A stretch of DNA of 64,000 nt. Origin: a virus. The stretch is taken from positions 1-64,000 of the IMG/VR virus record IMGVR_UViG_3300044994_000320. One strand, given 5' to 3'. Both the position numbers and the translations under genes were made by a program. The notes below the pieces were generated by a model that made no database searches, was not told the DNA's origin, and worked only from the letters and a program-made list of their open reading frames with translations. Shown one piece after another: positions 1 through 64,000 of this stretch (the first letter of the stretch is position 1; the number at the start of each line of letters is the position of its first letter).

Positions 1-1035
1 CTCGAACGGTTATACGCAGCCGCAAAAAAATTCGGCTTTCGAGTTATTCCTAACCCTAATGCGCTCCCTGACTACTACTCCAAACGCCTCGACTTCGACG
101 CCATCGTATCCCTGATAGAACCCCTCGCAGTCGGTAGTCATTACGACCGGGTCTATACGCACAGCCCTATTGGTGACGAAGGCAGGCATTGGCATCATCA
201 AGATGTTGCGCTCGCCGTATCCTGGCTTTTCAAAGATCGCGCCCGTTTTAGAATCCACGGGCTAAATACGCGAGGAGACAATTACGTGCTCAGCGCAGAT
301 ACCTACAAAGCCAAGATCGAAGCTCTGTATAGTGCTTACCCAGAAGAAACCGAAGAGTTTTCAGAGTGTTTCGCGTATTTCACCGAAGAAAGCGTCATAG
401 AATTGCCTTTTTATTTCGTCTGGCTCTTGTACGCCTGGCATTCAGAGATAAGCTTCGAAAGCAAGCTTATGAACAGTCACCCAGATTTTTCAGACACGTG
501 GAATATGCGTCAATCGCCATACGAAAACGCCAAACTTCAAAGGTACATCGGCGTGCTTAAAAATCTGCTCTCCGGTAAAGACTTTTCTGGTATAGAGTTC
601 GGCCCATATCTTGGTCTGTACTCGCGCAAATTTTTAGAAGAAGGTATCGTCAAACGCCTCTCTATGGTTGAGGTTTGCGATAAGCATTACCCCGATCTCA
701 TCCCGCTTGGTGAAGTCAAAAAGAACTTAGGTGATTTCCCACCTCAGCAATTTGACGTTGCTTTTTTCATGGAGGTAGTTTACTACTTCTCGAAAGAAGA
801 CTCAGAAAAAATCATCGAGTGGTTTAAGCGTAACGGGCTACCGCAGTACCTCGTTTTTTCTAACCCCCAAGAGTTTATGGATTTATTCATGTCTACTGAC
901 GCAGAATTCAAAGCCGCGTACAAGCTTATTGACTTAACCGAGATATCTTCTGAGTTCGAGTACAATTTCAGTCGCCCGGAGTTCTTGTTTCGTAGGAACA
1001 AGACTGCGCTATACATATACGAAAGATGCCAGTAA
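1..1035 (+). CDS. PIG-L/LmbE-like deacetylase fused to methyltransferase-like domain (5' partial)
   Basis: Frame 1 is open from the first base, so the N-terminus lies outside the window; the ATG-like codon at 286 is internal. Near residues 50-70 there is THSPIGDEGRHWHHQ, which resembles the metal-binding TH-P-GE-GH--H segment of PIG-L/LmbE N-acetylglucosamine deacetylases. After a linker, the C-terminal half carries GIEFGPYLGLYSRKF followed by an acidic strand and DVAFFMEVVYY, as in NodS-like SAM-dependent methyltransferases. It overlaps the next gene by 10 bp and heads a sugar-enzyme operon. Inferred role: deacetylation and methylation of a sugar on a phage or host glycan. The deacetylase match rests on one motif; the methyltransferase part is degenerate. 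Confidence 0.6.
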   Translation, partial: LERLYAAAKKFGFRVIPNPNALPDYYSKRLDFDAIVSLIEPLAVGSHYDRVYTHSPIGDEGRHWHHQDVALAVSWLFKDRARFRIHGLNTRGDNYVLSADTYKAKIEALYSAYPEETEEFSECFAYFTEESVIELPFYFVWLLYAWHSEISFESKLMNSHPDFSDTWNMRQSPYENAKLQRYIGVLKNLLSGKDFSGIEFGPYLGLYSRKFLEEGIVKRLSMVEVCDKHYPDLIPLGEVKKNLGDFPPQQFDVAFFMEVVYYFSKEDSEKIIEWFKRNGLPQYLVFSNPQEFMDLFMSTDAEFKAAYKLIDLTEISSEFEYNFSRPEFLFRRNKTALYIYERCQ

Positions 1036-2030
1036 TTTTTGACTGCTCTTTCATAAAAGAGCAATGGAAAAAAGACCTTATCAAGTCTTTGAAGCGATCG
1101 TTTCCGCGGTCGCTTTTGATTTCTACCGGGAACTTCCATTCAGACTTTTCTGCCTTGCGTCTCGCGCATCGTAATAACCCGACTGCGACAATCGTGTACC
1201 TATCTGACTACGATTGCCCAGACGTTTTGGCTTTTAGGCATCGAGTAAAGAAATCAGGCAAAGCTAAGCAGATCGCGTTTAACCATGGCTTTACTTTTAA
1301 TGGTTTTGAAACTCCTATGCCAAACGCTTCGTTGGAATACGAGCGCCGCATTATCGCTTCGGTAGACCTCATGTGTTTTAACTCTAATTTTGCTTATCGG
1401 ACTATGCAAGAAAGACATGAGGTTTCAACAAAAAATAGTGTAGTTCTTGGCTTGCCCGTGCATACCAAGTTCCCAAAAACAGTTTTCGGTTCTCGCTCAG
1501 GATTTCTGATTGCCTCACGTTTTACCGAAGTTAAAAACAGAAATCTGATAATCGCATTCGCGGAGATGTGCGTAGAAAAAAGAAAACCACTTACGATTTT
1601 AGCCAAGAATAAGTACAATAAAAACGACCATCGGGAACAAAGAAAGATACGCGCCGCTCTGGCCTACTTAAGGTATTTAGCGGATAAATCCGATTTAATA
1701 TGGCTAAAAGAGAATGCGCCAAGAAGAACATACCTGTCTTGTATGGTTAAGGCAAGTGCTTTTGTTGGCTTTCCTGCTATCGACACCTTGAATATCACAA
1801 TGGTAGAAGCTGCTATGGCTAAGACACTCCCGATATTCCCGAACAAAGCTCCGTACAACGAGTTTATCCCGGAGAATTGCCTCTATCGGCCATACGATTT
1901 ATCGCACATTTTTGAAATCGAAAAAAGCGTAAAACGTTCTGACGAGTCTACTTACGGCTATGCCGCGTCGTTTACGCCAGAGGCTTTTGAGTCTTCCGTT
2001 AAGGAGGCGTTTTGTGATTTTATTCGTTAA
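1026..2030 (+). CDS. GT-B-like glycosyltransferase
   Basis: 334 aa. The start ATG lies within the end of the preceding gene, so the two are translationally coupled. The C-terminal half has the layout of GT-B (GT4-like) transferases: GSRSGFLIASRFTEVKNRN resembles the start of the donor-binding domain, and DTLNITMVEAAMAKTLPIFP resembles the E-x7-E nucleotide-sugar region, with Asp in place of the first Glu. It is related in layout to the next gene (DTLSVSAIQAAMLG...P). The sugar donor and acceptor cannot be read from sequence. It probably acts with the deacetylase-methyltransferase upstream and the other transferases downstream. Confidence 0.6.
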   Translation: MPVIFDCSFIKEQWKKDLIKSLKRSFPRSLLISTGNFHSDFSALRLAHRNNPTATIVYLSDYDCPDVLAFRHRVKKSGKAKQIAFNHGFTFNGFETPMPNASLEYERRIIASVDLMCFNSNFAYRTMQERHEVSTKNSVVLGLPVHTKFPKTVFGSRSGFLIASRFTEVKNRNLIIAFAEMCVEKRKPLTILAKNKYNKNDHREQRKIRAALAYLRYLADKSDLIWLKENAPRRTYLSCMVKASAFVGFPAIDTLNITMVEAAMAKTLPIFPNKAPYNEFIPENCLYRPYDLSHIFEIEKSVKRSDESTYGYAASFTPEAFESSVKEAFCDFIR

Positions 2031-3045
2031 GATCCCCGGCTATTCTGGTTGGGCGCGGTCTTTAATCGAGTGCCTTGAAGCAATGTTTTCAGACTTTGAA
2101 AAAAAGTGCGGCACTAAAGTCGTCAGAATTGGTGGAGGCTCGATAGAGGAGTTACATAGCAGTCTCGCCTGTCTTGACCCAAAAGATTTCAAAGCCGTGT
2201 GGTGTTGCCACGACGCGGAAACTAAGCCTGTGCACGATTTTAGATTGCGTGTTGCACAAGCAAAAGGAGTTTCTGTTGCGCACAACCATAATTTAATAAA
2301 GAACCCATACGAACCGTTCTTCGTTTACGAAAAAATTGTAGGCTACAACCCGCACGCTTCTTTGACGCACCTTTTTGTGAACGCTCCGTATATTACGGCG
2401 TCCGCTGAAATTTCGACCGTGTTAAACCCAGTACCCGTTAATGCCCCTACGCCAGAGTATCTGAAAGGATTTGGCAGCCGTTCTTTCGATGCCCTATTCG
2501 GTGCGCGTTTTGCCGAAGATAAAAATAGGTTTCTAGCTGTAAAATTCATAGAGTCAGCACTTAGCCAAGACCCAGAGTTAAGAATCGGGTTCGCGTTTCC
2601 CCCACTTGCTAAGTGGCATAGAGATCGCCCAGACGTAGAAGACTACGATTATCACCGGTGTATGCAAGCCGTTGAGTACCTTACAGACCTCGGCGTAGCC
2701 GTCTTCCCTGATTGTGAAGAATCCGCGTTTTTAGAATTGCTTGCGCGGTCTAAAACGTATTTTTCTTTCGGTATGCAGGACACACTCAGTGTCTCCGCCA
2801 TACAAGCTGCTATGCTCGGGTGCCACCCGTTGTACCCCGATATGTTGCCCTACAATACTTTTTTACCAAAAGAGTATCTGTATCCAGCTTTCGATTTTTC
2901 GGCCCTTTTTGACAAAATTTCAGAATATAAGTCAGATCAAAAAGAAGCGCCAGAAGAAAAAATAGACACCGCCTTTTATCGGCCAAGCGCATTTATAGAG
3001 AGGAGCACACAATTCTTATGGCAAACCATAGCGCCATTGATGTAG
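2014..3045 (+). CDS. GT-B-like glycosyltransferase, paralogous to its neighbour
   Basis: 343 aa from a GTG at 2014, chosen because AAGGAGG lies 6 nt upstream; it overlaps the preceding gene by 17 bp. The C-terminal donor domain shows RSFDALFGARFAEDKNR and then QDTLSVSAIQAAMLGCHPLYP, aligning with FLIASRFTEVKNR and DTLNITMVEAAMAKTLPIFP of the upstream gene. The two probably arose by duplication and then diverged strongly. The catalytic E-x7-E glutamates are not conserved (D and Q instead), so it may be a divergent or non-catalytic subunit. The substrate is unknown. Confidence 0.55.
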   Translation: MILFVKIPGYSGWARSLIECLEAMFSDFEKKCGTKVVRIGGGSIEELHSSLACLDPKDFKAVWCCHDAETKPVHDFRLRVAQAKGVSVAHNHNLIKNPYEPFFVYEKIVGYNPHASLTHLFVNAPYITASAEISTVLNPVPVNAPTPEYLKGFGSRSFDALFGARFAEDKNRFLAVKFIESALSQDPELRIGFAFPPLAKWHRDRPDVEDYDYHRCMQAVEYLTDLGVAVFPDCEESAFLELLARSKTYFSFGMQDTLSVSAIQAAMLGCHPLYPDMLPYNTFLPKEYLYPAFDFSALFDKISEYKSDQKEAPEEKIDTAFYRPSAFIERSTQFLWQTIAPLM

Positions 3046-3722
3046 TAATAAATAGCGATGGAGAAAAAGACCTTGCCGTTGCTTTAAGCCCTTTTTTGTA
3101 CGAAGAGAAAAGAAATGTCCATGTTTTTTTCTCATGGCCGAAAGAAAAAAAGCCAAATCACGATAATATCCTTTCGATGATGTTTGCAGTAAAAAGATTC
3201 CAGAATGTGTTTTTTCATTTTGATAGGCCTAAAAAAAACTGGGATATGCTTACGTCCAGAGAGCAGGCGCTAAAACACGCAAAAACAGACACCGTCCTCA
3301 TATTGGACTCCGATGTGTACTTACGTCCAGGAGAAATAGACCGCATGGCCGCGTATAAAGAGCACGCAGGTGTTGGCTGGGTTACAGATAAATTATGTAT
3401 TCCAAAAGACTCTCAGTATGACCGAGTAGCTCAGTGCTCATGTTTGTTAATTGATCGAAATAAAGCACTAAGAGCCATCAGTCAGCTTCCAGTGAAAGAA
3501 CGCGCTATTTTTAGAAATGGTCTCGAAGATAGCTTTATCACTTTTTCCATGCGCGGAGCGTTTATTAGTAACTTGGCTTTCACGCATTATGAGGACATAA
3601 AAAAGTGGTACAAGCAAATCAACGTAAAAAAGGCCCTCAAAACGTCTCACCCGGTGTTAAAGCCTTTGCTGCAATATATCTACGAACGGGAAAGAAGCGT
3701 TTGGGATAAGAGGAAAAAATGA
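3018..3722 (+). CDS. GT-A-like (GT2-type) glycosyltransferase
   Basis: 234 aa, overlapping the previous gene by 28 bp. TVLILDSDVYL near residues 92-102 looks like the metal- and nucleotide-sugar-binding DxD of GT-A enzymes. The later NGLEDSFITFSM segment resembles the acceptor or catalytic ED region of GT2-like proteins. The start is preceded by the purine-rich stretch GAGAGGAGCAC. It is the only GT-A-type protein in this operon and ends 4 bp into the next gene (ATGA overlap). Acceptor unknown. Confidence 0.6.
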   Translation: MANHSAIDVVINSDGEKDLAVALSPFLYEEKRNVHVFFSWPKEKKPNHDNILSMMFAVKRFQNVFFHFDRPKKNWDMLTSREQALKHAKTDTVLILDSDVYLRPGEIDRMAAYKEHAGVGWVTDKLCIPKDSQYDRVAQCSCLLIDRNKALRAISQLPVKERAIFRNGLEDSFITFSMRGAFISNLAFTHYEDIKKWYKQINVKKALKTSHPVLKPLLQYIYERERSVWDKRKK

Positions 3723-4756
3723 TATTCCAGATTCCTATAGAGCCTCTCGAAGAGCGTTACTCTTCGCAATGGGAAAGGTGGTTCAGCGCTTTCTTCGATA
3801 AGCATGACGTGCCGTATCAGAATATCCCCGGCTCAATACTTCGCGGCGAAATAAAAGATGGTGCTTTTCTCGATGCGTTCAACACGAACTACTGGAAAAG
3901 TGCGCAGCTCAAAAACATTATCGAGCTTTTAGAAAAAGGCGAAATCCGTGACGGTGACGTGCTCTTTTTTCATGATCTTTGGTTTCCTGGTATAGAGCAG
4001 CTTGCGTACATACGAGATGTTACAAAGAAAAAGTTTCGCATCGCTGGGTACTTGCATGCAGGTACGTGGGATGCTTACGACTTCCTTACGAGGCATCTAA
4101 CCCCTTGGGTTACGTCTTTCGAGCAAATGCTTATGGATGTAGTCGATGTTGTTATGCTTGGGTCAAATTTTCACGCCGGACTTATATCTGCCGCGTTTCC
4201 AGCTTACAGCAAAAAATTGAATGTTATTGGCTTGCCTTTTAATTTCTTAGAAATTGTTCCCAGTCCAGAAATGTCGATACCAGCGTTGGCCCACGATACC
4301 ACTTTTACTATCGTTTTTCCGCACAGGCTGGATCAGGAAAAAAGACCAGAACTTTTCGACTCACTAAAAAACTACGCTCCGTTGCAAGATTATGCTTTCG
4401 TAAAAACGCGAGATTACTGGAACGGGTATAAGCAAGACTACTACGATCTGCTGTCTACTTGCACTCTTGCAGTATCTTTTGCTAAGCAAGAGACTTTCGG
4501 CATTGCTATGGTTGAAGCTGCGATTTTAGGGTGTCTGCCTGTTTTGCCTAAAGCCCTGGCTTACCCAGATGTATGGCCGCAAGAAGGCCCACTTTGGTAC
4601 ACCGATGTCGCGCAAGTAAAAGAGATTCTTTCAAGCTATTTAAGGAGCTTTAACGCTAAAGAACACAAAAAGCGTTTGTCTATTTGCACAAGCCATCTAC
4701 GTGCAAATTATTCTCTACAGACTGTAGGAGAAAAAGTGTTGCGTTTACTGCTATGA
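3719..4756 (+). CDS. GT4-family glycosyltransferase
   Basis: 345 aa. This is the clearest glycosyltransferase here: FTIVFPHRLDQEKRPELF matches the start of the GT4 donor domain, and KQETFGIAMVEAAILGCLPVLP is the classical E-x7-E motif with both glutamates present. The N-terminal half contains VLFFHDLWFPGIEQL and FRIAGYLHAGTWD, typical of the acceptor-side Rossmann domain. ATGA overlaps join it to the gene before and to the dpdA-like gene after, so sugar transfer and base modification enzymes share one transcript. Donor and acceptor are unknown. Confidence 0.8.
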   Translation: MIFQIPIEPLEERYSSQWERWFSAFFDKHDVPYQNIPGSILRGEIKDGAFLDAFNTNYWKSAQLKNIIELLEKGEIRDGDVLFFHDLWFPGIEQLAYIRDVTKKKFRIAGYLHAGTWDAYDFLTRHLTPWVTSFEQMLMDVVDVVMLGSNFHAGLISAAFPAYSKKLNVIGLPFNFLEIVPSPEMSIPALAHDTTFTIVFPHRLDQEKRPELFDSLKNYAPLQDYAFVKTRDYWNGYKQDYYDLLSTCTLAVSFAKQETFGIAMVEAAILGCLPVLPKALAYPDVWPQEGPLWYTDVAQVKEILSSYLRSFNAKEHKKRLSICTSHLRANYSLQTVGEKVLRLLL

Positions 4757-6153
4757 AACTATTTCTTTCAGGCGCAGAAAATCAAAAAGCATTCGGTACT
4801 ATCACGCATATAAAGCACCCGTATGTGCTTATGTCTTTCCTTTATCTGAGAAAAAAGAAAACCACGCTCGAACAGTACCTTGATAAAGCTGGATATGACA
4901 TGAAGTTTATGATCGATTCTGGCGCGCACTCTTTTATTGATAACGGCGTTGCGCACTCTTTGAAATCCCAGAACCCTCAAAATGACGTTATGCGCTTTAT
5001 CGACGAGTATCTAACGTTTTTAGATCGTAATAAAAAGTTCATTGATTTGGCGGTAGAGTTAGACTTGCAACGTGCCCCGTGGGATTTAGACAAAGACCCA
5101 GAAGACCATGTAGGCTTCGATATTGTACGAAAATGGCGCCAAGAGATTTTCTCTAAACTAGACCTCGGTTTTCCGATCATATTTGTGAATCACGAAGAGC
5201 CATGGGAAGAAACCGCCTCATACGGGAAATTCATAGGACTATCCGCTACCAAAGAACACCAGAGAGCCTATGGCAAAGTTTTTACTCTCGCAAAAAAGCT
5301 TAATATCGGCGTTCACGGTTTTGCCGTTACTGGTAAAGAAATAAAGCGCTTACCTTTTACCACGGTTGACTCGACTTCATGGCTTTCCGGTAACCGTTTT
5401 GGTGTAACATACTGGTTTCGAGGTTCGTCGATGCTTACCATCGACAAAAACTACAAGCACCGTCGTCGCGCTATGAAAAAAGAGTGCGAAGATTACGGCA
5501 TTGATCATAAATTATTGATGGAAGATGACGATGACGCTATCATGCTGTGGAATGCGTATCAGTGGAAAAAGTACGCAAACTGGGTAGAACAAAGGTGGAC
5601 TAAGATGTCAGGAACAGGCACTCATCACGTATTCGAAGAGTTCGACAAAGAGAAACAAGAGTCAGAGGGTATTTTAGCAGGCATTGATGACCCGCCCCAA
5701 GAGAGCGCCCACGCGAACTCAGACCCCGTACAGGAAGCCGAAGACCTTCCGGTAGCCGCTACACGCGTTCCGACAACAGGGATCACCATCAGTTTGGACA
5801 ATAACCCTATCGATAACCTACGCTGTGCTAATTGCTATATTCAGGAAACCTGCCCCGCGTTTAATCCGGCCCCAGACGCTACCTGCAGCATTTCTGTAGA
5901 CCTTAAGATCGAAACCGGTGACGATTACGTGAAGCTCGTGAACAAAGTTATCGAAATCCAGTCTGAACGCGTTTTGCGCGGAAGAATGGCCGAAAGACAA
6001 GATGGCGGTTTACCAGATAAAACACTGTCAGGAGAGCTTAACTTGCTTTTAGACATGATTGCTAAAAGCAAAGAGATATTTGACACGCGCGATTCTCTTG
6101 TCATCAAGGCAAAGGGCAAGGGCATCTTGTCCAAAATTTTTGCCGGCAAATAG
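4753..6153 (+). CDS. dpdA: DpdA-like base transglycosylase (TGT fold) with Cys-rich C-terminal extension
   Basis: 466 aa from the ATG at 4753, which overlaps the preceding stop (ATGA). FMIDSGAHSF (Asp55) and HGFAVTGKEI...TTVDSTSW (Asp206) are the hallmark blocks of phage DpdA proteins. These are relatives of tRNA-guanine transglycosylase that exchange guanine in DNA for a 7-deazaguanine; the two Asp are the expected catalytic residues. After residue 285 an acidic linker leads to a second domain with Cys358, Cys361, Cys367 and Cys378 (CANCYIQETC...C) and a helical tail ending GILSKIFAGK. This extension is not part of the standard enzyme and may bind metal. A queD-like gene lies 370 bp downstream. 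The enzyme family is fairly secure; the role of the extension is unknown. Confidence 0.8.
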   Translation: MKLFLSGAENQKAFGTITHIKHPYVLMSFLYLRKKKTTLEQYLDKAGYDMKFMIDSGAHSFIDNGVAHSLKSQNPQNDVMRFIDEYLTFLDRNKKFIDLAVELDLQRAPWDLDKDPEDHVGFDIVRKWRQEIFSKLDLGFPIIFVNHEEPWEETASYGKFIGLSATKEHQRAYGKVFTLAKKLNIGVHGFAVTGKEIKRLPFTTVDSTSWLSGNRFGVTYWFRGSSMLTIDKNYKHRRRAMKKECEDYGIDHKLLMEDDDDAIMLWNAYQWKKYANWVEQRWTKMSGTGTHHVFEEFDKEKQESEGILAGIDDPPQESAHANSDPVQEAEDLPVAATRVPTTGITISLDNNPIDNLRCANCYIQETCPAFNPAPDATCSISVDLKIETGDDYVKLVNKVIEIQSERVLRGRMAERQDGGLPDKTLSGELNLLLDMIAKSKEIFDTRDSLVIKAKGKGILSKIFAGK

Positions 6154-6164
6154 GAGTAACTAAA

Positions 6165-6512
6165 ATGGATACAAATATGAAAAGCCAGCGTAACTATCGC
6201 GATTCGGGTACGACAATGCGGTCACCTAATATCCCGGCAGTTACTGGTACAAAGTCAGCGCGGAACGGTGTGCAGAGCTCTTCAATCATCGATCCAACGC
6301 TGCGCGGTAATGGCGGTAATGCCGCTTCATACCGTGGATTGGGTAAAGAGGTCATGCTCACCCCAGTTGAAAAGTCAGGCCTTTGGGCCGGGCTCCGTCA
6401 GGGTGTCACGCATTTGGCCCCGGAAACTTCTAAGAATAAGCTGACTCCAGGTCAGGATGGCAGTACGTGGGACACCACACCTGCCGGCCATCGAGCCGCA
6501 GCAGGTTACTAA
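6165..6512 (+). CDS. Hypothetical protein between dpdA- and queD-like genes
   Basis: 115 aa with a good ribosome site (AGGAG about 8 nt before ATG). Rich in Gly, Ser, Thr and Asn, with no hydrophobic core, membrane segment or motif that I recognise. Its composition suggests a disordered or virion-associated protein. It lies 11 bp after the dpdA-like gene and 14 bp before the queD-like gene, so it is probably cotranscribed with them. Confidence 0.75.
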   Translation: MDTNMKSQRNYRDSGTTMRSPNIPAVTGTKSARNGVQSSSIIDPTLRGNGGNAASYRGLGKEVMLTPVEKSGLWAGLRQGVTHLAPETSKNKLTPGQDGSTWDTTPAGHRAAAGY

Positions 6513-6526
6513 AGCGAGAGGTAAGC

Positions 6527-7372
6527 GTGCGCCAGTCCATGTTTTACAAAAATCTTACGGTAGTTGATTTCGCCTATTTTACAGAAGCCGAGGGTCTCCG
6601 AGGAGAATCCCTTATCTGTAACGTTGAGCTTGTAGGCGAAGTCCCCAAAGATGGTATGATATTGGATTTCGGCAAAGCAAAAAAGATCATCAAATCCGTG
6701 ATTGACCAAAAAGTAGATCATACAGTCGTTTTGAACTCTAGATTTGCAAGGCTAAACGGTGATGGAACTGCAACAGTAGACACCCCGACGCACGCTTATA
6801 CCGCTCCATGCCCTGCATTTTGTTTCCTTGATACAGACTATTCTGTCGGCGCTCTAGAAGCGCACATTCAAAAAGTTATTCGAGAGGCGCTCAGAGAAGA
6901 CTCAAAAGTGTCTGAAGTTTCCGTCGCGCTTTTAGCAGAGCCTCTTCCACAAGGCAAAACCAGTTTTCAGTACACACACGGGCTAAAATTTCATGACGGG
7001 AATTGCCAACGTATTTGGCATGGTCATAGAAACACTGTTGATGTCTTCATAAACGGGCAACAAGACTACGAGCTTGAGCATAAGCTTGTCGCAACCATTC
7101 TTAAAGGTTCAGTGCACTTTGCAGAAAAAAGTGTTTTTCGCTCAGTAGGTGAAGATTATATGGTTGGCCAAGTAGAGTACACGTCATCCCAAGGAAAGTT
7201 TCACTCTCGTCTACCTATTCAGGAAATCATCGTTATGGATTGTGAGCCATCAATCGAAAATATCGCGTCTTTTCTTTTAGGATGCGTTGTTAAAATGGGA
7301 GCCAGCGGCCTTATCGAAGTCGTAGCTTACGAGGGTATCGGAAAAGGGGCAATAGCACGTACCCGAATTTGA
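6527..7372 (+). CDS. queD: QueD-like 6-carboxytetrahydropterin synthase family protein, two-domain type
   Basis: 281 aa from GTG at 6527, chosen because GAGAGG sits 6 nt upstream; the ATG at 6539 has no such site. The N-terminal half has GESLICNVELVGE and GMILDFGKAKKIIKSVID-VDH, the second conserved block of PTPS/QueD. The C-terminal half has THGLKFHDGNCQRIWHGHRN (His151, Cys160, His165, His167), matching the zinc histidines and active-site Cys of QueD. This order, at about 280 aa against about 120 for ordinary QueD, fits the two-domain form I associate with Gammaproteobacteria. The expected reaction makes 6-carboxy-tetrahydropterin, an early step towards preQ0. No folE, queE or queC is seen in the window, so other steps must be encoded elsewhere or by the host. 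Confidence 0.8.
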   Translation: MRQSMFYKNLTVVDFAYFTEAEGLRGESLICNVELVGEVPKDGMILDFGKAKKIIKSVIDQKVDHTVVLNSRFARLNGDGTATVDTPTHAYTAPCPAFCFLDTDYSVGALEAHIQKVIREALREDSKVSEVSVALLAEPLPQGKTSFQYTHGLKFHDGNCQRIWHGHRNTVDVFINGQQDYELEHKLVATILKGSVHFAEKSVFRSVGEDYMVGQVEYTSSQGKFHSRLPIQEIIVMDCEPSIENIASFLLGCVVKMGASGLIEVVAYEGIGKGAIARTRI

Positions 7373-7390
7373 CGTGTTTTTGGAGCATTT

Positions 7391-7477
7391 CTAACCACCC
7401 CCTACCACCCCCTTACCACCCCTACCACCCCCCTACCACCCCCCTTACCACCCCTTACCACCCCCCCCCCCCTACCA
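7391..7477 (+). repeat. C-rich tandem repeat (TACCACCCC-type units)
   Basis: About eight imperfect units of TACCACCCC/CCTTACCACC occupy 87 bp straight after queD, including a run of twelve C near 7461-7472. The minus strand therefore carries many spaced G4-G5 runs, compatible with G-quadruplex formation. An open frame runs through it (Pro-Tyr-His repeats) but has no ribosome site and is almost certainly not a gene. Confidence 0.85.
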
Positions 7478-7482
7478 AAAAT

Positions 7483-7543
7483 AACAAAAATAACAAAAAT
7501 CACTTTACAAAATATCTCACCCTTTTTACACTACCCCTAACCA
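7483..7543 (+). repeat. Dispersed AT-rich element, copy 1
   Basis: AACAAAAATAACAAAAAT, then CACTTTACA, a pyrimidine-rich stretch and CTAACCA. The same order of words recurs at 63457-63515. Both copies follow the end of a long operon and precede a new gene group. Just after this copy a small hairpin (CACCCC/GGGGTG, 7542-7562) has an A-rich loop but no T tract. A transcription or replication role is possible but unproven. Confidence 0.65.
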
Positions 7544-7705
7544 CCCCATAAAAAACGGGGTGCAAAAAGTCCCTAAAAAATGGGCCACCAAAAAATCCTA
7601 CCTTAACAGGTCGGGCGCTGCGGGAGCAGACTTGGGGGCAACGAGCTCACTTTTCCCACAACAAAAGTACGGAAGCAGTCGGGAGGCCGGCGGGCGACAT
7701 AGTTG

Positions 7706-7760
7706 TTAACCCTTCGTGCCCTTCTAAAGTTTTAAGTATAGAAGGGCACCATAGGGTTAA
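7706..7760 (+). promoter_or_regulatory. Long imperfect inverted repeat upstream of the small-gene cluster
   Basis: TTAACCCT (7706-7713) pairs with AGGGTTAA (7753-7760), and TGCCCTTCTA (7717-7726) pairs with TAGAAGGGCA (7739-7748). That gives an 8-bp plus 10-bp stem, separated by a small internal loop and closed by a 12-nt loop. It ends 18 nt before the ATG of the next gene and has no T tract, so an operator, mRNA-stability hairpin or processing site is more likely than a terminator. Nothing else is evident in 7563-7705 except a GC-rich stretch. Confidence 0.7.
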
Positions 7761-7778
7761 TCACCCAAGGAGTCACAA

Positions 7779-8003
7779 ATGAAAATACAGAAAAAAGAAA
7801 AACTCAGAATCGCAAAGATCCTCGGTTATCTCGATGGAAGGCTAGAACGTCGTTCTCCCCTATCCAAAAAGATCGCTGATAAGATCGTCGAAACTATAGT
7901 TCGTTTTGGCTGGGTTACAGACTGTGGCGAGTATCTTGATAAGCAGTTTAAGCAAACAGCTTACGCTGCTTATTCAAGGTCTTGCGCGATTCGTGGTTGT
8001 TAG
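7779..8003 (+). CDS. Small hypothetical protein, paralogue of the gene at 8647
   Basis: 74 aa, basic, with AAGGAG 8 nt upstream. Its start (KLRIAKILGYLDGR) aligns with KYKLCKIFGYMRGR of the protein at 8647-8850, indicating a local duplication. No motif of known function is visible. It is the first gene after the long inverted repeat. Confidence 0.7.
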   Translation: MKIQKKEKLRIAKILGYLDGRLERRSPLSKKIADKIVETIVRFGWVTDCGEYLDKQFKQTAYAAYSRSCAIRGC

Positions 8004-8009
8004 TTGTTC

Positions 8010-8033
8010 CTGCGCGTCTTAATCGGCGCGCAG
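8010..8033 (+). other. Intergenic hairpin
   Basis: CTGCGCG (8010-8016) and CGCGCAG (8027-8033) form a perfect 7-bp stem with a 10-nt loop between two small genes. No T tract follows, so it may be an RNA processing or stability element. Confidence 0.5.
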
Positions 8034-8067
8034 CATAGAGCTAACAAAGCTCAAGGAGAATCACAAA

Positions 8068-8316
8068 ATGAAAAACAAAGAACCCGTAACACCCAAGCAA
8101 ATCGCCGAAGCGGTTTTAACCGCTAAGCGAGAGGCTAAAGACCCGTATGCGCAAATCTATCTGAACGCGCTACCGCTTGCTGCCGAAGAGTATGGCAGCG
8201 AGGGAGTGCTCGTTCAGCTGATGTACGCAATGGGCAATCTCGGTACTTGGCGCGGTGAAAAAGCGCGCGAGTGCAAAGACATTATCAAAAGATTTCTGAA
8301 ACAAAACGGCAAGTAG
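8068..8316 (+). CDS. Small hypothetical protein
   Basis: 82 aa, AAGGAG site upstream. Predicted mostly helical, with PKQIAEAVLTAKREAKDPYA at the N-terminus and a basic C-terminus. It resembles no family I can name. It belongs to the run of short early-type genes that starts at 7779. Confidence 0.7.
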   Translation: MKNKEPVTPKQIAEAVLTAKREAKDPYAQIYLNALPLAAEEYGSEGVLVQLMYAMGNLGTWRGEKARECKDIIKRFLKQNGK

Positions 8317-8333
8317 TCGTTAAGGAGAACACA

Positions 8334-8636
8334 ATGAAAAAGAAAACAGCCAAGAAACAAACAATGAAAAAAATCGACAGGCTTTGCCCGCACAGCGAAA
8401 GCAAGTCTACAGATGCTGCTGACTACATGAAAGTAGGCGGCATCGAGTACTTTCGATTCTCAGGTAAAGTTGATTACATTCACCTTTTTGATGAGTCGGC
8501 GCTGTGTGAAAAGCCTTGTCTCTCTCACAATTACGCAGCGCTAAAGCCAAACGGTATCGTTTGCCCAGAGTGCCAAGCCAAAGCGATGGAAATTTCGCGC
8601 TTAGTAAAAGCGGCTAAGAAAGCCGCCGTAGCGTAA
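8334..8636 (+). CDS. Small Cys-containing hypothetical protein
   Basis: 100 aa from ATG 8334, which follows TTAAGGAGAAC. A lysine-rich N-terminus is followed by five cysteines, including CEKPCLSH and CPECQAK. These could form one zinc site with CPHSE near the start. Function unknown. Confidence 0.7.
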   Translation: MKKKTAKKQTMKKIDRLCPHSESKSTDAADYMKVGGIEYFRFSGKVDYIHLFDESALCEKPCLSHNYAALKPNGIVCPECQAKAMEISRLVKAAKKAAVA

Positions 8637-8646
8637 GGAGTATAAG

Positions 8647-8850
8647 ATGAAAAAAGAAAGAAGCAAATACAAGCTGTGCAAGATATTCGGCTACATGAGG
8701 GGTCGCCAAGCAGGCCATAGATCGGACAATCGTCTCGATCCACTTGTGGAAATTGTGCGCCAAAAGCTTATAGCTTTCGACGCCATTACCGTACACGATG
8801 AGTGGCGAGGGTACGATTACGAAGAAGAGGGTTTGACGGGTTTCTTTTAG
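8647..8850 (+). CDS. Small hypothetical protein, paralogue of the gene at 7779
   Basis: 67 aa, AAGGAG site upstream. The N-terminal 20 residues match the protein at 7779 (K-FGY--GR pattern); the C-terminus differs and is acidic and aromatic (YDYEEEGLTGFF). A terminator follows 50 bp downstream, closing this small transcription unit. Confidence 0.7.
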   Translation: MKKERSKYKLCKIFGYMRGRQAGHRSDNRLDPLVEIVRQKLIAFDAITVHDEWRGYDYEEEGLTGFF

Positions 8851-8901
8851 GAGCGAGGGACGCAGTTCAGTATTGAAATAACCCGGTTTTGAGCCGCTAT
8901 C

Positions 8902-8930
8902 GAGGGTGTGAGCCTATCGCACCCTCTTTT
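8902..8930 (+). terminator. Rho-independent terminator
   Basis: GAGGGTGTG pairs with CGCACCCTC (one G-T pair) around a 7-nt loop and is followed by TTTT. Flanks CCGCTATCGAG and CTCTTTTAGC are nearly identical to those of the terminator at 9515. Confidence 0.75.
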
Positions 8931-8971
8931 AGCAGCTTGATCTGCTAAATAAAATTTGATGGAGATTGATT

Positions 8972-9505
8972 ATGACTGAACAACCAGAAAATAAGTCTAC
9001 AAAGACAGGTTTAAGCATGGATGCAGCAAGAGCAAAGCTCGCAGAAGTGCAAGCGAAGAAAAAATCAGGCAAAACGTCTGAAGAAGATTCTGAAGCACGA
9101 GAAACTGCTCGTGCTAAGGAGAAAGCTGAGAAACTTGAAGCTAAGCGTCAGCTTCTACAAGGAGACGCAGACGAAATGGCTTTAGAAGAAAAAATCAACG
9201 CAGAAGCCTATGCTCCAGACCTCCTAAAAGGAGTACAAGAAGTGCTTCAAAACAAAGTTTTGAACACTCTCTTAGTTAGTGAAGGATGGGCAGAAGAAGA
9301 TGTTCTTCCAGGCACTCTTTTGATGGAGACACTTAAGTGCCTTTCAAAAGAAAATCCTAAAACTGCTGTTGCAGTTCTTTCAGAAATTGCCTGCAATGCT
9401 GAACTGATTTCAAAACTGAAGTCTCTCAAACCTAAGTTTGTGGGCAAAGTTGAAGAAGTCAATGGAAAGCTGAAGCCAACAGTTGAATTGACATTCGCTA
9501 ATTAA
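8972..9505 (+). CDS. Hypothetical protein with charged coiled-coil N-terminus, in its own terminator-bounded unit
   Basis: 177 aa from ATG 8972 (GGAG 7 nt upstream). Residues 12-75 are strongly charged and Ala-rich (AKEKAEKLEAKRQLL), probably a coiled coil. The second half is a compact helical domain. It is a single gene between two similar terminators, which suggests a separately and perhaps strongly expressed protein. Codons appear biased to a narrow set (GAA, AAA, CTT, GCA), unlike its neighbours. No family recognised. Confidence 0.75.
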   Translation: MTEQPENKSTKTGLSMDAARAKLAEVQAKKKSGKTSEEDSEARETARAKEKAEKLEAKRQLLQGDADEMALEEKINAEAYAPDLLKGVQEVLQNKVLNTLLVSEGWAEEDVLPGTLLMETLKCLSKENPKTAVAVLSEIACNAELISKLKSLKPKFVGKVEEVNGKLKPTVELTFAN

Positions 9506-9514
9506 ACCGCTATC

Positions 9515-9541
9515 GAGCGCACGAAACTCGTGCGCTCTTTT
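9515..9541 (+). terminator. Rho-independent terminator
   Basis: GAGCGCACGA and TCGTGCGCTC make a perfect 10-bp stem with an AAC loop, followed by TTTT. It carries the same CCGCTATCGAG/CTCTTTTAGC flanks as the terminator at 8902, although the stem sequence differs. Confidence 0.85.
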
Positions 9542-9574
9542 AGCTGTTTAATTTAACAGTGAAAGGAGACACAA

Positions 9575-9778
9575 ATGAAAATAAAGATCAAGAAAGTCAA
9601 AGAACAAAAATCAGAGATGCGCGAGATTATTGAGAAAGCTTTCGGCATCGAAGAAGAAAAGCCTCAGATGCGCGAAGATAAAGTCCGGGCCTATCAAGAT
9701 CGCCAGAAGTTCTTAAAAAGTTTTGTCGGAACACAAGCCGAAGAACTTGCCAACCTCGTCTTACAGAAAGAAGGCTAA
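9575..9778 (+). CDS. Small charged hypothetical protein
   Basis: 67 aa, strong site (AAAGGAG). Lys/Glu-rich and helical with no recognised motif. It ends 1 nt before the next ATG, so translation is probably coupled. Confidence 0.7.
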   Translation: MKIKIKKVKEQKSEMREIIEKAFGIEEEKPQMREDKVRAYQDRQKFLKSFVGTQAEELANLVLQKEG

Positions 9779-9779
9779 A

Positions 9780-10418
9780 ATGGCAAAGATAAACATAGTC
9801 GCGCAATCAAAAATGCGCGCAAGAGATTACGATGACGCGCCTGTAAAAGTTCGTAAGCTCTCAACGAAGGCGCTTGAACAGTACAAAGAAAAAATGCGCG
9901 AGCATAGGGAAGACCAGATTCAGGAGGATAAAGAATACGACGAAAGAAACTACTATCGTGGGTCTCGATGGCAGTTTGTTGAGAGGATGGGCGGAAATTA
10001 TTTCTGCCCACTGTTCCATGCTGCTCGCGAGCAGTTCCCACAAAAGTTTGTCGGTGTACATGGAATGCCATCGGTAGAAGAGGGCATAACTTGTATGCGT
10101 GGGGAATGCCCCCACTATCGCACGGCAGAAGTCGATGATTGCAATTATTGGGCGTATTGTAACTTTGACCAAGAAGAAGAGATAGATGCGGCAGTGATTT
10201 TCTGGATTGCCTACTTTTTAGACGCCCAGCTTGAAGAAGAGCACTGGTTTCCTGAGTGGCATTGCAAAGAAAAGCATCTACACACACAGCTCATCCGCGA
10301 TAACGCTTCAGCGGTACGAAAGTTTATGTCGCGAATGGGCTCACGGTATTCCACCTTTAAGCCCAAAGAAAAAATAATCGAGGAGATTGTCTACCTCAAG
10401 GAGAACGAAAATGAATAA
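9780..10418 (+). CDS. Hypothetical protein with Cys/His cluster
   Basis: 212 aa from ATG 9780. The N-terminal 60 residues are charged and helical. The middle has CMRGECPHY-TAEVDDCNYWAYC plus an earlier Cys, which look like a metal site. The C-terminal part is Trp/His-rich (EEEHWFPEWHCKEKHLH). Function unknown. It overlaps the next gene by 8 bp. Confidence 0.75.
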   Translation: MAKINIVAQSKMRARDYDDAPVKVRKLSTKALEQYKEKMREHREDQIQEDKEYDERNYYRGSRWQFVERMGGNYFCPLFHAAREQFPQKFVGVHGMPSVEEGITCMRGECPHYRTAEVDDCNYWAYCNFDQEEEIDAAVIFWIAYFLDAQLEEEHWFPEWHCKEKHLHTQLIRDNASAVRKFMSRMGSRYSTFKPKEKIIEEIVYLKENENE

Positions 10419-10815
10419 GCATCCAGTTAAGCACAGTGCAAAGAAGCTGCGCAAAGCAGCATCTCGTAGAGAAACAGGCCCAAGCCTCAAAGAGCTTCTC
10501 GAAAAGAAATTCTGCATAGAAATAGTCGAGCATGCTTCCGAAGACGAATACAGCCAAAGCCGGTATGTCGTTTGGATAAAGTCGCCCACAGGCGTTAAAA
10601 GAATCTGGTGTCAAAACTGGCTTAAGACATTGCTTGATGTTAATACGTTCATATTCGCTTGCATGGGCAAAGTAAGCATTTCGACCATGCATAAAGTAGA
10701 ATCGCTTTTTAGCGATAAGCAGCTTCGTGAAATGCGTGTACAGCTTCTTCGAGTTGTTAACCCGCAAGAGCACAACGATCCAAACTGGATATGGGGTATC
10801 CATGTCTACAAGTAA
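10411..10815 (+). CDS. Hypothetical protein
   Basis: 134 aa from ATG 10411, preceded by AAGGAGAACG. Basic N-terminus, then a mixed alpha/beta domain (RYVVWIKSPTGVKRIWCQNW). No motif recognised. It overlaps the following gene by 14 bp. Confidence 0.7.
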   Translation: MNKHPVKHSAKKLRKAASRRETGPSLKELLEKKFCIEIVEHASEDEYSQSRYVVWIKSPTGVKRIWCQNWLKTLLDVNTFIFACMGKVSISTMHKVESLFSDKQLREMRVQLLRVVNPQEHNDPNWIWGIHVYK

Positions 10816-11236
10816 GATTATAGGTTTAAGCGATACAGTAGACCGAATAAAGACTACGCTCGACGATTATGTCGAACAGATCGAAAGAATTCGCGGATAT
10901 CATTGTCAAGAAGGGCGTAGCGATAAAGTGTACTGGTTCGTCGCGGTCAAAAATGCGCAAAACCTGTATGACGTGGTAACCTATTGGGGGAGAAACGGCA
11001 TTCGCAACCTACGGTGGAGCATTTCCGCTCGTGGGAAAACCCTTTTAGAGCTTGAAGAGTATTTTAAGGAAGCTGACGATGAAAGACGTAAAAAAAAGTA
11101 CGTGCTCGATATGACGGCAAGCAATAAGATGCGGTTTCTTTTGAACCTGAAAAGACCTGATACCTCGGGTAATTCCGAAGAATCTTTGGAAAAGGTTTAT
11201 CAGTCCGTAGAGCAAAAAAACGCGCTGTTGCTATAA
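10802..11236 (+). CDS. Hypothetical protein
   Basis: 144 aa from ATG 10802, inside the end of the previous gene. Mixed composition with Trp-rich strands (KVYWFVAVKNAQNLYDVVTYWGRNG) and a helical C-terminus. No family recognised. It is the last gene before a strong terminator. Confidence 0.7.
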   Translation: MSTSKIIGLSDTVDRIKTTLDDYVEQIERIRGYHCQEGRSDKVYWFVAVKNAQNLYDVVTYWGRNGIRNLRWSISARGKTLLELEEYFKEADDERRKKKYVLDMTASNKMRFLLNLKRPDTSGNSEESLEKVYQSVEQKNALLL

Positions 11237-11258
11237 TTTTCGTTTGTGATTCCCTTTT

Positions 11259-11291
11259 GCTGGCGCCTGAAAAAACAGGCGCCAGCTTTTT
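11259..11291 (+). terminator. Strong rho-independent terminator
   Basis: GCTGGCGCCTG and CAGGCGCCAGC form a perfect 11-bp GC-rich stem around an A6 loop, followed by TTTTT. The clearest terminator in the window; it ends the 9575-11236 unit. Confidence 0.92.
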
Positions 11292-11312
11292 CAGACTACA
11301 GGAGAAAGTAAT

Positions 11313-11618
11313 ATGCAAGTGACCATAAAAAATTTCAAGACTCAGATTTGGCGCCTCACGCCAGAATCCCGTAAGCGTGTGTTGCATAAGCTTTTCACGC
11401 TTTATCTGTCTCCAGGATCGATCCGCCGCCTCGAAAAAATCGAAACGGCATATTGGAAAAATAGGCAAAATTGGAGCCACGAGAAGTACGCGAAGATTCA
11501 AAACAAGGCTATAATCCGCATTTTAGCCGAAGAGACCTCTGTTTGGGGTACAGAAATTCGCGCGGCATTAAGAATGCCGAAATTAGACCCGTCTTTGATT
11601 ATACTGGAGGTAGCATGA
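11313..11618 (+). CDS. Small basic hypothetical protein
   Basis: 101 aa, AGGAG site. Basic and helical (LTPESRKRVLHKLFTLYL), with a possible nucleic-acid-binding character but no clear motif. It ends in an ATGA overlap with the next gene. Confidence 0.7.
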   Translation: MQVTIKNFKTQIWRLTPESRKRVLHKLFTLYLSPGSIRRLEKIETAYWKNRQNWSHEKYAKIQNKAIIRILAEETSVWGTEIRAALRMPKLDPSLIILEVA

Positions 11619-11989
11619 GCGGTTTAACTGTGTCCAAGAAACATGGCTTGAACCCTTCAATCGTCGTGTGTATCTTATGCCATAAAGATACAGGAGTCGC
11701 CCTTTTAGGGGCGCTCCCAGGCGACGCCGAAGCTCCGCGCAAGATACTTGATCCGTTTAATCCCTACGAACCTTGTCCAGCTTGTAAAGAAGCGTATCTT
11801 TCCCAAGGTACACTTCTTCTGTCTGTAACAGAAGACAAGAAGTACGTCGGCGATTTAATGGTTTTGAAAGATGCCGCTTTCCGTGAATGCTTCGGCGAGG
11901 AACCACCAAAAGGTAAAGTCTGCTTCGTTGATAAAAGCGCGTTCGACCAGCTTTACGCTAACTATCAAGCTGTGAAAAATGGTGCATAA
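11615..11989 (+). CDS. Small protein with two Cys pairs (zinc-ribbon-like)
   Basis: 124 aa from the ATG at 11615 (ATGA overlap, GGAGG upstream). CILC (about residue 19) and CPAC (about residue 54) form a plausible zinc ribbon. The remainder is a small alpha/beta domain. Function unknown; such proteins recur throughout this cluster. Confidence 0.7.
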   Translation: MSGLTVSKKHGLNPSIVVCILCHKDTGVALLGALPGDAEAPRKILDPFNPYEPCPACKEAYLSQGTLLLSVTEDKKYVGDLMVLKDAAFRECFGEEPPKGKVCFVDKSAFDQLYANYQAVKNGA

Positions 11990-12065
11990 ACGTGACTCAG
12001 TATCAGCTACGTTTAGCGGCGACTTTTCAAGTCGAAGAAAAGACCTTAAGCTGTTAGAATAGCTT

Positions 12066-12590
12066 ATGAACCGTGCGGAAACAGGCGTGATCTGTGGACT
12101 TTTTTCCAAAGCATTTATTGGCCCAGAAAGTCTTGTAGCCTTTCTGCTTGCGGGTGCGACAATTTTTGCGGCCATGTCCGTGTACGCGTTTTTAATTAAC
12201 AAAGGAGTTTCAATGGCAAAGAAAAATGATTTAGGAGTAAAGATTACGCGAAAAGACATAGAGGGACACCAAGTCGTTATAGTGGATGGCCCCCTCAAAA
12301 GCGGTACAGAGTTCGATTTCGATGAGGTTCTGAGTGAAGCTGAGTCAAAGGCAAAAAAGCCGCCGTCGGTCATTATCGACATGACAAAATGCCCCTTTAT
12401 GAACTCAGCCTCGCTCGGGATGCTCCTGAATACGCATCGTCGGATTTCCGATAAACACGGGCTGCTGGTACTTGTTGGCATAAGCAAAGACGTAGAAGAT
12501 TTGATTAAGATTACAAGGCTCTCTACGATATTTCATATTGAGATGTCTTTGGTAGACGCTCAACGCGCGATAGAAGAAATGACTGCATGA
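12066..12590 (+). CDS. STAS-domain protein (anti-sigma-factor-antagonist-like), possibly membrane anchored
   Basis: 174 aa as an uninterrupted frame, with an internal ATG at 12213 that has a much better ribosome site (AAAGGAG, 6 nt); this start gives a 125-aa soluble form. The domain after residue 50 reads VIIDMTKCPFMNSASLGMLL, then LLVLVGISKDVEDLIKITRL and a final helix: the strand-helix pattern of STAS/SpoIIAA anti-anti-sigma proteins. The conserved Ser in MNSAS is where phosphorylation occurs in that family. The upstream extension has a credible membrane helix (SLVAFLLAGATIFAAMSVYAFLI). Two short hairpins lie just before 12066. Domain assignment is good; whether one or two products are made is open. 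Confidence 0.75.
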   Translation: MNRAETGVICGLFSKAFIGPESLVAFLLAGATIFAAMSVYAFLINKGVSMAKKNDLGVKITRKDIEGHQVVIVDGPLKSGTEFDFDEVLSEAESKAKKPPSVIIDMTKCPFMNSASLGMLLNTHRRISDKHGLLVLVGISKDVEDLIKITRLSTIFHIEMSLVDAQRAIEEMTA

Positions 12591-12817
12591 GCTTTCTGAG
12601 CTTCATCGCAGCGTTGCTTTTGAGTACAGCCTTGGCTATCGCGTTTCTGCTATACGTGGCATACAGTTACCTCTTTCAAAAGTTCTTGTTCGTGTCGTTC
12701 GGCGACAGACGCTTTTGCGGATTCTGCGGTCAAAGGCAGTACCACGTAAACGGCGCGTGGAAAGATGACTCAAACAAGCCTAATCCGTCGTGCAAGTGCC
12801 ACCAGTTTACATCATAA
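12587..12817 (+). CDS. Small membrane protein with C-terminal zinc-binding Cys cluster
   Basis: 76 aa, ATGA overlap with the STAS gene. Residues 1-30 form one membrane helix (FIAALLLSTALAIAFLLYVAY). The tail holds CGFCGQ and CKCH, probably a small zinc finger on one side of the membrane. Coupled to the STAS gene, so the two may work together. Confidence 0.7.
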   Translation: MSFLSFIAALLLSTALAIAFLLYVAYSYLFQKFLFVSFGDRRFCGFCGQRQYHVNGAWKDDSNKPNPSCKCHQFTS

Positions 12818-12822
12818 CTCAA

Positions 12823-13020
12823 ATGCCTTGCACTTGTGGTAGGGCTAAAAGAGATTTTAGTGATATTGAAGTTGTAGCTCAGCATAAAAGGCCCAATCAA
12901 GCCACAAGAATATCCCGCTTCGTTCACGTAAAGTGTACCCGTCTCGGGTGTCAAGGTAACTGGTTTACAGATGCACAGTATGCTCGTTCGCTGCACAAAG
13001 AGCATCGTCGTATTCGATAG
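12823..13020 (+). CDS. Small Cys-rich protein
   Basis: 65 aa from ATG 12823, six bases after the preceding stop. CTCGR near the start and CTRLGCQGNW later make four Cys, suggesting a zinc ribbon. The ribosome site is weak, consistent with coupling to the previous gene. Confidence 0.6.
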   Translation: MPCTCGRAKRDFSDIEVVAQHKRPNQATRISRFVHVKCTRLGCQGNWFTDAQYARSLHKEHRRIR

Positions 13021-13048
13021 TCAAAAGAACTTAACAGGAGAGATTGTA

Positions 13049-13255
13049 ATGGAATTTGCAAAAGACAAAGAACAAGAATTTATGATTATTGAAGGCACAA
13101 TAAAGCGGCGCACAGAAAAAGCCATACTCGTAGACGTAGGTGGTGTCGAAGAATGGCTACCCCTTTCTCAGATCGAGGATTTAGATGAAAGCGCAAATGG
13201 GGAATTTACGTGTACGATTCCCGCGTGGCTTTATGAGAAAAAAGGGTTCGATTGA
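13049..13255 (+). CDS. Small hypothetical protein
   Basis: 68 aa from ATG 13049 (AGGAG upstream). Beta-rich: FMIIEGTIKRRTEKAILVDVGGVEEWLPLSQI resembles a short S1/OB-like strand pattern, which is only a loose impression. It overlaps the next gene by 4 bp. Confidence 0.65.
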   Translation: MEFAKDKEQEFMIIEGTIKRRTEKAILVDVGGVEEWLPLSQIEDLDESANGEFTCTIPAWLYEKKGFD

Positions 13256-13494
13256 AGCTTCTAGAAAACGAAGATTTCCAAGACGCTGCGTGCATTCAAG
13301 GGTTCGTAGAGCAATGTAACCGAATGCTCAGCGCAAAAGCAGGTGCCGTGCCTCAATTCGACCTGTGGCTATGCGAGATTCTCGTAACAGAATCGCACAT
13401 AGAACAAACGGATAGTGCGTTCTTTTTGCGAGGGTACGTTAAAGGGCAAAACGGCCAAACTGTTCAAATTACGCTTAAAGGAGACCGTGTATGA
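13252..13494 (+). CDS. Small hypothetical protein (TTG start)
   Basis: 80 aa starting at a TTG within a TTGA overlap. No better in-frame start exists before residue 25. The C-terminal half is beta-rich (FFLRGYVKGQNGQTVQITLKG). No family recognised. A 16-codon ATG frame (13491-13541) bridges to the next gene and may only couple translation. Confidence 0.6.
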   Translation: MKLLENEDFQDAACIQGFVEQCNRMLSAKAGAVPQFDLWLCEILVTESHIEQTDSAFFLRGYVKGQNGQTVQITLKGDRV

Positions 13495-13537
13495 AAAACC
13501 AAAAAACAAAAAACAAAAGTGCACCCACGGGGGAAAA

Positions 13538-13966
13538 ATGAGCTTAACTCAAGGCCTAGTCTTCACGTGCGTAACCCTGCTCCTCGTAATTACAGTCGTG
13601 TTGCGTTTGTTAATGATGAAGTACAAAGAAGTAAAAACGTTACGAATACAGTACGAAAAAAATCTGAAAACACAGCGCGCGGTTTTAGGTGGAAAGTTTG
13701 CGGAGAACCTCGCCCCATTTTTTCCCGACTTCCCTTTCGATCCGACTGAGTGTCACTTTGTCGGTAGCCCAATAGACTTCATCGTGTTTGAAGGGGCTAA
13801 AGACAAAGAAGTGAGCAAAATCGTTTTCCTCGAAGTTAAGTCGGGTAAAGCAAGAAAAAGTGAGGTGCAAAAAAGCATTTTTGATGCAATCGCAAATGGC
13901 CGAGTTTCTTGGCGTGAGTACCGGGTACCGGAGAACGTCACAGGAAAGGTAGTTCACGATGCTTGA
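13538..13966 (+). CDS. COG4741-type Holliday-junction-resolvase-like endonuclease, membrane anchored
   Basis: 142 aa from ATG 13538. An N-terminal membrane helix (LVFTCVTLLLVITVVLRLL) is followed by RAVLGGKFAENLAPFFPDFPF, then HFVGSPIDFIVFEG and IVFLEVKSGKA. This is the GK-E / PxD-x-I / E-V-K active-site arrangement of predicted nucleases distantly related to archaeal Holliday junction resolvases (Endonuc_Holl family), which typically carry such a helix. The Glu, Asp, Glu and Lys expected for metal-dependent cleavage are present. Probable role: cutting branched DNA during phage recombination or packaging. It overlaps the next gene by 8 bp. Confidence 0.8.
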   Translation: MSLTQGLVFTCVTLLLVITVVLRLLMMKYKEVKTLRIQYEKNLKTQRAVLGGKFAENLAPFFPDFPFDPTECHFVGSPIDFIVFEGAKDKEVSKIVFLEVKSGKARKSEVQKSIFDAIANGRVSWREYRVPENVTGKVVHDA

Positions 13967-14213
13967 GACTCTTACAACCTACATCGGCTACACGACACTG
14001 TTTGCATGCATCCTGTTTCTTACTGGCACAGTAATGCTTTGTTTAGTATACGCACTACTCGAAGGAAAAGTCGTTCCGGCAGCTATCGGCGCCATTTTGG
14101 GCTTGTGTGCGTACTCATCTGGAATGGTGTTGTATAAAAAGTATTATGGGCTAAGAAAGTGTATTAAAGTCCAAAAGGAGATAAGATGTTCGGAAAAACA
14201 TTCAGAAAAATAA
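13959..14213 (+). CDS. Small membrane protein
   Basis: 84 aa with two or three hydrophobic segments (LFACILFLTGTVMLCLVYALL and VVPAAIGAILGLCAYSSGMVL) and a basic, Cys-containing tail. It overlaps the nuclease gene and the next gene, so all three are coupled. Function unknown. Confidence 0.7.
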   Translation: MLETLTTYIGYTTLFACILFLTGTVMLCLVYALLEGKVVPAAIGAILGLCAYSSGMVLYKKYYGLRKCIKVQKEIRCSEKHSEK

Positions 14214-14461
14214 TCAGCAAGCTCTACTTTAAGTATTGCTTTCGCAAAGAGACCTTCGCGCAAGAGATCGTCTTTTACATGATTCCAAGTCGCTTGGACA
14301 AAAAAGAGTGCTCGGCGATTCTTACACAAATAGAGAGCAATTTCAATCATTCAGAAGACGGCGATCGGCTGCCCCCGTATCGACTACGCCCATTGGCTCT
14401 TGGGCCGGCAGACGATGTTAGCGTAGAAGGCGAAGTAAGGATGGCATCTCACCATGAGTAA
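14186..14461 (+). CDS. Small hypothetical protein
   Basis: 91 aa; AAAAGGAG precedes the ATG although it lies inside the previous gene. Basic aromatic N-terminus and a Pro-rich middle. No motif recognised. It overlaps the next gene by 8 bp. Confidence 0.65.
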   Translation: MFGKTFRKIISKLYFKYCFRKETFAQEIVFYMIPSRLDKKECSAILTQIESNFNHSEDGDRLPPYRLRPLALGPADDVSVEGEVRMASHHE

Positions 14462-14786
14462 CAATATCGTGGAACGCAAAAAGAGCGTAACCAGAATTCT
14501 CAGCCTGTGCGACGGCAAAGTGCTCAAGTGCATAAAAGAACCTCAAGGCGAGCATTACCTAGACGGCTTTTACGCAGAGAAATTCTACGTGATGCGCCCG
14601 ACAAATACGCCCGCACGCGTGGAGATTTTAGGAAGCAAAACGCAAATGTACTCATCAGTTTTGCCAAAAGAAATCTACGATAATGCACTTAAAGTAATGG
14701 CAAAAACTTCACCGATGATTCTCGACCAGTATTTCAAAGAAGTACCAGTCGGAGAATTTCTGGATTCAGTGAGCCAAGACTGGTAG
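14454..14786 (+). CDS. Hypothetical protein
   Basis: 110 aa starting inside the preceding gene. Alpha/beta composition with no recognised motif. Followed 6 bp later by a very short membrane-protein gene. Confidence 0.65.
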   Translation: MSNNIVERKKSVTRILSLCDGKVLKCIKEPQGEHYLDGFYAEKFYVMRPTNTPARVEILGSKTQMYSSVLPKEIYDNALKVMAKTSPMILDQYFKEVPVGEFLDSVSQDW

Positions 14787-14792
14787 ACGCTA

Positions 14793-14954
14793 ATGACACT
14801 CGATATGCCCGGCCTTGCCGGAATTGTATGCGGATGCCTTTTCGGGCTTTTTCTGGTTATGATCCTGTGGCGTGGCATTACAAAGATAAATTCAGGAGTT
14901 CGCTCCACGTTTATCGCCAAGGCTTCAAAAATTGATACATCGAGGAATCAATGA
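14793..14954 (+). CDS. Very small membrane protein (53 aa)
   Basis: 53 aa. One convincing membrane helix (GIVCGCLFGLFLVMILW) followed by a basic tail. It ends in an ATGA overlap with another tiny membrane-protein gene, a pattern that supports translation of both. Confidence 0.55.
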   Translation: MTLDMPGLAGIVCGCLFGLFLVMILWRGITKINSGVRSTFIAKASKIDTSRNQ

Positions 14955-15073
14955 CCACGAGAGCAGTCTTTATATCTATCTATTCGATCGCGTTTGCCGC
15001 GGTGTACTACTGGCCGAGCGTACACCGGTTTATTCACACGGTATTTCACTGGCTCGGGTTACCATGCTTTTAG
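14951..15073 (+). CDS. Very small membrane protein (40 aa)
   Basis: 40 aa, ATGA overlap with the preceding gene. Residues 5-20 are hydrophobic (VFISIYSIAFAAVYYW) and the rest is amphipathic and His-rich. Coupling and position support it; nothing indicates function. Confidence 0.5.
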   Translation: MTTRAVFISIYSIAFAAVYYWPSVHRFIHTVFHWLGLPCF

Positions 15074-15084
15074 GAGAAAAAGAC

Positions 15085-15510
15085 ATGAAAACAGAATTGA
15101 AAAAGAAAACAAAAAAGACTTCCAGCGTCGAGAAATTACAAGAAACATCGGTGCTTAAGGAGAATGAGTACAAGGTTCCCGGCATTTACCCAGGCTTGAT
15201 CGCCAAGTGGGGATTAAACTATAAGGGTAAAAACATCTTGCAAGCAACAAGACCAGATGGCCTAGTTGTGTACTTCGATCTGGTAGATACTGACTTGCAC
15301 AAAGCTCTTAATGCCATACGCGCTTACGAATCTCCAGAAAAAGTGGTTCTTGCTGTAGCTATGGTACGCGCTTCTCAGATTGCTGAAAATTACGGCGAAA
15401 AAGTCGGCCTCAAGAATATGGGGCTAAAGTATCTGCAGCTTATGCAAAAGTCTAAGACTCTGCGTTCGCCAAAAGCCCAGAAACCCCGCCGCGCAAAGGA
15501 GGTAAGGTAA
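15085..15510 (+). CDS. Hypothetical basic protein
   Basis: 141 aa from ATG 15085 (AGGAG upstream). Lysine-rich ends and a central domain (GIYPGLIAKWGLNYKGKNIL). Basic tails suggest nucleic acid contact, but no family is recognised. Confidence 0.7.
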   Translation: MKTELKKKTKKTSSVEKLQETSVLKENEYKVPGIYPGLIAKWGLNYKGKNILQATRPDGLVVYFDLVDTDLHKALNAIRAYESPEKVVLAVAMVRASQIAENYGEKVGLKNMGLKYLQLMQKSKTLRSPKAQKPRRAKEVR

Positions 15511-15511
15511 A

Positions 15512-16075
15512 ATGAGTTTCACAAAAAATGATAAGGATCACCTGGTGAGTAAAATCACCGATTTACGGCTCAAGGAAGAAAAAGAAGCTCTCGACAAAGA
15601 GATCACAGCTTTCTGCAAAAAAGTCGCAAGAGAATCGCTTGGAATGCCCGACTCCCTTTTAGAGAAAATTCCTGAAGGAGTTTTGGCTACTACGAACTTC
15701 ATGTCTTTTTACGACAAAAACTCTCACGTGCTCTCTCACAAATTGGATGAGCATGTCCCAGTTCGAGGCTCTTTGGTCAACCGCTATGATACAGCAGTAC
15801 CCGTCACCGGGCGCACACTTACAGAAGCGGTTGCCTTTGCCAAAAAGAAGGAAGCCTTGGATAAAAAGAGATTAGCAATTCGTGAAGCTGTACGCAGTGT
15901 CGTTTACTCCGTCTCTTCTGCCAAAAAGCTTCTCGAAGTGTGGCCAGAGGTTGCACAAATCGTGACTATTGAAGTAGAGGTTAAGAAAAACCAGGTATCG
16001 CTCGTTCCGCTGGTTAAAAACGTAAATCAGCTTCTCGGGCTAAAACCCGTTGAAAAGACTGCAAAGAACGCATGA
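15512..16075 (+). CDS. Hypothetical protein, loosely Nmad5-like
   Basis: 187 aa, AAGGAGG upstream. Helical N-terminal half with a Leu-Pro-Glu-Gly turn (LEKIPEGVLATTNFM), then a basic helix and SSAKKLLEVWPEVAQIV. This layout reminds me of phage proteins grouped as nucleotide-modification-associated domain 5, but the resemblance is by eye only. If correct it would tie in with the base-modification genes in region 1. Confidence 0.7.
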   Translation: MSFTKNDKDHLVSKITDLRLKEEKEALDKEITAFCKKVARESLGMPDSLLEKIPEGVLATTNFMSFYDKNSHVLSHKLDEHVPVRGSLVNRYDTAVPVTGRTLTEAVAFAKKKEALDKKRLAIREAVRSVVYSVSSAKKLLEVWPEVAQIVTIEVEVKKNQVSLVPLVKNVNQLLGLKPVEKTAKNA

Positions 16076-16146
16076 TGGAAGACCGAAAAGACGACCAAGG
16101 TATTGTATCACAGAAGGCTGTCCGAACAGCCTCAAGGAGAAGAAAA

Positions 16147-16608
16147 ATGGCAAGACGTAAGAGCATCCTAAATTACACGAGCAGAGTTCCCGCCTCAAAG
16201 TCGATCGCTGAAATCGAAGAGTTACTGGTGGAGATCGGTGCTACCGGCTTTCAAAAAGAGTATCTGGATAAGAAAATCTGCGGGCTAAAGTTCATCGTTG
16301 AGTTGCCCGGTGCAGGCATTAAAAGGGTGTTTTCCATCCCAGCAAAGCCCGAGGTTGTTTACAGCGTTATGACAAAAGACCGGCGAATTCAAAAACGCGC
16401 AGAAGAGGGATACCGAGAGCAAGCGGAGCGCACTGCCTGGCGTATTGTCCGCGATTGGGTAGAAGTCCAATGTACGATGGTCAGGTTACAGCAGGCAGAC
16501 GCGTTCGAGGTCTTTCTCCCATACATGATCGACAAACACGGTGAAACCATGTACCAGCGCTTTGCCAAAGTAGATTTCAAACTGCTCGGGGATGGGAAAG
16601 TGGGCTAA
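16147..16608 (+). CDS. Conserved phage protein of unknown function
   Basis: 153 aa from ATG 16147, chosen because AAGGAG lies 7 nt upstream; earlier ATGs at 16072 and 16075 have no site. The start (MARRKSILNY...P--KSIAEIEELLVEIGATG) and the later RTAWRIVRDWVEVQ and VFLPYM blocks match a family I have seen in many siphovirus and myovirus genomes, without known role. Compact alpha/beta domain followed by a helical region. Confidence 0.75.
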   Translation: MARRKSILNYTSRVPASKSIAEIEELLVEIGATGFQKEYLDKKICGLKFIVELPGAGIKRVFSIPAKPEVVYSVMTKDRRIQKRAEEGYREQAERTAWRIVRDWVEVQCTMVRLQQADAFEVFLPYMIDKHGETMYQRFAKVDFKLLGDGKVG

Positions 16609-16695
16609 AAAAATGCCATGAAGTCGATCAAAGCAATACGGCAGACATTCTCGGCAAAGAATCGATATTGAGCATAAAAGAGCGAAAGAGGCAAA

Positions 16696-17085
16696 ATGTC
16701 TAAAGAAGTGAAGACCGTCTATTATGCCCGGTCAATTCAGATCATGGGCACAAAAGAAGACCGAGAGAACATTCGTGCTATAAAAGAAAAGTACCCCGAT
16801 GCCAAAATTGACAAGGCGCTAAAAACCGATCACAAAAAGCGCAAAGGTGTTAGAGACTCTATGAAAGTCTTCCATAAGCGTGTAGATAAAGCTGATGTCG
16901 TTATTTTAGCGGAATCGGTCGATGGGTATGTTTCTTCGGGGGTTATGTCCGAAGCACAGCACGCGCTGCATAACCGCATACCCGTGGAACGTGTGCGCGG
17001 TAATGCGTTCAAAAAAGTAAAAGACCTCAAAGTTGTCAAAGAGCCGGATGCACGAAAAAAATGGGCGAAAGTAAAGACCAGGTAG
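16696..17085 (+). CDS. Nucleoside 2-deoxyribosyltransferase-like protein
   Basis: 129 aa. The start VYYARSIQIMGTKEDREN resembles the nucleotide-binding N-terminus of DUF4406/nucleoside-deoxyribosyltransferase-like phage proteins. The later KADVVILAESVDGYVSSGVMSEAQHALHNRIPV matches their second conserved block, in which an acidic residue in the G--EAQ-A helix region supports catalysis. A lysine-rich C-terminus is unusual. Possible role in nucleotide salvage or modified-nucleotide supply. Confidence 0.55.
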   Translation: MSKEVKTVYYARSIQIMGTKEDRENIRAIKEKYPDAKIDKALKTDHKKRKGVRDSMKVFHKRVDKADVVILAESVDGYVSSGVMSEAQHALHNRIPVERVRGNAFKKVKDLKVVKEPDARKKWAKVKTR

Positions 17086-17099
17086 CCAAGGAGATCACT

Positions 17100-17300
17100 A
17101 TGCCAGTAACAAATTCAGTTATTCAGGCGCAGAAATCCGACAATTTGCTCACAAAGGCCATGAAACGCCAAGGTCTTACCAGGGTACAGTGCGCATGTTT
17201 AGCGTGGGTTATCATATACCCCGGCGAAACTAAAACAGTGTGCGCTAACTGCGGAAAAATTCACGAGATCAAAAATGGCCGACATCACAAAATGCAATAA
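17100..17300 (+). CDS. Small zinc-ribbon-like protein
   Basis: 66 aa from ATG 17100 with AAGGAG upstream. CAC and CANCG (four Cys in total) with a strand between them suggest a zinc ribbon. It overlaps the next small Cys-rich gene by 26 bp. Confidence 0.65.
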   Translation: MPVTNSVIQAQKSDNLLTKAMKRQGLTRVQCACLAWVIIYPGETKTVCANCGKIHEIKNGRHHKMQ

Positions 17301-17430
17301 CGAAAATTGCCCGATCAAAACTTATTGCTATCGGTGGCTAGCCCAAGCCACCGATCACCAATCTTACGCTATGTTTGAGTACGATAAGAAAAAAGGCTGC
17401 TCGTTCTTTATCGAGAAAAAGGAGGGCTAA
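17275..17430 (+). CDS. Short Cys-motif phage protein (51 aa)
   Basis: 51 aa. MADITKCNNENCPIKTYC is a motif shared with the gene at 22072 (MSDITKCTGESCHARDAC) and, from memory, with small proteins in many phages. A further Cys near the end (KKGCSFFI) completes a possible metal site. It lies within a chain of overlapping genes. Confidence 0.7.
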   Translation: MADITKCNNENCPIKTYCYRWLAQATDHQSYAMFEYDKKKGCSFFIEKKEG

Positions 17431-17431
17431 A

Positions 17432-17560
17432 ATGCCTAAGTTAGACAAACAAGTCAAATACCGCGAAAATTGCGCCGCGTATTTCAACGTAAAAAAACAA
17501 CGAAAAAAGAGGTTTGTGTGGCCAGAAAAAAACCTGTGGAAGTCGACGAAAAAGAGTTAA
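17432..17560 (+). CDS. Very small basic protein
   Basis: 42 aa, GGAGG site 7 nt upstream. Highly basic (KKQRKKRF), and it overlaps the next gene by 43 bp. It may be real or mainly serve translational coupling. Confidence 0.5.
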   Translation: MPKLDKQVKYRENCAAYFNVKKQRKKRFVWPEKNLWKSTKKS

Positions 17561-17937
17561 AACAGATAAAATCACGCATGTCCCCCCTTTTCCCAAAGCC
17601 CAAATGGGTAGAGTTCATTGAAATGATGCTCGCTCATAAAAACAACGGGGTTAAGTGCTTCGTCTATCGCTCACAAAGCACTGTTAGCAAATACGTTTAC
17701 GTGCGCAGAAAAGGCAAAGAAGTAAAAGTGCGCTTTTCAAATCACATGCCGGCTAAGAGGAAGATTCAAGAAGGAGATTCGCATTATTACATCGGCGTAT
17801 CCCAAAACGGTTGCCTATCTACCACAAAAGCCGTTCCAAAGATTTTAGCAGATCTCGGCATAATTATTCCCGGCGCCGAGCTAAGCGCACTCGATTTGAG
17901 AAGAGAAACCCTGTGGAATGAAGGAGACAAAAAATGA
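17518..17937 (+). CDS. Hypothetical basic protein (GTG start)
   Basis: 139 aa from GTG 17518 (AAGAGG 5 nt upstream); the frame is open further upstream but without a site. It contains KPKWVEFIEMMLAHKNNG and strand-rich RKGKEVKVRFSNHMPAKRKI. No family recognised. Confidence 0.65.
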   Translation: MARKKPVEVDEKELKQIKSRMSPLFPKPKWVEFIEMMLAHKNNGVKCFVYRSQSTVSKYVYVRRKGKEVKVRFSNHMPAKRKIQEGDSHYYIGVSQNGCLSTTKAVPKILADLGIIIPGAELSALDLRRETLWNEGDKK

Positions 17938-18266
17938 TTCAGAAGTATAAGATGCAAAGGCTACCAGAAGACGCCGAAACAATAGAAGCCGTAGTTGTAT
18001 CTTGGGCTACATGGCAAGAAGTCTGCGACCTTTTAGATGGGGCGATCATCAACGAAAAAAATCCGGCAAGAAAAGTAAAAACTTTCGCCTCAAAATGCGG
18101 AGAAAAAGGCCCGGAGTACATCGAGTTTACAATACCTAAAAGTGGTGAATTTGAAGAAGTGATCGTCCAACACGGAGACATCCTCGCAAAAGGCCCGTTC
18201 AAGCCTTTCGGCTTTATGGGGTTTAAGGCAGAAGTCTTCCATGAACTCTATGAAAAGGTCAGATAA
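17934..18266 (+). CDS. Conserved phage protein (KPDIFE/TYE family), divergent copy
   Basis: 110 aa, AAGGAG site. It aligns with the last 100 residues of the gene at 20818: VEA-VVSWATW, INEKNPARK and EKGPEYIEFTIP recur as VEAIQVSWRNW, SEQNPARK and EPGPEYIEFSIP. The family is common in phages (HGDYI-KG-GEFYP-KPDIFE ending), function unknown. This copy has lost the exact KPDIFE box. Confidence 0.7.
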   Translation: MIQKYKMQRLPEDAETIEAVVVSWATWQEVCDLLDGAIINEKNPARKVKTFASKCGEKGPEYIEFTIPKSGEFEEVIVQHGDILAKGPFKPFGFMGFKAEVFHELYEKVR

Positions 18267-18564
18267 GCCCTACGATACTGTTTCTACGATACACGGTAAA
18301 AAAGGCTACGCTAAAGGTTGTCGGTGCGCATACTGCAGGGCGGCGCATGCCGCCTATCAGCGCGATTATTACAGGCGGAATCCAGGCCGAAACGCCTATT
18401 ATCTAAAAAAGTCGCGCTGTCAAAAAGACAGAAAGCCCAAAGGGCGGCCGCTTAAGACTAAAGCGCCTTTCAAGATTTTAGAAGTCGATATGGGCTCATT
18501 AAGAAAACGAGAAATCAGATCCCCTTTATTACCGAGTGATTTTTTCTACAAGGAGTATTTATGA
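18241..18564 (+). CDS. Zinc-binding phage protein (GCRC-YCR-AHAAYQR motif)
   Basis: 107 aa. HGKKGYAKGCRCAYCRAAHA followed by YQRDYYRR is a compact Cys/His motif I associate with small phage and actinobacterial proteins related to HNH-type zinc folds. No full HNH catalytic set is visible. A basic C-terminal half suggests DNA or RNA contact. Confidence 0.65.
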   Translation: MNSMKRSDKPYDTVSTIHGKKGYAKGCRCAYCRAAHAAYQRDYYRRNPGRNAYYLKKSRCQKDRKPKGRPLKTKAPFKILEVDMGSLRKREIRSPLLPSDFFYKEYL

Positions 18565-18767
18565 AAACATGCAAAACTTGTGCGGCATGGGGCACGGTTA
18601 AAAAAGGTGCCTGTGATCGCGTGTTTTGGCCTCGCGGCGATGGCATGCGCTTCGAGATCGAAGTGTACTCACGTAATGACTCTGTAGAAGTAAATCTGAT
18701 GACTGACGAAAATTTCGGTTGTGTTTTACACGTACAAAAAGAGGATAAAGAAAGAGGTGAAGTATGA
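18561..18767 (+). CDS. Small Cys-motif phage protein
   Basis: 68 aa, AAGGAG upstream and ATGA overlap. CKTCAAW---KKGACDR at the N-terminus plus a later Cys is typical of small phage zinc proteins. Function unknown. Confidence 0.7.
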   Translation: MKTCKTCAAWGTVKKGACDRVFWPRGDGMRFEIEVYSRNDSVEVNLMTDENFGCVLHVQKEDKERGEV

Positions 18768-19204
18768 AAATTAGAAAATGGGTCATGCAGGTAGAAGGTG
18801 GTAGATTTCTGTCCTACGGCAAAAAGGGGCGTATGCTCTTAACTACTAACGTAGGTAAAGCTATTATGGAGGATACGAAAGAAGACATACTGTTATACTC
18901 CGATAAGTCCTTAAAAACAAAGCCTAAAAAACTAACTTTTAAGTTAGTCGATAAGCCTACTGGTAAACCGGCTGTATATAAGTGGGTGATACAAGCCACC
19001 GAAAACCTCGGTAGACTAAATAATACAATCAACGGTTGGTACGTCAAGGGTTGGTACGCTAACTACGATAAGTACGACAATGTTACTTTCTCTAAGGCTG
19101 TAAGAAAAGCATTACTTTATGACAGCAGGGAAGATGCTCTTTGTTTTTCATACTCGTATGTAAAATGGAAAGTGAAGAAACTCGTATTTGAGCTTGCTGA
19201 GTAA
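18764..19204 (+). CDS. Hypothetical protein with internal duplication
   Basis: 146 aa. The two halves look like copies of one 65-70-aa unit: RKWVMQVEGGRFLSYG...DILLYSDKS-KTKPKKLTFKLVD against YKWVIQATENLGR...DALCFSYSYVKWKVKKLVFELAE. The unit may be a small beta domain. Codon choice (GTA, TTA, ACT) is more A/T-rich than in the tail genes. Function unknown. Confidence 0.7.
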   Translation: MKIRKWVMQVEGGRFLSYGKKGRMLLTTNVGKAIMEDTKEDILLYSDKSLKTKPKKLTFKLVDKPTGKPAVYKWVIQATENLGRLNNTINGWYVKGWYANYDKYDNVTFSKAVRKALLYDSREDALCFSYSYVKWKVKKLVFELAE

Positions 19205-19217
19205 TTGTGGAGGAAAC

Positions 19218-19427
19218 ATGGCTGAGTTACGCGTAAAAGACCTCACAGGGTCATTAAACGGCATTGTCGTCGATATTGGCGGACAGGAAAGAGTCATTGT
19301 TAGCGGCACTCCGAATATGCTGTGGACGTGCTCACCAAGTGAGTATGCTCTTGAAACTCGACGGGTAGTTCCTCATTCTATGACAGCTCAGGAAATTCTT
19401 GATTTAAGAGTTGTTAAAAAACTATGA
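19218..19427 (+). CDS. Small hypothetical protein
   Basis: 69 aa from ATG 19218 (GGAGG upstream). Beta-rich, Val/Gly patterned (GIVVDIGGQERVIVSG). It ends in an ATGA overlap with the next gene. No family recognised. Confidence 0.65.
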   Translation: MAELRVKDLTGSLNGIVVDIGGQERVIVSGTPNMLWTCSPSEYALETRRVVPHSMTAQEILDLRVVKKL

Positions 19428-19966
19428 CACCGAATGAGTCTCTCATTGATGAGCTAATCGGTAATTTTTGTCTTCGGTTTGGCGATATTATCAAGTATCT
19501 TGAAACGTGCGAGATAGATTCCGCAGACGGTAGTGTTGATATTCTGCCAATAGTCTATAATCAGGCAGAAAGCTATCGGGTATCGTTTATTTACTCGCGT
19601 GGGATAAATTGGCATACTGATAAACAGTACGCTAAACAAGGTGGCATTCAGTATTGCTCAATGTTCGTTTTAAGTAATCCGGGTTACATTTTTAAGCGCA
19701 GATTGCAAACAGGGCAAATAGAAGCGCACGAAAAAGTCTTCTTTTCATTCGATATAACAAAGCGGCACGGGCTATTCTGGAATCGTAAGCGTCTATCAAA
19801 AAACAAACGACATAATTGGGTCGGTCTATCTATAGATTCCTACAAAGTTTTAAGCGAAGCCAAGTGCCATGAAATAATATGCAGTACAATTTCAATGTCC
19901 GTGGATGACTTTATTTGTAAAAGGTGGTTGAATCGTGTATTGATAGGTCAAGAAGCTGTTAGTTAA
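19424..19966 (+). CDS. Hypothetical protein
   Basis: 180 aa, ATGA overlap at the start. Mixed alpha/beta, rich in Cys, Tyr and Trp, with a basic patch (FWNRKRLSKNKRHNW). No recognised motif. It directly precedes the run of three frameshifted small genes. Confidence 0.65.
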   Translation: MTPNESLIDELIGNFCLRFGDIIKYLETCEIDSADGSVDILPIVYNQAESYRVSFIYSRGINWHTDKQYAKQGGIQYCSMFVLSNPGYIFKRRLQTGQIEAHEKVFFSFDITKRHGLFWNRKRLSKNKRHNWVGLSIDSYKVLSEAKCHEIICSTISMSVDDFICKRWLNRVLIGQEAVS

Positions 19967-19986
19967 GAAAGGTTTGCGAGGAAACG

Positions 19987-20176
19987 ATGACACCACAAGA
20001 AGCAAAAATCTGGCTGGATAAACAGTCAGAAGATACACAAAAAATAGTCAGGGGGGATCATTGCTTCGGCAATGGACTCCGGGTACGCCTCCTGCGTACA
20101 AAATTCTTATGGGCTTGTGGCTTCTGGATATGCTTTAGAGTGGAGATCAATAGCGGAAGGAGATGACAGAAAATGA
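19987..20176 (+). pseudogene. Small gene interrupted by +1 base in a G6 run
   Basis: ATG 19987 (GAGGAAA upstream) reads sensibly for about 22 codons to the G run at 20051-20056. After it, frame 0 turns Arg/Cys/Trp-rich and stops at 20166. The +1 frame instead reads IIASAMDSGYAS and GLVASGYALEWRSIAEGDDR and ends at 20176 in an ATGA overlap with the next gene. With five G the product would be about 62 aa. Either a frameshift mutation or a homopolymer sequencing error. Confidence 0.7.
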
Positions 20177-20319
20177 AAATACAGAAATGCAAATACGGTA
20201 ATAAAGACTGGAAAAAGTATGTCAAACCAGTCTGGCAGAATAGAGGAGTCTGGAGAAAAGGTGACCCGAAAATATATCGTTGGTTGAACTTTTTAATAAT
20301 TAAAAGCTCTAATAAATAA
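20173..20319 (+). CDS. Very small basic protein (48 aa)
   Basis: 48 aa, AAGGAG site upstream and ATGA overlap with the corrected frame of the preceding gene. Lys/Trp-rich (KDWKKYVKPVWQNRGVW). Function unknown. Confidence 0.6.
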   Translation: MKIQKCKYGNKDWKKYVKPVWQNRGVWRKGDPKIYRWLNFLIIKSSNK

Positions 20320-20335
20320 AGGAACAAAAAAACTT

Positions 20336-20779
20336 ATGACACCAATAAAAACAGTACAAGATCTTATTAACGCATGCAAGGAAGGTGAGAAGCCGATTCT
20401 AAAAGTTACAGGTTTAGTATGGAATGAATTTGAACTTGATGAAGGGTCACTTTTAAGAGTCACTGGATATGCGGGAATACAATACGATTGTCATGTGTTT
20501 ACTTACAATTTTGATGAGTTCAAAGAGTATAATCGGAAGCTTTTGAAGCCAAATTGGTTTCTTAAAAATGGTGGAATGGGCACCGCAGAAGAATTTGGTG
20601 CTTGGGAAACACAGAATAAGGTGCTATATTTTGGGGAAGAAGAATCAGCTTCATTGTCGAAACACTACCTTGAGCATTACACCGAGGATGTTCAGGATGT
20701 TATTGAAGCAAAAAGCACTAATAAGACCTATTCCCCATTTGAAGATTCAATAGAATTTCATGAGTCTTGTTCAGGATAG
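20336..20779 (+). CDS. Hypothetical protein, first of a tandem duplicate pair
   Basis: 147 aa. It shares long blocks with the next gene (GEKPILKVTGLV, FTYNFDEF, GTAEEFGAWE, LEHYT), roughly two-thirds identical by eye over 110 residues. The fold looks alpha/beta with aromatic strands. The C-terminal 25 residues differ. A recent tandem duplication; function unknown. Confidence 0.75.
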   Translation: MTPIKTVQDLINACKEGEKPILKVTGLVWNEFELDEGSLLRVTGYAGIQYDCHVFTYNFDEFKEYNRKLLKPNWFLKNGGMGTAEEFGAWETQNKVLYFGEEESASLSKHYLEHYTEDVQDVIEAKSTNKTYSPFEDSIEFHESCSG

Positions 20780-20817
20780 GGAAAATTAGTGGAACTCAAA
20801 AAGCAAGAGACAGAAAA

Positions 20818-21600
20818 ATGAAAACAGTACAAGATCTCATTGAAGCATGTAATAGAGGTGAGAAGCCGATTCTAAAAGTTACTGGCTTAGTGTGTGATGA
20901 GTTTGAGCTTGAGGCAGGTTCTTTTTTGAGAGTTACTGGCTACGAAAAAATAAGGAACGACTGCCACACAGTTAACGACTGTCACGCATTCACTTACAAT
21001 TTTGACGAGTTTATAGAGTATAACAGAAAATTGTTAAAACGAAACTGGGTTCTCAAAAACGGTATAATGGGGACTGCCGAAGAATTTGGAGCATGGGAAA
21101 TGAAAAATACAGTATTGTATTTTGATGGAGATGTTTCAGACCCATTGTACAAATACGATCTTGAGCATTACACAGGTAGTGCTCGTGAAGTCCTTTTAAC
21201 CGAAATTGCACGATTAGAAAAAGAGTTATCGGAATACAGGGAGAAGTTAGCACACTTGGAAACTGAAAACAAGGTCGGAGGAAACAATATGAATAGCGCA
21301 AGAAAATACAGGAAGAAACCAGTTGTAGTTGAGGCCATTCAGGTCTCGTGGAGGAACTGGAATGCTTTAGGTGATTTTATGCCTGGCGTTATTTCAGAGC
21401 AGAATCCGGCGCGAAAATCATTGAGCTACTCGGAAACGTGCGGAGAACCGGGGCCGGAGTATATTGAGTTTTCTATACCGACACTGGAAGGTGTCATGCT
21501 CGCAAAGCACGGCGATTATATTGTTAAAGGTGTGAACGGAGAGTTTTATCCAGTTAAGCCGGACATTTTTGAGAAAACCTATGAGGGGGTAGCAGAATGA
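20818..21600 (+). CDS. Second tandem duplicate, fused in frame to a KPDIFE-family phage protein
   Basis: 260 aa. Residues 1-115 repeat the protein at 20336, and residues 120-150 form a Glu/Lys-rich coiled coil. From the ATG at 21289 onward comes a 103-aa conserved phage domain: YRKKPVVVEAIQVSW, HGDYIVKGVNGEFYP and KPDIFEKTYE. A strong internal site (CGGAGGAAAC) precedes this ATG, so the downstream domain can also be made alone. This looks like two genes joined by loss of a stop codon. The downstream part is paralogous to the gene at 17934. Confidence 0.7.
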   Translation: MKTVQDLIEACNRGEKPILKVTGLVCDEFELEAGSFLRVTGYEKIRNDCHTVNDCHAFTYNFDEFIEYNRKLLKRNWVLKNGIMGTAEEFGAWEMKNTVLYFDGDVSDPLYKYDLEHYTGSAREVLLTEIARLEKELSEYREKLAHLETENKVGGNNMNSARKYRKKPVVVEAIQVSWRNWNALGDFMPGVISEQNPARKSLSYSETCGEPGPEYIEFSIPTLEGVMLAKHGDYIVKGVNGEFYPVKPDIFEKTYEGVAE

Positions 21601-21801
21601 AAATCTTGTGCTTTGAGGTAAGTTACGTAGGGTTCAGCAGTAAAAATGCTGTACTCAAAAAACAGATCATCGAAAAGTGGGGGTGAAACATTTAGTTTAG
21701 CAGAGTGTATTAAATTATACAAGAAAACAACAAATCTTCCACTTATGGAATGCAAGCACAAAGTTGAGCACATTCTTGGTAATAGGATATATAAGGTATG
21801 A
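21597..21801 (+). pseudogene. Small gene interrupted by +1 base in a G5 run
   Basis: The start ATG overlaps the previous stop. Frame 0 gives 29 aa (MKILCFEVSYVG...EKWG) and stops at 21686 right after GGGGG (21679-21683). One G fewer continues into ETFSLAECIKLYKKTTNLPLM, then ECKHKVEHILGNR, ending at 21801 in an ATGA overlap. The corrected 67-aa product resembles small phage proteins with an L-EA--LYK--TGL-L-EAK--VE pattern. Confidence 0.7.
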
Positions 21802-22017
21802 GCTACATAGTTTTAGGAATAAGTCAAAATGAAAGGGCTAATGTAAAAGGTCATCCAATCCCTATGACCTCTGCCAACGATGACTCCGGTGGTACGTGGG
21901 CGTTGTTCGCAACCAGAGCAGAAGCCAAGAGATGTGCAGAGAGGCATCCATTTTAGCACTGCTGGGTATAAGATCATTGAGTGGCCATATTCTCTGCCGA
22001 CGGATATAAGTAAATGA
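21798..22017 (+). pseudogene. Small gene interrupted by +1 base in a T4 run
   Basis: The ATG overlaps the corrected end of the preceding gene. Frame 0 gives 52 aa (SYIVLGISQNERAN...KRCAERHPF) and stops at the TAG in CCATTTTAGC (21954-21956). Removing one T gives FSTAGYKIIEWPYSLPTDISK, ending at 22017, again in ATGA overlap with a following ATG. A ribosomal +1 slip at TTT-T before TAG would also be chemically reasonable. About 72 aa if corrected. Confidence 0.65.
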
Positions 22018-22079
22018 CATCCGAAAAAGAGAATGTGTCGTTTACGATAGATGCGTTGGAGTGGTATCATGATGTCTGA
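22014..22079 (+). CDS. Possible 21-aa peptide bridging two genes
   Basis: A 21-codon frame (MTSEKENVSFTIDALEWYHDV) starts in an ATGA overlap and ends 8 bp inside the next gene. It may be a translated peptide or only a coupling device. Confidence 0.35.
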   Translation: MTSEKENVSFTIDALEWYHDV

Positions 22080-22305
22080 TATTACAAAGTGCACCGGAGA
22101 ATCTTGTCATGCACGTGATGCTTGCATGAGGTTTACTATTCCTGCAAAACCAGATGGGCAAAGTTGGATGGCCCCTCCAAAATGGACTTTCACTCCGCTG
22201 TGTATGCGAGATGTCTTAATACAGTGCCCATACTTTTTGGCCGACGAGTTACGTGTTAAACAAGACACGGGCACTTACCTCAGCGGTAGAGCAACGGACT
22301 CATAA
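22072..22305 (+). CDS. Cys-motif phage protein, paralogue of the gene at 17275
   Basis: 77 aa from ATG 22072 (an ATG 3 nt earlier is equally possible). MSDITKCTGESCHARDAC matches the start of the 17275 protein, and C--RDVLIQCPYF adds two more cysteines. The last 12 codons overlap the 5' half of the tRNA-like sequence at 22269, so either the tail is dispensable or RNA and mRNA compete. Confidence 0.65.
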   Translation: MSDITKCTGESCHARDACMRFTIPAKPDGQSWMAPPKWTFTPLCMRDVLIQCPYFLADELRVKQDTGTYLSGRATDS

Positions 22306-22340
22306 CCATTTGGTCGTTGGTTCTATACCAACAGTGCCCA
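22269..22340 (+). tRNA. tRNA-Met-like gene (CAT anticodon), imperfect anticodon stem
   Basis: Acceptor GGGCACT pairs with AGTGCCC (7 bp). D arm CTC-AGCGGTA-GAG, and T arm GTTGG-TTCTATA-CCAAC. The loop CTCATAA carries anticodon CAT. Total is 72 nt without encoded CCA. In the canonical 7-nt-loop fold the anticodon stem ACGGA/CCATT is poor; allowing an 8-nt loop gives AACGG/CCATT with one mismatch. It may be functional, modified or decaying. Confidence 0.65.
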
Positions 22341-22372
22341 AGATAGTCAGTATTAGGAAATAGGAGATAAAA

Positions 22373-22843
22373 ATGACACCAGAACAACAGGCTATTTACG
22401 ATAAGCTTCCGACGCACATCCTGCTGACGCCGGGAGTAGATAAGTGGCGGAAGGGAGACGAAATGTTTTATGACGATTGGTATCCAATCGAAATTGAAAC
22501 AGACGGAGAGTGGTATGGGAAGAAAATCGGGAAACTAATAACTGCCCGCCGCCCTATTCCTGCACCCATAAGAGAAGCGCAGGCTTGGTGGACTTTGTAT
22601 AATCGGTTAGCGACAGTTGTCCAGGATTCGCGCGATGGTGTGATTTATGCGTTTGTTATCAGTACACCAAAACGCTACTTTTTAGAAGTAATCAAATCAC
22701 GCTCGTTACGTGGAATACGAAAGTTTGCAAGCGAAGAGGCCGCTAAGAATGCTATCCCTGTTCTCGGTGGTGAAGACAAAATCAGCGAAATGTTCTCGGT
22801 AGGGCCGGGCGTGTTCGAGCAGTGGCTTCAAGATGAAATCTGA
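22373..22843 (+). CDS. Hypothetical phage protein
   Basis: 156 aa, AGGAG upstream. The WRKGDEMFYDDWYPI-IE...ARRPI segment resembles short phage proteins with a GDEF-DD-W-P-----RRP pattern. The rest is an alpha/beta domain. Function unknown. Confidence 0.7.
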   Translation: MTPEQQAIYDKLPTHILLTPGVDKWRKGDEMFYDDWYPIEIETDGEWYGKKIGKLITARRPIPAPIREAQAWWTLYNRLATVVQDSRDGVIYAFVISTPKRYFLEVIKSRSLRGIRKFASEEAAKNAIPVLGGEDKISEMFSVGPGVFEQWLQDEI

Positions 22844-22875
22844 AAGAAAGGCACTAAATAGTCCAGGAGAAAATT

Positions 22876-23235
22876 ATGAGCAGCACACCATTCGCTAAAC
22901 GCCAAATTGCCAGAATGTTTTGGCATGACAGGATTAAGTTCCTTAACAAAGCTGAGAACTTAAGAGAGGAAGGAATCGATTTGATCAAAAATCTTGATGA
23001 AAGGTTAGCTGAAGCTGAGTACGAAAGAAGAAAAGAAACAAGAGGAGAAAAAATGACCGGTTATCGTTGCGCAATTTGTTTCAAAAATGCGCCCCGCCTA
23101 AGTGTATATCGAGGACTGTGGTTATGTGATACCTGTAAAGCAGAACCTCGTGTTGCACGCAAAAACCCTGAGCTAAACGCCCCTGGCACAGCACAAGAGA
23201 AAAGAAGAGAAAGCGATAATACGCGCCACCGATAA
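22876..23235 (+). CDS. Helical protein joined to a zinc-ribbon module
   Basis: 119 aa. Residues 1-58 are a charged helix pair. From the ATG at 23053 (own site GAGGAG) a zinc-ribbon-like module follows (CAIC...CDTC) with a basic tail. As in the gene at 20818, two cistrons appear to be joined in frame. Function unknown. Confidence 0.65.
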   Translation: MSSTPFAKRQIARMFWHDRIKFLNKAENLREEGIDLIKNLDERLAEAEYERRKETRGEKMTGYRCAICFKNAPRLSVYRGLWLCDTCKAEPRVARKNPELNAPGTAQEKRRESDNTRHR

Positions 23236-23261
23236 AAAGATATCAATCGAGAGGCGCCAAA

Positions 23262-23474
23262 ATGAAGCCGTTCAATGTTCTTTGTGCGAATTGTAAAAAT
23301 ACGATTACAGCAATGTCTCATGTCGGGTTTCACCGATGCCAGCTTTGTTTCGCAAAATTAGTAATAACAAGTGAAGAAGATGCGCTTGGAAGATACATAT
23401 CGAAAAAAGCTCCGATAGACGAAGAAGAGCTAAAAATCGCGCGAAAAATAAACCGCCTGTTAGCTCTGGAATAA
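23262..23474 (+). CDS. Small zinc-ribbon-like protein
   Basis: 70 aa; CANC (residues 8-11) and CQLC (about residues 26-29) form a likely zinc ribbon followed by an acidic helix. One of several such proteins in a row; function unknown. Confidence 0.65.
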   Translation: MKPFNVLCANCKNTITAMSHVGFHRCQLCFAKLVITSEEDALGRYISKKAPIDEEELKIARKINRLLALE

Positions 23475-23479
23475 AGCCC

Positions 23480-23782
23480 ATGGCCGTAGAGAGAATCAAC
23501 AACAAAGCGCTGTTAGTTGCTTGCGCGGTATGCCACGCAAGAAACTACCTCGAAGTAGAAAACAGCCGCACGGTATGTCCAGAGTGTATGTCCGGGCTTT
23601 ACGTCAATTCCGATACGAATAAGCATGCATTCGAGATCGCCCGCGGCACGGCCGCATCAGGCATAACGGTAAGCAAAGGCGAAGAAGACCTCTTTCGCCG
23701 CGCCGGCGTTGCTGCCAATCACGGCAAACCGCCACGCGCTCTACGGCCAGAAAAGACCGGTAATCGCCTTCTGGACTTGTGA
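23480..23782 (+). CDS. Small zinc-ribbon-like protein
   Basis: 100 aa. CAVC and CPEC, about 15 residues apart, form a zinc ribbon. The C-terminal part is basic and likely disordered. Last gene before a non-coding gap. Confidence 0.65.
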   Translation: MAVERINNKALLVACAVCHARNYLEVENSRTVCPECMSGLYVNSDTNKHAFEIARGTAASGITVSKGEEDLFRRAGVAANHGKPPRALRPEKTGNRLLDL

Positions 23783-24129
23783 TTCTGGCGCAGAACAAAT
23801 GCCCCTAAAATTCGCGCCGTAAAACAGCACAAAGCTCCCTATAAGGAAATACAGGAGAGGTAAATGATCGCCGCTTTCTCTGCCATCTTTTAGGGCCGAA
23901 TAGCACCATTGTCTTTTTCCAGTAATTTGCGCAAAATTTCGCGCGAGGAAAGAGACTATGTGATATTAGGAGAGAGAAGAATACCTTAAGAGTAGCATAG
24001 AAACAAGCAGAAAAGAGTCTATTCTCTGATCATTTTAGCATTGCGATTATGATATAAAAACCTGCCTCGACCCGCCGGGCCTCGAAGCGGGCAAGAAACA
24101 CGATAATAGCCCGGTAAAAGGAGATCAAA
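23783..24129 (+). other. 347-bp gene-poor gap
   Basis: No credible gene: the only ATG with a site (GGAGAGGTAA, then ATG 23864) gives 9 codons. A small hairpin (CCCGC/GCGGG) lies near 24070-24090, and a weak -10-like TATGAT near 24049 has no convincing -35. AAAAGGAG just before 24130 is the ribosome site of the next gene. It may contain a promoter for the packaging genes. Confidence 0.5.
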
Positions 24130-25380
24130 GTGAATAAAAAAGCTGGTAATACGGAACGTCTTTTAGACGCCTTTAAGGATTTGTGGCCGGCAAAGGGCTT
24201 GGATGGTTTGCCTTCTTCTCTCTCAGAAGAGGCTTCTAAAAGTCCAGAAAGCTCTTTTTCGCGCGAAAAAGGCGAGGAAAAGGAGAGTGTTTCAAAGTCC
24301 GGTCTGGGGTATTGGCGTCTGCCTCGTAAGGGTTCAGGAGAGTTTCACGCTTCTTGTTCTTTGGTTATTTTAGTTCCTCGCCCTCTTTTAGCGGAGATTT
24401 TTTCGCGATTTTCGGACTGGGAATTGGCAGAACTCAGTAGCAGAGTAGAGAAGGAGCTTGAGGACAAGATGGGGCCTTCTTCGACCTGGAAAAATAACCC
24501 CGCTAATTGCGAGGCGGTGGTTTCGTTTCTTTTACAGGACGCTCTTACAGAAAAGACTAAAAGCCAAGTTTTAGCGCAAAAAATACCAGAAGGCTTAGTA
24601 AAAGAGCCTATGGTGGAGATAGGCTTATCGGTTAGTACGTGGAGAACACTTCTTTTAGGGGCCTCTGTTTTGAAGGTGTTTTACGGCGACCAGTCCTTGC
24701 GTTTTGCGCCATCAAAGATTTCAGATACAGAAAACCCAGTAGAGCTGCACCCGGCAGATATTCAAGAGCTACTCGCCATGGAAATAGGCGCGGCTCTGGG
24801 CAGACTGCAGGGCCGCAAAAGACCCATAAACATAGAAGACGTTATTAAATGGGCGCACGATGCGGTAGCCCAAATGGAACTACCGTCTCAAGAGGATATA
24901 ACAATGGGCAGAGAACCCCGCACCGCACAGAAAGAAGTACAGCAGGTAGAGGCTAAAGTAAATGGCCCGAGAACGCCATCGCTACTCCCCACCCCCACCT
25001 ACCAAAAGGCATTCAGGGCCGCGTCATTTTTAGCGCAAACAGACCAAACGGCGCTAAGATATATAGACCCTGTGCAATGGCTAATGCTCAGAGAATTATT
25101 CCAAGAGGTAGCCCACAGCCTTATTGCGTACACGCAAGACCATAACGTGCAGTACACACTGCTGTACGAACAAGACCCGCCTACGACCATACCAGAAGTA
25201 TTCGACCCGTCTCTAAAAGATTCCGCTTCAGCTAAAAGAAATAGCTATATCGAGAATTTTTTAGCGCCGAGTAAAAGCAAAACAAGTGAAGAGCAGGAGA
25301 GCATAGAGCAGATCGAGAAAAGACTCAGAGAAGGCCAGTCGGGATTTGTTACGCCCACTCAAGATTTGTCCCAAGGATAA
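24130..25380 (+). CDS. 416-aa hypothetical protein upstream of terminase
   Basis: Starts at GTG 24130 with AAAAGGAG 8 nt upstream. Ser/Glu-rich N-terminus (residues 30-60, probably disordered), then a helical body with VILVPRPLLAEIFSRFSDWELAEL and a Gln/Glu-rich tail. No ATPase, nuclease or helix-turn-helix motif is evident. Its place before terL would suit a terminase small subunit or packaging accessory, but it is much longer than a usual small subunit; I do not assign it. Confidence 0.75.
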   Translation: MNKKAGNTERLLDAFKDLWPAKGLDGLPSSLSEEASKSPESSFSREKGEEKESVSKSGLGYWRLPRKGSGEFHASCSLVILVPRPLLAEIFSRFSDWELAELSSRVEKELEDKMGPSSTWKNNPANCEAVVSFLLQDALTEKTKSQVLAQKIPEGLVKEPMVEIGLSVSTWRTLLLGASVLKVFYGDQSLRFAPSKISDTENPVELHPADIQELLAMEIGAALGRLQGRKRPINIEDVIKWAHDAVAQMELPSQEDITMGREPRTAQKEVQQVEAKVNGPRTPSLLPTPTYQKAFRAASFLAQTDQTALRYIDPVQWLMLRELFQEVAHSLIAYTQDHNVQYTLLYEQDPPTTIPEVFDPSLKDSASAKRNSYIENFLAPSKSKTSEEQESIEQIEKRLREGQSGFVTPTQDLSQG

Positions 25381-25928
25381 AATTCGGCCACGGGGCCAGC
25401 GGGCCTACCTACATCGTAACGGCAGAATAATTTCAAAGTCCCGATATTTTCGGCCAAGCCTACCGCATAAAAAAGTCCACCGCTTTTAGCCCGCTACTAC
25501 GGCCCGACCAGCCCGCCCGCCGAAACACCGCCAACATAAATTTAAGAAAAACCGCGCAAAGATTTAGCCGGCTTACAGATAGATAAAAGTAGAAAGTAGT
25601 AAGATGGGATCAGCGTCTTCCAGAGATAGCGAAAAGGAATTCAGATAGAAGGTAGATTAAGATTAAACCCGTCTTAGCCCTATATTTACGGTTGTCCAAA
25701 GAAAGCCCCCCACCAGCCCGTTTTTAAGGTTTCACGTATAAATAGGCTAAGAGCGGCTCAGAAACCCCATGATTTGAAGACGGCTGCACAACCCCGCGTT
25801 TAAGGGTGTACCACAGCTAATACACGCCGTGCTCCGCCGTCGCCCGCTATCACCAACAATAGAATGTAAATTCGCTTGAAATTCTGACCAGATAGCTAAA
25901 AGAAGCGTAACAAACCCTTTGGAATTTA
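25381..25928 (+). other. Non-coding region upstream of terminase
   Basis: Together with the hairpin that follows, this is the longest gap in the window (582 bp). Neither strand has a frame of 60 codons or more, and stops are dense in all + frames. The sequence is locally GC-rich with no tandem repeat. Candidates are a packaging (pac) site, an untranslated leader, a structured RNA or a decayed gene; I see nothing that decides. Confidence 0.6.
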
Positions 25929-25962
25929 GCCGGGTAGCCGTACCATACTATCCGGCATTTTT
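25929..25962 (+). promoter_or_regulatory. Hairpin with T tract abutting the terL start codon
   Basis: GCCGGGTAG (25929-25937) and CTATCCGGC (25948-25956) form a 9-bp stem with one G-T pair and a 10-nt loop, followed by ATTTTT and then the terL ATG. It looks like a terminator or attenuator but leaves no room for a Shine-Dalgarno sequence. Confidence 0.65.
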
Positions 25963-27840
25963 ATGGTAGAGAATAGGCCAAAGACATTCAATCTTTCTGA
26001 AATGAAGCCTTCGGTGCGTAAAAAACAATACGCGCCAGATGAGAAATTTTTACCTGAAAATGTAGAGAACAGCCTAAACTCCGATAGGGATGTCTCCGGC
26101 CCTGCCCTCTCCCCACTCGCCGATCAAAGCTCATTACAGAAGCAAGAAGCGCGGCTTCAAAATTTTCAGAAAGCTTTTGAGCGCCGTGAAAGAGCTTTCG
26201 ATAAGAGGATAAGAAACGAGAAATGGGGAAATTTTAGCATTTCCGAAGTCGTACAAAAAGCCTTCGATTTAGGTAAAATCCTCACAGGACGTGTGCCTTA
26301 CCCGTATCAAGAAACTCCGATCAAAAGGCTATTCCTATCTGTTTTGCTCAATGATGGAGAAGAGCTTGTGTTTGAATTTAGTCGGCAATCCGGCAAAACA
26401 GATGCTGTGGCCTTTGCCATCTGCACGATTTGTACGATATTTCCAGCTCTCGCCGAATTTTTTCCACAGATAGACCATCTAAAGAATGGAGTAAGGTTTG
26501 GTGTTTATGCAGGCACGCATACACAAGCCGAAAACCTGAAAGAGCGCGTTCATTTTTTTATGAACAGCGATCAAGCGAAAGAAGTTTTAAGTGACCCCGA
26601 TCTTGAAATCGAAGTTGAAGATAACGCCTGGTCTAACGGCTCCTCGGTGTTTTATTCCTCTGCCGCAGCGCAAACAAAGATCGAAGCTAAAACTTTTGAC
26701 ATAGTTATCTGCGAAGAGTGCCAAGACATCCCAGACATAAAGATTACAAAGTCAATTCACCCGATGCTCGCCGCCCGTAACGGGACTCTGGTGAAGATCG
26801 GCACTCCGATCCCAACAATTTGCGAACTTTACAAAGCCGTTACGCGTCAACGGCGAATGGACCTTACAAGGAATAAAAACCGTCAGTGCTGTTTTATCGT
26901 CGATTACAAAGAGGCGCAAAAATACAACGTCAAGTACCGTAAGTACATTCAACACGAGAAAGAGCGTATCGGAGAAGATAGCGATGCGTTCCGTATGTCG
27001 TATGGTCTTGAGTGGATTCTCGACAAAGGGATGGTCATTACTCACGACGAGTTTGAGCGCAAACTTGAAATGTCCAACCTGCATCTCGGCAATACGCAAT
27101 TTGATGGAATAGTCGTCGGCGGTCTCGACCTCGCTAAAGAAGTAAACTCTACTGTTTTTACCGCTATCGGCTTGCGGCCCGTCATTATGTACAGGGACGG
27201 TTTCAAAGAAACGGTCTTTGAACACCAGATCCTCGATTGGATGGAAATGCAACAAAAAGACTGGGATGAGCAGCTTCATCATATTAAGAATTTTGCGCGG
27301 AAATTTCGCAATATGCAATGCCTCGCATTCGATCAAACCGGGCTAGGCAACGTCGTGTTCGACTTACTCAAGAAGCATTTTAGAGAAGCTGGGGTAAAGC
27401 CAATCGGGGTAAACTTCACAGGAAAAAAGGGTGAAATGGCTGAAGCATTCGATCAGCTTATCGCCGATAACTTGCTAAAAGTCCCTGCGTCGTCTCAATC
27501 AAAAAAGACCCGCAGATGGCAAAAGTTCTATTACCAGCTTATTGAGTGCGAGCGAGTGTTCAAAAACGGCGAAATCCGGTTTCAGAAACCCAAAGAAGCC
27601 GGGGCAATGGACGATTACGTAGATTCTCTGCTACTCGCCATTTATGCCGCTAGAACAAAACTAAGGTCTCCGGTTGTTCACCAGCACGTTAATGTCTTTA
27701 AGAACAGTTTTAGGGAAGTTCGCGATAACAAGATAGTCGGTTTCGACAATGTGCGGCGTATCGGCCGGCAAAAACTCGCGATAGCCATGGCAAGATCAAT
27801 GAGCGAAAACCGCTTAGCCGCCCTTTCCGAATCCGACTAA
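25963..27840 (+). CDS. terL: Terminase large subunit
   Basis: 625 aa. The ATPase has a Walker A variant RQSGKT at 141-146 and Walker B FDIVICEE, with the catalytic Glu about 251. The RNase-H-like nuclease shows GGLDLAKE (Asp389), LAFDQTG (Asp457) and DDYVDSLLLA (Asp550/551/554), the expected metal-binding acids. The N-terminal 110 residues are a charged extension. It packages DNA into the prohead through the portal encoded downstream. No Shine-Dalgarno precedes the ATG; instead a terminator-like hairpin ends 6 nt before it. Alternative ATG 26002 also lacks a site. Confidence 0.93.
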   Translation: MVENRPKTFNLSEMKPSVRKKQYAPDEKFLPENVENSLNSDRDVSGPALSPLADQSSLQKQEARLQNFQKAFERRERAFDKRIRNEKWGNFSISEVVQKAFDLGKILTGRVPYPYQETPIKRLFLSVLLNDGEELVFEFSRQSGKTDAVAFAICTICTIFPALAEFFPQIDHLKNGVRFGVYAGTHTQAENLKERVHFFMNSDQAKEVLSDPDLEIEVEDNAWSNGSSVFYSSAAAQTKIEAKTFDIVICEECQDIPDIKITKSIHPMLAARNGTLVKIGTPIPTICELYKAVTRQRRMDLTRNKNRQCCFIVDYKEAQKYNVKYRKYIQHEKERIGEDSDAFRMSYGLEWILDKGMVITHDEFERKLEMSNLHLGNTQFDGIVVGGLDLAKEVNSTVFTAIGLRPVIMYRDGFKETVFEHQILDWMEMQQKDWDEQLHHIKNFARKFRNMQCLAFDQTGLGNVVFDLLKKHFREAGVKPIGVNFTGKKGEMAEAFDQLIADNLLKVPASSQSKKTRRWQKFYYQLIECERVFKNGEIRFQKPKEAGAMDDYVDSLLLAIYAARTKLRSPVVHQHVNVFKNSFREVRDNKIVGFDNVRRIGRQKLAIAMARSMSENRLAALSESD

Positions 27841-27923
27841 AAGTTTGCGTCAAATCGAGAAATTCGCTTAAATGACTCATTTAAGGCAGGTATAGTGTCC
27901 TTATTTTCAGATCTGTCAAAAAT

Positions 27924-28004
27924 AGGTATAAAGAATTTTTATACCACCTATAAAAAATTTTTCGACCCCTATTAAAATTCTTTATACCACCTATAAAAAA
28001 TTTT
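27924..28004 (+). repeat. AT-rich direct and inverted repeats between terL and portal
   Basis: TATACCACCTATAAAAAATT (plus TT) occurs twice, at 27940-27961 and 27983-28004. Copy 1 is part of hairpin GGTATAAA-GAATT-TTTATACC; copy 2 is part of a 13-bp inverted repeat with one mismatch and a CCACC loop (27974-28004). The whole 27841-28142 gap lacks genes. Possible operator, attenuator or promoter region for the head genes. Confidence 0.7.
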
Positions 28005-28142
28005 ACCCCTAAATACATAAACAAAATAAAGAAATAGAAAAAGAGAAAAGAACTTGCGCTTTCGCGCGCCGGAGGCAAATGACCTAAAACGATTGACCGC
28101 CTAAAAACAGCATTTTAGAGCGCTTTAGTTTCCCGCAAAAAT

Positions 28143-29765
28143 ATGAGTTTTATCGCCTCAGTCGTTTCTTATGGTTCCAAAGTCCTTAGAACTGTTTTTC
28201 GCGTTTCGACACATGAAGAACTATTGCGGGAAGAGCAGGCAAGACTTAACCGCTATCAGGAAAACTGGGACTGGTACAACGGCTTTCACTGGAAACATTC
28301 TCGTGAATCCGGTGATATGCCTTACGTAAACTGGGCGAAGCGTGTTGTTAATCGTTTGACTTACGCACTTGTAGGCATCCCACCAAAGCTCCGCGTAGAT
28401 GAAACGCACAAAGACATGCTGAAATACCACCAAGACACTGTAAGGGCTTCCGGAAAATCCATCTTTTTAGATGCGGTTCAAATGGGCTCAGTTACAGGCG
28501 ACCTGTACTTAAAAGCAGAGTATGACGCTACTAGGCCAATAGATGACCAAGTTTATTTTCGTGTTTTGGAAAGTGGCAAGTGCTTCCCTATTTATCGTCG
28601 CGGTGAGCTTATCGCATTTCGTCACTACTACGCTGAAACCTCTGATCAGGGTGAGATTACGCTCCTGTATGAGCATTGGACAAAAACAGAGTGGTACATC
28701 GCAAGGGTTAAAGACGATGAAATTGTCAGCAACAATGGTAAAAAGACCCCCCATTCTTGGGGCTTTGTTCCATTTGTCCATGTCGCAAATAATAAGTCCG
28801 GCAATCTGGTTTTCGGTATTTCTGACATCGAAGATTTGCGCGAAGTAAATCGCGAATTCAACAAAAATTTGGTTCGTTATCGTGATGCGGCAGAGTATGA
28901 CGGAGACCCCCAGCTTGCTTTTTTTGGTTTTGATGCAGAAGAAATCGAGCGCGGTGCAGATCAAGCATGGGGTGGTTTACCGATAGAGGGTCGAATAGAG
29001 GTAATAGGCGCTTCTAGTGATTACCCTGCTTTGCAAAAGCTTATGGAGATCCTAAAAGAGGCCATCCATATAAATGCCTCTATGCCAAAAGGCGCGCTTG
29101 GAGATGAAACCGATCCATACTCTTCTTCTGCTGCGTTGCAAACCAAGCTTTTACCTATAGAAGAAAACCTCGTCCGTAAACGCGCAGCTTATTCAGAGGG
29201 TTTCGAGAAAATTTTAGCTATTTGTCTTCAAATTCGTAATGCTGTACAAAACCTCGGTCTTGAAAAGAGGAAGTTTACTGCCACGAGAATGAAACCGCTC
29301 GAAAAAGCGGAAGTTTTTGATCCAGAAGGAGAAGTCAAGATCGAAACAGAAGAGGTTGTGAGCACTCGCCCTTATTATGAAGTCTATGTAAAATTCCAAG
29401 ACAGTCTGCCAAAAAATCGTGCAGAAATGCTTGTATCTATAGGTCAAGAAATGCAGCTCGAACTAGAAACCCGGCGTGGCGCACTCGAACGTTTGGGTGA
29501 AGAAAATATCGATCAGAAAATGCTCGATCTCGCACAAGATTTTCAAGAGCGCCTTGATAGAAAAATACGAGAAGCAGAGGCCCTCGGTGAAGTCTCTACA
29601 GAATATCAAGGTGACACGAGTACTGATGGCGAAACCAATGACACAGGCAACGAAGCGCGTAAAATCGGTCAAGGTGCCGACACTAGAATGGGCCAAAGAC
29701 GTATAGGCTCGAAAAGAAATAAAAACGGCGGATTCAAAAACGATCGCGGAGAAAAGACTCAATGA
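28143..29765 (+). CDS. Portal protein (SPP1 gp6-like)
   Basis: 540 aa. Directly after terL and before the scaffold. The conserved start (NRYQENWDWYNGFHW...YVNWAKRVVNRLTYALVG) and the central VPFVHVANNKSG...GISDIEDLREVNREFN segment are characteristic of SPP1-type portals, which form the dodecameric DNA channel. The C-terminal 60 residues are Gly/Lys-rich and disordered. The start has no clear Shine-Dalgarno (CCCGCAAAAAT before ATG). ATGA overlap with the next gene. Confidence 0.88.
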   Translation: MSFIASVVSYGSKVLRTVFRVSTHEELLREEQARLNRYQENWDWYNGFHWKHSRESGDMPYVNWAKRVVNRLTYALVGIPPKLRVDETHKDMLKYHQDTVRASGKSIFLDAVQMGSVTGDLYLKAEYDATRPIDDQVYFRVLESGKCFPIYRRGELIAFRHYYAETSDQGEITLLYEHWTKTEWYIARVKDDEIVSNNGKKTPHSWGFVPFVHVANNKSGNLVFGISDIEDLREVNREFNKNLVRYRDAAEYDGDPQLAFFGFDAEEIERGADQAWGGLPIEGRIEVIGASSDYPALQKLMEILKEAIHINASMPKGALGDETDPYSSSAALQTKLLPIEENLVRKRAAYSEGFEKILAICLQIRNAVQNLGLEKRKFTATRMKPLEKAEVFDPEGEVKIETEEVVSTRPYYEVYVKFQDSLPKNRAEMLVSIGQEMQLELETRRGALERLGEENIDQKMLDLAQDFQERLDRKIREAEALGEVSTEYQGDTSTDGETNDTGNEARKIGQGADTRMGQRRIGSKRNKNGGFKNDRGEKTQ

Positions 29766-30085
29766 ATACCCCTTACTTCGACCCCTCTATCCCTATAGAG
29801 CGCCGTGAAGAACTCACAGCTCTTCTAGAAAAAATTCGTGATTCCCTCGTCTGCACTGCAGTTATTCCAGAAGAAGAAAGAAACTTGCGCATTCGTCGTG
29901 CTCGATTTTACATCGAAATGGAAGATGAAAACAAGGTCCCTATTCATTTTTCTACGGATGACTTTAACGTCCTTTTATTTTTAGAAGGAACCCCCGAATC
30001 TCAGCAGCATCAAGCATGGCTTGAACGCGAATTAGATGAGGAAATAAAATTTCAACAAGGAGATTACGATGCCAGAACCAATTGA
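29762..30085 (+). CDS. Small head-module protein
   Basis: 107 aa, ATGA overlap with the portal gene. Charged and helical with IRRARFYIEMEDENKVP. Position between portal and scaffold suggests a head assembly factor; no family recognised. Confidence 0.7.
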   Translation: MNTPYFDPSIPIERREELTALLEKIRDSLVCTAVIPEEERNLRIRRARFYIEMEDENKVPIHFSTDDFNVLLFLEGTPESQQHQAWLERELDEEIKFQQGDYDARTN

Positions 30086-30794
30086 AGGAAATCAGGCCAA
30101 AGACGCTCCTGCAGAAACCACCACGACACCTAAAACAGACACAAAAAAGATGTACACGCAGGATGAACTCGATGAGATCGTAAAAGCCGCTGTGTCAAAG
30201 GCGGTGAATACCGAAAAAGACAAGCTTTACGAAACTATCGAAAAGCTTAAAAGCGACATTGAAAAGAACAACAAGTTCTTTCAACAGATTGAAGAAGAGA
30301 AGAAAAAAGCGATAGCAGACGCTGAAAATCAAAAGCGTGAAAAGATGAGTGAAACACAGAAACTCTCTTTGCAGATTGAGGAGTTACAGAAGCAAATTGC
30401 CGAAATGGCCGAAAATCACAGAAGTGAGCTTGACGCCATTCGTAAGCGAGCCGACCAAAAAGCTCTTGACGACCATAAGGAAAAATTGCTTCTGAAGTAC
30501 CAAGATGAGATTGTTCCAGGTCTTGTGTCTGGTAACTCTATCGAAGAACTCAACGCTTCGGTTGAAGTTGCCCGTCGCGAATACCAGAACATTCTCGCTA
30601 AGGCTGAAAAGAAAAAACAAAATGACACACAAGTACAAGCTCAGAATACCGCTCCGATACCTCTTGAAACAAAAGAACCTCTTTCACCACAGCCCAGCGC
30701 TTCCAACGTGAATCCACGATCTGCCCGGAGTCTTCAAGACCTCCGGACTATCGAAGAAGAAATCGTTGGTAGCTTTGTAAAAAACCTAAAGTAA
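30069..30794 (+). CDS. Capsid scaffolding protein
   Basis: 241 aa, AAGGAG site. Residues 30-125 are one long charged coiled coil (KLKSDIEKNNKFFQQIEEE...), preceded by YTQDELDEIVKAAV as in many phage scaffolds and followed by a disordered Pro/Ser linker and a short helical end (LRTIEEEIVGSFVKNLK) that probably binds the capsid protein. It lies immediately before the major capsid gene. No protease motif. Confidence 0.85.
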   Translation: MPEPIEGNQAKDAPAETTTTPKTDTKKMYTQDELDEIVKAAVSKAVNTEKDKLYETIEKLKSDIEKNNKFFQQIEEEKKKAIADAENQKREKMSETQKLSLQIEELQKQIAEMAENHRSELDAIRKRADQKALDDHKEKLLLKYQDEIVPGLVSGNSIEELNASVEVARREYQNILAKAEKKKQNDTQVQAQNTAPIPLETKEPLSPQPSASNVNPRSARSLQDLRTIEEEIVGSFVKNLK

Positions 30795-30806
30795 AAGGAG
30801 TAAAGG

Positions 30807-31715
30807 ATGGCAGCAACCTTAATAGCTGATATACCAGACGCAGTTTTGCAGGTATATTCGCGAAAAGCGATTTTGAAGGCCATGCCACGTCTCGTTTTTG
30901 CTAACTTCGCTACGCGCGAAGATCAGCTTGGCGAAGAAAGTGGTGAAAGGCTTAACTTTCTCAAGTACGATAACTTGACGAAAGGCGGTAAATTGGGGAA
31001 CGAGACAACCCCAATCCCAAAAAGAAAATTGTCTGAAAGTCAGGTAAATATCACCGTTGACGAATACGGCAATGCAGTTCAAGTCTCACGTCGTGCTCTT
31101 CGCGCGTCTTTCCGTCGAATCATGGACGATATCGCAACCCTTCTGGGCCGCGACTACGCTTTGGTTTTAGACGAAATGATTCGCGATGCGTACCTCACTA
31201 CGGCAAACAAGTTTTATGGTATTAAGTCAAATACTGCTACGAACCAGATTACTTCTGCCCACAAGCTGACGACTGCCAGTATCAAGGACGTGATCGAGCG
31301 CATGAAAACTTCGAACATTCCGCCAATGATCCGTGGCGGTGACCAGCATTTTGTTGGTATATTCCACCCAACGCAGCTTCGTTCGCTTCGAGACGACGCC
31401 GCATGGCTGTCTCCACACCAGTATGTAGATACCGCAGAGATTTACAATGGTGAAGTCGGTAAGTACGAAGGTGTTGTTTTCATCGAAACCACTCAAATCC
31501 CGGCCCTTGCAGGTGCAGGTTCGGGAGGTATCGACGTTTATCGCGGTCTTGTTTTCGGCGAAGACGCCGTAGGTTTTTCAGAACCCGTTCCATTCGAGCT
31601 CGTTGATGACGGTATCGAGGATTTTAAGCGCCTGCAGTCAATCGGTTGGTATTCAATCATGGGTGCCGGCATCATCAACGACCACGTTTTTGAACTGCAA
31701 ACTGCAGGTTCGTAA
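30807..31715 (+). CDS. Major capsid protein (N4-gp56-like, HK97 fold)
   Basis: 302 aa, strong site (AAAAGGAG). LRFANFAT-like start (RLVFANFATREDQ), GERLNFLKYDNLTKGGKLGNET and the ISRRALRASFRRIMDD helix match N4-gp56-type capsid proteins; PGTQL-like FHPTQLRSLRDDAAW follows. It forms the icosahedral shell. Placement after the scaffold and strong translation signals agree. No delta-domain protease or cleavage site is obvious. Confidence 0.88.
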   Translation: MAATLIADIPDAVLQVYSRKAILKAMPRLVFANFATREDQLGEESGERLNFLKYDNLTKGGKLGNETTPIPKRKLSESQVNITVDEYGNAVQVSRRALRASFRRIMDDIATLLGRDYALVLDEMIRDAYLTTANKFYGIKSNTATNQITSAHKLTTASIKDVIERMKTSNIPPMIRGGDQHFVGIFHPTQLRSLRDDAAWLSPHQYVDTAEIYNGEVGKYEGVVFIETTQIPALAGAGSGGIDVYRGLVFGEDAVGFSEPVPFELVDDGIEDFKRLQSIGWYSIMGAGIINDHVFELQTAGS

Positions 31716-31729
31716 AAGGAAGGTAACAG

Positions 31730-32017
31730 ATGGCAACAGGTAATGACAAGTTTCCGGGATCAAAGGTACCGTACCATTTCACTGCGTTCGACACAGCGCT
31801 CGCCGCTGCTGGAACGATTGCAGTTACGCATGCCGCAGATCCAAACAAAGTGCGAAAAGTTACTGTTATTGATCAGGCAACTGGCAATATCGTCCCTTTT
31901 AGCACTCCAGCCGGTAACACCGCTCAATGCACATTTACCAGCAATACCGTAACCACAATCACGAATCGTACCGGCGGAACAGTAAACTGGCTCGTCGTAG
32001 TTACGGTTAACCCGTAA
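31730..32017 (+). CDS. Putative capsid decoration protein
   Basis: 95 aa, strong site (AAAAGGAAGG), directly after the capsid gene. Thr/Ala/Val-rich beta pattern without charge clusters (CTFTSNTVTTITNRTGGTVNW), as in small capsid-stabilising or decoration proteins. Inference from place and composition only. Confidence 0.6.
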   Translation: MATGNDKFPGSKVPYHFTAFDTALAAAGTIAVTHAADPNKVRKVTVIDQATGNIVPFSTPAGNTAQCTFTSNTVTTITNRTGGTVNWLVVVTVNP

Positions 32018-32026
32018 GGAGATTTT

Positions 32027-32503
32027 ATGGCAGCAGAAGAATTTCAAGAAGGTGACGAACCGGTTGATACCAGCTTTGATACACCCGATGAAGGCCAAGT
32101 GCTAGAATCAGAGTCAGATTCGGTTTCATCCGAGCCCCCTTCCCCTAAAAACGCTATCCAGGGTATGCGACCACTATCAAATGTTGGTCGCGGCCGTGCA
32201 CAGGCAAAAGCAGAGACAGCCGGATTGAGCATCCCTATAGATGACGGCGAAATTATCGACGAAGAAGAAACGCGCGTCGATCCAGCGGAAGCAGCCGCCT
32301 CCGTTTTTGGCGAGCCGCGCAAAAAAGCTCACTTCGTTGTGGAATCCGATAGCGATTCTGAAAAATTCGTCGTTTGGGTAGATACCAACATTCGTTGCTG
32401 GATCGGCCCAAAACATCTAGAATTTAAGAAAGACCAGAAGTACCGTGTTTCTAAAAATGTGAAAGACGTGCTTCTCGCACGCGGCGCCCTAAAAGCCGTG
32501 TAA
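32027..32503 (+). CDS. Acidic virion-module protein
   Basis: 158 aa, TAAGGAG site. Residues 1-100 are acidic and disordered; residues 105-158 form a small beta domain (FVVWVDTNIRCWIGPKHLEF...VKDVLLARG). Probably a head or neck accessory. A hairpin terminator follows. Confidence 0.65.
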   Translation: MAAEEFQEGDEPVDTSFDTPDEGQVLESESDSVSSEPPSPKNAIQGMRPLSNVGRGRAQAKAETAGLSIPIDDGEIIDEEETRVDPAEAAASVFGEPRKKAHFVVESDSDSEKFVVWVDTNIRCWIGPKHLEFKKDQKYRVSKNVKDVLLARGALKAV

Positions 32504-32509
32504 ACCAGA

Positions 32510-32536
32510 AGGCGTCGAAGTAGCACTTCGACGCCT
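32510..32536 (+). terminator. Terminator after the head genes
   Basis: AGGCGTCGAAGT and ACTTCGACGCCT form a perfect 12-bp stem with AGC loop. Only a short ATTTAG follows, so termination may be partial. It separates head genes from fibre genes. Confidence 0.7.
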
Positions 32537-32551
32537 ATTTAGAGGTACTAA

Positions 32552-34804
32552 ATGGCTTTAATAACAAGAGACACCTACAACCCAGAAAAAAATCGCGCTA
32601 AGGTTGTTATTCAAAAGGGAAAGCCAGGAATAGATGCCGAAATAAATGAAATGCAGGACATTTTGCGCGGCTACCTCAACAATTTCTACGATCTCCTATT
32701 TACCGGTTTTAGCGCTCTAGGTTTCCAGATACAAGAACACCCAACAGTTAAAGAGCAAAATTTTTTGATTAAGCTTGGTCGTTTTTACGGCAAACTCCCG
32801 CGATTAAACAGTATCGATACAAGCTATGTAAATCAGGCCGTAGACTATACGTTTCAAACAATTTCTCCAGTAATGCTCACTACTCCTGTCAGTAACAGGA
32901 CAGACCTCGTCTATTTAGACGTTTGGCGCGAAGAAGTAAACTCTACAACAGACGTTTCGCAAATCGACACTTCTTTAGGTGCAGAAACGGCCGTTCGTGA
33001 TGTAATTAAGTTTGCAGTTAAGGTTCTCGAAGGCTCTACGACATTACCAACGCCGGCCAGTGGTCACGAGCATCACGTGCTTGCGCATATAAATCGTCTT
33101 GCTGGGAACGCGCAAATTTTAGCGTCTATGATTGTCGATAAGCGAAACATCATCGCCAGTCTCGACGACACAATCAAAGCTCGAAGAGCCTACCCATTTA
33201 AGGTTTCAAGCGCGAAGGCGAATCTTCTTAACGATAATAAGGCATACGGCGTAAGTAATATGCTCTTAAACGGATGTGAGGGTGATCGAGAGTATTTTAT
33301 TACAAAGATTTCTCGCAATGTTGGAGGCGCTTGGATTGTCGAAATTTCCGATACTGTTAGTCTAGTTGCGCGGTTTAGTTCTACGATTAACCCAGAAGGG
33401 AGTGAGTATTTCCAAGTATCCCCCGTTGGTATTTCAAATGTTCGCGGGTTTGGTCGTATAAAGTGGTCTGATATTCCAAATGGTGCTACGTACACTTTCG
33501 CTCAAGGCGACTTGATTATTCTTGATCAAAACTGCTCTACTTCTACGCAGAATACCGGCCCCGGCGGTGCCGGTAGTGGAAATAAAGTCACCACGTATCG
33601 TTCAGGTCAAGCCCCTCTTTATGTCGATCCCAGTGACCCTACTGGTCGTCGTTGCCGCGTTTTTAGGCGCGATGTACAGCTTGTATCCGCTGATGGGTCA
33701 TTACAGCAGCACGTTGAACAAGAGCAAGAAAATCCAGTTTCGCGCGTTGATAATAAAGCTGAAGATATTTCAGATGTTTACATCTTGCAAAACGCGATGT
33801 CTGAACTTCCCGCAAACAAGATCCTCTTTACCCCCAACCCCGATGTACTATTCAGTGATCGACACCAACGTGTAGGTTTCTACGTAGCTGTAAAAGGTCT
33901 TGGCTATACCGGTATTCGCATAACTATTCATGATGACACTAATCAAGTTATCAGCACAGCCGATGTTCCAATCGGCAGCATCCCTAACGGGGATTGGATG
34001 TATGTCGACCTGCCGTGTATTTTAGAGTACGGTAGAACGTACCACTATCATTTCCACACTCTGAACTTTACCGTCGGTACATCCCCACGTTTTGGTGCTT
34101 CTTCGAGCGGTGTTATAGCTTTTCGTGAAATGTACAAGCCGTTTAGCGGAAAATTCGGAAGCCCCGACTGGGAAGACGTGGTTGTGCTATTTTCAGAGGC
34201 CGGTCTTTTGATCCCCGCCCGTGTTTTGGGCGAAGATGTCGGCTATGCCAGCGGCCCCGGCGTTTTTGACGTTATGGCCGTCGATTTTAGTGATGACGCT
34301 AAATGGGCTGCGTGGGAGTACAATGACTATATCGGCGTTGATTTGCTTACAGGCCGCGTAAAATTTCCACCGTCTCTTAACCCGCTTAATTATGGCGTAA
34401 ATTTCAATGCGCTTGAAAACTGGGAGCAGGCAGACGGAAAAAATACGCTTATGCACGGCGAAAGCCGCTCTGTTCAAGAGGAACTCGTCTTTTTACGTAA
34501 TAGTTTGATCGTCGGAGCGCCTTACGGTTTTTCTGCAGTAGTTTCTGGCGGAACAGTGGCCCAACCCGCAGAAGTTGTTTTTCAGCGCACCCCAACAAGC
34601 GAACCCTACAACCAAAATTTGCGCTGGAAAGCGGCCCTTTCTTGGACAAATACCCCCATCGTCGGCCTTTTAGCTTCTGTTGTTTACTCGAAGAGTTTCG
34701 ATGGCGGCACTACCTATACAGAGATAGGATCAGACGTCTATGCATACGATGGATCAGGTTATTTAGTTTCAGTATCTTCGTCCGACAAACAACGTATAAC
34801 GTAA
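32552..34804 (+). CDS. Large tail/fibre-associated structural protein
   Basis: 750 aa. The start (DTYNPEKNRAKVVIQKGKPGIDAEINEMQDIL) matches the N-terminus of DUF4815/DUF6519-like tail proteins that open with a D-F-P-KN---V-F--G-P---AELNE pattern and attach fibres to the baseplate. The middle is beta-rich and includes a Gly-rich linker; the C-terminus (SKSFDGGTTYTEIGSDVY) looks like a carbohydrate-binding beta sandwich. First gene of the fibre region. Confidence 0.7.
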   Translation: MALITRDTYNPEKNRAKVVIQKGKPGIDAEINEMQDILRGYLNNFYDLLFTGFSALGFQIQEHPTVKEQNFLIKLGRFYGKLPRLNSIDTSYVNQAVDYTFQTISPVMLTTPVSNRTDLVYLDVWREEVNSTTDVSQIDTSLGAETAVRDVIKFAVKVLEGSTTLPTPASGHEHHVLAHINRLAGNAQILASMIVDKRNIIASLDDTIKARRAYPFKVSSAKANLLNDNKAYGVSNMLLNGCEGDREYFITKISRNVGGAWIVEISDTVSLVARFSSTINPEGSEYFQVSPVGISNVRGFGRIKWSDIPNGATYTFAQGDLIILDQNCSTSTQNTGPGGAGSGNKVTTYRSGQAPLYVDPSDPTGRRCRVFRRDVQLVSADGSLQQHVEQEQENPVSRVDNKAEDISDVYILQNAMSELPANKILFTPNPDVLFSDRHQRVGFYVAVKGLGYTGIRITIHDDTNQVISTADVPIGSIPNGDWMYVDLPCILEYGRTYHYHFHTLNFTVGTSPRFGASSSGVIAFREMYKPFSGKFGSPDWEDVVVLFSEAGLLIPARVLGEDVGYASGPGVFDVMAVDFSDDAKWAAWEYNDYIGVDLLTGRVKFPPSLNPLNYGVNFNALENWEQADGKNTLMHGESRSVQEELVFLRNSLIVGAPYGFSAVVSGGTVAQPAEVVFQRTPTSEPYNQNLRWKAALSWTNTPIVGLLASVVYSKSFDGGTTYTEIGSDVYAYDGSGYLVSVSSSDKQRIT

Positions 34805-34817
34805 GGAGCCTAAAAAA

Positions 34818-35399
34818 ATGTTTCTTTTTCAGCAAGCTCTTGCACGTCTTCGTGTAGAAAAAGTCGATAAGGTAAATAACATTGCCGAAACGATTACCGG
34901 GCAAAAAACTTTGTCTTTGTCGCCACTTATTGCAGTTGGCGGAGAGTCTTCTAATGCCCAAGCCGTACAAACGCGTTCACAAATTGTTGCTGTCGCTCAA
35001 GCCGAAGGAGCGGCTGCAGCTGCCGCAGTTATTAAGAATATTCCTACATGGACAGAAACTTTACAGGCTCCCTCCGCTCGTGCTGTAGAAGAGCGCGTTA
35101 CCCCAGGTGTAACGGTTGAAACCTATACCTCTGGCCCCCTCGTTTTGAATTTTTCTACTGGCTTTCCTGTGAAAGACGTTCAAGGCGCAAGTGTGGCTCC
35201 AGCCAATATATCCATAGTTGGCGTAGCAGAAGGCGGTTCGTATGCGTTTAAGTTCATTTCAGACGTAAGTACCAGTTCAGAGTCACTCGGCTGCGTTTGG
35301 CCGAATGGTACAAACCCGATATTTGTTGAAAGCAAAACGTATATGATAAACTTTATCGTAATCTCTGGAGTTAAGCACGCTGTATCCACTGCGTATTAA
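34818..35399 (+). CDS. Fibre-region structural protein
   Basis: 193 aa, AAGGAG site. Ala/Val-rich helix (AVAQAEGAAAAAAVIKN) followed by a beta-rich half (GPLVLNFSTGFPVKDVQGASV). Function not recognised; its place suggests a fibre connector. Confidence 0.65.
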   Translation: MFLFQQALARLRVEKVDKVNNIAETITGQKTLSLSPLIAVGGESSNAQAVQTRSQIVAVAQAEGAAAAAAVIKNIPTWTETLQAPSARAVEERVTPGVTVETYTSGPLVLNFSTGFPVKDVQGASVAPANISIVGVAEGGSYAFKFISDVSTSSESLGCVWPNGTNPIFVESKTYMINFIVISGVKHAVSTAY

Positions 35400-35401
35400 A
35401 A

Positions 35402-36424
35402 ATGAAAGGTATACACTACCCGATTACCCCGAGAACCGGTTTTTTCGGTGGAGGCTCAAGTTGGCCTAATGGCTCAGATGGCGACCTAAATATCACAACG
35501 CATGTTATAGTTACAACGTGGTCGGTTAAAGATTACAGGAACATCTATATCTCGCCAACCGGCATTTTAGAGATTCAGCAGAATGCGTTTTGGACTTTTA
35601 TCGGTTGTACCGGGACGTTCGTAATCGATGGTATTTTGCGCGTTGTAAATACCGGTGCAGCAGGTACTATTTTAAGTAATACCCCAGGTCTTTCCGGCGC
35701 GCTCACAGGCCCCCCAATAAGTCACAACATTGTCCAAAAAAACGGAGGCAATGGTGGGTTTGGTAATAAAACAAGAAATACTTTGTTCGGCTGTTCGGAG
35801 TCCAACAGTTCTGGCGGCGCTCAAAACGCCGGCGGTGGCGGTGGCGGTGGCGGTGGCAATACTTGGCACGGCAGTTCCTGTTCAAACTACGTTGTAGGCA
35901 ATAACGGCGCTCCCGGCGGCCCTAACGGTGAAGGTGGTTCAGGTGGTTCAGGCGGAAATTGGGCAAGCGTTGTCGGAGGCTCAGGTGGTTCTGGCGGCGC
36001 TTTATCTGGTGGAAACGGTGGCGGAGGTGGAGTAGGCAACGTCTCTGGTGCCAGTGGCCCTGGTGGAGGTGGAGGCGGTGCTCGAGGTTTTCACGGCGGG
36101 TGCCTTATGATACGTATGCGCTCAAGCAATCTTGTCATAAACGGTTCTATTCAAGCCAAAGGCTATCCCGGTGGTAACGGCGGTGCCGGAGCGAGCACAG
36201 GCGGTAATGCCGGCGGTGCCGGTGGTGGAGGTGGAGGCGCTGGAGGATCAGGTGGAAAAGTCTCCATTCTTACCCCATTCTCCGTAATAAATTTCGGAAA
36301 TATAGACATTAGCGGAGGTCCCGGTGGAACAGGCGGCACACAAGGCGGCGCAGCAATTATAGGTTCCGCCGGAGATAACGGGCAAAATGGCAATCCTGGC
36401 GTTAAAGAGGTCATCGTTGGGTAA
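35402..36424 (+). CDS. Glycine-rich adhesin-like tail tip protein
   Basis: 340 aa. Residues 115-335 are dominated by glycine (runs of up to nine Gly and many GGSGG, GGNGG and GGAGG units). The N-terminal 110 residues are a beta domain (NIYISPTGILEIQ...GTFVIDGILRVV). Long polyglycine sections like this form the polyglycine-II sandwich of T-even gp38 and S16-type adhesins, where loops bind the host receptor. Likely receptor-binding protein or hair-pin cap of a fibre. Confidence 0.65.
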   Translation: MKGIHYPITPRTGFFGGGSSWPNGSDGDLNITTHVIVTTWSVKDYRNIYISPTGILEIQQNAFWTFIGCTGTFVIDGILRVVNTGAAGTILSNTPGLSGALTGPPISHNIVQKNGGNGGFGNKTRNTLFGCSESNSSGGAQNAGGGGGGGGGNTWHGSSCSNYVVGNNGAPGGPNGEGGSGGSGGNWASVVGGSGGSGGALSGGNGGGGGVGNVSGASGPGGGGGGARGFHGGCLMIRMRSSNLVINGSIQAKGYPGGNGGAGASTGGNAGGAGGGGGGAGGSGGKVSILTPFSVINFGNIDISGGPGGTGGTQGGAAIIGSAGDNGQNGNPGVKEVIVG

Positions 36425-36545
36425 AAGAGTTTACATACTCAATGCGGCGCCAGAAAAAGGCGAGGCTCTTTTAGCAGACCCGCATCTCGAAATCATCCAG
36501 CACAAAAGAGTAAAGGAGTTTTCAGATGCCAGCGTATATAGATGA
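36417..36545 (+). CDS. Small overlapping gene (TTG start)
   Basis: 42 aa from TTG 36417 with AAGAGG 6 nt upstream. The frame is protein-like (KRVYILNAAPEKGEALLADP), overlaps the adhesin gene by 8 bp and the next gene by 20 bp, filling the otherwise empty space. Function unknown. Confidence 0.5.
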   Translation: MGKRVYILNAAPEKGEALLADPHLEIIQHKRVKEFSDASVYR

Positions 36546-36795
36546 ACCGAGAGCAATCCCCCGTGATCCTTTTAATGCTCCAAACTATGATTTTTCTGTT
36601 CCTATCGATCACCCGTTACTTATTCGTGAGGAAATCGATAAAAATGCGTCCGGTGAAGTAGTTCGTTGGCGCAAAATATATGAAACATCTTCGACTGACT
36701 CAACCCCTAGAACCTTTCAAAAAGTCATCGACCCTGGCTCCGGCGACACTGCGGTAGCGACTACAGTTATTGTCTATCCTTGGGTGGAGATTTAA
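36526..36795 (+). CDS. Small fibre-cassette protein, paralogue of the gene at 41125
   Basis: 89 aa, AAAGGAG site. It aligns with the protein at 41125: VPIDHPLLIREEI, VVRWRKIYETSSTD and VATTVIVYPWVEI correspond to IPVDHALLIYERL, MVRWERVYKTSETD and VATTVTVYPWERI. Each copy directly precedes a fibre gene, so it probably attaches or folds that fibre. Confidence 0.75.
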   Translation: MPAYIDEPRAIPRDPFNAPNYDFSVPIDHPLLIREEIDKNASGEVVRWRKIYETSSTDSTPRTFQKVIDPGSGDTAVATTVIVYPWVEI

Positions 36796-36796
36796 T

Positions 36797-39700
36797 ATGG
36801 GCCCAGGAGCAGCTTTTTATCAGCAGGTTCTTTTCCCAGGTCCTTCCGATACTGCGGAAAATGTAGGTACAGGCGCGAGTGTTTTTAGAAACAAGATTAA
36901 TCGGCGCTTTTATTTTAGGTCGCTAAAATCGCAAACTTCTGCACTCGTAATTTCTGTTGTTGGCGATGAAGTGCAGTTTACCTTAAATTTCCCGCCAATG
37001 CTTAACTACAAAGGCAGTTGGAACGCTAACACGAATTCTCCTGATCTCACTACGGGTTCTCATGCTGTCGGTGATGCCTACGATGTGTCTGTTGCTGGTA
37101 CAACAAACCTCGATGGCATTTCTGATTGGGAAGTTGGTGATCTGGTTGTGCGTTTCGATACAGGTTCTGGCCAAGCATGGAAAAAATTTGATAATACTGA
37201 TAAGATTATTTCTGTAAATGGCCAAGTCGGTGCTGTAGCTTTAACTACAGATGACATTCCTGAAGGCGCAAACAAGTATTACGATGACGCACTTGTCTCT
37301 GCAAATACTGATGTAGCTGCCAACACCGCTGCGCGTCACGTTCATTCCAATTTTGCGCTGCTTGAAACTTATACGCAAACAAATGCTAATATTGCAGACG
37401 CAGTTACAAAAAGGCACACTCACGCTAATCTTGCTCTGCTTCACAGTTATTCACAAACAGAAGCCGATCTTGCTGATGCTGTTAATAAGAAACACACGCA
37501 CTCAAATTACGCGCTTTTAGAAACTTATACAGTTTCAAATGCAAATATCGAAGCGGCTTATACTCACTCTCAGGCAGGTATTAGTGCGCATTCCGATGTA
37601 GATACCGAAACCACCCCGCCTACAGACGGGCAAGCTCTCGTTTGGTATGATACAGAAAGCAAGTGGAAGCCAGGAACAATTTCAGGTGGCAGTGGCCATG
37701 TAATTCAAGATGAAGGTTCCCCTTTAACTCAGCGATCAGCACTTGATTTTGTTGGGGCTGGAGTTACTCTTACTGACGACCCTGTAAATGATAAGACGAT
37801 TGTGTCAATATCTGGCGGTAGCGGTGGAACATCCAATATCGCTATCTACGATCCAGATATTGCAGCTACGGTTGACAATCGTTACAAGACATGGGCAGAG
37901 GTTATGGCCGCAGTTTCATCATGGGGGCCGGTAGGTGGTGAGATTGTAGTGCATAAGGTCGGTCTTTTTCAGAATGCTGCCGTTCCGGATGGAACGTATG
38001 ATTTATCTAATGTTTCTATTGTTTCTTCGAATGCTTCTATTGTTCCCGGCCTATCCTTTGCTGATGGTACTACGCTATCTGGTTTTCCGCGGCTACTTGA
38101 AGGTGTACGAATCTTAAATAACAATACTTCTGCTCCACTGTATACTGTAAGTAGTTTTGGTCTTTTAGTGATTAGAGACTCTTCTGTGGTTAATGCTAGC
38201 AGTGCAACGCATGCAGCTATCCACTTATCCTCTGGCTCTAACCTTACTTGTTCTGTTCATACAGGGATAAGTCCTTTCTTTAAGGAAAGTGGTGGGAGTG
38301 AGCCTATCTTTTGTGAAGGTTCTTTGTCTTTAGATATATGGAGAGTCCCAGAAAGCTCTTTTTTTTCTCAAAACGACATTTTCTCCAATGGTCTTTCAGG
38401 CAACGGTGTAATTTACATTAACTCTCGTGTGCTAGTTTCTGGCGGATACGTTGCTACGCATACTAACTTTGATGGAACACTCAATGTGCTTCAACGATAC
38501 GAAGAACGCGTTAATGAATTGATTGGTAATAAAACAGAAGAGGTTTTCTATTTCAACCCTGATTTGGCTCCGGGTGGAAATCTTTACGACAATTTCGATA
38601 ACCTCGCAAACGCTATCGCAAGTTCCACGAGCCAGTCAATTATCGTGTATTTTAATCTTGAAAATGGCGCTTACTATGTGCCAACGCCTAATACTTACGA
38701 TTTTAGTAGATGCGTATTCAAAAACATCAGCCGTGTAGATACGAATGCCACTCTCGATTTCCCTGATGGCACAACAATAACACAATGGCCGATAGATTGT
38801 GAAATTTCTATGATTTTTCATAATTATACTGCGCCAGTTTCACAGACTTCAGGCATTTACAAAAACGCAAGATTTTCTAAAAAGGCAGCGATAGACAATT
38901 CTGGATCTCAACCTGTTTTTAGGGCTTCTAATAATGGGGATAATTTTGAAATAATCTTAACAGAAGAATCCAGATGCAATAATGGTACGCTCTTTCACGC
39001 GGCTTCGGCAAATAGTGCAATCAGAATTAAACTATTTGATTACGCAAGGATTGGTAATGTTTTTACTTCAGTTTCAGGTTCTATGATCGCTATAGAAGAT
39101 CATACGCTTGTTGATGGTGGAGCAGATATTTCTAGTTATGGATCTGGAACACTGTATTATGATAATCCAGGTGAAGAAAGAATTAGTCAAGTTTCGGATC
39201 AACGTCTTGCAGATATTACTTGGAGAATATCGGACACAACGAATAAAAGCCTTCGTTTGTTTGCTGGCAGCTCCACACAGCTTTTAAGTAACTTAGCTAT
39301 TTCTCAAATAGGCCCACAAGGTCCGTATTTTCCTAGGAAATTTGGTTTTTATTCGAACCTTACTGGCTTAACTACATTACACGGTATTTATCCCGGTATA
39401 GCCACCTACATTGCCGATGGAATGGTGATTGTTCTGGAAAACATACAACAAGATGCAACAGTAGGAACTCTGGCTATTGAAATGAAGCACAACTCTGTTA
39501 GCGGAATAAGTAATGGAAAAATCTTTACTCAAGATGGTCACAGCTTGTGGCTTTACCAAAACGATAAAGTAAAATTGCGCTATAACAATAATGCTTCTTT
39601 CGGACCGATAGGATGGCATGTGATTGCCGTAGAAAGAGCCAATAGCTTTTATTCTGGAGCTGTTGCAGGCATTACATGGACCGCTACAGTTAACCCGACA

Positions 39701-40027
39701 GTGCTTGACGCAGAATACAAACTACGCTTTGAAGGAGGATACTGCTATTTAGATGCGTATATTCAGTGCAATGGTACAAGTGGTACGAATATTACGCAAA
39801 TTATTTTCAACATGCCTCAAGGAACTCCAAAATCAGGCGGTCCTCTAGGCACCGGACGAATTGGTACGTTAGTAAATCAAGGTGCAGACTACTTAACTGG
39901 TTTTACCTCTGCTTGTATTGCGCACGCCGGAGATGAAGCTATTCAAGCGGCGTTTCCAGCAATCAGTAACCCAGAGTTTTTAAGATTCAGTATGATTATT
40001 CCGTTAGATGGACCTCCAGTTCCATAA
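36797..40027 (+). CDS. Large tail fibre protein
   Basis: 1076 aa from ATG 36797. The N-terminal 150 residues (SWNANTNSPDLTTGSHAVGDAYDV) are a virion-attachment beta domain. Residues 181-255 hold three repeats (H-HSN-ALLETYTQTNANI-DAV-K), probably a trimeric coiled stalk. The remainder is beta-rich, with helix-like repeats (NDKTIVSISGGSGG, FADGTTLSGFPRL) typical of fibre shafts and receptor domains. No chaperone or endosialidase cleavage motif recognised. Confidence 0.8.
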   Translation: MGPGAAFYQQVLFPGPSDTAENVGTGASVFRNKINRRFYFRSLKSQTSALVISVVGDEVQFTLNFPPMLNYKGSWNANTNSPDLTTGSHAVGDAYDVSVAGTTNLDGISDWEVGDLVVRFDTGSGQAWKKFDNTDKIISVNGQVGAVALTTDDIPEGANKYYDDALVSANTDVAANTAARHVHSNFALLETYTQTNANIADAVTKRHTHANLALLHSYSQTEADLADAVNKKHTHSNYALLETYTVSNANIEAAYTHSQAGISAHSDVDTETTPPTDGQALVWYDTESKWKPGTISGGSGHVIQDEGSPLTQRSALDFVGAGVTLTDDPVNDKTIVSISGGSGGTSNIAIYDPDIAATVDNRYKTWAEVMAAVSSWGPVGGEIVVHKVGLFQNAAVPDGTYDLSNVSIVSSNASIVPGLSFADGTTLSGFPRLLEGVRILNNNTSAPLYTVSSFGLLVIRDSSVVNASSATHAAIHLSSGSNLTCSVHTGISPFFKESGGSEPIFCEGSLSLDIWRVPESSFFSQNDIFSNGLSGNGVIYINSRVLVSGGYVATHTNFDGTLNVLQRYEERVNELIGNKTEEVFYFNPDLAPGGNLYDNFDNLANAIASSTSQSIIVYFNLENGAYYVPTPNTYDFSRCVFKNISRVDTNATLDFPDGTTITQWPIDCEISMIFHNYTAPVSQTSGIYKNARFSKKAAIDNSGSQPVFRASNNGDNFEIILTEESRCNNGTLFHAASANSAIRIKLFDYARIGNVFTSVSGSMIAIEDHTLVDGGADISSYGSGTLYYDNPGEERISQVSDQRLADITWRISDTTNKSLRLFAGSSTQLLSNLAISQIGPQGPYFPRKFGFYSNLTGLTTLHGIYPGIATYIADGMVIVLENIQQDATVGTLAIEMKHNSVSGISNGKIFTQDGHSLWLYQNDKVKLRYNNNASFGPIGWHVIAVERANSFYSGAVAGITWTATVNPTVLDAEYKLRFEGGYCYLDAYIQCNGTSGTNITQIIFNMPQGTPKSGGPLGTGRIGTLVNQGADYLTGFTSACIAHAGDEAIQAAFPAISNPEFLRFSMIIPLDGPPVP
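37337..37561 (+). repeat. Three tandem 78-bp coding repeats in the fibre gene
   Basis: Units start at 37337, 37415 and 37493 and encode HVHSNFALLETYTQTNANI, HTHANLALLHSYSQTEADL and HTHSNYALLETYTVSNANI. A single related unit occurs in the fibre gene at 41416 (HSHANKALLDTYDQTNADL). Confidence 0.85.
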
Positions 40028-40067
40028 TGCTTTACAGGTGACGCCCAAGATTACTAAGGAGTAAATT

Positions 40068-40805
40068 ATGACGCAGCTTTTAGTCACACTTATGAATTTC
40101 TTGTGGCCGCTGTTAAAAGGTGTTTTTTCTAAAACAGCGCTGCTAAGAAACCAAAATGGGTGGAACACCCAAGAATCCGAAGATCGCGCAAAAAAGATTT
40201 CAAAAGAAGAGGTTTTACAGAAAGTAGGTAAAAAAGCAGAAGAGCCTACGTCTTTAACATGGCCTACCAAGCGCGTACCGATTGTTGTTACTTCCAATTT
40301 TGGGTGGCGCATTTTGAAACCAAACGGCGTAGAGAAGCGTGTGTGGCACGCTGGTGTAGACTTTCGCTCTTTCGATAACCCCGATATTATCGCTTGCGAA
40401 GACGCAGTCGTCAAAAAGGTCGTCGTTCCAGATACGCAATACCCTGTGCGATTTCAGCGTGTTAATGGTGTATGGAAAGAAATTGCGCCTAAAGATCGTG
40501 CATGGACTCCGTATCTCGTGTTAATTGGCAAGAAGTCCAACAATATGTATGTGTACCGCCATGTCTCGGTTATACCAAGCCTCAAGCCCGGGGATTCAGT
40601 TACCTGCGGACAAGTTTTAGGGCGCACAGGAAATTTAGGGTATAGCATGGGAGAGCATCTGCATTTTGAGGTCTATGATTTCGATGAGCGCAATCAAACC
40701 TGGAAGTCACCAGAAGACCCGTTAAAATTTTTCAAAAAAGCCGGGTTGAAACAAGAGATCGAACATCAAGTCTCTGTCCCGGAATCTTTTTTCTTGGAGG
40801 ATTAA
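40068..40805 (+). CDS. M23-family peptidase (endolysin)
   Basis: 245 aa, AAGGAG site. The LytM/M23 metallopeptidase signature is complete: HAGVD (His94, Asp98), YRHVS (His165) and GEHLHFEV (His197, His199), with the GW strand VTSNFGWR. It cleaves peptide cross-links of murein. A helix-rich leader (residues 1-20, hydrophobic) could be a signal-anchor. It sits directly before a holin-like gene, so lysis is the likely role; a virion-bound exolysin is the alternative. Confidence 0.85.
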   Translation: MTQLLVTLMNFLWPLLKGVFSKTALLRNQNGWNTQESEDRAKKISKEEVLQKVGKKAEEPTSLTWPTKRVPIVVTSNFGWRILKPNGVEKRVWHAGVDFRSFDNPDIIACEDAVVKKVVVPDTQYPVRFQRVNGVWKEIAPKDRAWTPYLVLIGKKSNNMYVYRHVSVIPSLKPGDSVTCGQVLGRTGNLGYSMGEHLHFEVYDFDERNQTWKSPEDPLKFFKKAGLKQEIEHQVSVPESFFLED

Positions 40806-40806
40806 A

Positions 40807-41121
40807 ATGGAAGAACAAAAAAGGAATATCGTATCACGCATTTTAGCGGCCTTTTGGCACGCCTTCTTTACAGACGCAAAAAACCAGTTTTCAACGCGCA
40901 AAACTTTTGCGTTAATCTTTGTGAGTTTAGCTATTGTAGAAAAAGTCTGCCTTGTCTTTTTCCCGGCTCACCACTTTATGGTTTTTTTGCAAGCTAAAGG
41001 TTTCAGTGACGCTGTTTTGATTGCTTTACAAGCATCTCTCGATGCAGTTGCCATGATTTCTCTCAGCGTTTATGGTGTTAAAGCCGCTTTAGACGCAAAA
41101 AGTCAAACATCTCAAGGTTAA
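40807..41121 (+). CDS. Holin-like membrane protein
   Basis: 104 aa, 1 bp after the endolysin stop, site GGAGG. Two membrane segments (FALIFVSLAIVEKVCLVFF and VLIALQASLDAVAMISLSVY) with a basic amphipathic N-terminus. Size, topology and place fit a class II holin; no sequence family recognised. Confidence 0.65.
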   Translation: MEEQKRNIVSRILAAFWHAFFTDAKNQFSTRKTFALIFVSLAIVEKVCLVFFPAHHFMVFLQAKGFSDAVLIALQASLDAVAMISLSVYGVKAALDAKSQTSQG

Positions 41122-41124
41122 GCA

Positions 41125-41415
41125 ATGCCAGGGCCTAATGATCTACCACCTTTAGCGTCAAAGGACACGCCCTTTGTCCATATGCATGATAAGCTGGGGC
41201 ACCCTATTCTTGATATAATACCTGTAGATCATGCCCTGCTTATTTACGAGCGCCTACACTACAATAGCCAAAAGGATATGGTTCGTTGGGAACGCGTGTA
41301 CAAGACATCAGAAACCGACCCTACACCGATTACTTATCAAAAGCGCATAATTCCTGGAAACGGTAATGAGACTGTCGCCACAACCGTAACTGTCTATCCA
41401 TGGGAGAGAATATAG
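41125..41415 (+). CDS. Small fibre-cassette protein, paralogue of the gene at 36526
   Basis: 96 aa. It shares the DHALLIYE, MVRWERVYKTSETDPTP and TVATTVTVYPWE blocks with the 36526 protein; the N-terminal 25 residues differ. It directly precedes the second fibre gene. Confidence 0.75.
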   Translation: MPGPNDLPPLASKDTPFVHMHDKLGHPILDIIPVDHALLIYERLHYNSQKDMVRWERVYKTSETDPTPITYQKRIIPGNGNETVATTVTVYPWERI

Positions 41416-42222
41416 GTGTTTAATTACCTGTGGATACATGTTGGCTCAAAGCTTTCGGGCTCCATCTCTGGTGGGTCAGCAGTCATTGTTTTAGGTGAAT
41501 ACAATACCTATGCCGAGTTACCGCCAGCAGACGCTACGAATAACCAGCATATCGCCAAAGTTTTAACGACTACAGGCATTATCGGTATAAATCGGCGCGT
41601 AAAAGGTTGGTATATCAGTAACGGCGTTACCTGGGAAAAGTATGAAACAGATCAAGAAGGCATTGATGCGATAACTTCTCATGAGGCTCTTTACGCGCAC
41701 GATCAAATTGCTCTAAATTCCGCTGCCAGGCATTCTCATGCCAATAAAGCGCTACTCGATACATATGACCAAACAAACGCCGACCTTTTAGACGCGGTTT
41801 CAAAAAAGCATTTGCAGAACACCGATACCCATACAAGCTCTGCGTCTTTTCAGCTACAGCCAGGTAACGGCCCTATTCTTAAAAACGTAGGCGGCGAATT
41901 ACAGTTGCGCAATTATTTGGACTTGATTTACGGAAATTTACGTGTCGGCTCTGTGTACTACGACGGGGATCTCGTAGGCCCCTTGCGGGATTCTTACTTG
42001 GAAATTTCACGTACCAGCGGCTTGGTTTCTTCGGCCATACTCTGGACTTCGGCGGCAAAAGTGCAAAAAATCCGCGAAATAAACGTCACGCGTTCTGGCT
42101 CTACCGTAATACAGGTTCAGCATAAAGAGTACGATAAAGCTGGATTTTTAGTGAAAACCTACGATGGAACATTATCACGCTCTAGTGGTCAGATTGTTAG
42201 TGTTACAGGGGTTGAATCATGA
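41416..42222 (+). CDS. Second, shorter tail fibre protein
   Basis: 268 aa from GTG 41416, abutting the preceding stop. YNTYAELPPADATNNQHIAKV is a common fibre attachment motif. One copy of the stalk repeat (HSHANKALLDTYDQTNADLL) links it to the large fibre. The C-terminal half is a beta domain ending in VTVTG-like strands. It may be a short fibre or an alternative tip; it overlaps the next gene by 4 bp. Confidence 0.75.
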   Translation: MFNYLWIHVGSKLSGSISGGSAVIVLGEYNTYAELPPADATNNQHIAKVLTTTGIIGINRRVKGWYISNGVTWEKYETDQEGIDAITSHEALYAHDQIALNSAARHSHANKALLDTYDQTNADLLDAVSKKHLQNTDTHTSSASFQLQPGNGPILKNVGGELQLRNYLDLIYGNLRVGSVYYDGDLVGPLRDSYLEISRTSGLVSSAILWTSAAKVQKIREINVTRSGSTVIQVQHKEYDKAGFLVKTYDGTLSRSSGQIVSVTGVES

Positions 42223-42851
42223 TTCAATTCATTATCGGAGAAGTCGAAGCGCTTTTACGCGACGCTCTCGGTAATTTTCTTACATCAAAAGACGAAGGCT
42301 TGGGTGTGCGCTCCCTCGATGTAAATTTACGTTCAAGGGCTTTACCCGCAACGTATCGCGCCGCTTTCGCGTCTCTTGCAACGTACACGGTAAATGCGGG
42401 AACAAATGGAGACTTAATTACCCTTTTAGGTAGTGCGTCTAAAACAGTCAAGATTCACAAAGTCTTGATTAGTGGTAACGGCTCTACGGCGCAACAAGGT
42501 TCAGTTAACCTTATCCTGCGTTCTACGGCTGATACGGGCGGTACAAGTTCCCCGATCGCCGCCGTACCTTTGGATAGTAGCAATGCCGCAGCAACCGCGG
42601 TCGCGCGCTCATATACGTCCGCTCCAATACAAGGAACCGCTGTAGGTACACTTGCGTCTATTCGGAAACTTTTCCCATTGGCTAGTTCAGCCACTCTTTC
42701 GGGCGATGTTGCTCTTTTTGACTCTTTTAGAGAGCATGTGCAACCTATTACGTTAAGGGGAAATTCTGAACAGCTTTGCATTAACTTAAGTAATACGTCC
42801 GGTAATTTCGCCCCTACTCTTAGTGGTTTTATCGAATTTACGGAGGAATAA
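42219..42851 (+). CDS. Structural protein of the fibre region
   Basis: 210 aa, ATGA overlap. Ser/Ala/Thr-rich beta pattern (KTVKIHKVLISGNGSTAQQGSVNLIL) typical of virion surface proteins. It ends with the TAATGA junction to the next gene. No specific family. Confidence 0.65.
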   Translation: MIQFIIGEVEALLRDALGNFLTSKDEGLGVRSLDVNLRSRALPATYRAAFASLATYTVNAGTNGDLITLLGSASKTVKIHKVLISGNGSTAQQGSVNLILRSTADTGGTSSPIAAVPLDSSNAAATAVARSYTSAPIQGTAVGTLASIRKLFPLASSATLSGDVALFDSFREHVQPITLRGNSEQLCINLSNTSGNFAPTLSGFIEFTEE

Positions 42852-43468
42852 TGATAGAGATTTCAAAATCTTGGTCTCAGCTAAAAAATATCCTTACGTA
42901 CAATAACTTATATTTTGATTTTGACGACTCTGATGATGGTTCTCGTCGAGTAATCTACTGTCAAAGAAATGCTTATATTGTTTACGTTTGTGGCATGGAC
43001 TTAGTTGAAAACCCGGCTCAAGGTTCAGATCAATTTGATTTTGAGCAAAATTGGATGGCAAAAGCTGGAGAAAAAAAGTATATCTATTATTCTAAAGCTT
43101 TTGATGTGGTTCTCACAGATGGGTTATTTATAGCCGATTTCAAATTAAAAGCAAACGATGAAACCACCGATGTAGAGGCCTTTTTGTACCAAGGCTCTTT
43201 GGACATAGGCGAAGGCGCAGTTCGAGGCGATTCTATCGAAGTCCAGGTTATTGACCTCGACAATGTACTGGGTCATGGCTACGGTACCGTGTTGGGTTGG
43301 GTTGTTCGAAAAAAGATTCTTTCAGGGGCGCAGTTTGTGCGTATACGCCCACCACAGTACGACTTTCTTTCAAGTAAAAGAAAGCTTCCACAGGGAGTGT
43401 ACCTGAGACTTCGATATATTGGACAAGGTGAACCGAGCATAATTGCCGATTACGAATACGAATACTGA
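42851..43468 (+). CDS. Structural protein of the fibre region
   Basis: 205 aa, GGAGG site. Asp/Tyr-rich beta protein with a central segment resembling the DUF-type Bbp16-like capsid fold (KAFDVVLTDGLFIADFKLKAN...GDSIEVQVID). This is a loose impression; role unassigned. Confidence 0.6.
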   Translation: MIEISKSWSQLKNILTYNNLYFDFDDSDDGSRRVIYCQRNAYIVYVCGMDLVENPAQGSDQFDFEQNWMAKAGEKKYIYYSKAFDVVLTDGLFIADFKLKANDETTDVEAFLYQGSLDIGEGAVRGDSIEVQVIDLDNVLGHGYGTVLGWVVRKKILSGAQFVRIRPPQYDFLSSKRKLPQGVYLRLRYIGQGEPSIIADYEYEY

Positions 43469-43476
43469 GGTAACAC

Positions 43477-44010
43477 ATGGAAACGCACAGTTTAATCGTG
43501 ATTCCTTTTCAACTGATCTTTTCAATTTTCCTTGTTCGCGCCGTTTTTAGTCGCGTAGATTGTGTTACTTATGTTTTGATCTGTATTGCGCTCGCTGTCG
43601 ATTTTATCGGCATGTTTATTCCAGACTTTTTGCCTCTATCTTCTTTTTTGCTTATCTTCGCTTTTTTACGCTATTACGATAAAGGAAACTGGGCAAAAGT
43701 TTATGCTCTTGGGTTTAACTTTTTTATGTACCTTATTTACTCAAAGATTCCTATGGGGGCATATTTCGTCACCGCTGTAAATTACTATGTCGCTTACACA
43801 GTTATGCAATCTACAGAAGAGAATGAGATTTTCATTAAGAACATCCTCTATTACGCAAGCTTAAGACATCTTTCGATTGTTGCCGGGTACTGGCTTGCTT
43901 CGAAAATAATGTTCGCTTACGTTGCAGAGTTTTTTTCTGTTGTAGTCGTATATTACATGATCCGCGCGATCATGTATTACAAGAGGCAAAATGGCGATAA
44001 AAAAGAATAA
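43477..44010 (+). CDS. Multi-pass membrane protein
   Basis: 177 aa with about five membrane helices (LIFSIFLVRAVF, YVLICIALAVDFIGMFI, FLLIFAFLRYY and others) and a basic tail. No recognised motif. It opens a group of membrane-active genes ending near 45769, perhaps a second lysis or superinfection-exclusion set. Confidence 0.7.
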   Translation: METHSLIVIPFQLIFSIFLVRAVFSRVDCVTYVLICIALAVDFIGMFIPDFLPLSSFLLIFAFLRYYDKGNWAKVYALGFNFFMYLIYSKIPMGAYFVTAVNYYVAYTVMQSTEENEIFIKNILYYASLRHLSIVAGYWLASKIMFAYVAEFFSVVVVYYMIRAIMYYKRQNGDKKE

Positions 44011-44206
44011 CGCATACGATCTTCTTGCATATCGTGTTGATCAACTCGAAGAAAAAGACAAAATTCACGAAGAGTTTATTGAAAAAATTCGCGAAGAACA
44101 AAACGCAATTAAGATTGAAGTTATGCGTATGGCTACTAAGATAGCCGTTGTAGGGAGTCTTTTAGGCTCTATCGGTACGTATATGCTACAAAAATTCTGG
44201 AAGTAA
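43991..44206 (+). CDS. XhlA-like small membrane protein
   Basis: 71 aa; a charged coiled coil (residues 14-45) followed by one C-terminal membrane helix (IAVVGSLLGSIGTYML), the layout of hemolysin XhlA-type phage lysis proteins. It overlaps the membrane protein gene by 20 bp and precedes the patatin gene by 3 bp. Confidence 0.6.
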   Translation: MAIKKNNAYDLLAYRVDQLEEKDKIHEEFIEKIREEQNAIKIEVMRMATKIAVVGSLLGSIGTYMLQKFWK

Positions 44207-44209
44207 CCC

Positions 44210-45043
44210 ATGAAAGTATGTTTAATCCTCTCCGGCGGAGGTTCAAACGGTATCGTTCAGGTAGGCTACTGTAAGTATTTCGCCGAAAAAAACGTTCAAT
44301 TTGAAGTTATTACCGGCACGTCTACGGGAGCTTTACAAGGCGCAATGTACGCACAAAATCGATTCGACGAGCTAATGAAAATCTGGTACTCCATAGGTAG
44401 CCACAAGGACATCTACAGGCACCATTTTCCGTTCTCATTTTTGCAAGGTATTTTTAAGAAGTCTTTGTACTCCGCTGCGCCGCTAAGAAATAAAATCGAC
44501 GCTTTTGTTGATGTAGATGTTTTGATCAAATCGCGCCAAAGATTCATTTCGTGTTCTACGAATATCACTACTCAGAAAGTGCATTACGTGGAGTCCACTG
44601 AAGACAACCGCCATCTGATTAAAGATTTCATCTATGCCTCTGCTGCTTTTCCCCTTGCTTTTGAGCCAGTACAAAAAAACGGAGAGTATTTTTGGGATGG
44701 CGGGTTGGTAGAGCCTATACCAGTTAAACGCGCAGTAGAGGCGTGCCCAGATGCGGATCTTTATATCATCGGTCTAACCAACCCGGTGTACGAAGTACCC
44801 AAAAAAGATTTCGGCAAAACCATTTTAGGTTTTACCTTTCGAGCTATAGAAAGCATGTTTCAAGAAATCTGGGAAAACGACATCGAAAAAGGTCAGAAGT
44901 ATTGGGTAGATTCTAAGTTTGTTCTACTCTCGCCAGACTATCCGCCGTTTCCATCTTCACTTGAATGGTATCCTAACATGTACGATGATAAAATCGCTCT
45001 TGGGTATAACATCGCGCGAAATGTGCTCCAAGGAGTTTTATGA
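44210..45043 (+). CDS. Patatin-like phospholipase
   Basis: 277 aa. Oxyanion loop SGGGSNG (residues 8-14), nucleophile elbow GTSTG with Ser38, and catalytic Asp163 in the DGG motif (FWDGGLVEPIP). This is the full Ser-Asp dyad of patatin-like lipid acyl hydrolases. Substrate is presumably host membrane phospholipid. Its neighbours are an XhlA-like protein and two overlapping membrane/secreted proteins, suggesting a part in lysis; a virion role is less likely since it has no signal or structural domain. Confidence 0.85.
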   Translation: MKVCLILSGGGSNGIVQVGYCKYFAEKNVQFEVITGTSTGALQGAMYAQNRFDELMKIWYSIGSHKDIYRHHFPFSFLQGIFKKSLYSAAPLRNKIDAFVDVDVLIKSRQRFISCSTNITTQKVHYVESTEDNRHLIKDFIYASAAFPLAFEPVQKNGEYFWDGGLVEPIPVKRAVEACPDADLYIIGLTNPVYEVPKKDFGKTILGFTFRAIESMFQEIWENDIEKGQKYWVDSKFVLLSPDYPPFPSSLEWYPNMYDDKIALGYNIARNVLQGVL

Positions 45044-45306
45044 GCTTATCAAGTATATGGAATAACCTCAAAGCCATTCCGAAAGCTGTATGGGTATTTT
45101 TAGCTGGTGCGGCCGCAAGTTTAATTTTGTATTTTAAGTTTCGCGGAAAACCTTCTAGTCAAGGCGCTCCAGATCCGAATATTGATAGAGTAGGTATCGA
45201 CGGTTGGAAGAAAGCTGAGTCAGATAAGAAAAAGCCTGTGGTAGAAAATCCGCTGACTGAGGAAGAGATAAATGCCGGTGAAAAGCATATTCGCGGTCTT
45301 GATTAG
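45040..45306 (+). CDS. Small membrane protein, possible inner spanin subunit
   Basis: 88 aa, ATGA overlap with the lipase gene. One N-terminal membrane helix (AVWVFLAGAAASLILYF) and a hydrophilic tail. The next gene starts inside its 3' end in another frame and encodes a signal-peptide protein, as with Rz/Rz1 pairs. No coiled coil, so the spanin idea is tentative. Confidence 0.55.
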   Translation: MSLSSIWNNLKAIPKAVWVFLAGAAASLILYFKFRGKPSSQGAPDPNIDRVGIDGWKKAESDKKKPVVENPLTEEEINAGEKHIRGLD

Positions 45307-45769
45307 TTTTGTTTCTCTCGACTGTGCTTCTCGGGTAGTGCAAGCCTCTACCTTGCCTTTGTCTGAACCCTCGCCTGTATCTTCGCCTACGTCCGCGAAA
45401 ATCCAAAGCTGTCTTTCTTCTGAAGAAAAAACGCGCATTCTTAAAGCCTATGAAATGGCTCGATATTACAAGTATTATGACTCTCTGGTAAAAGGCCAGG
45501 ACAGTATCGAAATTGTCGAGGTAGAAAAACTCGAAGATGTGGTTGTTGCCGATTACGAGTATAGGGCCATCTTTAGGATGGTTTTGCGTATTCGGATTGA
45601 CGACGCGACATTTGACCGGACATTCACCATACCTATATTCTATTCCAGAAAAGAAGCGCCTGACGCCCCAAAAGGGGTATGGGCTAAAGTAAAAGCTGAT
45701 TTCTGGAAATTCGGAACAGGATTCGCATTAGGAACTCTCACAGGTATAGGTATTTGTGCAGCAAAATAA
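45272..45769 (+). CDS. Secreted or membrane protein, possible partner of the preceding gene
   Basis: 165 aa. N-terminal signal-like segment (SIFAVLISFVSLDC) with a Cys at 18, but the lipobox is not standard (S-L-D-C). A hydrophobic C-terminus (FALGTLTGIGICAAK) could anchor it. It starts 35 bp before the end of the upstream gene. Function unknown. Confidence 0.6.
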   Translation: MPVKSIFAVLISFVSLDCASRVVQASTLPLSEPSPVSSPTSAKIQSCLSSEEKTRILKAYEMARYYKYYDSLVKGQDSIEIVEVEKLEDVVVADYEYRAIFRMVLRIRIDDATFDRTFTIPIFYSRKEAPDAPKGVWAKVKADFWKFGTGFALGTLTGIGICAAK

Positions 45770-45781
45770 CGGAGGCCAAAA

Positions 45782-46096
45782 ATGGCAGAAGAAAATGAAA
45801 ACACAGCGAGTACCGGTTCTGAAAAAGAAGGAAACGTCGCAGGTAAAAATCCAGAAAAAAGTGCAGCTCCAAAGATTGAGCCCAAGAAAGGTGCCGTCAA
45901 GTCGCTGGACAAGGACGCAGAAAAACCAGTCGGGTGTCAAATCGGCACCGCAGGAGTCACCGCCGTCATACCCAAAGATGAAAAAAGCCAAAAAGAGTTT
46001 CGGTGCAACCATTGTGGGAAAACTCTCGGAAATGACTGGCCGCACAAAGTCACAGGAATAGGTCAACCCGCCGGTTGCCCAAAAGCAGTGAAGTAG
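45782..46096 (+). CDS. Small protein with Cys motif
   Basis: 104 aa, GGAGG site. Residues 1-50 Lys/Glu/Ala-rich and disordered; then CNHCGKTLGN...GCPK, possibly a zinc site. Unknown role at the start of the neck and tail genes. Confidence 0.65.
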   Translation: MAEENENTASTGSEKEGNVAGKNPEKSAAPKIEPKKGAVKSLDKDAEKPVGCQIGTAGVTAVIPKDEKSQKEFRCNHCGKTLGNDWPHKVTGIGQPAGCPKAVK

Positions 46097-46100
46097 CGTT

Positions 46101-47168
46101 ATGAAAATCGCCATACTCAACCGCTCAGAAATAGAAAGCATGGTGCAAGGCGACTCATACCCAGCTTTGCGTGTCCAAGTGCTTCAAGACAACGGTATCG
46201 ACCCATACCCGCTTACGGATGGTCACGATCTATTTTTAGTCGTCAATGTTCGCAGCGAAGATGGCGCTATAGGCGCAAACAAGTTCAAAAAACGTTTCAT
46301 TATCACCAACGCCGCAAGCGGTCTTGCCGAGTATCGTTGGGCAAACACTCAAACGCTCAAAGATCTTTCCGACGCCGGCAGTTTTGCTTACGACGTGGTA
46401 CTTCATCTGCCTGAAACGCCAGCAAAAGTCTACGCCGCACAAAAAGATGCCGCAAATACCGGTGACGATACTTTGAGTGCTTCGGGCGTCTTTATCGGTA
46501 ATCAAGACACCGTTTACAACCTCGAAGTTACAACGCAAGGCGTATTTTCGCCAGGTGTAAAGGAAGTGGTTACAATCACCACTATTGCCGATTCCAGTGG
46601 AAGTCTCAACAACAAGTATTTCTTGTTGAGCGACACTCATTACGTTTGGTTTAACGTAAATGGTGCAGGTGGAGACCCCGCACTTTCCGGTCTTACAGGT
46701 ATCGAAGTACCTATCCCTACAGATGCTACAGAAGACGATGTAGCTACCGCGCTTCGTTCTGCTCTCGACACCGCTCTTTCAAACGTAACTGTTACTGGTG
46801 CGGCTGATCAGGTTGTTATCGAATTCGATACTCCAGGTAACGTAGCAGATACCGCAGACTCTGGCGGTAGTACTGCTACCGGATTTACCATCGTAATTAC
46901 TACTCAAGGTAATGCGGTTTTAGGTACGATTCAGGTTACTCCTGTCGGTGCTGAAACAGACGTAACGTATGTTACCCCACAAAAGAATGTGCCATTCGCT
47001 ATTGGGACAAAAGGCGTAATTGGGCGCATTACCGAATCAGGTGCTGGGGATGGTATTCTAACCCTTGGCGATAAATGGACAATCCAGGCAAAAGCCAAAG
47101 TTCCAGGTTCAGTGCAGACCCTCACAAAGGAGCCTGAAACTTTTATCGTGCGTGCAAAGTTGGCTTAA
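46101..47168 (+). CDS. Virion structural protein sharing a domain with the tail sheath
   Basis: 355 aa, beta-rich and Thr/Val/Gly-rich. The N-terminal 110 residues form a separate domain. Near the C-terminus VPFAIGTKGVIGRITESGAGDGILTLGDKWTIQAKAK-type sequence corresponds to VAFAVGTKGVMLTLTNAGSV---GDTFKISVTAK in the sheath, suggesting a shared Ig-like insert. Likely a surface-exposed head or neck protein. Confidence 0.65.
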   Translation: MKIAILNRSEIESMVQGDSYPALRVQVLQDNGIDPYPLTDGHDLFLVVNVRSEDGAIGANKFKKRFIITNAASGLAEYRWANTQTLKDLSDAGSFAYDVVLHLPETPAKVYAAQKDAANTGDDTLSASGVFIGNQDTVYNLEVTTQGVFSPGVKEVVTITTIADSSGSLNNKYFLLSDTHYVWFNVNGAGGDPALSGLTGIEVPIPTDATEDDVATALRSALDTALSNVTVTGAADQVVIEFDTPGNVADTADSGGSTATGFTIVITTQGNAVLGTIQVTPVGAETDVTYVTPQKNVPFAIGTKGVIGRITESGAGDGILTLGDKWTIQAKAKVPGSVQTLTKEPETFIVRAKLA

Positions 47169-47169
47169 A

Positions 47170-47337
47170 ATGAAGTCTATTTTGAAAGCAAAGGCTTTGA
47201 AAAAAAAGAAAGTGGCGAAAGTTATGCGTGAGTGGAAAGAAGGCAAGCTTCGTAGCGGTCATAAAGGCCCTCTTGTAAAATCTCGTAAGCAGGCCATCGC
47301 CATCGCGCTTTCCGAAGCAAGAAAGCAAGATGCCTAA
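47170..47337 (+). CDS. DUF6496-like small basic protein
   Basis: 55 aa from ATG 47170. KVMREWKEGKLRSGHKGP and VKSRKQAIAIALSEARK match the conserved core of the DUF6496 family found in phages and bacteria; function unknown. It overlaps the next gene by 8 bp. Confidence 0.75.
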   Translation: MKSILKAKALKKKKVAKVMREWKEGKLRSGHKGPLVKSRKQAIAIALSEARKQDA

Positions 47338-48112
47338 CGAACTAAAAAAAGAAATCTTTTTTCTCATTGAAGTCCCGGATGTGTCCGACCCTATCATAAA
47401 AGCTGACGGAGACGTTATTGCGCAAGAAAAAGATGTCGATGGACGTATTGAAAAGAAATCTTTCGATATAAAGTACATAGTGCTTTATGAATCCGATTCT
47501 CGCGAAGGCACGTATAAAAAAATCGACAAATTTCGAGCTGTTCAAGGCGTTAAGAAATACGGCACGCGAGAGTACACTGACCCGAGCCACTGGTTTAAGT
47601 TCCGTTTTCAATCGTCTACGCTCGTAGAGTCGCAGTTTTCTGACCCTATTTTGCCTGACGACATTGATTCGCTCATCCTCGCTATCCGAAATGACGTTTT
47701 CGATAATCGAGAGAAAAAAGTCCACGATGACGATTACTATTTGCGTAAATTACGCACAGCCGCATTTCGGCACGGCAAATACACCAATTTTAGCGAAATC
47801 CCTGATCACGAATTGGATTTAGTGCTTATGCTCGCAAAGTCGAGTATATGTCGCGATTTAGCGCAAGCGTCTGCCAAGTTTCATTCTCTTACCTTACCCG
47901 GCGGCTTGACCCTACAAAAAGGTGAAATTATGCGGCACTATCTCGATCTTGCTGAGTCGTATGATAAAGGCTATAGAATGGCTATGGACAACATCGATAC
48001 AGCAACGAGTGAAGGTGGAATCCACTCAGTAAAAATTCGCAGAAAAGACCTCTACTCAAATTCAGACATAAGCCCTTCTCGAATAAGAAGAAAATTGGAC
48101 AGGATGATGTAG
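47330..48112 (+). CDS. Neck-region structural protein
   Basis: 260 aa. N-terminal beta domain (IKYIVLYESDSREGTYKKID resembles an fn3-like strand pair) and a helical C-terminal half (YYLRKLRTAAFRHG...LTLQKGEIMRHYLDLAESYDKGY), reminiscent of head-tail adaptors. Position between head and tail genes agrees. Not assigned to a family. Confidence 0.65.
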   Translation: MPNELKKEIFFLIEVPDVSDPIIKADGDVIAQEKDVDGRIEKKSFDIKYIVLYESDSREGTYKKIDKFRAVQGVKKYGTREYTDPSHWFKFRFQSSTLVESQFSDPILPDDIDSLILAIRNDVFDNREKKVHDDDYYLRKLRTAAFRHGKYTNFSEIPDHELDLVLMLAKSSICRDLAQASAKFHSLTLPGGLTLQKGEIMRHYLDLAESYDKGYRMAMDNIDTATSEGGIHSVKIRRKDLYSNSDISPSRIRRKLDRMM

Positions 48113-48120
48113 GTAGATAA

Positions 48121-48780
48121 ATGCCGGTAACTGGCGAAGAATATCAAGACCTATACGATACCGTTCGAGAAGCTATCGAATCGGTCTCCGGCTTAGAAGG
48201 TAAAGAACTGCCCGTACAATGGAAAAAATTTCGCCCGAGTAAATACGATAAGACTTTCAATTCCGATGCTAAAAGAGAGTATGAAAGCCCTGTACCTCTC
48301 GTGGCCTTTTTTCTACCTACAAAAGCCGTCGACCTATTTACGAACAGCCCACAATCTATCGTTACGGCAGACATGCTTGTTTTAGTGGCTGCTTCCGAGA
48401 TTGAACGCATTGGTGGAGTTTCTGAAAAAGACCAGGCTATCATTGAAGGTCACGTTTACAACGTCGGTTCTGCTAACCCCGTAATTTATGGGGGGCCGTT
48501 GTGCACGCTTTTTTATATGAACAAGGCACCACTTCTCGATCAAAAAAAAGAAGTTCGCGATAAGTACGTCAAACCACCAGAAGCCCCGACCGCTAAGACC
48601 GCTCAATTAAAATCTAAGGTAAAGTCAGGTGTAGAGCCTATTGTTTCCCATAAAAGAGAGCCTGAAATAAATCCCAACGTCAGTCAGCCAGTCCCGGTTA
48701 CGCCAGCAGCTTTTCCGAAAGAAGAGTACGCTACTCCGCCAAAAGAGGATTTTACGGATGTCTTTGAAAATCACAGTTAA
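48121..48780 (+). CDS. Neck/head-completion-like protein
   Basis: 219 aa. The N-terminal 140 residues form a compact alpha/beta domain (YESPVPLVAFFLPT...GHVYNVGSANPVIYG), compatible with a head-closure or stopper fold. The tail is Pro/Lys-rich and disordered. It overlaps the next gene by 23 bp. Function inferred from place only. Confidence 0.65.
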   Translation: MPVTGEEYQDLYDTVREAIESVSGLEGKELPVQWKKFRPSKYDKTFNSDAKREYESPVPLVAFFLPTKAVDLFTNSPQSIVTADMLVLVAASEIERIGGVSEKDQAIIEGHVYNVGSANPVIYGGPLCTLFYMNKAPLLDQKKEVRDKYVKPPEAPTAKTAQLKSKVKSGVEPIVSHKREPEINPNVSQPVPVTPAAFPKEEYATPPKEDFTDVFENHS

Positions 48781-49252
48781 TGAAGAGTCCGGCAAAATTA
48801 CTGCTTATATTACTGGTAAGAAATCGTTACTCAAGAAAATTCCGCGGTCTGATTTTATTCGTGCCCTAAACGCTTTTCCAAAGATCGTTCGACGCCATAT
48901 AGATCGACAAGACCTAAAAGTTCCAAAGTTAGCTGCATCTACCATTCGTAGAAAAAAAGGCGAAACTCGTGTGTACTATGAAACCGGGGAGCTCTACCGG
49001 GACATCGGTGTGCATAAGTATAGTTCTGACGCAGGCCAAGTTTTAGGGGCATGGGCCGGCTGGGATGCAAAAAAAGTCCACAAGCCATCGAATACCACTT
49101 ATGGCGTTCTATTAAAGCGTTTGATGTACGGTTGGGGAGATGTTCCAGGTAGAGACCTAATTACGCCTTCAATAAAAGAGTGGAAAAAGCGAATTTGGAA
49201 CCCATATATGGCTAAGATGAAACGCGATTTTCATAAAACGGGGACGGTGTAA
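48758..49252 (+). CDS. Tail completion protein (HK97 gp10 / gpS-like)
   Basis: 164 aa, AGAGG site. APSTIRRKKGE-like block (AASTIRRKKGETRVYYETGELY) and PGRDLITPSIKEW near the end match the phage virion-morphogenesis family in which an L--TG-L--S helix and a P-R--l region are conserved. It likely caps or connects the tail to the head. Confidence 0.75.
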   Translation: MSLKITVNEESGKITAYITGKKSLLKKIPRSDFIRALNAFPKIVRRHIDRQDLKVPKLAASTIRRKKGETRVYYETGELYRDIGVHKYSSDAGQVLGAWAGWDAKKVHKPSNTTYGVLLKRLMYGWGDVPGRDLITPSIKEWKKRIWNPYMAKMKRDFHKTGTV

Positions 49253-49255
49253 CCC

Positions 49256-49942
49256 ATGGCCGATTTTAATGACATTGACTCTTTTTTTAAGAATAAGTTT
49301 TTCGCCGCGGAAGATTTCAAAATTTCGCTCAACGTAGACGGAGTATTAACTTGGGTACGTCCTACGGTCATAGCCAACGCGCTGGTAAAAGACTTTAACG
49401 AAGCTACTTATGATCCTGAAATTCGTATTCGCCACGAAAATGCCTATATCCACGAGTATTCAGATGATCTTAAGCAAGTTGCTCGAATACCCCAAAAAAG
49501 CGACGTTAAAAAGATAGATATAATTACACGAGAAATTATACCCGTGCAGTGCACTACAATCATAGAACACTTGACGAAAGACCCAATAGTGGATAATTGG
49601 TTAGCTACGGAGTTTTTGAAAAGGCTTAAAAGAGTAAGCGAGTTTCGAGTGTCTGAAAAATCCGGTAAAAAAGATGACTGGATTGTAATGATGCTCGATG
49701 ACATTGTAGAATTGAACAATGACAAAACATATAGACGTGCATACCGCTACAAAACAGAGTTCAGCATCGTTACGACTTCTAAAAGAGAAGCTACTAGAGC
49801 CAGATCGATTAAGATTAAAGTGGGGCCTATACCAGAGACTGCGCGAGGCGCAGGTGCAAATTCGGCCAAAATCGTTAGCGATGATGGCTCGATTCTTGAC
49901 TCAAGTAGGCTTACACCTGTCGATATCGATATTAAACTCTAA
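49256..49942 (+). CDS. Probable tail terminator-like protein
   Basis: 228 aa, between the completion protein and the sheath. The central part (VDNWLATEFLKRLKRVSEF...VELNNDKTYRRAYRYKTEFSIVTT) has the alpha/beta pattern of tail terminators. No strong motif; assignment from order of genes. Confidence 0.6.
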   Translation: MADFNDIDSFFKNKFFAAEDFKISLNVDGVLTWVRPTVIANALVKDFNEATYDPEIRIRHENAYIHEYSDDLKQVARIPQKSDVKKIDIITREIIPVQCTTIIEHLTKDPIVDNWLATEFLKRLKRVSEFRVSEKSGKKDDWIVMMLDDIVELNNDKTYRRAYRYKTEFSIVTTSKREATRARSIKIKVGPIPETARGAGANSAKIVSDDGSILDSSRLTPVDIDIKL

Positions 49943-49954
49943 CAGGAGGAAGGT

Positions 49955-51856
49955 ATGCCAATTTCGACTTTGAACCAAAGTCCCGGCGTGCTTTTAGAAG
50001 AAGTTCCTGCAGATGCGGTGGCGCCAGTCCTCGTATCTACCGGTGTTGGCGCAATGCTTTGCGTCACGGAAAAGGGGCCAATCGAAGCACGACAAGTAAC
50101 CTCTTTCGGAGAATGGAAGAGGCTTTATGGCAGACAACTTCAAGATTTGGATTCAAACGCCAATCTTAAGTATTCTGCAAACCAGCAAGCCAAGAATTTT
50201 TTTCGCAACGGCGGAAGAGTTCTATGGACTAAGCGCGTCGTTCACTATACAGACATTACCGACGCAGCAACGATTACGGCTAAAAAATCCGCGGTTATTC
50301 TGCGCGACGGCGATGTAGCAGTTCCGGCTACAATCGGCGCCTCTGTTCAAAGCGTAGGCACTGGAACAGCGCACGTATCCAGTGGCACTTACACAGGGTT
50401 GTTTGATGCAACTTATGTGATTACGTGCTTGACCGGCGGTTTGCTTAACGGTAGCGCAGCTACATTTCAAGTTTCGGCTATTGGGGGCGATGAACACGGA
50501 ATTATTAGTTCTACAGTTACCCCAACAACCGGTGTTGCTTTTGCTGTCGGCACTAAAGGTGTCATGCTTACACTTACAAATGCTGGATCAGTATCGGTCG
50601 GTGACACTTTCAAGATTTCGGTAACCGCAAAAGGTAACCCAGTCCTTAAGGTAGAAGCTCGCTGGCATGGAGCATACGCTAACACAGACTTTGTTAACAA
50701 CAAAGGCTTAGCTGTCTCTGTTTCCGCAGGCGCTATCAGTGGAACATACAAAATTACCGAATGGGTCGATGGGGTAGTTGGACGAACTTTCGACAATTTG
50801 CAAAATCAGCGCACTGACACTCTCGGAAATTTGCGCGCGGATTTCGCCGAGCTCGAAATAAACTCGCCAAGTGGGTCAGAAGAAATTCGAGTATCAGTTT
50901 TAGGGCCCACAAACCCTGTAACAGGTTTTGCAACCCCTATTCCGCTTGTTTCCGGTGACGACGGTCTCGTAGGACTCTCAAATTCAGATTATACTGGTGA
51001 TTCTGATGCTGAGACAGGTATTCACGGATATAACACTGTGAAAGAAATCCTCGTTTTAGGATGCCCAGATAAAGAAAACGATATTACAGTCGTAAATGAA
51101 CTTATCGCATGGGTCGAACGGTATCACCCCCGTAGCCACCTTGTGCACTCACTTCCTTACGACATCGGTTTTGATGGCGCGAAGGTGTATATGCCTATAA
51201 CTTTGGCAAAGGACTCTTCTCGTTACTCCGCGTACTACCCATGGATTAAGACCGATGGAAACTGGGTTTCGCCTACTATGGCTATCGCTGGCCTATACAT
51301 GGTCAACGACGCATTACCGCAGCGTGGTGTATGGTCATCCCCAGCAGGGACAGATTTGTCGTTTACTGGCGTAGAAGACATCGAAGTACGTATCGGCGAT
51401 ACTAAAGGCGGAGTGCTCAACGAAAACCGAGTAAATGTTTTGCGAATTATGCCAAATGCTGGACTCGTTATTTGGGGTAGTCGTACAGGTACGGTTTCAC
51501 AACAAAAGTACTTCCGGTTCATCGGCTCACGACGTAACACTAACTATGTCGCTATGTCTCTTGAAAAGTCGTCCGCTTTCGCTGCCCACCACGATACCGG
51601 CCCGGATTTGTGGAGAAAATTGACAAATACGTTCGAGTCTTTTTTATTCCGGCATTGGCGAGCAGGCGGTTTTAGAGGGCAGAGCAAGTCAGAAGCGTAC
51701 TTCGTAAAAGTCGATGGTGAGATTAACCCACCGTCTAACGAAGAACAAGGCATTACGCGCAGCCAGGTCGGTATTTGGAATAAGAAAACAAACGAGTTCC
51801 TGATTATCGAACTTTCGCAACTCGGTGGTGAAACCTCCGTAAGCGAAGGCGTGTAA
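49955..51856 (+). CDS. Tail sheath protein
   Basis: 633 aa, strong site (AGGAGG). Canonical start SPGVLLEEVPADA, FFRNGGRVLWTKRV, and C-terminal block VNVLRIMPNAGLVIWGSRT followed by YVAMSLEKS...FESFLFRHWRAGG and NKPSNEEQGITRSQV-like segment, all typical of contractile sheath proteins. An additional Ig-like insert around residues 125-235 resembles the protein at 46101. Forms the contractile outer tube; proves myovirus morphology. Confidence 0.95.
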   Translation: MPISTLNQSPGVLLEEVPADAVAPVLVSTGVGAMLCVTEKGPIEARQVTSFGEWKRLYGRQLQDLDSNANLKYSANQQAKNFFRNGGRVLWTKRVVHYTDITDAATITAKKSAVILRDGDVAVPATIGASVQSVGTGTAHVSSGTYTGLFDATYVITCLTGGLLNGSAATFQVSAIGGDEHGIISSTVTPTTGVAFAVGTKGVMLTLTNAGSVSVGDTFKISVTAKGNPVLKVEARWHGAYANTDFVNNKGLAVSVSAGAISGTYKITEWVDGVVGRTFDNLQNQRTDTLGNLRADFAELEINSPSGSEEIRVSVLGPTNPVTGFATPIPLVSGDDGLVGLSNSDYTGDSDAETGIHGYNTVKEILVLGCPDKENDITVVNELIAWVERYHPRSHLVHSLPYDIGFDGAKVYMPITLAKDSSRYSAYYPWIKTDGNWVSPTMAIAGLYMVNDALPQRGVWSSPAGTDLSFTGVEDIEVRIGDTKGGVLNENRVNVLRIMPNAGLVIWGSRTGTVSQQKYFRFIGSRRNTNYVAMSLEKSSAFAAHHDTGPDLWRKLTNTFESFLFRHWRAGGFRGQSKSEAYFVKVDGEINPPSNEEQGITRSQVGIWNKKTNEFLIIELSQLGGETSVSEGV

Positions 51857-51868
51857 GGAGGTAGGTAC

Positions 51869-52351
51869 ATGCCAGCACCAGTAACATTTGCGAATGGATA
51901 TTACGCGCCGAACCCAGAAGTTCGTCACAAGTATCGCTTTCGCGTTTACGATAACGCAAATCAGCAAATCGGTTCGTTTACCGAGATTAACGGTTTGCAA
52001 AAAGAAACAGAGGTCGTTGAGTGGAGAACAGGTGATGATAATTTCACAAAAACTCTCCCCGGCGTCTCAAAACAAAGTCCGATTACACTGATCCGAGGCA
52101 TTGACGATAACTCATATTTTGAGCTATGGTATGAGCGTGTGTGGAGTCGTAATTCGGAACCATCCCGTCAATATAAGCGTGACTTGTACATCATTGTCTC
52201 CAATCGTGACGGCACTGACTACAAGCAGATTAACGTGTACGGAGCGTGGCCATCCAAGTATATTCTTGGAGACCTTAACGCCAAAGATTCTGCTCCATGG
52301 GTTGAAACATTAGAAATGCAGCACGATGGCTGGGATTCAGTCAATCTGTAA
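51869..52351 (+). CDS. Tail tube protein (gp19/Hcp-like)
   Basis: 160 aa, AAGGAGG site, immediately after the sheath. HKYRFRVYDNANQQIGSFTEINGL, EVVEWRTGDDNFTKTLPGV and ITLIRGIDD are hallmarks of the T4 gp19/contractile-injection-system tube family; the C-terminal WPSKYILGDLNAKDSAPWVETLE strand completes it. Forms the inner tube through which DNA passes. Confidence 0.93.
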   Translation: MPAPVTFANGYYAPNPEVRHKYRFRVYDNANQQIGSFTEINGLQKETEVVEWRTGDDNFTKTLPGVSKQSPITLIRGIDDNSYFELWYERVWSRNSEPSRQYKRDLYIIVSNRDGTDYKQINVYGAWPSKYILGDLNAKDSAPWVETLEMQHDGWDSVNL

Positions 52352-52373
52352 GTTTCAGGAGGGTTGATTACAA

Positions 52374-53156
52374 ATGGCTAAAATGGAAGGTTGTCTTGAA
52401 AAAGAAGTTCCGCTCATGTTTCCGATAAAAAATTCGGAAGGGCAAGACATCAAAAAATTAACTGTAAGAGAAGTGGTAGGCTACGACGAAGAGCATGTCA
52501 ATCAGCCGCAAATAAGAAACGCGCCGGTCGAATATCTTGTGAATCTCGTCTGGCGCTGTTCTTACCCTACAGTAGAAGGAGTGTCTTTTAGCGAAGAAGA
52601 TGCCGCTAAATTGGCCGTCCCTGATAGAGATAATCTTGTAAACCAAATAGGGATTCTTTCTGTCGGAGATGATTATACTGTTGAATGGTCTTGTCGATTT
52701 TGCGGCGCTAATAATACGGAAAAAAGAAAACGCTCAGAGCTTAAGGTGATCAATAAGCTAAAAGAAGGCGCTGTTGCAGCGCCTTTTAAGTTCAAAAAAC
52801 CCTATGTTAAAAACATAGTCAAGGAAGACAAGAAAGAGACTTTGACGTACACAGAAGGCATGATCACTATTGTAAATAATAGTGAGCTTTCTCGTGAGCT
52901 TTACAAAAAATTCGGGTCAGTGGATACGAACAACGGCGAAGTACGTTCGTATATCTATGCCCGATCTTGCCGTTACCCCGGTAAGCCAAATTTACAGATC
53001 ACTGATTACCAGCGTATGACTAAGTCGCAGCGAGACGATATACAAGCTGCGTATGACGATTACGCGGTGTCTTTTGGGTACGGCAAAGAAAGCTCCTGCT
53101 TCAAATGCGGTAAAAGGCAAGAAGTTTTAGGGGCCCCAAGTTTTTTCTTCGCTTAA
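52374..53156 (+). CDS. Tail assembly chaperone, short form (zinc-binding)
   Basis: 260 aa. It resembles the T4 gp26-like/T4 base-plate-protein group found between tube and tape measure genes: PLMFPIKNSEGQDIKKLTVREV and VEYLVNLVWRC. Two Cys pairs, CRFCG and CFKCG, probably bind zinc. The frame ends just after a programmed frameshift signal, so this is the short product; it likely guides tape measure and tube assembly. Confidence 0.8.
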   Translation: MAKMEGCLEKEVPLMFPIKNSEGQDIKKLTVREVVGYDEEHVNQPQIRNAPVEYLVNLVWRCSYPTVEGVSFSEEDAAKLAVPDRDNLVNQIGILSVGDDYTVEWSCRFCGANNTEKRKRSELKVINKLKEGAVAAPFKFKKPYVKNIVKEDKKETLTYTEGMITIVNNSELSRELYKKFGSVDTNNGEVRSYIYARSCRYPGKPNLQITDYQRMTKSQRDDIQAAYDDYAVSFGYGKESSCFKCGKRQEVLGAPSFFFA

Positions 53157-53359
53157 ACCTCTTCGATGAGAACCCAGACCCGACTGTCGAAGAGGGAGAG
53201 CATCACGCCTCGATCTATTATCAAGCGCTGATTTTAGGTCGATTTGTTGGGTGGAGTTGGCATGATACCATGTCAGTACCATCAAGGGTTCGGGCCGTTA
53301 TGCTCGAAGTAGTAACGAAAAAATTTAAGGACCCAAAGGACGGTAAGTTACACCTATGA
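52374..53359 (+). CDS. Tail assembly chaperone, -1 frameshifted long form
   Basis: Slipping one base back at T TTT TTC (53141-53147) joins the short-form reading frame to a 70-codon frame without its own start: LRLNLFDENPDPTVEEGEHH, then ASIYYQALILGRFVGWSWHD and a basic end. The long frame ends at 53359 in an ATGA overlap with the tape measure gene. A two-product chaperone in this place is a widespread tail-assembly feature (lambda G/GT and analogues). Confidence 0.88.
53141..53195 (+). promoter_or_regulatory. Programmed -1 ribosomal frameshift signal
   Basis: Slippery heptamer T TTT TTC in the correct phase at 53141-53147; 10 nt later CCTCTTCGA (53158-53166) pairs perfectly with TCGAAGAGG (53187-53195), a 9-bp stimulatory stem with a 20-nt loop. 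The zero-frame stop TAA (53154-53156) lies between them. Confidence 0.9.
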
Positions 53360-56085
53360 CCTCGACAGAGACATCCATTCTAGGCATCGTCGCTACGTTC
53401 AAAGACATGGCCTCTGCCGGTCTGGATAAGATGAGCGCTTCTTACAAGAATTTTACAAATCAAGTTAAAGGCGATGGCGGGAAGAGCTTCCGTCAAATAT
53501 CCGAATCTGCGGACAATTTTTCAAAGAAAGCAGACAAGTTGGCACTAACCGCAGGTGTTGCTGCAGCAGGTACGGGTATGGCCTTTAATTCTTTAATCAA
53601 AGAGGCGCGCGAATTAGAGGCTGTCATGCTTAAGCTCGATATGTTTGGTGGTATTACAAAAGGCACCAAAGATTACGAAAAAGCAGAAGCCATGATTAAA
53701 AAATTTGGTGTAGATTCGGTTTTTACACTTAAAGAAGTAGGCGATGCTGTTACCGATTTTTTGAAACGCGGATATTCTCTTGAAAAAGCTGAATTTTTAG
53801 CTAAAGCTGCGGATAAGTTTGCAGTAATTTCTGGCGGAGAAATCACCATCGCCCAAGCCGCAAATTTTATGATTTCTGCAATCGACAAAGCCGGAATAGA
53901 CATAAACAAGTTCTCTACTGATGGCGGTAAACAGATTAGCGAGCTAAGTTATGCTTTTGATATGATGGCAAAAAGTGCAGACATCGCCAAAATGGACATA
54001 AAAGACCTCCCTATTCTATTTAACTCTATGCGTCAGTCTATGCAAGAAACCGGCTCTACTATGAAAGACCCCAAAAAGTTTGCTGGTATGCTTGTCCAAG
54101 CTGGAATTGCCCAGAACCTCGGTATGCAGCCTGCCGAAGCAGGTCAGTTACTTGCAGCAACTTCAAGAAAATTTGCCGAGTTTGCTCGCACAGCCACTTT
54201 AGATAAACTGGGTGGTGGCAAATCTCGCGGAGGCCAAGCTCGAAATATCTTAAGTAGAATTTTTGGCACAAATGAAGAGTTGCGTAAGTGGATGACGGAT
54301 GCAGATGGAAATTTTCGCGATACAGGCGAGATGATTTTGGAGTTTAATCAACGTATTGATAAACTCGGGCTAAATAACGTAGAACGGCAAGGAGCTCTCG
54401 GCATGATTTTCGACATGCTGTCTAAACAGTCTTCGGCGAATTTTAGGTCTATAAAAGTAGAAGCCAGAGACGTGCTTTATGAAGTGGATAACATGGGAAG
54501 AAAAACGAATAAAGTCTTGTTTGACCCTACTGCGCACAAGAATTGGAGAAAAGACATAAAAGCTGCGGTATTGGAAGGAGCAGAAGCATACGCTTATCTA
54601 CAGTTGCAAATTCAAAATGCTTCTGGCTACCAAGATGTGCTTTATGATAAAGTGGTTAAAGGTTCAGAGTACACTAAAAAAGCTTTCGAAGGCGCTATTG
54701 GAACTATGAAAGCTGTTTATGGTAAGCCCGCGCTCGAAGTGTGGGATGCCCTATTAAATAAGATAGGCGCGTTTGCAACTTGGTTGACAAAGATAGGGGA
54801 AAACAATCCAGCTTTTGCAAAATTTGTATCGTATGGCTTTATGGCTGCCGCTGGATTTACTGCTTTACTCACGGTTTTAGGGGTTGTTGGTAGCGTACTC
54901 GGTAGAGGTTTTGCCATTATGACCGGAGGTCTTGCTTCGCTTCAAGCTCGTCTTGCGAGCGTAACTGGTGCTGAAACTGCGTTAGCCGCTAATTCAACTG
55001 CCACGGCAGCGGCCCTTACCCGGCAAAATCTATTGATGAACACTAAAGCCGCTACGTCTACCCGTTTGGCTTATTCGCTTCAAGGTGCGGCCATTGCCGA
55101 GACTACTCTTGCAAAAGCGTCTGCAGCTGGCATGGTTACTACCGGTGGTTTTAACCCCGGAGCGAGTATCCCAGTAGGTGTTGCCGGAAAAGGCAACATC
55201 TTAAAGCGTATGTGGCAAGGTACTAAAGGCATGCTTAAAGGTGGTGGTCTTATCAGCGCTGCCGTAAGCTTGGCCCCAATGGCCGTTTCTGCTATGAGCG
55301 AAATACCTACTGCCAAAGGACTTACTCCTGACCAAACTGCTCAAGGTGCAACAGCCGAGAATATCGCCGCCGTTTCAGAGCAAAAAAAGCAAGAAATGCT
55401 TTCGCAGCTACAGAATCACGGGTTTACTAAGGCGCAGGCTGAAGCCGAAGTCGCAAAATATAGCGCAGAGCATTTTGCTACGGCCGCAAAAAATGACATA
55501 GAAAAAGCCAAAAATGAGTGGACTATTGCTAAAGGTCTTGCCTCAGAAACATCTTCTACTGCAAGTACGGTTTTTGCTATTCTTGGTGGAGTTGTAGGTG
55601 CAGCTATCGGATTTTTTGGTGGTGGCGTAGGCGCGGCTCCGGGAGCTATGGCTGGCATGGGCTTGGGTTCAGGTCTCGGCAGTTTCATAGGCGCAGCTAT
55701 GGACAAGTACAATCTCGATTGGAAGGACATTGCAATCGGCGCTATCCCGGGCTACGGCGCATACCACATCGGCAAAAAAATCATGGCAGGTCCAACAGGC
55801 TCCAGTGTTACAGGATCAGATGTTGTTGGGCCGGTGCAAGGCCCCGTTCAGTTTAAGCCTGGCGACAATAAAGTTAATATAAATCTTGTTGTTCCGAAAG
55901 CTGACGAAGCTCGTATTGCCCAAGAAGTTCGTTCAGGTATTCAAAGCGATATGGCAAATGGCGAGTTAAATGTTCGCATAAATGGAACTTCTGTTTCCTC
56001 AGAAAGAAAAGGCAGTACGGCACCCTACGTATCTTCCTCGCCTCTATCGGCTGATAAGGCTGCGGCATTTCTAAGAGGCAGATAA
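53356..56085 (+). CDS. Tape measure protein
   Basis: 909 aa, ATGA overlap with the frameshifted chaperone. N-terminal helical region (DMASAGLDKMSASYKNF), then a TP901-type segment (LEAVMLKLDMFGGITKG...ISGGEITIAQAANFMI). Hydrophobic stretches around residues 495-525 and 740-790 (VFAILGGVVGAAIGFFGGG) could insert in the host membrane. Tape measure length sets tail length. No lysozyme or peptidase domain visible. Confidence 0.9.
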   Translation: MTSTETSILGIVATFKDMASAGLDKMSASYKNFTNQVKGDGGKSFRQISESADNFSKKADKLALTAGVAAAGTGMAFNSLIKEARELEAVMLKLDMFGGITKGTKDYEKAEAMIKKFGVDSVFTLKEVGDAVTDFLKRGYSLEKAEFLAKAADKFAVISGGEITIAQAANFMISAIDKAGIDINKFSTDGGKQISELSYAFDMMAKSADIAKMDIKDLPILFNSMRQSMQETGSTMKDPKKFAGMLVQAGIAQNLGMQPAEAGQLLAATSRKFAEFARTATLDKLGGGKSRGGQARNILSRIFGTNEELRKWMTDADGNFRDTGEMILEFNQRIDKLGLNNVERQGALGMIFDMLSKQSSANFRSIKVEARDVLYEVDNMGRKTNKVLFDPTAHKNWRKDIKAAVLEGAEAYAYLQLQIQNASGYQDVLYDKVVKGSEYTKKAFEGAIGTMKAVYGKPALEVWDALLNKIGAFATWLTKIGENNPAFAKFVSYGFMAAAGFTALLTVLGVVGSVLGRGFAIMTGGLASLQARLASVTGAETALAANSTATAAALTRQNLLMNTKAATSTRLAYSLQGAAIAETTLAKASAAGMVTTGGFNPGASIPVGVAGKGNILKRMWQGTKGMLKGGGLISAAVSLAPMAVSAMSEIPTAKGLTPDQTAQGATAENIAAVSEQKKQEMLSQLQNHGFTKAQAEAEVAKYSAEHFATAAKNDIEKAKNEWTIAKGLASETSSTASTVFAILGGVVGAAIGFFGGGVGAAPGAMAGMGLGSGLGSFIGAAMDKYNLDWKDIAIGAIPGYGAYHIGKKIMAGPTGSSVTGSDVVGPVQGPVQFKPGDNKVNINLVVPKADEARIAQEVRSGIQSDMANGELNVRINGTSVSSERKGSTAPYVSSSPLSADKAAAFLRGR

Positions 56086-56086
56086 A

Positions 56087-56830
56087 ATGACCAGCATTGT
56101 AACAGCCCTTTTAGGGTCTACTGCGCAAAAGAATTTCAAAGGATTTTTGTTTAGTTATGATAACATCCCCCCACTGTTCGTTAAATTTGGATGGAACCCT
56201 GAAACCTATACGGATGATTGGCAGTCAGAATTTGCGGAGATAAAAACTCCTTTTTCCCGCGCGCCACGTTTAGTGTGGACTGGTAATTCCTCAAGAATCT
56301 TTACTTTCGGCCTACGTGCCGACCAAGATGCGCCTACATCTTGTTGGGATGGGTTTCTCAAGAGACAACAAGCTCTCGAAGCGGCAAAAGCAACTGGTAA
56401 AACAGGCGAACAACTTCGCGCAGAAACTATCGCAAAAACTTCGGAGGTAAAAAGCGAAGAAGACGCTTCTATTGGCCCGGAAGGTATTGAAGTCTTAATT
56501 TCGGCCATGGAGCAGCTCAAGTTACCAAAAAGCCCGCTTATCACCGGCGCTTTAAGCTTGGCTGGCAGCTTCGGCCTCCTAAAAGGCGGCGCCGGTGCGT
56601 CAAACGCGGCACCACCGAGGGCAATTTTAGGTCTGGGATGGGGAAAGTTCGTCCAAGGCTACGTTCGCAAGTGCACGCCAAAAATTGAAAAGCTGAATAG
56701 CGCCATGCGTCCAACACGTGTGCAGTTTGAGATTGAGTTTGTTGTTGAGCCCGGTACTCTTCTTCAATATGTGGAAGACATGGCACGTATTGCAAACAAT
56801 TTTATCGGTCTGTCTAATTTTTGGAGCTAA
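56087..56830 (+). CDS. Tail/baseplate protein resembling contractile-injection-system tube-associated (LysM-bearing type) proteins
   Basis: 247 aa. PPLFVKFGWNPETYTDDWQ and RIFTFGLRADQD match the beginning of a family of proteins that connect tube to hub in phages and injection systems; the final EKLNSAMRPTRVQFEIEFVVE block is also typical. A Gly-rich middle (residues 155-185) is unusual. Position between tape measure and hub agrees. Confidence 0.7.
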   Translation: MTSIVTALLGSTAQKNFKGFLFSYDNIPPLFVKFGWNPETYTDDWQSEFAEIKTPFSRAPRLVWTGNSSRIFTFGLRADQDAPTSCWDGFLKRQQALEAAKATGKTGEQLRAETIAKTSEVKSEEDASIGPEGIEVLISAMEQLKLPKSPLITGALSLAGSFGLLKGGAGASNAAPPRAILGLGWGKFVQGYVRKCTPKIEKLNSAMRPTRVQFEIEFVVEPGTLLQYVEDMARIANNFIGLSNFWS

Positions 56831-56832
56831 CA

Positions 56833-57111
56833 ATGATTTTGTTTGACCAAAATACTTCTGTCGTATTCTTTGGAAACGACGTAGTTCGTATTCGTGAATT
56901 CCGTTCTCGCCTGAATTTGTCAGACGACCAAAAAGTGCATGTAACAATGCCACTAGAAAATTACAAGCGCCTTGATTTACAAGCCGCCGCGCTCTACGGT
57001 GATATATCCATGACCGACCTTCTTTTAGAATTTACTGATAAGCCATATTTCGAGTGGGGTGTTAATGAAGCTATTATTGCTGTCAGCCCTCAGTACGCTG
57101 TTATTTTTTAA
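56833..57111 (+). CDS. Small baseplate-module protein
   Basis: 92 aa from ATG 56833 (GGAG 7 nt upstream). Short alpha/beta protein (VVRIREFRSRLNLSDDQKVHV); could be a LysM-like or hub-adapter piece, as small proteins often lie here. Unassigned. Confidence 0.65.
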   Translation: MILFDQNTSVVFFGNDVVRIREFRSRLNLSDDQKVHVTMPLENYKRLDLQAAALYGDISMTDLLLEFTDKPYFEWGVNEAIIAVSPQYAVIF

Positions 57112-57115
57112 GTGT

Positions 57116-58900
57116 ATGAATCCTTCCGTAAGCAGCTTACTCGACAAAGTCCTTTACGATAAAAATTCCGCTTTCTACGACATCGAGTTCACAGACATCG
57201 ACGGTAATGAGCAACCATTCAGCACTTTCGTAGAACGTTTCTTTTCGAAAACTCTTCGAGATCGTGTTGAGAGCATCGAAATTACAGATCAGATTAACGG
57301 CCCAAACTCAGCCGTAATTGTTTTTTCCGGGCTTTCAAGAAATGAAGCAGATAGCCCTTTTTTCGATGAAATGAATTTGACTTATGTAAAAGTAAAAGTC
57401 GGATACTACTATACTGCAGCGCCTGTGCCAGCTTCACGACAATTATTTGAGGGTTTGCTGTACAATATCGAATGGGATTATCGCGAAACAGGTATCGTGG
57501 CAATTTGCCATTTCGTAGAGAAACTTTACGATGTTTTTGATCAACCTTTTAGCGAATTTGCGAGTCTCGTTTCTGACAAAGAAACAAAAAATCAATCTGT
57601 TACTGTTGTTGAATTTCTTACGCGCGTGGCTAAAAAAGAGAATTTCAATTTCGTTTCGTATGTCGTGGATAATGAAAATCAGCCCGTGAAGTCTTTTTAT
57701 GAGGCGCCGTATAAGCCATCTATGTCTGCAAAAGCTACGCTCATGGATTACATAAAAGACGTTGTTAAGAGGTATCATACCGGTTATTTAGTTAAAGAGA
57801 ACTTTTTGTATATCGGTCACCCAGATACTCCTATTGACGCTTCAAAAGTTTTTGTGTACGGGGTTAATCAAGATTTTTCAGTAGGTGGAGTCAGCTTACC
57901 TATTCCACTTGGGCCCCCAACTTCCGGGTTAAATAAGGAAAACGAAGAATTAAGCCCTAATGAAAAAAAGCGCCTCGCAGCTTTTGTAGAAGACCATTTT
58001 GAAAAGATACAGATTCAGTACAGAGACCCAAAAGACGTGTATAGAAATAACTTTGTGGCTATTGTTGGAGAAGACAACGGCTTTCCCGTTCTCAAAAAAA
58101 TCAGCCAACTAGCAAAAGATGCGACGTTCTCTCAGAAAGCAATAAAAAAAGGATTAAAGAAAGAAGCCAAGAAAAGGCTAAAAGGCGAATCTAAGTCTTC
58201 TTTTTTTGTCGAGACTCCTGGTGTTAGCGTAGGCAAAAAAGGAGTTACACGTGCGCAGTTAAAAAAAGCCCACGCAGAAAAAGGTAAAAAAATTGAAGCG
58301 GCCCAAGAGTCGGTCGACTCTTATGTTCTGCATAATCCTACGCAGGTCTCTGGAACGGTAAAAGATGCGCAAGAAAAAGCGCTTCTCGATATCAGGAAAA
58401 AAATGCTCCAGCAGCTTGTATGTATAGTTACCGGTTGTCCAGGCGATAACGCCTTCGGAACTCCGTTTGCGTTTACCGTTTTAGGGTTGGCTAAAATCCA
58501 TCAGGGAAAATACAGTGCAGTAAAAGTCGTACATCGCATTGATACCTCTCAAGGGTACTCTATGGATATTCACGGAGTAAAATTTAGGCATTTCGCGGTA
58601 GATGCGGTCATAGACAAAGCCCTGCCTCCAAAGCCTACGGCTCCTCCAGGCCCTAAGCCAAAAGAAAGATACGTCTATCGAATTAAAAGATTCAATGGTC
58701 ATGTCATTTCTCACCACAAGGTAGAGTCCAAGGCTGTATCTGACGCAAAGCACCGTCTACTTAAAGCCGAACTCAACCTTGATGACGCTTTTCAGTTTGA
58801 GGAGATATACAAAGAAGATCTTGCCACAGTTCGTGGAGAGGGCCACCAAACCCCACAGTTCGAGACAGTCCCAGCGGGGACACCTAGAACCCCATTTTAG
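57116..58900 (+). CDS. Baseplate hub protein (gpD/gp27-like)
   Basis: 594 aa from ATG 57116. The first 230 residues have the late-control-D hub pattern (ESIEITDQINGPNSAVIVFSG, LFEGLLYNIEWDYRETGIVAICHFVEKLY). The C-terminal KIHQGKYSAVKVVHRIDTSQGYSMDIHG is the standard closing strand of gp27/gpD hub domains. Residues 340-420 are a Lys-rich insertion not usual in the family. It forms the trimeric hub that carries the spike. Confidence 0.85.
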   Translation: MNPSVSSLLDKVLYDKNSAFYDIEFTDIDGNEQPFSTFVERFFSKTLRDRVESIEITDQINGPNSAVIVFSGLSRNEADSPFFDEMNLTYVKVKVGYYYTAAPVPASRQLFEGLLYNIEWDYRETGIVAICHFVEKLYDVFDQPFSEFASLVSDKETKNQSVTVVEFLTRVAKKENFNFVSYVVDNENQPVKSFYEAPYKPSMSAKATLMDYIKDVVKRYHTGYLVKENFLYIGHPDTPIDASKVFVYGVNQDFSVGGVSLPIPLGPPTSGLNKENEELSPNEKKRLAAFVEDHFEKIQIQYRDPKDVYRNNFVAIVGEDNGFPVLKKISQLAKDATFSQKAIKKGLKKEAKKRLKGESKSSFFVETPGVSVGKKGVTRAQLKKAHAEKGKKIEAAQESVDSYVLHNPTQVSGTVKDAQEKALLDIRKKMLQQLVCIVTGCPGDNAFGTPFAFTVLGLAKIHQGKYSAVKVVHRIDTSQGYSMDIHGVKFRHFAVDAVIDKALPPKPTAPPGPKPKERYVYRIKRFNGHVISHHKVESKAVSDAKHRLLKAELNLDDAFQFEEIYKEDLATVRGEGHQTPQFETVPAGTPRTPF

Positions 58901-58901
58901 T

Positions 58902-59852
58902 ATGAATCTGTTTCTCGGTAAATACAAGGCCACAGTATTCGATGTCATCGAAGGAGACGACGTTGGTGCAGGCTTCGCAAAAATTCGCGTAATCTGCCCA
59001 AAAGTTTATGGTATTGATTATGAAGGCAATTACGTCGTAAGTCCTCCGTGTCAGGCGTGTGTCCCTTCTCCTCACGATTACCACGTACCAGAGCCAGGTC
59101 AAAAGGTTTGGATAGAATTTGAAGAAGGCGATCCTGAATTTCCAATATGGGTAGGCTCTTACCCCTCTATCGACCAACAGCGTGTAGACGAGCCAAAAAA
59201 AGCAGGCGATAACCCACTTCTCATAGAAAAGAAAAAAGAAGGTCGCCCAAAATCTGTCGTAAATGATGAAGAGGTTCACGATAGAGTAATCGGTAGCCGT
59301 TTTGGAAGTTACTTAAAATTCGACGATACTAACGAGTTGCTTATTCTACAAGTTTTTGGCCCGACTGCCGATAAGCCAGATCAAGCAGGCCCTATTATCA
59401 TTCTTGACAATAAAAATAAGCAAGTGCAGTTAATGTCACCGAGCGGTAATTTAATCAATGTCACAAAAGACTCCATCTACATGACAGCGTCTGATGGCTC
59501 AAAAGGTGGGTATATTGGTCTAAAGCCGAATAAATTGGATATAATTGCCGGCTCCGTTGTAATGACTTGCGAAGATACGTTTCATCTAAGATCCGCTAAA
59601 TTGTTACTCGGCACAGGTACAGGTGGAGAGCCCGCCGTTTTAGGTAATAAGTTGCTGCAGCAGCTTTCAGACATGCTTAACCCGCTCAATACACTCGCAC
59701 AGCAGTTTCTTGTGCCACTCATAGGGCCTGCGTCGTATTCGCCCTCGGTTGCTCTGGCTGCGTCTACAGTAATAGCGCAAATTTCCGCTATGCAACTTTT
59801 ATTGACGCCGTTGACTTCTACTCTCGTGAGTAAGCAGGTTACGGTTTCATAA
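58902..59852 (+). CDS. Baseplate spike protein (gp5/gpV OB-fold)
   Basis: 316 aa from ATG 58902. GAGFAKIRVICPKVYG, EPGQKVWIEFEEGDPEFPIWVG is the gp5/VgrG/gpV OB-domain signature. The later part (IIILDNKNKQVQLMSPSGNLINVTKDSIYMTASDG) is a beta-helix needle. No lysozyme domain. It forms the membrane-piercing spike with the hub encoded upstream. Confidence 0.88.
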   Translation: MNLFLGKYKATVFDVIEGDDVGAGFAKIRVICPKVYGIDYEGNYVVSPPCQACVPSPHDYHVPEPGQKVWIEFEEGDPEFPIWVGSYPSIDQQRVDEPKKAGDNPLLIEKKKEGRPKSVVNDEEVHDRVIGSRFGSYLKFDDTNELLILQVFGPTADKPDQAGPIIILDNKNKQVQLMSPSGNLINVTKDSIYMTASDGSKGGYIGLKPNKLDIIAGSVVMTCEDTFHLRSAKLLLGTGTGGEPAVLGNKLLQQLSDMLNPLNTLAQQFLVPLIGPASYSPSVALAASTVIAQISAMQLLLTPLTSTLVSKQVTVS

Positions 59853-60293
59853 ATGCCATGTATTGTATGTAAGAGATTCCCGGAAGCAGAGCATTGTTTT
59901 GACTTCCCCGTAATTACGCCCCCAGTATTGCCTGAGTTACCAAGCCTGCCTGAACTTCCCGAGATCCCCTCGTTCAGTCTCGATTTAGGCAGTTTCAGCC
60001 TCGGTTTACCGGGAATTGGTGGTCCGTCCTTTACGTTGCCCACTGTATCGCTCCCTGTTATCACACCGCCTATTTTGCCTTCTCTACCTGAACTTCCTGA
60101 ACTCCCCGAAATTCCAGATTTCGGTCTCGATCTCGGAAGCTTCAATTTTGGGTTACCAGGAATAGGCGGTCCGAATTTCACTTTACCCGCCGCGTCTCTG
60201 CCCTCTATTGTTCCCCCGGTGCTGCCATCACTCCCAGAGATTCCCGCACCGCCCGAAATCCCTAGTTTCGACATTTTACCGTGCGAGGTGTAA
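59853..60293 (+). CDS. Proline-rich repeat protein in the spike-tip position
   Basis: 146 aa, start abutting the spike stop. After CIVC and a second pair of Cys/His, it has two and a half copies of a 49-residue unit (ITPP-LP-LPELPEIP-F, then LDLGSF-GLPGIGGP-FTLP). All units keep the same length. The extended Pro/Leu pattern suggests a rigid rod. Place between gp5-like spike and gp25 is where PAAR-type tips are often encoded, but no PAAR motif is present. Confidence 0.8.
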   Translation: MPCIVCKRFPEAEHCFDFPVITPPVLPELPSLPELPEIPSFSLDLGSFSLGLPGIGGPSFTLPTVSLPVITPPILPSLPELPELPEIPDFGLDLGSFNFGLPGIGGPNFTLPAASLPSIVPPVLPSLPEIPAPPEIPSFDILPCEV

Positions 60294-60296
60294 CGA

Positions 60297-60662
60297 GTGA
60301 GTTTGAGCGTAGTGACACAATGGCAGATTAACGCTTCTGGTTCAATCTCTGTTGTTCAGGACACGCCTATCGACCTCGCTGGGGTGCGTGAGCAGGCTAA
60401 GATGCTTTTGCTTACCGATTTAGGCGAACTGGAAAACGAACCTACTTTCGGTACTCGTCTGAGCGAACTTGTTCATGCAGATCACAATTCTCAGACTTTG
60501 CAAGATTTGGTACGAATTATCGTGTCCGAGTCTTTGGCTCAATGGATGCCCTATGTTTTTCTGCGCTCAGTTTTAGTGCAAGAAAAAGAACAAGGAGAAA
60601 AAAAGGTAGTGCTCGGCCTCGGCATCTTAGGCACAAGCCAGACTTTTCAGGTTGAGGTTTAA
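60297..60662 (+). CDS. Baseplate wedge protein (gp25/gpW-like)
   Basis: 121 aa from GTG 60297. VREQAKMLLLTDLGELENEPTFGTRLSELVH matches the conserved gp25 core: helix, L-T--GE---P-FG--L, then an amphipathic helix. It belongs to the lysozyme-like wedge family that triggers sheath contraction. Confidence 0.9.
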   Translation: MSLSVVTQWQINASGSISVVQDTPIDLAGVREQAKMLLLTDLGELENEPTFGTRLSELVHADHNSQTLQDLVRIIVSESLAQWMPYVFLRSVLVQEKEQGEKKVVLGLGILGTSQTFQVEV

Positions 60663-60664
60663 TT

Positions 60665-62077
60665 ATGCCAAAGTTTGATATAGACTACACCGCGCTTGAT
60701 TACGATTCGCTACTCGCGTTTCTTGATGATTCCGCAAAAAAATTGATTCCAGAATGGACTAATAGGTCTCCCACGGATGTAAACTGGGCTTTGTTGCAGC
60801 TTGTAGCGGGTATCGTAGAGATTGCGAACTTTTATACCAATTTTGCGTACAACGAAAGCGTTCCATCTACTGTGCGCACGCGCTCCGGCTTTTACCGTCT
60901 TGCAAAATCTCGTGGCTTTTTCCCAAAGTTACGCCAAAGCGCTGTGCTGACTATGCAAGTAGAAAGAAGTGATGACACTGACCCCTATACTGTTCTTGAA
61001 GGTAGTAAAGTTACGGCTATTGACGGCAGGGAATACTTTGTTTTAGATAGAGTTACCTACGGTGCTGGCGAAGCCCTAAAAGAGATCGTAGCATTTTATG
61101 GACAATTTTTGCGCGTGGATATTGCTACTCCATCAGATGGTTCTGCATGGCAAGAATTTCGGGTCGCTCAAGACAGGATCATTACAGGAACTCTTCGCGT
61201 GTGGGTAGACTCTGGTTCAGGCTACGAGTGGTGGAAACCTGTAGATTCTTTAGCTCTTTCGTCCGCTACAGACAAAGAAGTCATGTATCAGATCGAAGAA
61301 GACGGCACAGTCTCTTTTCTTTTCGGTGATGGTGTAAACGGAGCAATCCCCCCATTAAATGCTAACATTCGCTATACTGTTGGTATCCAGCCAGCGCAAT
61401 CCGAAGAAGAAGACTACGGCAATATAGGTGAAAACAGTATTGCCAGCATCGATGGCCTTCCCACGTCGTTTATTGTTCACCCGGCAGCAACAGCTGGAGC
61501 AAGCCCTCCCACCCTATCTGATCTTGTCCGCGACTTAGCTCTTTTTGAATCCAGCTCCCAGCGGGCCGTGTCTTTGCGAGATTACGAATTTTTAGCGCGC
61601 CAGGTAAACGGCGTAAATTTTGCTAAAGCGGAAGTTGGTGGGCTAAATCTTACATTGCTGTATTGCTTTGACATTGCTGGAAATGCTCCGCCGCTTTATA
61701 CGCGTCAGGCTGTTGAGGCATACGTTGGAAAGCGTCTTATTGAGGGCAAGCTTGTGAATGTCCGCATCCCAAGTGATTTGCCTGTCAACCTCGGCGTAGA
61801 GTTTAAGCTTAATGCCAATGTTTCGCGCGATACCGCACAGACACTCTTAAACTCGCGCATTACTGCGCTATTTAAGTACCTGCGTTCAAATTTCGTTAAA
61901 GACGTAGAAATTATGACCGTATATGCTTTCTTTTACCAGACACTCTCTCAGTACGGGCGCATTACGATAACGGAACTTAACAACGGCTCTTTTTTCGGCG
62001 CAAATAATTTTAGTCTGCAGCCATCACAAATTGTTTCTCAAGGCACTGTCAGCACAAGTCTTATAGGCGGTGTGTAG
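60665..62077 (+). CDS. Baseplate J/gp6/gp47-family wedge protein
   Basis: 470 aa. WTNRSPTDVNWALLQLVAGI near the start, SFLFGDGVNGAIPPLNANIRYTVG in the middle, and the SLRDYEFLARQV...NGVNFAKAEV block are signature features of baseplate J proteins. The gene follows gp25, as in most myoviruses. Forms the wedge ring of the baseplate. Confidence 0.92.
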   Translation: MPKFDIDYTALDYDSLLAFLDDSAKKLIPEWTNRSPTDVNWALLQLVAGIVEIANFYTNFAYNESVPSTVRTRSGFYRLAKSRGFFPKLRQSAVLTMQVERSDDTDPYTVLEGSKVTAIDGREYFVLDRVTYGAGEALKEIVAFYGQFLRVDIATPSDGSAWQEFRVAQDRIITGTLRVWVDSGSGYEWWKPVDSLALSSATDKEVMYQIEEDGTVSFLFGDGVNGAIPPLNANIRYTVGIQPAQSEEEDYGNIGENSIASIDGLPTSFIVHPAATAGASPPTLSDLVRDLALFESSSQRAVSLRDYEFLARQVNGVNFAKAEVGGLNLTLLYCFDIAGNAPPLYTRQAVEAYVGKRLIEGKLVNVRIPSDLPVNLGVEFKLNANVSRDTAQTLLNSRITALFKYLRSNFVKDVEIMTVYAFFYQTLSQYGRITITELNNGSFFGANNFSLQPSQIVSQGTVSTSLIGGV

Positions 62078-62078
62078 C

Positions 62079-63449
62079 GTGATTACAGCAAGAATACGCA
62101 ATTTTCCGGCACCTGCTTTTGAAGGGGCCCACGTTCTCGGCTATTTGGTCGATGAAGACCAGATAGACTACTCGTCTTTTGCCGCGTTTCACGCTTCTTT
62201 GCTTTTAGCTATCGTCGACTTTTTTGAAGGCAATCTAATCAACAACGGCGTTGGCAACGGTTTAGAGGTAGCGATTCCACTGAAGTTCAATGACTATGGT
62301 CCGGGCAATTTTAGAGTGCTCTGTTTTATCGATTTGAATTACACTTGGAGTTTTGAAATAGGTTATCCGTATTTTTGGGGGCCGGTGTTCCCTGTCGCTG
62401 ATCCAAATGTCGCAAAAAATTTAGTCTATAATGCATCTCCTACTTTTTTGTGGGATGACTGGCCAGACCCTTCTTTGTATCGTTTCTTGTATGTTCACGC
62501 AGAAAACGGCCTTCTTTGCAAATTCGACACCCCTGTTGAGTACAAGGTTGTCGCTCAAGGAGGAGATTGGAATTCTCCCTCGATTTTCAGTGGTGTAGCC
62601 GGTTGGTGGGGTTTGGAGAATACTGTCCAAACTTTTCTTGATTTTGCTATCGGTTCTTTTGCTCCAGGATTATACACACTGATAATTCGCAATGAAATAA
62701 GCCAGAACTCTGTGTTTGATTTTGGCGATACGTATTTTGCCGCAGATTTTGAAATTGTTTCTTCGGATGTGTACCTAAATATCGCCACTCTAGATTGGTC
62801 TATCTACGCCCCACCAAATGCTTTTTACTCTGGTTGGGGTCTTTATGATTTATGGGAAAAAGTCCCTCAAAAAATTCGCGCAAGAGACAAGAACACTCCG
62901 CAGATAAAAGTTAATGGTGAAGATAGAGGCCAGTTTGAGCGTTTTGTTATGTCTATATCCCACGTTTTAGGAAAGGTTATCGGCAATGTTATTAAGGCGC
63001 AGAAGTCGCGAAATTTCGACGATACGTTTTCTGACTTTCTGATTAAAGACCTTGCATCAAAGTTGTTCCCTTTCGATACTACTTATTCGCCTGAAAGAAA
63101 ACGGATCATTTATTTTGATTCTGTCGGTATGAATAAACACTCTGGAGTTTTTCACGTTTTGCGCGCCTTGTCCGTCAGATTTTTTGGATGGGAAATTGCC
63201 AGCAAAAAAAGTTTCGCCGATTTAGTCTTTTTTTGGAATGAAAATAATTCACGGTTTATAGACGAGTCTAGCTATTTCGATTCCTCAAAGAAGTTCTTTG
63301 ACCCCTCAATACACTCCCCCCTTAATAAGATCACCTATATCATAGATACTCAAGGTGATCCCGACTTCTTAGACAAAAAAGAACGTTACGAATCCTTTAT
63401 CAAACAGTACACGGTTTCTGATTTTATAGTGGAATTTGAGTACCTGTAG
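62079..63449 (+). CDS. Baseplate/tail protein, gpI-position
   Basis: 456 aa from GTG 62079 (AGGCGG about 8 nt upstream); GTG 62070 is an alternative. It occupies the place of P2 gpI-type proteins after baseplate J. Aromatic and Asp/Phe-rich, with a middle beta domain (FDTPVEYKVVAQGGDW) and a C-terminal helical part (FERFVMSISHVLGKVIGNVIKAQ). No sure homology; probably links wedge to fibres. Confidence 0.7.
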   Translation: MITARIRNFPAPAFEGAHVLGYLVDEDQIDYSSFAAFHASLLLAIVDFFEGNLINNGVGNGLEVAIPLKFNDYGPGNFRVLCFIDLNYTWSFEIGYPYFWGPVFPVADPNVAKNLVYNASPTFLWDDWPDPSLYRFLYVHAENGLLCKFDTPVEYKVVAQGGDWNSPSIFSGVAGWWGLENTVQTFLDFAIGSFAPGLYTLIIRNEISQNSVFDFGDTYFAADFEIVSSDVYLNIATLDWSIYAPPNAFYSGWGLYDLWEKVPQKIRARDKNTPQIKVNGEDRGQFERFVMSISHVLGKVIGNVIKAQKSRNFDDTFSDFLIKDLASKLFPFDTTYSPERKRIIYFDSVGMNKHSGVFHVLRALSVRFFGWEIASKKSFADLVFFWNENNSRFIDESSYFDSSKKFFDPSIHSPLNKITYIIDTQGDPDFLDKKERYESFIKQYTVSDFIVEFEYL

Positions 63450-63456
63450 CTACTTT

Positions 63457-63515
63457 AACAAAAATAACAAAAATAACTTTACAACCTATCTACACTCTCT
63501 ACTCTTCCCTAACCA
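63457..63515 (+). repeat. Dispersed AT-rich element, copy 2
   Basis: AACAAAAATAACAAAAATAA, then CTTTACAA, a pyrimidine-rich stretch and CCCTAACCA, nearly matching 7483-7543 in order and length. It follows the tail operon and precedes the SWIM and ligase genes. Confidence 0.65.
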
Positions 63516-63533
63516 AAACCCAAGGAGAAGATT

Positions 63534-63803
63534 ATGCTTGAAAAGCAATTTTTGTCTTCTTCCGATCCAAGTAAGTTTTACACGGCAAAGATTTTCGATG
63601 ATGGTACACAACATTGTACATGCAGCGGATTTTCTTTCCGAAAAACTTGTAAGCACACGGAAGAATTGAAAAAAACAGCCCAACCTAAAAAAGATGAAAA
63701 GGTTGAAGAACAGGCCAAGTACCTTTTTCAGAAAGTGATAAACCACTCAAAAAAGATAATCCTAAAAAAGTTGGAGGACCCGCGTGTTAGAAAAAGCGCT
63801 TAA
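63534..63803 (+). CDS. SWIM-type zinc-finger protein
   Basis: 89 aa, AAGGAG site. HCTCSGFSFRKTCKHTEEL shows the CxCx(n)CxH pattern of SWIM zinc fingers, which bind DNA or proteins. A basic helix follows. It overlaps the ligase gene by 20 bp and may work with it in DNA metabolism. Confidence 0.75.
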   Translation: MLEKQFLSSSDPSKFYTAKIFDDGTQHCTCSGFSFRKTCKHTEELKKTAQPKKDEKVEEQAKYLFQKVINHSKKIILKKLEDPRVRKSA

Positions 63804-64000
63804 AAATCGATCACTTTTGTATCAAGGATGCTTAGGAAAGATTGAACCGTCGAGAGGAGGATTTGCCGAGTTTTTTTCTGAGTACTCACAAGTTCTGCTT
63901 GAAGAAAAATTCGACGGTCAGTGGGGTGCACTAGAGATTTTGCCCAACACAAAAAAAGCGAAGGTCACGTCTAGAAATGGGTTAGAAAAAAACCCAGAAG
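63784..64000 (+). CDS. ATP-dependent DNA ligase (3' partial)
   Basis: 72 codons to the window end from GTG 63784. LLEEKFDGQWGAL contains motif I K-x-D-G (Lys42, the adenylated lysine), and VTSRNGLEKNPE is the SRNG block that follows it in ATP-dependent ligases. The rest lies beyond the window. Seals nicks in phage DNA replication or repair. Confidence 0.85.
   Translation, partial: MLEKALKNRSLLYQGCLGKIEPSRGGFAEFFSEYSQVLLEEKFDGQWGALEILPNTKKAKVTSRNGLEKNPE

Follow-up and report, generated by a model that had tools for sequence, protein, structure and literature searches.

An operon of overlapping genes at the start of a viral DNA stretch of 64,000 nucleotides (the window; positions 1 to 64,000 of IMG/VR record IMGVR_UViG_3300044994_000320) is likely to make a glycosylated 7-deazaguanine for the phage's own DNA, and the modified base probably bears an amino sugar. 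Roughly a hundred further phage genomes also contain the core gene pair of the operon. The pathway model is built on observed gene content, gene order, overlaps, folds and motifs, and on a conserved module that comprises a GT4 glycosyltransferase, a small QueD-like protein (qD141) and a DpdA-type guanine transglycosylase and that occurs without QueC; from these we infer all of the reactions, which sugar is attached and through which atom, and the order of glycosylation and base insertion.

The overlaps of 10, 17, 28, 4 and 4 bp that the preliminary description gave for successive genes up to the DpdA gene are exact, the 17-bp overlap depending on a GTG start of GT_c at 2014, and the operon is longer than described. 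The window begins at the first base of an 87.2-kb contig, the two ends of which share a 187-bp overlap with one mismatch. Gene 1 starts at record base 86,872, placing its N-terminal PIG-L part at the opposite contig end, and the operon continues upstream across the ends in the order QueE, hyp92, hyp194, RuvC, SpoVS-like, FolE, qD141, GT-A-like and the start of gene 1. The 13 genes from RuvC to QueD are consecutive, with intergenic gaps of –28 to +11 bp. FolE (PF01227, 5.1e-48) and QueE (radical SAM match, 1.9e-10) are both present in the record. All matches to GT4 profiles and to PF00535 in the whole record fall inside the operon, the latter confined to the GT-A/GT2 gene, and the operon neighbours are DNA-metabolism genes, with the structural genes lying elsewhere. 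Promoter and terminator scans gave results at chance level, and no island was seen in base composition.

Table 1 Operon genes within the window, with the features that support their assignment
Gene	Position	Strand	Features
Gene 1, 3' part	1..1035	+	395 aa in total; PIG-L N-terminus, uncertain C-terminus, possible methyltransferase
GT_b	1026..2030	+	GT4-family (GT-B) paralogue; GT4-family HMM 1.9e-18, 2.6e-11; PF13439 0.011
GT_c	2014..3045	+	GT4-family (GT-B) paralogue; GT4-family HMM 2e-16; altered donor-site motif QDTLSVSAIQA
GT-A/GT2 glycosyltransferase	3018..3722	+	PF00535 5.6e-6, above curated cut-off; DSDV (DxD) motif
GT4	3719..4756	+	Core glycosyltransferase of the conserved GT4-qD141-DpdA module
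DpdA-type guanine transglycosylase	4753..6153	+	phrog_887 4.2e-41; C-terminal Cys-rich extension CANC...CP...C
115-aa protein, in operon	6165..6512	+	Without family match; without homologue in fetched loci
Tandem QueD-like 6-carboxytetrahydropterin synthase	6527..7372	+	PF01242 1.6e-14; start GTG 6527 or ATG 6539

Both deazaguanine enzymes recognized earlier, a DpdA-like transglycosylase and a QueD-like protein, are borne out. Besides its phrog_887 match, DpdA carries the TGT-type motifs DSGA (D55) and VDSTSW (D206), with D55-S56-G57 invariant in a six-sequence alignment, and is homologous to the DpdA of Mycobacterium phage Bipper, itself homologous to the DpdA type of E. coli phage Seurat. 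QueD also matches TIGR03367 (3.7e-14, below that model's curated cut-off); the protein has two parts, is about 280 aa long and has a relative in a long QueD of Vibrio phage KVP40, and its C-terminal half retains NCQRIWHGH. Members of the DpdA family have been shown to place 7-deazaguanines in DNA, and in the phage systems of 9g, CAjan and Rosebush DpdA is likewise clustered with FolE, QueD and QueE (PMC6884629); the consulted part of that paper contains no mention of glycosylation. Compared with those systems, the operon lacks QueC and adds qD141, GT4, a PIG-L domain, two GT4 paralogues and two GT-A enzymes. The Bipper cluster, with DpdA, QueD, QueE and FolE, resembles the operon in the absence of QueC, whereas neither GT4 nor qD141 was found in it.

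With FolE, QueD and QueE all present, QueC is the missing member of the preQ0 set: PF06508, positive in 14 of 14 control genomes, gave no match at E ≤ 1 in the 87.2-kb record. A host QueC could supply preQ0, and a phage that lacks the gene is not thereby proven to make a product based on 7-carboxy-7-deazaguanine (CDG). Across phages, QueC is found in 0/67 records with GT4 and in 26/30 other DpdA records; its lack in the GT4 records indicates that CDG, rather than preQ0, is probably the starting point of the sugar acceptor.

qD141, encoded upstream of the window, matches PF01242 weakly (0.021), and its profile matches PH0634 along its length (0.0087). The His and Glu residues of the Zn site are retained across the family alignment, and the catalytic Cys and Asp-His of QueD, as read from an E. 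coli QueD reference row that we presume to be correct, are absent. Five cultured phages encode qD141 and no detected GT4 homologue. The loss of QueC from all GT4 records, together with the finding of no qD141 where QueC is kept, suggests that a phage uses either qD141 or QueC. On a competing account, which we consider unlikely, the glycosylated base is preQ0 or preQ1 supplied by host QueC and QueF, and qD141 is a regulator or a redundant QueD, with the remaining model unchanged. Most bacteria indeed encode QueC, and four loci (L011, L012, L014 and L018) and phage PhiXhv combine QueC with sugar genes; however, FolE, QueD and QueE are retained while QueC is dropped in 67/67 GT4 records, and no qD141 was found where QueC is kept.

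The sugar enzymes of the operon include a clear GT4 enzyme, as the preliminary description held. Its AF2 model is a confident GT-B fold (pLDDT 90.9), its donor-site motif QETFGIAMVEA contains the two spaced glutamates (E-x7-E), and RY, R203 and E266 are invariant in a 27-row alignment of its homologues. The three further glycosyltransferases proposed alongside it are upheld by GT4-family HMMs for GT_b and GT_c and by PF00535 for the GT-A/GT2 enzyme. GT4, GT_b and GT_c are members of a single GT-B/GT4 family: a GT4-homologue HMM matches GT_b at 2e-18 and GT_c at 2e-16, a second model matches them at 2.6e-11 and 2.1e-16, and the two paralogues match each other at 3e-17. The donor-site motif is altered in both paralogues, and GT_c lacks part of it. 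The nearest PDB folds to the GT4 model are MshA (3c4q, E 2.7e-13, TM 0.70) and BshA; the ACP17 homologue is also among its nearest matches in the fold comparison, and the DNA alpha-glucosyltransferase of S-TIM5 is among the matches (TM 0.58). In the mycothiol (MshA-MshB) and bacillithiol (BshA-BshB) pathways, a GT4 enzyme is likewise followed by a PIG-L de-N-acetylase, and the pairing of GT4 with PIG-L in the operon fits a deacetylated amino sugar. Unlike those enzymes, with which it shares only about 12-13% identity, the phage GT4 is tied to DpdA and deazaguanine genes, and no thiol-pathway gene was noticed.

Gene 1 had been described as a deacetylase-methyltransferase fusion, of which the deacetylase half stands. 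The N-terminal 113 aa match PF02585 (PIG-L, 2.7e-9), and the reading frame joined across the contig ends contains AHPDDES, which includes the PIG-L motif AHPDDE. By contrast, searches of Pfam, NCBIfam and the PDB gave nothing significant for the C-terminal half; its best SAM-related match is CheR (0.16), a single-sequence structure model failed, at pLDDT 40, and comparison with a methyltransferase-like protein of L012 gave no convincing match. A methyltransferase is thus plausible but unproven. Gene 1 and GT-A1 have almost no relatives, most of these being phages of Xanthomonas and Erwinia that match in PIG-L. PIG-L genes occur in comparable clusters of L012, L014 and Xanthomonas phage PhiXhv-12.

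Conservation of the neighbourhood, set beforehand as a test of the sugar/7-deazaguanine link, proved strongly positive in two separate viral scans, one made with DpdA alone and one with GT4 alone. The DpdA scan, for which a distant alignment was used because a search of viral contigs with the window DpdA by itself retrieved no relative, yielded 80 loci, 28 with a GT4 homologue and 23 with qD141 as well. The GT4 scan also yielded 80 loci, of which 68 encode DpdA of the window type, 76 encode qD141 and all 80 encode at least one of DpdA, qD141, FolE and QueE. In most loci the GT4 ORF directly adjoins or overlaps the DpdA ORF (42/66 within 100 bp), and several GT4 loci without window-type DpdA encode another TGT-type protein with DSGGFQ. 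The link thus gains strong independent support, the methyltransferase does not, and the likeness to queuosine drawn at the outset holds only in part. Distance correlations across 56 loci lie slightly above all shuffles for DpdA-GT4 (r=0.37) and qD141-GT4 (r=0.38), untrimmed ORFs contributing noise, and pairs with FolE or QueE do not exceed the shuffles. Like neighbourhoods occur in the cultured phages ACP17, PAC2 (PA5oct group), X1, BUCT-ZZ01 and Phosso, and every examined cultured-phage lineage with GT4 has deazaguanine genes alongside; neither Phosso nor PhiXhv-12 showed a TGT next to GT4. A neighbour assigned to phrog_10773 has the motifs DSGGLQ, GGVAVG and SYDSTTHT; it appears TGT-type by motif, the TGT name comes from one depositor, and its hhalign alignment with DpdA is not significant. 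DpdA is lacking near a few GT4 homologues encoded by bacterial chromosomes (L183).

The accompanying sugar genes are more variable. As a set, the four extra sugar genes of the phage show no conservation, and no other record contained the exact operon. In relatives the same slot holds other sugar cassettes, namely CTP_transf_like, PfkB and GT9 in L018, NTP_transf_3 and two GT4 genes in L146, and GT2, GT4 and PIG-L in L012. Many DpdA phage loci, L013, L016, L017, L020 and L022 among them, have no glycosyltransferase, and sugars are therefore not general to the DpdA pathway. This variability, and the general knowledge that phage glycosyltransferases often modify surface or virion glycans, would suit a scheme in which the sugar enzymes act on a separate glycan of the host surface or a virion protein and their clustering with DpdA is incidental. 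We judge that scheme very unlikely, as the core GT4 is accompanied by a pathway gene in every independently found locus, the GT4 module occurs in cultured phages that infect several unrelated hosts, and the genes overlap one another among DNA-metabolism genes away from the structural genes.

It is less probable still that GT4 glycosylates queuosine or a precursor in host tRNA, in the manner of eukaryotic tRNA-queuosine glycosyltransferases, rather than phage DNA; the queuosine mannosyl transferase is also of GT4 type. Galactosyl- and mannosyl-queuosine are known in eukaryotic tRNA (PMC12518689), and their likeness to the proposed product lies in a sugar on a 7-deazaguanine nucleoside. This part of the queuosine parallel survives; the base probably does not, being most likely CDG-derived given that no QueC was found in the record, and the eukaryotic sugar sits in RNA on the cyclopentene ring of queuosine, which requires enzymes not found in the operon. 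Moreover, the operon encodes a phage DpdA-type transglycosylase, belonging to a family that puts 7-deazaguanines in DNA, and late queuosine genes are missing from phages (PMC6884629). T-even DNA glucosyltransferases and other phage DNA glycosyltransferases act on hydroxymethylated pyrimidines (PMC13216743) and share with the operon the idea of a sugar on a modified phage DNA base, whereas the acceptor here would be a deazapurine. That the operon enzymes act on 5-hydroxymethyl pyrimidines as in T-even phages, alongside 7-deazaguanine, is scarcely credible, since a weak similarity of the L011 GT2 to TET-associated glycosyltransferases (PF20691, 2.5e-4) and the S-TIM5 fold match are set against the absence from the record of any thymidylate-synthase/dCMP-hydroxymethylase family gene (no PF00303 match) and the tracking of DpdA and qD141 by GT4.

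In the favoured pathway to a glycosylated DNA 7-deazaguanine, FolE, QueD and QueE would convert GTP to CDG, which the phage, without QueC, would not convert to preQ0. qD141 probably converts or delivers CDG, and DpdA would swap the resulting base for chosen DNA guanines. The core GT4, in the manner of MshA and BshA, would use a nucleotide sugar to attach the first residue, most probably a HexNAc, the PIG-L domain would take off the acetyl group, and GT_b, GT_c and the two GT-A enzymes may lengthen a short glycan. The likely purpose is protection against restriction and other DNA-targeting defences. A more detailed version, possible but rather doubtful as a whole, is that a short glycan, made by up to five glycosyltransferases and containing a de-N-acetylated and perhaps N-methylated amino sugar, is carried on a CDG-derived 7-deazaguanine in DNA, that the sugar cassette is swapped between phages before dpdA in the way of surface polysaccharide loci, and that qD141 replaces QueC and creates the acceptor.

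Cui et al. 2023 reportedly found additional natural derivatives of 7-deazaguanine in the DNA of phages, CDG among them, and predicted a CDG decarboxylase; we know of no glycosylated derivative among them. To our knowledge all sugar-bearing DNA bases described are pyrimidines, and as far as could be found there is no earlier report of a sugar-bearing guanine analogue in DNA. If the proposed pathway is true, its product would rank as the first purine-type base in DNA to carry a sugar, and a conserved module that couples a glycosyltransferase to the replacement of guanine would extend the known DNA bases by a new class. The core module is present in phages already in culture, some of them grown on P. 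aeruginosa PAO1 and Synechococcus elongatus PCC 7942, making the idea directly testable. The pathway would explain the recurrent absence of QueC from GT4 phages, would give a function to phrog_17812 and, by motif, to the TGT-type phrog_10773, both of which are without one, and would suggest new routes by which phages escape restriction enzymes and CRISPR.

The window covers bases 1-64,000 of an 87,211-base virus record. The two ends of this record share a 187-bp mutual overlap with one mismatch, which makes a closed or end-redundant contig probable, and gene 1 is cut by the contig start. Thirteen genes, from RuvC to the tandem QueD, follow one another with spacings of -28 to +11 bp. The gene overlaps given in the preliminary description were all exact on re-check, and its observation of a combined sugar and 7-deazaguanine operon was right and understated.

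Operon genes in order, followed by features of other fetched loci (L numbers; L003, part of the record).
Feature	Position	Match or remark
QueE	record 82,218-82,976	radical SAM, 1.9e-10
hyp92, hyp194, RuvC	between QueE and SpoVS-like gene	
SpoVS-like	record 84,742-85,041 (L003:17531-17830)	PF04232, 5.2e-18; such a gene lies near deazaguanine genes in most long-DpdA phages (L003, L004, L006, L008, L011-L013, L015-L018, L020, L022, L026, L027, L146)
FolE	record 85,041-85,640	PF01227, 5.1e-48
qD141	record 85,637-86,062	small QueD-like
GT-A1	record 86,059-86,871	
Gene 1	record 86,872 to window 1035, across contig ends	PIG-L, 2.7e-9
GT_b		GT4-family HMM, 1.9e-18
GT_c		GT4-family HMM, 2e-16
GT2		PF00535, 5.6e-6
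GT4	window 3719-4756	weak Pfam matches
DpdA		phrog_887, 4.2e-41
115-aa protein		
Tandem QueD		PF01242, 1.6e-14; NCQRIWHGH intact
Low-complexity stretch	window 7369-7551, immediately 3' of operon	proline-codon-rich, CCACC/TACCACC-like
DpdA frame	L008:14839-17079	large in-frame intein-like insertion inside second catalytic motif
Radical SAM protein, ~440 aa	L096:6685-8001	same slot in L097, L098, L101, L106, L112, L115, L125, L128
Slot 5' of dpdA	L011	two GT4-like, glycerophosphotransferase-like protein, GT2
Slot 5' of dpdA	L012	GT2, radical SAM, QueC, GT4, two methyltransferase-like proteins, PIG-L
Slot 5' of dpdA	L014	radical SAM, QueC, weak PIG-L, GT4, GT-A-like protein
Slot between FolE/QueC and DpdA	L018:6354-9645	cytidylyltransferase-like protein, PfkB kinase, GT9 (heptosyltransferase family)
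Slot 5' of dpdA	L146	qD141, nucleotidyltransferase, GT4, glycerophosphotransferase-like protein, second GT4
qD141, FolE, macro-domain gene	L187 5971-7232	Rhizobium phage RHph_I1_18

The GT4 family profile matches solved GT-B enzymes, and an AlphaFold2 model of GT4 built on a 22-sequence alignment (pLDDT 90.9) has MshA and BshA as its top PDB matches; GT_b and GT_c are GT4 paralogues. The DpdA motifs DSGA and VDSTSW are kept in relatives. None of the tools applied identified the second half of gene 1, and its earlier designation as a methyltransferase is therefore to be used cautiously.

Linkage between GT4 and DpdA was tested in both directions in viral contigs. Scanning with a DpdA alignment gave 80 loci, 28 of which contain a GT4 homologue by HMM and 23 of these also qD141, usually in the order QueE-FolE-qD141-GT4-DpdA. 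The reciprocal scan, with a GT4 alignment and no DpdA in the query, again yielded 80 loci, carrying this DpdA type (68/80), qD141 (76/80), FolE (67/80) and QueE (61/80); none lacks all four. The GT4 and DpdA reading frames lie no more than 100 bp apart in 42 of 66 measured loci. Among the 12 GT4-scan loci without this DpdA type, several stop near GT4, and the four checked encode another transglycosylase-family protein with DSGGFQ. Even though the GT4 query was made from DpdA-linked sequences, the two sets share about 10 contigs and the records are partly non-independent, the clustering is far from incidental, and the sugar genes are thus linked to dpdA in related phages.

Searching 50,697 phage records with tblastn returned GT4 homologues in 20 and qD141 homologues in 21, 16 of the latter among the GT4 records. 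QueE and qD141 adjoin GT4 in all five representatives (ACP17, PAC2 of the PA5oct group, X1, BUCT-ZZ01 and Phosso), and FolE was seen in four. A phrog_10773 protein with transglycosylase motifs occurs in ACP17, X1 and BUCT-ZZ01, and a 540-aa protein with DSGGFQ in PAC2; no transglycosylase was recognised in Phosso or in Xanthomonas phage PhiXhv-12. In the latter, PIG-L, GT4 and a QueC-containing 521-aa protein, probably Gat-QueC, are adjacent. No GT4 homologue was found near qD141 of RHph_I1_18, where the neighbouring macro-domain (Appr-1-p processing) gene perhaps indicates a different decoration. Bacterial chromosomes or prophages of Magnetospirillum (L179-L182), Aurantimonas (L185) and Pseudooctadecabacter (L186) hold GT4 together with either a VUT-like transporter or qD141 and a transglycosylase-type protein, and these may represent a counterpart of the module in bacteria.

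QueC is absent from the whole record. Whole-record searches detected it in none of the first set's 17 GT4-DpdA records and none of the second set's 50, versus 26 of 30 other DpdA records, which include L011 and L014 (Fisher p ~1e-19, relatedness ignored), suggesting that QueC is replaced in GT4-DpdA phages. Conversely, qD141 was not detected in L011, L014 or PhiXhv-12, which bear GT4 and keep QueC. qD141 resembles QueD and PTPS (PH0634, 0.0087), retaining the His, Glu and Zn-site residues and missing the QueD catalytic Cys and Asp-His; its inferred role is to bind a substrate resembling a pterin or deazaguanine and to handle 7-carboxy-7-deazaguanine (CDG). Many phages, though not this one, encode a conserved ~440-aa radical SAM protein in the interval from qD141 to GT4, and it could build the sugar acceptor.

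Most likely, FolE, QueD and QueE would convert GTP to CDG, qD141 would take up or alter it, and DpdA would exchange the resulting base into DNA. Before or after that exchange, GT4 would attach a sugar for PIG-L to deacetylate, with GT_b, GT_c and the GT-A enzymes lengthening the glycan; the sugar might, for instance, be linked to the CDG carboxylate as an acyl glycoside. Mycothiol and bacillithiol biosynthesis follow the same GT4-plus-PIG-L logic.

Glycosylated 7-deazaguanine in DNA was not described in the literature searched and, to our knowledge, would also be new relative to Cui et al. 2023. The 2019 phage 7-deazaguanine paper does not mention glycosylation; it raises the possibility of CDG in Bipper, a phage that lacks QueC (PMC6884629).

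The sugar genes 5' of dpdA differ among phages that share this long DpdA type, the L018 cassette suggesting a heptose-like sugar, and L013, L016, L017, L020 and L022 have QueC and DpdA with no sugar gene seen. Because the cassettes vary and some DpdA phages have none, sugar addition appears, from gene content, to be an optional layer over a common pathway. The glycosylated 7-deazaguanine pathway proposed in the preliminary description, refined by the QueC result, stands as a well-supported pathway hypothesis.
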